IMG/VR virus record: IMGVR_UViG_3300027996_000193
Location: 1-21,588 of that record
Strand: one strand, 5' to 3'
DNA from: a virus
Length of the DNA stretch: 21,588 nt
The translations under genes and the position numbers were made by a program. The notes below the pieces were generated by a model that saw only the letters and a list, made by a program, of their open reading frames with translations, ran no database searches and was not told the origin of the DNA. Positions 1 to 21,588 of this stretch are shown here, piece by piece. Numbering within the stretch: position 1 is the first letter of the stretch; every line of letters starts with the position of its first letter.

Positions 1-2
1 CA

Positions 3-3000
3 AATTTAGAAAGAGGTGATTTAAGTGAATCAGAATTAAGATCTCTTAAAACAAATATAAATGGAAACTTAGTATTTCCATTAGGTATGAATATGAGTGC
101 AAGCAGAATAGAAAAATTATTGTATTCTGCAGTTAACAGAACTCTTGTCAGACAAAAAGTAAAAGGTGATATGGAAGTGCAAGCTTCTAATTCTATGCTT
201 GGTAATAAAGAATCAATAAGTCAATTTAGATCTGCAACTGATGAAGAAAAAGAAAAATATAAAGGAACAATAGATTTACCTTCATATACAGAAGGATTTA
301 GTGGGCCAACTAATGCTGCTAAAATAAAGTTAGCATTAAAAGGAGATTTTGTTAACCTTTTAAAATTAAAAGATTTAGATGGGAATGAGATAGGAGATAT
401 ATTGACGTTAAATAAAATGATTAAAGATGATGCATGGTTGGATATAGATGATCATAGAAAAATGATAACATTAGTTGGTGTACGTATCCCTGTTCAAGCT
501 TTAAATTCTGCAGAATTCATGGAAATATATGAATTTTTACCTGAAGAAGCAGGAAATATAATTATACCACCAGCTGAAATAGTAGCTAAATCAGGTGCTG
601 ATTTTGATATTGATAAGTTAACTATGATGGCTCCAAGCATTACACTTAATAATGGTGTAGTATCACTTACTAAAGAAGGTATTAGAGGTATAGAAAATAA
701 GTTAATGTTTAATATAAAAGATATACTAAGTATGCCTGATAACTTTATTAGACTTGTACGTCCAAATAGTAATGCTTTAGGAAAAGAAATAGCAACTAGT
801 TTAGCTCCTTCAAATAGAGATCAAGAAAGTCATATAAATATATTAGATCCACTTTTTAATGTTGATATGCATGAAGCTTTTAATATAGCAGGTCAAGCTT
901 TAGGTATTGGTGCAGTAGATAATGTTTATAATCCATTGTTTAACTATTCAGGAATGTATTTAAATAATACATATAATCTTAATGATAATACCTATGATAC
1001 TAGAATACTTTTAGATCATAGTATTATGGATGTAGAAGGTTCTGAGCATATTTCTTTATCTAATCTTGTTAATACTAATGATAATGATATTGATCAAGTA
1101 TTAGAACAATTAATGAATGGTTGGGTAGATGCTGAATCTGATTTATGGATATTTGATCTTAATGCACGTACTGAATTAGCATCAACATTTTTATTATTGG
1201 TTCAAGCAGGAGTTCCGTTAAAAGATGCAGCAATATTTTTAAATAATCCATTAGTTAAAGAGTATGTAGAAGAATTAACTATTTTAAAAAGTCCTTTTGC
1301 ATTACCAATGGGAAGAAGGGACATTTCAAATTCTAATGTTAAGCAACAAGCTTTATCAAGAATGATAAATTCTAATTTTAGAAATTTTGGAACCTTTGCA
1401 GATGAAGGCGTTGAAGTAACAAAATCAATGGTAATTAATAATGCAATTGAATCAAGAACTGAAAAATTTAGTAGTGCAGAATTAAATAATATATTAAAAA
1501 AAGATTCAGAAGGATACACAGATTTACAAAAACAAGCTTTTTTACATTTTATAGAATTACAAACATTAGCAGATTCAATTACATCTGTTAAATCAGCTTT
1601 AGGTTTAGATACAAATCCTGTTGATACAATATATCAAGCTGAAGAATATAATAGAACTTTCAACGACATTTTTGAAAATAATTTAATACCAAGACAACCA
1701 ATTGATGATATTAGAGAATTATCACCAATTTCTTCTTTTCAAGATATAGCAAGTTTTCAAAGAGATTTATGGAAACCATTTTTTCCAATAAGACAAAATC
1801 AAACATTAGATGGATTTTTATCTAATTATCTTGATAGCTCTGCAGGAAGATCCGCAATGAATAATGTAGTTGGAAGTAATAGTAATAAAGATTTATTTAT
1901 ATTAAATTTTAAAAATGCATTAACAGACTATATTTTTCAAAATAATGTAATTGATGTTAATATTAATAGTAAAGAATATAAAAGTTTAGGTGTAGATACT
2001 GCTAACACAAAAATTATAAAAGACATGCCTATGTTAAAACATGGTGTTTTTGTTAAAGATGGTGTGATGTATGTTGATAAAAATAGATTACGTAAAATTT
2101 ATGATACTTCTTTATTTGCAGATAACTCATATAGAGTAATGTGGATTAATGGTAAATTAACAGGTAATTCTTTATTGCCTGCATCAGCGTTTAAAGCAAG
2201 AGGTTTTTCAAGTGAGTCATCTTTTATAAAATTTATGTATGAAAAAGAACATTTAAGATATATAATGCCATATGATAGTGTCAGCACTACTCAAAACTTT
2301 AAAGAAAGATTAAATAAAAATATAAATGTTATTGATACTATTGAAACAAAAAGACAGACAGATGAAACAGATGAAATGTTTCAAAAAAGAATGGAATATT
2401 TAACATATGATCAGATTATTACTAATAAAGCATTAGATAATACATTAAATATATGGAAAATGTTTATAAGCCCAGAAAGTATGGCTAATCAATGGTTTGA
2501 AATTAAAAAGAAATATGGTAACGAATTAGAAGCTACATATGACTTAATTGAACAATTAATACCAGATAAAAGAGTAAATAGTAAAATTAAAAATTTAAAG
2601 TTAAAAGATAGATTACTTGAGTCAGATGATGTAAATACATATAATCAAAATTTAATTGAATTATCAGATCCTGGTGTTACAAAATTAAATAATATGGAAG
2701 CTAACTTAGAAGTTTCTGATTTTTTCAATAGATTAAATTTCTTTGCAATGATTCAATCTGGTATTGGGACTGTTAATGAATTTTCTATGACAAGAATAAT
2801 AGATCATGAAAAAGTAATGACAGCATTTGCTTCTGCATATAAAAACTTTGATGTAAATAATAATGTATTAGAAGATTTAATGTTAAGATTTATTAGTCAA
2901 AACAGAATTGAAAATAGAAGTACAAATATTAGATTAAAAAATTATATAGATTCACGTACAGTTAGACTTATAGATAGAGACATTCTTCCAAAAACTGAAG

Positions 3001-3449
3001 ATGAGGAAAAATTAACATTACAGAAAATTGGTAAAAATGTTTTTACATATAAAACTTATTCAGCTTCTCTGGTTAATAAAAATAGCAATGTTACTTTTAT
3101 AACAGAAAGTAAAAGTAGTGAAAGAAAAAATGAATTTTCATTAGATGTTTCAACAATGTTAGATGAAAACATAGATTTAAATAAAGAACAAATAGATAGT
3201 TTTGTTGAAAAAATAAAACAAATTGCTAATGATGATAATCCAATTGCACTTTTAAAATCAGGTTATTTTCAAGAAAAAATAGTAAATAATCCTAAGACAT
3301 TTGTATATTTATCTAAGAAGTTATTTGAATTAGAAGGTTATATTAATCCAAAATCAATTCTTTCAAGTTCTTTAAGAGCTGTTATGCAGAAAGATGCACT
3401 TATAACTGATCAAGAAATTGAAGATTTAAAAAATAAATGTTTTATATAG
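3..3449 (+). CDS. crAss-like virion RNA polymerase, catalytic C-terminal part (5' end outside window)
   Basis: The frame is open to the left edge, so the ATG at 87 is internal and 1148 residues of a longer protein are seen. The key signature is DFDID, coded at 600-614, preceded by SGA and by a proline-rich stretch; this matches the beta'-type double-psi beta-barrel loop (NADFDGD in cellular polymerases) whose aspartates hold the catalytic metal. DFDID is the form known from the crAss-like phage phi14:2 polymerase gp66, a single-chain enzyme of about 2200 residues packaged in the virion. About 90 residues later come the segments AFNIAGQALGIGAVDN and NPLFNYSG, which could be the bridge-helix region (inference). 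The remaining ~850 residues have no motif I can name. By homology it would transcribe early phage genes after injection. It ends with TAG one base before the next ATG, so the two genes are cotranscribed. The family call is firm; domain limits beyond DFDID are not. Confidence 0.85.
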   Translation, partial: NLERGDLSESELRSLKTNINGNLVFPLGMNMSASRIEKLLYSAVNRTLVRQKVKGDMEVQASNSMLGNKESISQFRSATDEEKEKYKGTIDLPSYTEGFSGPTNAAKIKLALKGDFVNLLKLKDLDGNEIGDILTLNKMIKDDAWLDIDDHRKMITLVGVRIPVQALNSAEFMEIYEFLPEEAGNIIIPPAEIVAKSGADFDIDKLTMMAPSITLNNGVVSLTKEGIRGIENKLMFNIKDILSMPDNFIRLVRPNSNALGKEIATSLAPSNRDQESHINILDPLFNVDMHEAFNIAGQALGIGAVDNVYNPLFNYSGMYLNNTYNLNDNTYDTRILLDHSIMDVEGSEHISLSNLVNTNDNDIDQVLEQLMNGWVDAESDLWIFDLNARTELASTFLLLVQAGVPLKDAAIFLNNPLVKEYVEELTILKSPFALPMGRRDISNSNVKQQALSRMINSNFRNFGTFADEGVEVTKSMVINNAIESRTEKFSSAELNNILKKDSEGYTDLQKQAFLHFIELQTLADSITSVKSALGLDTNPVDTIYQAEEYNRTFNDIFENNLIPRQPIDDIRELSPISSFQDIASFQRDLWKPFFPIRQNQTLDGFLSNYLDSSAGRSAMNNVVGSNSNKDLFILNFKNALTDYIFQNNVIDVNINSKEYKSLGVDTANTKIIKDMPMLKHGVFVKDGVMYVDKNRLRKIYDTSLFADNSYRVMWINGKLTGNSLLPASAFKARGFSSESSFIKFMYEKEHLRYIMPYDSVSTTQNFKERLNKNINVIDTIETKRQTDETDEMFQKRMEYLTYDQIITNKALDNTLNIWKMFISPESMANQWFEIKKKYGNELEATYDLIEQLIPDKRVNSKIKNLKLKDRLLESDDVNTYNQNLIELSDPGVTKLNNMEANLEVSDFFNRLNFFAMIQSGIGTVNEFSMTRIIDHEKVMTAFASAYKNFDVNNNVLEDLMLRFISQNRIENRSTNIRLKNYIDSRTVRLIDRDILPKTEDEEKLTLQKIGKNVFTYKTYSASLVNKNSNVTFITESKSSERKNEFSLDVSTMLDENIDLNKEQIDSFVEKIKQIANDDNPIALLKSGYFQEKIVNNPKTFVYLSKKLFELEGYINPKSILSSSLRAVMQKDALITDQEIEDLKNKCFI

Positions 3450-3450
3450 T

Positions 3451-6400
3451 ATGGCAAAAATGTGTCCAAATACAAATACTGCAGAATGGAAAGAATCTGT
3501 AAATATTTTAACTGAAAAAGGAGCAATTAAAAGTTGGTTAAAAAACGAAGATATTGTAGATCCTAAAACTTCATTATATCAAAATTATTTAGAAGAAGAC
3601 TTTAACAATGCTTTAAATCTTCTTGATGAATATACAGATGATGAATCTAAATTAGATTTTACTAATAATACATCATCTAGAGTAATTATAGAAAATGCTA
3701 ATCCATTAATATTTAATGATAATCAGTTTTTAACTTATTTAAATAAAAATGTTGTTAAAGAACTAGGATTAGAAGAGTCTGATGTAAAGACAGTAACACC
3801 AGTTGAAGATAATATTATAAGTTTAAGTGAAAAAGAAAGAAACAAAAATTTAAAAAAAATAGAAAAAGAAATTGATGAAGCAAATGAAAACAGTTTTTTT
3901 GGAATATTAAAAAAAGAATATAAAAATAATTCTATTTATCCAAATACTATTAATGTAGTAATGAAATTTTTGGAAAATATAGGAGTTGAAACAAGATTGG
4001 TAGATGAAATTTTAACTGAAGATGGTAATGTTGTAAAGAGTGCATTAGCTGTAGCTAATTTTATGAACGGGTCAGTTGATATAATTAATGATATTGAAAA
4101 AAGAGGTAAAGCTTGGGATAAGGTTCCTGAAGAAGCAGCACATTTTTTCTATAGATTATTAAAAGATAATGCACCATTAAAAAATGAATTATGGGAATCT
4201 GCAAAAAGATCAGATAAATTAGAACAATTATTAAAAAGCTCAGTTTATAATAAAGCATATGATATAGGAACAGATGTATATGAAAATTCAAGTGTATTAC
4301 TTGATGTGTTAACTGAGGAAGCAATAGGACAATTAATTTCTGATGCAATATCTAGAGTTCAAAATAAAACTGCAGCAACTCCTGAAGATTATAGTTTTTT
4401 CAAAGCACTTATTAAATGGTTTAAAGAAATTTTTAGTGTTTGGAGTAAATTAAGTCCTGAATTAAAAGATGAGAGCAATAGAGCATGGGATAATGCAGCA
4501 AGAAGAATATTATCATCTGATTTAACAGATCTTATGACATTTGATGAATATTATGCCGCTAATGAAGAAACTTTAACGATGATTCCATCATACGCTTCAA
4601 TAAATGATATTAATAATTTTGATGTTATAACTGATGAACAAAAAACAATATTAAAATTTGATAAACAATTTAAAAGACGTAGTAGATATCTTAAAAAAAC
4701 ATATAATAATCTTTTTTCATTTAAAATTAAAAATATTGCACCAACAAATAACCAAATATACGATATAGATTTTACAGTAAATCAAGAAAGAAGGTTAAAT
4801 GAATTAACAGAAACTTTTACAAAAGAAGATACTGTAGTAGATCTTGGAGAAGGAAATAAAAAAGATTTAATAACTAAATCTCCTGTATTAAGATCATCTG
4901 AAGAATTTTTAAAAAAATATGGTAATATTGATATATCACTATCTCAACCTTTAAAAATAAAAGGATATCCAAAATTAGATTTAGAAATATATAATAAAGT
5001 ACTTAAACTAATAAAAAATGAAAATTCAGATATAAAATCTATAAAAGGTAAGGATTTATTAAAAGAAGTTAATATTTATTTAGATGCTAAATATCTATTA
5101 AATTTTAAAAATGAAAATATGTATTTAGATTATGGTGTAACAGGTACTTTTCTTTATGAAGATTCAAATGTAGAAACTCCACAAACTATTTCACAAGAAA
5201 GACTAGCATATTTAAGCACTTTAACACAAGAAGATCTTAATGCTTTACCTTCAGAAGAACAAGCAAGAATAAGAGAAGAGTTAGTATTAGCAACTAATCA
5301 TCAAAATGTAGATAAGAAATTTATAATAAATAAAGATTTTTTAACAGGAAAAGTTGAACATAATAAAGTTTCAATGTTTTTTAATAATACTGGAAATGTT
5401 ACAAAAAAAAGAGCACATACTCATTTTTCTATGTCAACTTATGATGAATCAGAAAATAACAATCTAGGTAATATTGATTTTGATAATTATATAAACCACC
5501 GTGTAATGCCTACTGCCTTTGGTAGCTTAACATATTATTATAGTTCTAATAATTCTACTATTAAAGATGCTGCTGTAATACATGAAATACAAAGTGATAA
5601 TATTGAATATTATTTAAATTTATTAGCAACTATAGATTCAAATGATAATAAAGAAGATAAAATAAAAGAAGCTAATGAGATAACTAATAAAATAATTAAT
5701 CAATTAAAAATCGAGCAAGAAGATAAAATAAATAACTTATCATATGATAAGGTAATGGAAATAAGATCACTTAATAACAACTTAAGTATACACAATGAAA
5801 GATCAACAAATGTTCAAAGATCTATAAGGGAAACAGTTCTAAATGAACTTAAGCTTAGATATAAAAATAATTTAAATTCACTTATTGGAGACTTAAATAG
5901 ATTAAAGAAGAATGACACAAAAGAAGAAAAAATAAAATTTTTAGAACAAAGTATAAAAGATTTTAAAGAAGATTATGAAGATTTTAGTAGAAACGAAAAT
6001 TCATATGTAAATCTTATTAGAAAAATTAAAAATAAATTAACTCAAACAAGAGAGTATGCTAGAGAAAATCCTTTATCTATTTATGAAAAGCAACTTGCTT
6101 TAAATTATAATTATTCAGTTAGAGGAGTTTTTCAAGATATAAAATCTAAAGGTGGACTATTTAAAATACTTCCTGAATCATTTTTAACTGAATATAATGA
6201 ATTAAAAGAAGAATATAATTTTTTTCAAAATTATGCTGACTATTTTAGAGATGGTGATAATGACAGAATAACAAAATTTAAAAACTTTTCTGAAAAAGTT
6301 CTTGATTTTATAACATCAAAATATAATTTTGATGTTGGTGAAATGCCTTCATATGCATCTAAACAGTATGATAAATATTTAGAAGAACAAAGAACTAAAC

Positions 6401-9400
6401 TTACGTTTCAAATAAGTGATGTATTATTTAAGCCAGTATATAAACCAAGAACTAATTATGAAGAGTATCAAACTAATCAAAAAATTATTGATTATATTAA
6501 AATTAATAGTTTAATTGATGGTATAAATAATATAATATTTGAAAGTAAAAAAGAATTAAGAAAGACATATTATAAAATGTCAGAATTTAAATCACTTGAT
6601 AGTTTTATTAAATATGTAGATGATCCAACATTAAAAAATTATATAAAAAATATAGCATATAATGATGCATTATTAAGCCTTACTTCTTTAAAAATACTTG
6701 TTAAAAAAACAAGTAAATTTAATCCAAAAAAAACAAAAGATAAAAGCTTTGTTAAAGAAGTTAAAGAACTTAAAAATGAAGTAAAAAATATAGAAGAAAC
6801 TTTAATAAATAATTTAAAAGATTTTAATGATGAAACTATTCTTCAAACAAATAAAAAAGAAATAAAAGAAATTGCTAATAGAGAACTATCATACTTTAGA
6901 CCTTTAGTTAATGAGCTAATACAAAGACATATAAATAATGTTGGTAAAAGTGTACCATTATATTTTTCAGGATTTCAAATGGCATCATTGCTTCAATCAA
7001 ATACTAATACTGCATTAATATATGCAGGTCCTGAAGAAACCTGGATAGAGCAAGATCAAAGAGTAGCTTTTCAAAGTTTTGAAAATGAAGGTGATAAATA
7101 TACTGCATTTTTAGAAAATGGAAAAGATAAAGAACCTGTATATAAAATAAATGATGAACCTATATCTAAAAAAGCTTATACTAAAAAATATAATCAAGCT
7201 AAACAAGAAAAAATAAATGATGTTATAAAAGATATCTTTTATGATTTATTAAACGATAAAAATTTAGCTGAATCATTAAATAATAGTTTAAAAAATCAAA
7301 CTCTTTATACTGATCCTACTGATACTGAAGTAATACCAATTAATATTATTAATAAAACTCTTAAAGATTGGAAAAATGATACAAGTGTTTCTCAAAATAT
7401 TAGAAATCGAAGAGTTGTAATGTATAACAATAAAATGTTTGAAAAAACAAATAATAAACCTTTAGTTGTTGGTGCTTTATTTTCTGCATTAAATAGTTTA
7501 CCTGGTATTACTATAAAATGGGTTCCAAATGTTGATGGTTTTAAAAATGATGCAGGTGGTTATTTAATTGATGTTTCTAATTATCATTATAAAGCTGCAA
7601 TGTTATATGGTTTAGATACTGAGCAAAGTATGTCAATACAAAAAGACGCAACAGATGCAATAATTACTCCAGTTAACATGACTGAGTCAGGTCAAAAGAC
7701 TGCTCGTGCAAATGAAATAGTTTATAAACTTGCTTCAAAATTATCAAAAAGTACAGGTATACCTTTTGTAATGGTAACTAAAGAAGAAGCTACAGAAATG
7801 CTTGCAAATTCACAATCACCATACAATGATGATAACGCCTTCTTTTTTGATGGAAAGGTTTATTTAGTTGGAGATACTGTATCTTTAGAAGATGTATTAC
7901 ATGAATATGCACATCCATTAGTAAGAAGTATTGGTGTACAAAATCCAAAGTTATTTAATAAAATATTTGAAGATTTATCTAATACACAAGATGGTTTAAA
8001 AATAATTGAAGAAGTAACAAATTTATTTGGAGAAGATTATGAATTTTTCAAAGAAGAAGTAATTGTAAGAGCTTTGACTGAAAAGTCAAATTTAGATGAA
8101 CAAAATTTACAACCTAAATCTGTATTTCAAAAAATAATAGATAAAATTATATATGCAATTAAATCAGTTTTAAGATCTGCATTTAAAGGAAGTAAGATAA
8201 ATATAAACAATCTATCACCTTCTACAACTTTATCTGAATTAGCTAAAATGTTAGAATCTAAAGATTTTAATATTGATATAGATATTGTAACTAATTCTGA
8301 TATTGCAGTTTTTAATAGACAAACTAAAGAATATGTTAATGATCTTCAAAATGTAAAAAATAATGATTTAATAAAAATTACTAATAATTTTTATGATACT
8401 ATAAGAAATCAAATGTTTCAGTTACGTAAAAATAATTATTCAGAACTAGTTGAAATTTTGGCCCCATCAAGAGACAAAGGATTTTTACCATATATGCAAA
8501 AATCACTTTCTAAGTATCAAACAATTAATATAGAAAATGCAGAAAAATATGCTCAAAAATTTAATGAAGATTTAAACTATCAACAACAACATAGTGAAGC
8601 ATTAATAACTAATGTATTACAAGTAAAGATGATGTTAGAAAAAATGGTAGATCAATTACATGATTTATCAAAAGATCCAAATCATAAACAAAACTTACAA
8701 CGTGCTTTTTATTATGGAAAAGTTTTAAATCATTGGGAAAAATTCTATAATGATTCATTATCAATAATTAATGATATTGAAAGGGGATTAGCTAGAACAG
8801 AATTTGGTAAAATTCTTGACTCAATAAATCAAGAAATACAATCAGGTAAAAAAATGATGATTAACATCAGAATTAAAGGTGTTAAAGATGCATTATATGA
8901 AAAAATTAAACCTTTGATGGATAATGTAAAAGATAAGTATGAACAAAAGGTTGAAATAATTAAAAAATCAAGAAGATCAGATAAATTAAAAAAGAATAGA
9001 TTACGTGAATTAAAAGAAGAATTTGATAATGCATATTTAACTAAAGAAAACTTTGAAAAAATGTTAAGAGGAGAATTAGGTGATGCACATTACTTAAATG
9101 GTTTTCTAGAAGGATACATGTATAATCAGGATCCTGTTGTTGCAAGTTTAGCTAAATATGTAAAAGATAATTATAATGAAATGTTAGCTAAAGTTCAAAA
9201 AGTAGCTAATGATTTTGCTAAAGATATGGAATCTGATATTAAAAGATCTAAAATTGCTACTGATCCAGCTGCAATTGGAAAACAAGTTTTATTTACTGAT
9301 ACTGTAATGGTTAGAAATCCAGAAACAGAAGAGCTTGAAGAAAAGAAAATATGGACAATATTAAATCCTTTTAAAGGTGATAGAAAAGCAGAAAGTGAAT

Positions 9401-12400
9401 ATAAAGAAGAAATTGAAAAAGCAAAGAAAATTGCTTTTGAGACTAATGATCATACAGCATTAATTCAAGCTGTTAATAATTTTAGAATATTTAAAAATAA
9501 CTATTATCATAGACCTTACGCAAAAATATTTTATGATAGGCAAAATATATTTGATACTCCAGAAGGTCAAAAAGCTTTTTATGCAAGACAGGTTATATAT
9601 GAAAAAATGGATAATATCAGAAGAAGAAGTGGTTCTGAGTTAGAAAGATTACAATCTATAGATGATATTAAACCTTTATTATATGATTTAAGACAGCTAT
9701 CATCATTGGTAGATCTTAATGGTAATAAAAAGAAATCAGGTAAAGAAAATCCTGAATTAAAATTAGAAGCTAAAGATGATTTAGATGTAGCATTTATATT
9801 AAGAGAATATTCAGAAAAGTCAAGAAGATTTTTTGAATATGAAGAGATACCAAATTTGTTTAATGAAAGATATTTAGCATTTATTGAAGAGCTTAAAATG
9901 AAAGGTATTACTGAAGAAAATTCTCCAAATGAATTTGCTAAAGAAGAAGAAAAATGGTTAGAAAGTAATACTAGAAAAGCCATAAAACAAGAATTTTATG
10001 ATACAAGAGCAGACATATTTTCTAGATTAGAAGAATTAATAAAAAAATTACCTGAAGATATTGCAAAAAAACTTAGTAGATCAGAAATTACTACAGATAT
10101 ATATGACGCATTAGGTCCATATAAAGATACAGATGGACAACCAGTTGGAACAGAAATGTCTGAAAAAATGATAGCATATATTAAGTCGTTACAAGAAACT
10201 TTAAATAAAATAAAAGATGAAGAACTTACTGTTTCTGGATTAACTAAAGCTGAAAAAGAAGAATTAAATAATTTATGGGATTTATGGAAAAATTATAGAG
10301 ATGGTATGGAAAAAGAAGATCTTGATAGATTTGAATTTTTAAATAATAAATCTAGTACTCAAGGTTTATCCAAAGCACAAAAATCAGAATTTTATTCTTT
10401 ACTTGGAGAGCTTGATACATTACAGTCTAAAATACCTACAGAATATTACTTAGATATATTTAATAATTATTTAAGCAAACTAGATACAAGCAGTATTAAC
10501 ATTCCAGGGTTTAACGGTGAAGTAAATTCTTTTAATATAATTGATATTATAGGGACAAGATCTATTATAAATAGTCTATTAAATCAAGATAAGGAATTTA
10601 AAACATGGTTTAATAAAAATCATATAGATAGAAAAATTAAAGTTAAAGGGAAAACTAGAAAGATATATGACATAGTATATGCTTGGTCAAAAGTGATACC
10701 AAATGATAAATCATATTATGAACAAACTAACATAGTAAATTCTAAAGGAACTATAATAAAAACAATTGATGCTTTACCTTCATATGAATATTTTGATAGA
10801 AATGTTAAAGATTTTTATTTAGATGATTTTGGTAGAAAAGTTAAATTAACTACAGATAGGATAGTTGGAGAAACAATTGATAATAGAGGTAGATGGTTGC
10901 CAAAAGAAGGAAAAGATTTAGAAGCAGGAGTACCTGATAGATTTAGAAATGACGAATACTTTAGAATTAAAAGAGAAGACCCAACACGTTTTAAATTAAT
11001 TGAAAAAGTAAAAAAATGGATGTTAATTTTTCAAGAAGATGCTGATGATAAAAGTAAATTATATTTAGATTCTCCTAGATTTAGAAGGACTAATTTAGAA
11101 TATTTGCAATCTGGTGAAGCAAGAAAAGAAAAGGTTTCTCAATGGAAAGCTATAAAAAAAGGAATAAAAGATATATTTGCTGCATCAGAAGATGATGCAG
11201 AAGAAGGTAACGCTAACTATGATGAAGATACTAATTTAGAAATTGCTCATTTAGATTTAATTGATGATGATGTTAACATACCAATAAATGGATTATATTC
11301 AATAGATTCTGATCAGGTTTCTTTAGATCTTATTCAAGGTATGTATAGATATATGACATCTATTAAAAAACAAAATAAGTTAGTTGAAATGAATCCAGTA
11401 GCTGAATCATTAAAAAACATAACATCTGATCCTGAAAATGCATTAAAAGATGTAGTCAGAATTGAGAAAGAAAACATGTTAAATAGAGCTATTAAAAAAG
11501 TTAAGTTTAAAAAAGGAAAATACATAAGAGAAAATATAATTAATAATTTTTATGAAAGAGAGTTTGAGGGAAAAACTTTAACAGGAATTGGTTCAGATAG
11601 TAATGCAGTTAATAAAATTGCAGGTCTTATTATGTCTAGAGCATCTTTTGCATTTTTTGCATTAAATATGCCATCTGCATTAAAAAATAGATATGGGGCA
11701 ATGTTTCAAATAATGATTGAATCAGCAGGTCATAAACATTTAAATCCGTTAAGTTTAGCAAAAGGAAGAGCTTGGTCAGCTGGAGCAGCTATAGAAATTA
11801 TGAGTCAAGTTTATACTAGAGGTCCAAAATCTCATAAATTACAATTAATAGAATTATTTGATTTTGTTCAAGGAAGATTTGAAGAAAAAATTGGTAATTC
11901 AAGTTCAAGATCTGTGATATCTGATGCTGCAAACATGAAATGGTTATATTCTCCAAGAAAAATGATGGAATTAGAAGCATCATTACAACTAGCTGGAGGA
12001 ATGTTATACAAACAAAAAGTTAAATTAAATAATGGTACAGAAATATCATTAGTTGATGCATATGAAACTGTAGATCAACAAATTAGACTTAAAGATGAGG
12101 TGACTGATAGAGAATGGGAACCAGGTAAAAGTAAATTTAATGCTTTTAAAAATACACAACAGCAAGTATCTAACAATCTACAAGGAGCATATGCAAAATT
12201 TGATCAACCTGAAGCACAACGTTATTTAGCATTTAGAGCATTTTCTTTTTTAAGAAGATATTTTACACCTATGATGATAAATAGATATGCGTTTAAAGGA
12301 AAAATATGGAATCCTCAAGAAAGATATGATATTGCTACAGATGATATAACAATGGGATATTACATGAGATCTTTAAAATGGGCAGGTAAAGTTTTAAAAT

Positions 12401-12933
12401 CTGGAGGACAAGAACTAATATATATGACACCTGAAGAAAGATCAGCTGGAATTAAAGTTCTTACTGAACTTGCATTATTATATTCTTTACCATTGTTAGC
12501 AGGATTGTTATTTGGATGGGATGGTGATGATGATGATAGATTTAGTAAATTAAGAAAAAGAGAAAAAACAGCATGGGGATGGGCTCAAAATCATATGTTG
12601 TTTCAATTAATGGCTATACGTGCAGAAAATGAACAATTTATTCCATTACCTGCATATGGATTAGGTGATATATTAGGATTTAAAGATGTAACATCAGTTG
12701 TATTTGGTCCTACATTAGATACTTATGGTAAAGTATTAATTGATTTAAATAATACTTGGTTTGGTGATGACGGAAATTATTATAAAGTAGATGTTGGTCC
12801 ACATCCTTGGCAGAAAAAAGGTTCAAATAAAATTTGGAATCATTTAGGAAAAGCTGTAGGAATTTCTGGTAAAGATAGAAGTCCTGCTCAAATGATTAAA
12901 GATTTTGATTCATTTAGACAACGTTATAAATAA
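3451..12933 (+). CDS. Giant 3160-residue multidomain phage cargo-type protein with zincin-like peptidase domain
   Basis: It starts one base after the polymerase stop. The N-terminus (MCPNTNTAEWK) resembles the opening of other giant phage polyproteins. Visible landmarks in order: a degenerate zincin-like EEAAH at residues 227-231 followed by TEEAIGQL near 288; an EIQSD motif at 712-716 after an HTHF segment, as in a domain recurrent in phage polyvalent proteins; a very charged Lys/Glu-rich region about 750-1150, probably helical; a canonical HEYAH at 1484-1488 with E1535/E1536 about 50 residues on, as in gluzincin metallopeptidases; long charged helical stretches about 1600-2300; and a C-terminal third with hydrophobic segments near 2730-2760 and 3004-3023, followed by a DGDDDD cluster. 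Giant proteins with zincin domains lie beside the RNA polymerase in crAss-like phages, and some are packaged as cargo ejected into the host. That role is inferred here. Self-processing of the polypeptide or cleavage of host proteins are both possible for the peptidase. Confidence 0.8.
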   Translation: MAKMCPNTNTAEWKESVNILTEKGAIKSWLKNEDIVDPKTSLYQNYLEEDFNNALNLLDEYTDDESKLDFTNNTSSRVIIENANPLIFNDNQFLTYLNKNVVKELGLEESDVKTVTPVEDNIISLSEKERNKNLKKIEKEIDEANENSFFGILKKEYKNNSIYPNTINVVMKFLENIGVETRLVDEILTEDGNVVKSALAVANFMNGSVDIINDIEKRGKAWDKVPEEAAHFFYRLLKDNAPLKNELWESAKRSDKLEQLLKSSVYNKAYDIGTDVYENSSVLLDVLTEEAIGQLISDAISRVQNKTAATPEDYSFFKALIKWFKEIFSVWSKLSPELKDESNRAWDNAARRILSSDLTDLMTFDEYYAANEETLTMIPSYASINDINNFDVITDEQKTILKFDKQFKRRSRYLKKTYNNLFSFKIKNIAPTNNQIYDIDFTVNQERRLNELTETFTKEDTVVDLGEGNKKDLITKSPVLRSSEEFLKKYGNIDISLSQPLKIKGYPKLDLEIYNKVLKLIKNENSDIKSIKGKDLLKEVNIYLDAKYLLNFKNENMYLDYGVTGTFLYEDSNVETPQTISQERLAYLSTLTQEDLNALPSEEQARIREELVLATNHQNVDKKFIINKDFLTGKVEHNKVSMFFNNTGNVTKKRAHTHFSMSTYDESENNNLGNIDFDNYINHRVMPTAFGSLTYYYSSNNSTIKDAAVIHEIQSDNIEYYLNLLATIDSNDNKEDKIKEANEITNKIINQLKIEQEDKINNLSYDKVMEIRSLNNNLSIHNERSTNVQRSIRETVLNELKLRYKNNLNSLIGDLNRLKKNDTKEEKIKFLEQSIKDFKEDYEDFSRNENSYVNLIRKIKNKLTQTREYARENPLSIYEKQLALNYNYSVRGVFQDIKSKGGLFKILPESFLTEYNELKEEYNFFQNYADYFRDGDNDRITKFKNFSEKVLDFITSKYNFDVGEMPSYASKQYDKYLEEQRTKLTFQISDVLFKPVYKPRTNYEEYQTNQKIIDYIKINSLIDGINNIIFESKKELRKTYYKMSEFKSLDSFIKYVDDPTLKNYIKNIAYNDALLSLTSLKILVKKTSKFNPKKTKDKSFVKEVKELKNEVKNIEETLINNLKDFNDETILQTNKKEIKEIANRELSYFRPLVNELIQRHINNVGKSVPLYFSGFQMASLLQSNTNTALIYAGPEETWIEQDQRVAFQSFENEGDKYTAFLENGKDKEPVYKINDEPISKKAYTKKYNQAKQEKINDVIKDIFYDLLNDKNLAESLNNSLKNQTLYTDPTDTEVIPINIINKTLKDWKNDTSVSQNIRNRRVVMYNNKMFEKTNNKPLVVGALFSALNSLPGITIKWVPNVDGFKNDAGGYLIDVSNYHYKAAMLYGLDTEQSMSIQKDATDAIITPVNMTESGQKTARANEIVYKLASKLSKSTGIPFVMVTKEEATEMLANSQSPYNDDNAFFFDGKVYLVGDTVSLEDVLHEYAHPLVRSIGVQNPKLFNKIFEDLSNTQDGLKIIEEVTNLFGEDYEFFKEEVIVRALTEKSNLDEQNLQPKSVFQKIIDKIIYAIKSVLRSAFKGSKININNLSPSTTLSELAKMLESKDFNIDIDIVTNSDIAVFNRQTKEYVNDLQNVKNNDLIKITNNFYDTIRNQMFQLRKNNYSELVEILAPSRDKGFLPYMQKSLSKYQTINIENAEKYAQKFNEDLNYQQQHSEALITNVLQVKMMLEKMVDQLHDLSKDPNHKQNLQRAFYYGKVLNHWEKFYNDSLSIINDIERGLARTEFGKILDSINQEIQSGKKMMINIRIKGVKDALYEKIKPLMDNVKDKYEQKVEIIKKSRRSDKLKKNRLRELKEEFDNAYLTKENFEKMLRGELGDAHYLNGFLEGYMYNQDPVVASLAKYVKDNYNEMLAKVQKVANDFAKDMESDIKRSKIATDPAAIGKQVLFTDTVMVRNPETEELEEKKIWTILNPFKGDRKAESEYKEEIEKAKKIAFETNDHTALIQAVNNFRIFKNNYYHRPYAKIFYDRQNIFDTPEGQKAFYARQVIYEKMDNIRRRSGSELERLQSIDDIKPLLYDLRQLSSLVDLNGNKKKSGKENPELKLEAKDDLDVAFILREYSEKSRRFFEYEEIPNLFNERYLAFIEELKMKGITEENSPNEFAKEEEKWLESNTRKAIKQEFYDTRADIFSRLEELIKKLPEDIAKKLSRSEITTDIYDALGPYKDTDGQPVGTEMSEKMIAYIKSLQETLNKIKDEELTVSGLTKAEKEELNNLWDLWKNYRDGMEKEDLDRFEFLNNKSSTQGLSKAQKSEFYSLLGELDTLQSKIPTEYYLDIFNNYLSKLDTSSINIPGFNGEVNSFNIIDIIGTRSIINSLLNQDKEFKTWFNKNHIDRKIKVKGKTRKIYDIVYAWSKVIPNDKSYYEQTNIVNSKGTIIKTIDALPSYEYFDRNVKDFYLDDFGRKVKLTTDRIVGETIDNRGRWLPKEGKDLEAGVPDRFRNDEYFRIKREDPTRFKLIEKVKKWMLIFQEDADDKSKLYLDSPRFRRTNLEYLQSGEARKEKVSQWKAIKKGIKDIFAASEDDAEEGNANYDEDTNLEIAHLDLIDDDVNIPINGLYSIDSDQVSLDLIQGMYRYMTSIKKQNKLVEMNPVAESLKNITSDPENALKDVVRIEKENMLNRAIKKVKFKKGKYIRENIINNFYEREFEGKTLTGIGSDSNAVNKIAGLIMSRASFAFFALNMPSALKNRYGAMFQIMIESAGHKHLNPLSLAKGRAWSAGAAIEIMSQVYTRGPKSHKLQLIELFDFVQGRFEEKIGNSSSRSVISDAANMKWLYSPRKMMELEASLQLAGGMLYKQKVKLNNGTEISLVDAYETVDQQIRLKDEVTDREWEPGKSKFNAFKNTQQQVSNNLQGAYAKFDQPEAQRYLAFRAFSFLRRYFTPMMINRYAFKGKIWNPQERYDIATDDITMGYYMRSLKWAGKVLKSGGQELIYMTPEERSAGIKVLTELALLYSLPLLAGLLFGWDGDDDDRFSKLRKREKTAWGWAQNHMLFQLMAIRAENEQFIPLPAYGLGDILGFKDVTSVVFGPTLDTYGKVLIDLNNTWFGDDGNYYKVDVGPHPWQKKGSNKIWNHLGKAVGISGKDRSPAQMIKDFDSFRQRYK

Positions 12934-13295
12934 TGTTTATTAGTGATTATATTGAAATTAGAGAATCTAATTTACACGGGTTAGGTGTATTTGCAAAAAA
13001 AGATATACCAGCCAGAACTAAAATAGAAATTTCTCCAGGTATCTTATTAACTAAAAAACCTCAAGATAAACTCTTTAAATATTGTTTTAGTCACAATCAA
13101 AAACCTTGGGCAGTATTATTTCCATTAGGATATCTTGGAATTTATAATAGTTCTTCTAAACCTAATATAAGAGTTTCAATAAATTGTGAAAAAAATCTTA
13201 TAACAGTTATTACTAAAACTAATATTAAAAAAGATTCTGAACTTTTGCATGATTATGAATTTTTTAGAAAAAAAGAAGGAGATATTATTGATTAA
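12933..13295 (+). CDS. Small SET-domain protein, putative protein-lysine methyltransferase
   Basis: At 120 residues it is almost entirely one SET domain, the enzyme fold that moves a methyl group from S-adenosylmethionine to protein lysines. Visible motifs: HGLGVFAKKDIPA (15-27), the usual N-terminal SAM-binding strand-turn; LGYLGIYNSSSKPN (65-78), in the place of the usual NHSxxPN; and a C-terminal ELLHDYEFF (103-111) containing the expected glutamate and tyrosine. Size and spacing closely match the 119-residue viral enzyme vSET of chlorella virus PBCV-1, as recalled. The oddity is that the conserved NH pair reads N72-S73: asparagine is kept but histidine is replaced, so activity is not certain. 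There is no post-SET cysteine cluster. Its ATG overlaps the stop of the giant gene by one base (TAATG), so it is translationally linked to that late operon and is the last plus-strand gene. A target among virion proteins, the polymerase or host proteins is only inference. Confidence 0.8.
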   Translation: MFISDYIEIRESNLHGLGVFAKKDIPARTKIEISPGILLTKKPQDKLFKYCFSHNQKPWAVLFPLGYLGIYNSSSKPNIRVSINCEKNLITVITKTNIKKDSELLHDYEFFRKKEGDIID

Positions 13296-13324
13296 AAAAA
13301 AAAGGTGACATTTCTGCCACCTTT
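13294..13324 (-). terminator. Intrinsic terminator of the minus-strand SPL/Myb operon
   Basis: Read on the minus strand, 13324-13301 form a 10-bp stem with one G-U wobble closed by a GAAA (GNRA) tetraloop, followed by an uninterrupted T run (the A run at 13294-13303 on the plus strand). On the plus strand the wobble becomes an A-C mismatch and no T tract follows the stem, so the element is built for minus-strand transcripts. It lies about 90 bases beyond the stop of the SPL-like gene and directly abuts the stop codon of the SET gene. Confidence 0.8.
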
Positions 13325-13364
13325 AAACATGAAAAACAATAATTACGCAAAGAAACATAATTAT

Positions 13365-13405
13365 GCTGTAAATATACAAACAATTATTTGTTTGCACAGC
13401 TTTTT
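13365..13405 (+). terminator. Probable terminator of the plus-strand late operon
   Basis: An outer stem GCTGT/ACAGC (13365-13369 with 13396-13400) encloses a perfect 7-bp inner stem CAAACAA/TTGTTTG (13377-13383 with 13388-13394) with a TTAT loop, and is followed by TTTTT at 13401-13405. The T run lies on the plus strand, so it would end transcripts coming through the SET gene. The stem is AT-rich and interrupted by an unpaired AAATATA, so it is weaker than the neighbouring minus-strand terminator. Confidence 0.5.
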
Positions 13406-13413
13406 CAGTATTT

Positions 13414-14268
13414 TTAAAAAATATATCTTATTGTATTCCATGGAATAATACTATCATGCAATTCTTTAAACAAGTTTATAGATTCTTGTTTTAATGATCT
13501 TTTATATCTTACATTAACTCCTCCATAACTAGAAGTCTTTTCTTCTTGTGTTGACGGACTCCATAGTAAATCTTCTCCTGGAATATTATTATCAATATTG
13601 TATTGGTGTTTATTTTTGTTATGTGTTAGAAATATAACTTCTGATTTTACTTCATCTTTGTAATCTATATAATCATTACACATATTAAATAATAAACTAT
13701 AATCTTTAAGCCAGTTATCATTAATTATAACAGGACTAAAATTTAAATGAACTTCATATCCTGCTTCAATAAATGCATTAACAGCTTTAATCCTGTCTAT
13801 AATATCAGGAGTATTTGGTTCTACAATACTAGATATTTTTTGTGGCATTAAACTAAATCTTATTCTAACTTTTTTTAAAGGATTGTATTCTAAAAATTTA
13901 ATAGGAATAATTTTAGTAGCAAATGTTGCTTTTGCATAAGGATGTTCAAGGAAAAATTGAAATATCTTTTTCCAATTATAATATTTAGAATGAAGAGCAA
14001 AATCTTCATTACATGCAATATCATATGTTATATACTTAGGATCAGTTTGGTTTGGTTTTTCTATTGTATCAAATAATGAATGATTGTTTATTGCAGTTAA
14101 TATATCTTCTATATTTTTTGCAACACTTAATCCTTCTGGAACATTACGTTTCATATAACAATAAGAACAGTTTAATAAACAACCATAACCAAAAGAAGGA
14201 GCAATATAATCACTACTCCTTCCTGATGGCCTTATTATCATAGATTTTCTAGTTACTTTTTGAATCAT
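13414..14268 (-). CDS. Spore-photoproduct-lyase-like radical SAM enzyme
   Basis: A 284-residue protein with the radical SAM cluster motif C30-x3-C34-x2-C37 (GCLLNCSYCY), which binds a 4Fe-4S cluster and cleaves S-adenosylmethionine. Several blocks match spore photoproduct lyase as I recall it: YDIACNEDF (82-90) in the place of the SPL segment carrying the hydrogen-donor cysteine, with C86 kept; FATK (116-119); VRIRFSL then EPNTP (134-154); and EAGYEV followed by SPVI and a W-x3-Y (168-190). SPL reverses the UV thymine dimer of spore DNA and is usually about 340 residues, so this is a short form with a reduced N-terminus. As phage hosts of this kind do not sporulate, repair of ordinary UV damage to phage DNA, or a DNA or nucleotide modification, are the options. 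The start overlaps the upstream Myb-like gene by 20 bases, so the two are coupled. Confidence 0.8.
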   Translation of the reverse strand: MIQKVTRKSMIIRPSGRSSDYIAPSFGYGCLLNCSYCYMKRNVPEGLSVAKNIEDILTAINNHSLFDTIEKPNQTDPKYITYDIACNEDFALHSKYYNWKKIFQFFLEHPYAKATFATKIIPIKFLEYNPLKKVRIRFSLMPQKISSIVEPNTPDIIDRIKAVNAFIEAGYEVHLNFSPVIINDNWLKDYSLLFNMCNDYIDYKDEVKSEVIFLTHNKNKHQYNIDNNIPGEDLLWSPSTQEEKTSSYGGVNVRYKRSLKQESINLFKELHDSIIPWNTIRYIF

Positions 14269-14725
14269 TAAGTTCTATTTTTCTTTTTTCAATGTCATCA
14301 TTTGTAATTGCTTTTGCAGCATCAATTGCATTTTGTATTACAATTCCTGCTACACCATCATTGAATAATACATTCATTATAGCATTTTTTTCTAAATTTT
14401 CTTTAATCAATAAATTAAATAAACTAGAATCTAAATCAGAATTAATTAAATTTGATATTTTCTCATAATTTTCTTTAGTTATATAGTAACCTTCTCCAGG
14501 TTCTATTCCTTTTTCATCTAAACCATTAGTATCTAGTTTAGTAAAGTCATTTACTAATTCTCTCATAAGTTCAGTTCTTTTATTACGTACTCCTTTGATT
14601 CTTCTATCTAGTACATATGCAATAGTTTTATCAGTTTCACCTTCTATATGTTGGTCTAATAAAGTATTTAATTCTTCTTTTGTCCAATTTTTACCATCTC
14701 TAAGGTATGTTTTTGTTGATGCCAT
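14249..14725 (-). CDS. Myb/SANT-like DNA-binding protein
   Basis: A 158-residue protein. Residues 13-52 have the spacing of a Myb/SANT or homeodomain-like helix-turn-helix: NWTKEELNTLL as helix 1, KTIAYVLDRRIKGVRNKR as helices 2-3, with a W near the start and the basic recognition helix at the end. The remainder (about 55-158) is helical and acidic and shows no motif I recognise; it could mediate oligomer formation. Small proteins with this fold are common in phages as transcription regulators or accessory DNA-binding factors. It is the first gene of a two-gene unit with the SPL-like enzyme and ends in TAG inside that gene's start. The leader is A/T-rich (TTTAAAAAAAATGG) without a Shine-Dalgarno sequence, and a short inverted repeat lies about 45 bases upstream. 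The role as regulator is inferred from the fold only. Confidence 0.65.
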   Translation of the reverse strand: MASTKTYLRDGKNWTKEELNTLLDQHIEGETDKTIAYVLDRRIKGVRNKRTELMRELVNDFTKLDTNGLDEKGIEPGEGYYITKENYEKISNLINSDLDSSLFNLLIKENLEKNAIMNVLFNDGVAGIVIQNAIDAAKAITNDDIEKRKIELNDSKSN

Positions 14726-14767
14726 TTTTTTTAAATTTAATTTGTTTATAAATAAATAATGTTTATA

Positions 14768-14784
14768 TTTGATTGTTAGTCAAA
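14768..14784. promoter_or_regulatory. Short inverted repeat TTTGA-N7-TCAAA upstream of the Myb-like gene
   Basis: Five-base half sites at 14768-14772 and 14780-14784 are separated by seven bases, 43 bases upstream of the start at 14725. It could be an operator, perhaps for the adjacent DNA-binding protein, but repeats this short arise often by chance in AT-rich DNA. Confidence 0.2.
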
Positions 14785-14822
14785 CATTCTTGTACTCATA
14801 GTCTGTTTTAAGGTATAAAAAG

Positions 14823-14849
14823 GGGGAGCGTTTGCTCCCCTTTTTTTTT
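14823..14849 (-). terminator. Strong bidirectional hairpin terminator after the DUF932-like gene
   Basis: A perfect 7-bp GC-rich stem GGGGAGC/GCTCCCC (14823-14829 with 14834-14840) has a 4-base loop. T runs flank it on both strands: nine T on the plus strand at 14841-14849 and five T on the minus strand after the stem (A run at 14817-14821). It lies right at the stop codon of the gene ending at 14848 and separates the polymerase/DUF932 unit from the Myb/SPL unit. It is one of the most GC-rich spots in the window. Confidence 0.85.
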
Positions 14850-16209
14850 AAAATTCAAAGTCTGGCAACTCCAATTTACCTTCATCTGAATTATTTTCAA
14901 CTACATTTATATCTGAATTTATTTCTTCATTGTCAGCTTTTTCATCAAAATCTTCTTGAGATCCTTTTTTGAGTTCACTTACAATTTCATTAACATCAGA
15001 AAGATCTGAATCTTCATCTATAGACTCTTCTCCAAAATAATTATCAAAAGATAAATCATTATTAGATTCTTCTATATTTTCTACCTCATCTAAAATGTCT
15101 TCAGCCTCTTCTTTTTCAATTATTTCTTCAGAAACTTCTGGTCTAACTTTATCAGCAATAATGTTAAATACATCCTCTTCTTCTCTCTCCTCAATGATCT
15201 CTTCATTTTCAATCATATCAGCTTCCTCATCAGCTAGATTATCTAAAGCTTCATTTCTTATTACTTCACCTGTTTCATCATCAAACTGTTCTATTTTATC
15301 ATCTCTCACTCTTAAACTAACAGGATTAAATTCAGGCTCTAAAGCTTCAGGACAAGAATTCATGTCATCTGTTCCTAATAAAGGAGTATCAACTTCCTCT
15401 AATAAATTATCAAGTGGGTTTGGAGTCACTTCTTTATCAATAACATCAACAATATTCATTTGATTTGGATTTACAACAGCTTTTTTAGGTAAATAATTAT
15501 TTACTATAAAACTATGTAATTCAGCTTGTTGATCCATCCAATTTTTTGGATGAGATGTTTTTAAAGAATAAGTAATATGATTATATACTGCCCATAATGA
15601 ATTTAAAGGAGCATTATAATCATAACTTGGTTTTTCATATTGTTTTTTAGTAATACTTAATTGATTAATAGTTATGATATCTTTAAAGAATACACAACCC
15701 ATAATTCCCATTGTTTCTTCTTCTGTTAAAGAAACAACTTTCATTGCTGCTTTATCATGTTTAATCATATTATAATAATTTGAAGCAGTTCCAATTTGAG
15801 TTTCTATATGTTGTTTAACTAAACCTTTAACTTTAGTACTATCACCATAATGCTTTTTATTATAATTGGCCATATCTCCTATCATCATACCATTCCCACA
15901 TACAAATACATGTGCACCTACTGCACATTTAAATCTTGTAGATTTATCATATGAATTACACCATGCAAACATTAATCCTAATTCTGGATCATCTCCATGA
16001 TTTATATAATATATACCTTGTGCTACTCCACCATTGTGAGTACATCTATATTCTTCAGTATTTATAGAATATCCTTGATTTTCTAATTCTTCTTTTATAG
16101 TATCAATAATGTATCCATGAGATACAGTTGCATATTGTTTACTATGTTGCGTTGGAAGAGGGATTTGTTTTAATCCCTGTTCACTTATGTTTCCTATTGT
16201 TTTTGGCAT
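14848..16209 (-). CDS. DUF932-like phage protein with long acidic C-terminal tail
   Basis: A 453-residue protein. The N-terminal half (about 15-250) resembles the DUF932 / phage-plasmid protein family (TIGR03299 type): SKQYATVSHGYIIDTI near 23-38, FAWCNSYDKSTRFK at 81-94 (the NSYDGS-like signature) and VFVCGNGM at 101-108 (the VCxNGM signature). From about 255 to the end it is a low-complexity, strongly acidic tail full of Asp and Glu, ending LELPDFEF. An acidic tail capped by a terminal phenylalanine is the hallmark of single-strand-binding proteins such as bacterial SSB and T7 gp2.5, where it docks replication partners. DUF932 itself has no proven reaction that I know of. The gene starts one base after the stop of DNA polymerase B, so the two are one transcription unit, which supports a replication role. 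An ssDNA-binding or replisome-adaptor function is inference. Confidence 0.7.
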   Translation of the reverse strand: MPKTIGNISEQGLKQIPLPTQHSKQYATVSHGYIIDTIKEELENQGYSINTEEYRCTHNGGVAQGIYYINHGDDPELGLMFAWCNSYDKSTRFKCAVGAHVFVCGNGMMIGDMANYNKKHYGDSTKVKGLVKQHIETQIGTASNYYNMIKHDKAAMKVVSLTEEETMGIMGCVFFKDIITINQLSITKKQYEKPSYDYNAPLNSLWAVYNHITYSLKTSHPKNWMDQQAELHSFIVNNYLPKKAVVNPNQMNIVDVIDKEVTPNPLDNLLEEVDTPLLGTDDMNSCPEALEPEFNPVSLRVRDDKIEQFDDETGEVIRNEALDNLADEEADMIENEEIIEEREEEDVFNIIADKVRPEVSEEIIEKEEAEDILDEVENIEESNNDLSFDNYFGEESIDEDSDLSDVNEIVSELKKGSQEDFDEKADNEEINSDINVVENNSDEGKLELPDFEF

Positions 16210-16210
16210 T

Positions 16211-18199
16211 TTAAAATAATTTTAATTGTTTAATTTTTGGGCCAGCTACATTTTCAATTTCTTTATATATAGCATTTAGATAATAATCATTGTTTATATT
16301 ATAATCTTCCCATGTTTTATTTTCATATTCATTAAATATGGTTATTAACCATTTACCACTTTGCGGTTGTATTTCACGTCCATCTGCATTATTTATTTTT
16401 ACTAATTTAGATCCTTGATTGCTTATAAAATATCTAATTGTTTTTTGTAATGATTCTTCTTCATATTTACCTTTAACTACTGATCTAGATTTAAAAGACC
16501 AATTTCCTTTAATTTTAACACCTAGACAATAATCAAATATATTTTTATTTTTAGAAATATATTTCTCAGGAGATATATTATGAATAAAATAATAGAACAA
16601 TGCTTTAGTTGATATTAAATTGCTTTTGTTTTTATGCAAAGGAAAATCATTAAATACAAAACGTCCTTTACACTTTACACCAGCATGATAATATTTACCA
16701 TTTTCTATTTTAAATAATTCATAATCTTTTTCTTTTTTTAATTTAAAATATTGTTCTTTTTCTACTTCTTTGTATGCATTCACAGCTATATAACTGTTTA
16801 CATCAGCTAAAACAATCTTTTGATATTGATCATGTTCCAAATTTAAACTAGTTATTTCTTCCCATTCTTTACAAATTTTAAGATAATCATCTTTCTTATT
16901 TTTAGGTATCATTGTTTCTATACCATCTGTATTTTGCATTATAGGAATAGATCCTGGTATATTTTCCATAATCATTTCATATAACATCATAAGTGACAAT
17001 TGTCCATTAATAGTTATTTGCATAGTGAATTGTGGATCATATAAGAAACTAAATTTATCATTACTTAAACCATATGTAGAATTAAGAATAATTTTATATG
17101 TATAATTTGTTGGATCTGATTTAGGAATTTTTTTCCTTTCATTAAAGAACCATTCATATTGTTCACAAAACTCTTCTTTTGGCAAATGAGCTGGTGCCCA
17201 TTTGTTTCTAATAGCAAGATTAGGATAAAAACTAGTAACATCTGAAGACATTATTATCATATCATCATTTTGCTCGTATATACCACTTTTATTAGCACCA
17301 TGAACACCACCTAAACCAAAGTCTGTTTTCATACCTTGATAAGATATTGAAACTTTAAACCCTCCTTTAGTGTTTTCAGGATATACAATTTTATCTTTAA
17401 ATTGATTAAGTAAATTTTCAAAAATTGGATTATTAAATTTTAAATATGGAAGTAAAATATCTTTTACGATAATTTCATTTCTAATAGTATTAGAATATTT
17501 AATATCTTGTTTTTTAATTTTTGTTTTTTTACTTAAAAAATGTAAAAACAATTCTTTAGATATTTTAGTTTCAGAAGCACTATATAAGTTTATCTTATAT
17601 TTATCTGTTAGATTTTTTCTTAAAGTTATATCTTTAGTTGATTTCCAAAAAATCTTTTTTGTAGATTCAACATCATTTATACAATAATTAACAATCATAT
17701 CTACTTCTTTTTGTGTATGTATATATGTATCATGTTTAATAGGCATATCTTTTAAATTATGCCAATCCATTGAAAATTGAATCCACTTAAGACTAGATCT
17801 TTTAGCAGCATTATCCCAATGATTTAATTTATAAACATCTAATTGAGGTATTTGCATATTATATTCATAATAATCTAAAAAATCTCTATTATTAGATTTA
17901 TCAATTACATGTTGAGCACATTTATATATTTCAAATGCTAATTCAGATGGTTGTAATGACATCCATTCAAATTGTTTATCTAAAATATATTCTGTTATTT
18001 GTGCGTCAAATGCTAAACCATTATAAGAAATATGTCTTTCTTTATCAATTACATTCTGTGTTAAGAATTTTGTAAATTCATCAAAATCATTTTTTAAATC
18101 ATGTATGATAAATATTTTAGTTTCTTTAGTTTTATAATGTTGAAATACTCCACAAAAGAAATTAATCATAGTTTCATAATCCATTACCCAATGGTTCAT
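16211..18199 (-). CDS. Family B DNA polymerase with 3'-5' exonuclease
   Basis: A 662-residue replicative polymerase. Exonuclease motifs are all present: ExoI D7-Y-E9, ExoII YNGLAFD at 59-65, ExoIII Y172-x3-D176. Polymerase motifs: GLGGVHGA near 295-302 between the domains; motif A SSDVTSFYP with D320; motif B K369-x3-NSTYG; motif C QNTDG with D425. Motif C lacks the first aspartate of the usual DTD and reads NTD, a variant I recall from other phage family B enzymes. Only 43 residues lie between D320 and N373's lysine, so there is no room for the TPR1 insertion of phi29-type protein-primed polymerases. The fingers are compact. Crassvirales use either family A or family B polymerases, so this phage belongs to the family B type. 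The start at 18199 has an A/T-rich leader with a perfect palindrome and a terminator 31 bases upstream. The DUF932-like gene follows after one base. Confidence 0.92.
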   Translation of the reverse strand: MNHWVMDYETMINFFCGVFQHYKTKETKIFIIHDLKNDFDEFTKFLTQNVIDKERHISYNGLAFDAQITEYILDKQFEWMSLQPSELAFEIYKCAQHVIDKSNNRDFLDYYEYNMQIPQLDVYKLNHWDNAAKRSSLKWIQFSMDWHNLKDMPIKHDTYIHTQKEVDMIVNYCINDVESTKKIFWKSTKDITLRKNLTDKYKINLYSASETKISKELFLHFLSKKTKIKKQDIKYSNTIRNEIIVKDILLPYLKFNNPIFENLLNQFKDKIVYPENTKGGFKVSISYQGMKTDFGLGGVHGANKSGIYEQNDDMIIMSSDVTSFYPNLAIRNKWAPAHLPKEEFCEQYEWFFNERKKIPKSDPTNYTYKIILNSTYGLSNDKFSFLYDPQFTMQITINGQLSLMMLYEMIMENIPGSIPIMQNTDGIETMIPKNKKDDYLKICKEWEEITSLNLEHDQYQKIVLADVNSYIAVNAYKEVEKEQYFKLKKEKDYELFKIENGKYYHAGVKCKGRFVFNDFPLHKNKSNLISTKALFYYFIHNISPEKYISKNKNIFDYCLGVKIKGNWSFKSRSVVKGKYEEESLQKTIRYFISNQGSKLVKINNADGREIQPQSGKWLITIFNEYENKTWEDYNINNDYYLNAIYKEIENVAGPKIKQLKLF

Positions 18200-18204
18200 A
18201 TTTT

Positions 18205-18220
18205 TAATTTTTAAAAATTA
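18205..18220. promoter_or_regulatory. Perfect 16-base palindrome just upstream of the DNA polymerase start
   Basis: TAATTTTTAAAAATTA reads the same on both strands and lies 5 bases upstream of the ATG at 18199, between that start and the terminator at 18231-18251. It could be an operator site, or a weak hairpin around the translation start. Being only A and T it may also be chance. Confidence 0.3.
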
Positions 18221-18224
18221 GAGC

Positions 18225-18251
18225 AAAAAAAAGCACGGACTATCCGTGCTT
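18225..18251 (-). terminator. Intrinsic terminator between the 150-residue gene and DNA polymerase B
   Basis: A perfect 9-bp stem AAGCACGGA/TCCGTGCTT (18231-18239 with 18243-18251) has a 3-base loop. On the minus strand it is followed by eight T (A run 18225-18232 on the plus strand). It comes 20 bases after the stop of the gene ending at 18272 and only 31 bases before the DNA polymerase start. Confidence 0.85.
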
Positions 18252-18271
18252 ATAATAAAGAATTAACTTTA

Positions 18272-18724
18272 TTAAACTTTAATCAAATCAACTGGAGGAG
18301 GTGTAGTTCCTAAAAGATTAGGGCTTTCCATAGTTTTTAGATCAAGAAATTTTTTATAATCATATTGATCATAATTTACTGCCATATTGACTATAAAATC
18401 ATCAATCTCATCTCTATTTGTAATATAATACTCACTATAGCTTTCTACAGTAACTCTTTGTTTTTGATGAGGTTCTTCTTTTGTGATTTTAGCTTTTCTC
18501 ATTTTTGGATCACCATTTTCATCAAGTCTTTCAACCATGTGAAAAACATCTTTTTTCTTGGTTCCAATCACTGCTAATACTTTTGCCATTGGATTAAAAA
18601 TAGCTTCAATATAAGGTGAATCTTCTGTTATTGGCATTAATTTAAACGTTTCTGTTGGTCCGTAATTGCCAGTTACTAGTAACATAGAGGGATTACCCCA
18701 TTTTTTTGTTTTTTTATCAGACAT
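18272..18724 (-). CDS. Conserved-looking 150-residue protein of unknown function
   Basis: I cannot assign a function. The protein opens with a basic stretch (SDKKTKKWGNPS), then a beta-rich segment (MLLVTGNYGPTETFKLMPI), then IEAIFNPMAKVLAVIGTKKKDVFHMVERLDENGDPK, a likely beta-sheet region, and a C-terminal helical part with several tyrosines (YSEYYITNRDEIDDFIVNMAVNYDQYDYKKFL). There is no signal peptide or membrane segment. The overall pattern reminds me of a short protein found next to replication genes in other crAss-like phages, but I cannot name it. It has its own candidate promoter immediately upstream and a strong terminator immediately downstream, so it can be made as a monocistronic transcript, which suggests a need for high or separately timed expression. 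A small DNA- or protein-binding factor in replication is a guess from position only. Confidence 0.6.
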   Translation of the reverse strand: MSDKKTKKWGNPSMLLVTGNYGPTETFKLMPITEDSPYIEAIFNPMAKVLAVIGTKKKDVFHMVERLDENGDPKMRKAKITKEEPHQKQRVTVESYSEYYITNRDEIDDFIVNMAVNYDQYDYKKFLDLKTMESPNLLGTTPPPVDLIKV

Positions 18725-18752
18725 ATTATTTCATGATTTTAGTTTTAAATAA

Positions 18753-18784
18753 CAAATCTAATTATAATTTAGTTATATTACAAA
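18753..18784 (-). promoter_or_regulatory. Candidate Bacteroidota-type promoter for the 150-residue gene
   Basis: On the minus strand a TTTG (18784-18781) is followed after 20 bases by TAGATTTG (18760-18753), an exact match to the Bacteroidota -7 box TAnnTTTG with a -33 TTTG. Transcription would start near 18747, leaving a leader of roughly 20-25 bases before the ATG at 18724. The -33 box lies inside the end of the upstream gene. Single boxes occur often in AT-rich DNA, but both boxes with fitting spacing directly before a gene that also has its own terminator make it credible. Confidence 0.5.
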
Positions 18785-19340
18785 TTGATTTATCACTAAT
18801 TTTTATTTTGAATAGTTCTTTTTTAATATCAGGTTTACTACATAATTGACCAACTTCCTTAAGTGTATTAGAATTAATATTTAATAATTCTGCATAATTA
18901 TCATAATAATCATCAGGATATAAATAACTATGTATTAATCTATAATTAGCACTTTTTTCACCATAAAAATTTTTTATTTTTATTTTTAACTCACCAGATA
19001 ATTTTGAATATATTCCATTTCTAAAATTATACCAATCATGTCCTGATTCTTCAAATGTAAACACATATAGTGCTTTATTTGGTGATATTTCAAAATAATC
19101 ACAAAATAATGAATTATTTAAAAGTTTATTTTCTTCAAATTTTAAATATTCAGGATCATCTCTTAACTCATATTCACATATTAACATCCTATCTGAAGCA
19201 TCAATCTTATCATCCCAAGAGATATAAGTTTGAATAGGAGAAATATTTGAACTTCTTTTTATTTCTAATGCAGGGTATAAGAATACCCTTGATTTTTGAA
19301 AGTAGCTGTCATATAATTTTTTTATTTTATACTTTCCCAT
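18762..19340 (-). CDS. 192-residue protein of unknown function in the nuclease operon
   Basis: I do not recognise a family with a known activity. The N-terminus MGKYKIKKLYDSYFQKSRVF is basic and aromatic. The middle has IQTYISWDDKI and a likely helix DPEYLKFEENKLL, then ISPNKALYVFTFEE, a probable beta strand pair. After that come a short basic stretch (KIKIKNFYG) and SYLYPDDYYDNYAELL, and the C-terminal part contains VGQLCSKPDIKKELF. It is soluble-looking, with no signal or membrane segment and no metal-binding cluster. Its start lies 14 bases after the stop of the PD-(D/E)XK nuclease, so the two are cotranscribed. The alternation of short strands and helices and the conserved-looking aromatic and charged patches argue for a real folded protein. 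I recall similar proteins in crAss-like phage genomes, without any assigned role. Confidence 0.6.
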   Translation of the reverse strand: MGKYKIKKLYDSYFQKSRVFLYPALEIKRSSNISPIQTYISWDDKIDASDRMLICEYELRDDPEYLKFEENKLLNNSLFCDYFEISPNKALYVFTFEESGHDWYNFRNGIYSKLSGELKIKIKNFYGEKSANYRLIHSYLYPDDYYDNYAELLNINSNTLKEVGQLCSKPDIKKELFKIKISDKSICNITKL

Positions 19341-19354
19341 TTTTTATAAAAATA

Positions 19355-20335
19355 TTATAACACAATTTCACCTTTTGAAAATTTGTAAGGTAATTGATAT
19401 TCTTTATTCTTATAATGATAATCTGCTTCTTCTATAACTTTTTCCATATCAAGTTTCCATTGATGAAGTGTGTTGATTGTAACTGGAAAAGGGTATACTA
19501 AATTGTTTTTATCTACTACAATAAAGTGAAAAACAATTTTATAATCCTTTTCATTATCTCTTAGGTTTCCTTTTATTAATTCAACATAAATAGCAGCTTG
19601 TAACCAATATTTATAATATTGAACTGAATCAGGAAAGTCAGCAAGTGGTTTTTGAGTGGTTTTGATGTCGTTTATAAAAACGGTCTTTGTTGAGTGATCA
19701 ATTACAAAGTTATCAATTATTCCTTTTAATCCAAATTTTTTATCTTTAAATTTTTCAATTTGTAAAGGTTTTTCATTGTATACTTCAAGCAATTCAAAAC
19801 TTTGACCTAGTTTTAATAAATCATTTGATTTTTGACAAGATTTAAAAGATTTTACTTTTTCTTGCATTTCAAATTTTATTTCTTGATCTATTACATCTTT
19901 GTTTTTAGACTCACATAAAAATTTAAAATATTTTATATTTGAATCAGTTTGAATTTTAGCAAGTCTTTTTTCATCAGTACTTAATGATTGATGTAATTGA
20001 GCAAAATGTAACCATTTTATAATTTCATCATCATAATCAGATAAATCCATACTATTTTTTGTAGGATATACTTTATATAATGCGTCAATTATTTTTTTAT
20101 TATTTCCAGAAGGAAGTTTGAAGTCAATAACTTTAAATTTTTCATCAAATTTATCTTCTTCAACAAGAAGACAATGAAGCACCTTTCCTTCTAAAAGGTG
20201 CTTATCAGTTCTATCTTCTTTTTGTTTTAATATATACCAATTATAAAATAATGTTGGTGAGTATAATAATTTATTTAAGCTTGAATAACTAAAATAAAAT
20301 TTATTTTTATAAAACTCATTTAAATGTTCATTCAT
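19355..20335 (-). CDS. PD-(D/E)XK nuclease, RecE/exonuclease VIII-like
   Basis: A 326-residue protein with the ordered signatures of RecB/RecE-type nucleases: an N-terminal YSSLNKLLYSPTLFY (17-31) as the S-x-L helix; GKVLH (50-54) with the conserved histidine; a catalytic aspartate in GIIDNFVID (D208); D223-I-K225-T as the D-x-K core; and QAAIY (246-250) as the Q-x3-Y helix. This is the PDDEXK family next to DUF3799/exonuclease VIII, which degrades one strand of duplex DNA in a metal-dependent way to make tails for recombination or to process replication intermediates. The length fits a stand-alone nuclease domain. It follows the gene at the right edge with an 8-base ATGAATGA overlap and precedes the 192-residue gene by 14 bases, in an operon leading towards DNA polymerase. 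No annealing protein is recognisable in the window, so a recombination partner, if any, lies outside. Cas4-like iron-sulfur cysteines are absent. Confidence 0.8.
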   Translation of the reverse strand: MNEHLNEFYKNKFYFSYSSLNKLLYSPTLFYNWYILKQKEDRTDKHLLEGKVLHCLLVEEDKFDEKFKVIDFKLPSGNNKKIIDALYKVYPTKNSMDLSDYDDEIIKWLHFAQLHQSLSTDEKRLAKIQTDSNIKYFKFLCESKNKDVIDQEIKFEMQEKVKSFKSCQKSNDLLKLGQSFELLEVYNEKPLQIEKFKDKKFGLKGIIDNFVIDHSTKTVFINDIKTTQKPLADFPDSVQYYKYWLQAAIYVELIKGNLRDNEKDYKIVFHFIVVDKNNLVYPFPVTINTLHQWKLDMEKVIEEADYHYKNKEYQLPYKFSKGEIVL

Positions 20336-21588
20336 TTTTTATTTCTTTTAATTCATTTTCAGAAAGTGGTACATCAACTCCAAAGTATCTTTTTACATCA
20401 TTACTTACTGTAATAGTATTTACTTTAAATATAGAATGTATACTACATCCTTCATTATACATTTCAGTTTTAACTAAAGGCATCAATTCATTTAAAATAT
20501 CTGCAGTTAAATATTTTTTGTCCATTAAACATTTAACTATACAATCATATGATGGATTATACCAATGACTTAAATCAATAAACTTTATTAAACTTTTAAA
20601 ATTAACATGATTACGTTCTGGACAGTTCCAGATTGTATTTCCATATTCTCTAAATATTAATAAAATTTTATGTAAAGATGTTTTATAATTGCTATTAGCA
20701 ATAATTTCCATAGCCATAATATGATTTTTTTTATCATCACTATGTAACATAATTTTTAATTGCTCCATCATTTCATTATCAATTGTTATTGAACTTTCAT
20801 TAACTAAATCAATCAATGTTGTATCAAGTATATTTATTACAGAATTTGGAACAGATAAAAGTTTATTTAAATCTTTGATTTTTTGATATGAATTATCTAA
20901 TAATTTCCAATTATAATTTTCTTTATTTTCAAATTCTTCTTCCCCAAACATTTCACAATACGTTGATTCTATTCCTAATTTTAACTTTTCTGCATCTTTT
21001 TCAGATTTTGTTTTTTTGTTGTTTTGTGGATTATTATAATAATGTTGTTGACAAGATTGTCCAAATAATTCTTTATAATAATATTTTGGAAGTAATACTT
21101 TATCAAATTCATTATTTTTAAGAACATTTATAAAATCAGGAATTTTATCTAAATAATTAAGATTTAAAAAGTCAATAAAATTATTTTTATCAATTAAAGC
21201 ATTATAACCAGTGCCATAATATAAAAATAAATTTGATATCCAATTAGCAGATATAACATTTACATTTGCTTTTTCAGGTTTTACAGTTATTGTAATTTTT
21301 TTATCTTTACCCCATTCTCTAACTTTATGTCTTGGGATTGTACATCCTGCACCAAAAAATAATTTATCATTTTTTTGAAAGTTATATGTATTTGATAAAT
21401 TTAAGTTTTCTGTATTATTACCATTTAAACATATATATTCTTCACTATAAGAAATAAATTTAAATTTAGTTTCAATAATATTTTTATAATCTGAATAATC
21501 CTTATTAATTATTTCATTATTTTGATCATTAAGAGGAGGTATAATCTCTTTTATTTTTATTACTTTTTTAAAATTAGATTTTTCCTTT
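20328..21588 (-). CDS. Large unidentified protein, 5' end beyond the right edge
   Basis: The frame stays open from the TGA at 20328-20330 to the right edge, giving 419 visible residues. An ATG at 20951 looks like a start but is internal, since coding sequence continues upstream with the same composition. Visible parts: FFGAGCTIPRHKVREWG near 75-92 of the visible part; a beta-rich stretch with many Ile/Val/Thr just after; ISNLFLYYGTGYNALI; a low-complexity linker rich in Asn and Lys (NNPQNNKKTKSEKDAEK); and a helical C-terminal half with EQLKIMLHSDDKKNHIMAMEIIANSNYKTS, which looks like alpha-helical repeats of the HEAT type (uncertain), and three separated cysteines (WNCPERNHVNF, YDCIVKC). I cannot name a function. 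It overlaps the nuclease gene by 8 bases, so it is translationally coupled to it and probably belongs to the same DNA-processing operon. Confidence 0.65.
   Translation of the reverse strand, partial: KEKSNFKKVIKIKEIIPPLNDQNNEIINKDYSDYKNIIETKFKFISYSEEYICLNGNNTENLNLSNTYNFQKNDKLFFGAGCTIPRHKVREWGKDKKITITVKPEKANVNVISANWISNLFLYYGTGYNALIDKNNFIDFLNLNYLDKIPDFINVLKNNEFDKVLLPKYYYKELFGQSCQQHYYNNPQNNKKTKSEKDAEKLKLGIESTYCEMFGEEEFENKENYNWKLLDNSYQKIKDLNKLLSVPNSVINILDTTLIDLVNESSITIDNEMMEQLKIMLHSDDKKNHIMAMEIIANSNYKTSLHKILLIFREYGNTIWNCPERNHVNFKSLIKFIDLSHWYNPSYDCIVKCLMDKKYLTADILNELMPLVKTEMYNEGCSIHSIFKVNTITVSNDVKRYFGVDVPLSENELKEIKNE

Follow-up and report, generated by a model that had tools for sequence, protein, structure and literature searches.

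A minimal SET-domain gene with an altered NH motif behind the late genes of a predicted crAss-like phage

Described SET proteins and the fold of the 120-residue product

The SET family is best known for histone methylation in animals and plants, and its enzymes have been studied mostly on histones. A described viral member is PBCV-1 vSET (A612L; PDB 1n3j, 3kma), an H3K27 methyltransferase that consists of a minimal SET domain of ~119-120 aa without pre-SET and post-SET regions. S. pombe Set7 (PDB 5h6z) and Plasmodium PFL0690c (PDB 4rz0) are eukaryotic proteins with longer chains, and their motif reads NHD or NHS. Databases already list SET proteins for tailed phages, for example in uncultured Caudovirales (A0A6J5L8Y2) and in the 735-kb phage LR756501, and no experimentally characterised phage SET enzyme was found in open-licence papers. 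What appears to be new here is that a crAss-like phage has a predicted SET enzyme of the minimal viral form, belonging to a recurrent type in which the NHS motif reads NSS.

The window (the whole stretch of viral DNA that was analysed, 21,588 nucleotides) contains the gene and its motifs as follows.

12933..13295, + strand: SET-domain protein of 120 aa, vSET-like, with no pre-SET and no cysteine-rich post-SET region (Pfam, phmmer, AlphaFold2, Foldseek)
12978..12986, + strand: G16-L-G18, the domain's GxG motif (G18 is the same in all 76-77 homologues aligned)
13146..13154, + strand: N72-S73-S74, the altered NHS motif, with S in place of H (homologue counts at position 73)
13239..13256, + strand: E103 to the catalytic Y108 (both invariant in aligned homologues)

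The open reading frame at 12933..13295 encodes a complete 120-aa SET domain and nothing else, with two scattered cysteines. PF00856 (SET) matched the protein with E=3.7e-10 and 40.6 bits, against a cut-off of 22.4 (Pfam). As a single sequence compared with the PDB (phmmer), it found S. pombe Set7 as the best match (8e-8), then PFL0690c (5e-5) and vSET (0.018); with a profile of 77 relatives, the matches spanned 1e-23 to 4e-25 (Set7 3.7e-25, vSET 9e-24). An AlphaFold2 model based on 76 sequences was confident (pLDDT 92.2, pTM 0.84). Foldseek with this model returned PFL0690c as the best fold match (7.7e-10), vSET (2.6e-9, TM 0.89 on vSET) and Set7, and the top matches were all SET proteins. Among viral models, the best match was the SET protein that an uncultured Caudovirales phage encodes. 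The Caudovirales and LR756501 proteins represent the same minimal phage SET (fold E=1.4e-10; 33% identity), in genomic contexts that differ from that of the window, and the LR756501 protein has NHS.

An earlier note on this DNA had proposed a SET fold of minimal vSET-like size and had named a different predicted fold as the result that would speak against it. Structure prediction and comparison with vSET, which it recommended, were carried out; the confident predicted structure is a SET fold, the size is as proposed, and vSET is among the top Foldseek matches. The note's reading of the residues was likewise confirmed: the protein has G16-x-G18 (which we take, from SET structures generally, to bind SAM), N72-S73-S74 (codons AAT AGT TCT), P77-N78, E103 and Y108. 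The fold, the catalytic Tyr and the GxG are common to vSET and the window protein. vSET differs in having NHS, in infecting a eukaryotic host with histones (histones are not expected in a bacterial host) and in sequence (27% identity). G18, N72, I98, E103 and Y108 are invariant in the 77 aligned homologues, and a chance open reading frame or a frameshift artefact is ruled out by the relatives and by the dN/dS values given below.

The histidine of the NH motif, which is common in the SET family but not strictly defining, is thus absent, and serine stands in its place. Homologues were gathered from viral contigs and from one scan of bacterial and archaeal genomes. Among the 103 distinct ones, position 73 is H in 85 (H-type), S in 17 (S-type) and T in 1, with no other residue. 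The search patterns contain nothing at position 73, so the search did not select for its residue.

The late operon and the junction behind it

The genes and features around the SET gene are the following.

87..3449, + strand: part of a crAss-like virion RNA polymerase with a DFDID motif, its frame running off the edge of the window (tblastn to crAss 'putative RNA polymerase')
3451..12933, + strand: giant late protein of 3160 aa (relatives in crAss-like contigs)
12933..14750, no strand: block of mostly 90-100% DNA identity to the related contig L001, starting at the SET start codon; right edge approximate
13301..13324, no strand: hairpin between the convergent operons, followed by a T-run only on the - strand, terminator-like for that strand
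13414..14268, - strand: spore-photoproduct-lyase-like (SPL-like) radical SAM protein, a convergent, accessory neighbour (Pfam SPL 1e-23)

The described counterpart of the late genes is the gp45-gp50 operon of Crassvirales phage crAss001. The likeness lies in the virion RNA polymerase, since the window's polymerase part matched crAss RNA polymerases in tblastn with E-values of 1e-6 to 7e-11 and 23-29% identity, and the crAss-like context claimed for the SET gene is borne out by this upstream match. The arrangement differs (in crAss001, gp47 is on the + strand and gp49/gp50 on the - strand), the window lineage is distant, and no SET is annotated in crAss001 within 1-75 kb. For the C-terminal 560 aa of the giant protein, tblastn gave no GenBank phage match, and a single-sequence search found no relatives of the gene; relatives were found once an alignment served as query. 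Of nine long giant-gene records that were searched, four have homologues of the crAss major capsid protein and portal, at 22-25% identity; the SET-bearing contigs, fragments of 49-54 kb, gave no such match. Because long relatives of the giant gene carry these homologues, the window phage appears to belong to a distant crAss-like lineage. By analogy with crAss001, the giant protein is probably a virion cargo or RNA-polymerase-associated protein, a cargo role being described for such giant proteins (PMC10172136).

The SET gene follows directly after the last + strand gene of the late operon, and its start codon shares 1 base with the giant gene's stop codon (TAATG). In the relative L004, a 1-base gap takes the place of this overlap. 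Of the earlier description of the two genes as fused by a 1-base overlap, the overlap therefore stands, whereas the fusion does not, these being separate genes. The hairpin at 13301-13324 is most readily taken for a terminator of the genes on the opposite strand.

Compared with L001, the window shows a sharp step in identity at the SET start codon, at 12933, which marks a recombination edge, the block then extending to about 14750. The high-identity block spans the SET gene, the SPL-like gene and a gene for 158 aa, while the preceding giant gene is ~45% identical in protein. Slow evolution was considered as the cause of the 96% identity of the SET protein to that of L001 and was rejected: the SET and SPL DNA is 90-100% identical in most bins, and the giant gene is saturated at its synonymous sites. 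The combination of the two points to exchange, and the SET gene thus lies in a recently exchanged block with its left edge at the giant gene's stop codon.

The SET gene is present in 4 of 32 viral records with the giant gene (two distinct types) and absent from 28 over the stretch examined, several of these 28 being near-duplicates and one (L144) ending shortly past the giant gene. When the whole available sequence of 12 giant-gene records was searched with Pfam SET, the three known carriers were positive and the nine others, at 63-124 kb, gave 0/9. SET as a conserved crAss-like gene is hence rejected, and the same gene in the same position, for which the earlier note proposed to search crAss-like genomes, was absent from the 28 other giant-gene records. 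The giant gene most similar to that of the window is in L126 (56% across the C-terminal query), and there it is followed directly by the DUF932 and DNA polymerase genes; near the junction of other relatives lie genes for DNA ligase, PRA-PH, a T9SS protein or SPL. The SPL-like gene is missing from the locus of L004 and is present without SET in L130, L151 and L156. By these comparisons, SET is an accessory insertion in a variable junction where late and replication genes converge.

Since the junction collects unrelated cargo (DNA ligase, PRA-PH, T9SS-sorted protein, SPL), and since the SET gene lies in an exchanged block at such a junction, its position next to the RNA polymerase says little about a virion substrate. 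The suggestion that a place next to the virion RNA polymerase is in itself a pointer to a virion or polymerase substrate is accordingly unsupported, for an accessory insert that 28 records lack.

Several neighbouring genes were recorded in passing. Spore photoproduct repair would be odd for a non-sporulating host, yet an SPL-like gene is found in this crAss-like phage. The DUF932 protein at 14848-16209 of the window (- strand) adjoins the DNA polymerase; it is kept in most crAss-like relatives and is split into two frames in L001. Directly after the giant gene of another crAss-like contig, L139:9995-11932 encodes a secreted protein of host type that has a cohesin domain and a T9SS C-terminal sorting domain; Bacteroidota hosts would agree with it.

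SET genes of other phages and the probable substrate

S-type phage SETs adjoin genes for virion structural proteins (PHROGs head and packaging), and in L015, L016, L158 and L159 they also adjoin 2OG-Fe(II) oxygenase genes. In L070:4971-6038 and L177:4989-6086, both S-type, SET and 2OG oxygenase are fused in a single protein, and such fusions are possibly two-step protein-modifying enzymes. A 2OG gene was found within 4 kb in 4 of 17 S-type versus 1 of 58 H-type loci; the home-made profile derives from S-type neighbours, several of the loci are closely related to one another, and fusions were looked at in S-type loci, so that the association between S-type SETs and 2OG genes is to be taken as a lead and not as a test. 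Around H-type SETs, a tail-sheath cluster gene is found at a distance of no more than 4 kb in 28 loci, and a helicase cluster gene in 25, the annotation of each cluster resting on one representative. The tail-sheath loci were counted against the virion-target reading, as they are H-type, up to 4 kb distant and in many cases also near the helicase gene.

Unrelated phages thus repeatedly have SET genes in their late regions, and the strongest argument that the targets are late, possibly virion, proteins comes from this recurrence. The virion or late target named in the earlier note remains plausible by way of these other phage SETs, amid structural genes and 2OG oxygenases, and not by way of the gene's own adjacency.

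The reading that we prefer, with middling confidence, is an accessory, probably active SET lysine methyltransferase, probably co-transcribed with virion genes and most likely methylating a late-made phage protein. The minimal vSET-like domain, with serine replacing the NH-motif histidine, would bind SAM and transfer methyl as other SET enzymes do, by means of G16-x-G18, the N72 turn and Y108. As the gene stands directly behind the last late gene, co-transcription with the virion genes is probable, and the most likely substrate would be lysines of a late phage product such as a virion or ejected protein.

A possible, clearly less probable reading is an active methyltransferase directed at a host protein (ribosomal, elongation factor, nucleoid, RNA polymerase or defence), serving take-over or counter-defence. 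An accessory, exchangeable gene at a cargo junction is typical of host-interaction genes, and LegAS4 is among the SET fold matches in Foldseek; bacterial SET effectors such as LegAS4 act on foreign proteins. However, no host-interaction gene is linked to the SET gene, and both its place behind late genes and the other phage SETs amid structural genes favour late targets.

We tentatively extend the preferred reading, a late-made phage protein as substrate, to tailed phages at large: these may keep a neglected virion modification in which small SETs, including the recurrent His-to-Ser type, methylate structural or ejected proteins, some together with 2OG-Fe(II) hydroxylases, with crAss-like phages having acquired one. 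If virion proteins are indeed methylated, and hydroxylated as the fusions hint, particles would bear a layer of modification that annotation has missed and that standard virion proteomics could see.

Some further loci are of note. In L015, L016, L158 and L159, two or three separate 2OG-Fe(II) oxygenase genes lie beside or near SET, behind the gene of a virion structural protein, and in L016 a 689-aa gene comes immediately past SET. The L070 and L177 fusions sit among large, probably structural, late genes. Two viral contigs (L043:4995-5698 and L047:5001-5734) each have two different SET genes, one directly behind the other.

The serine of the NSS motif and catalytic activity

The S-type members keep the rest of the catalytic set (N72 and G16/G18 in 17/17, E103 and Y108 in 16/16 where covered). 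A sequencing error was rejected as the source of NSS, as the close relatives, 96% and 79% identical to the window SET, keep it; in all, NSS is found in four relatives and S in 17 distinct homologues. With dN 0.026 versus dS 0.22 for the window and L001, and 0.152 versus 0.508 for the window and L004 (both NG86), the gene is under purifying selection. NSS is accordingly neither unique nor a sign of decay. A residue that compensates for S73 was also sought, and no alignment column tracking it stands out beyond relatedness.

Published mutants of the motif histidine, none of which is Ser, differ in outcome. In yeast Set1, H1017A is hyper-methylating and H1017L and H1017R are null, and the authors hold that size and charge at this position can be changed with catalysis retained (PMC3585878). 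MLL1 H3907A binds AdoMet poorly, as quoted in PMC3585878. For PfSET7, H517A was constructed as a mutant that lacks catalytic activity (PMC4763181). Whether a small residue is accepted thus depends on the SET enzyme; for vSET, a residue-level test of the histidine was not found in the open-licence vSET papers.

The restriction to H, S or T, the intact catalytic set and the mutant literature together lead us to judge that the window protein is quite probably active rather than dead. A pseudo-enzyme, which lost methyl transfer when H gave way to S and is left with binding SAM or a partner, is unlikely. Some SET enzymes, PfSET7 among them, need the histidine, and catalytically inactive SET proteins exist (SET-24, PMC12886896). 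Against this, position 73 is confined to three residues in 103 distinct proteins, unlike what is expected of a drifting pseudo-enzyme, the S-type members retain the catalytic Tyr, Glu and Asn, dN/dS is low and Set1 H1017A is active. Of the dead enzyme that the earlier note offered as one option, the H-to-S change is real, and the inactivity is made improbable by the 17 of 103 homologues that share S with catalytic residues kept, by dN far below dS and by Set1 H1017A.

It is very improbable that serine reshapes the pocket of an active enzyme for a non-lysine acceptor (histidine as in SETD3, or an unusual hydroxylase-made residue in phages having hydroxylases), even though S-type SETs co-occur or fuse with 2OG oxygenases, as SETD3 belongs to a separate, larger SET subfamily and the scan of window proteins gave no 2OG gene. 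SETD3 is described as an example of His methylation by a SET fold (PMC6400499, PMC8537074).

Phage SETs are of interest as minimal enzymes for biochemistry, and the natural proteins with repeated change of the NH-motif His to Ser offer a direct test of how far the histidine is needed. On a tree of SET homologues built without the motif columns, at least five switches between H and S were counted. A single S-clade was rejected with p=0.03, a weak result given the short protein and a number of long branches.
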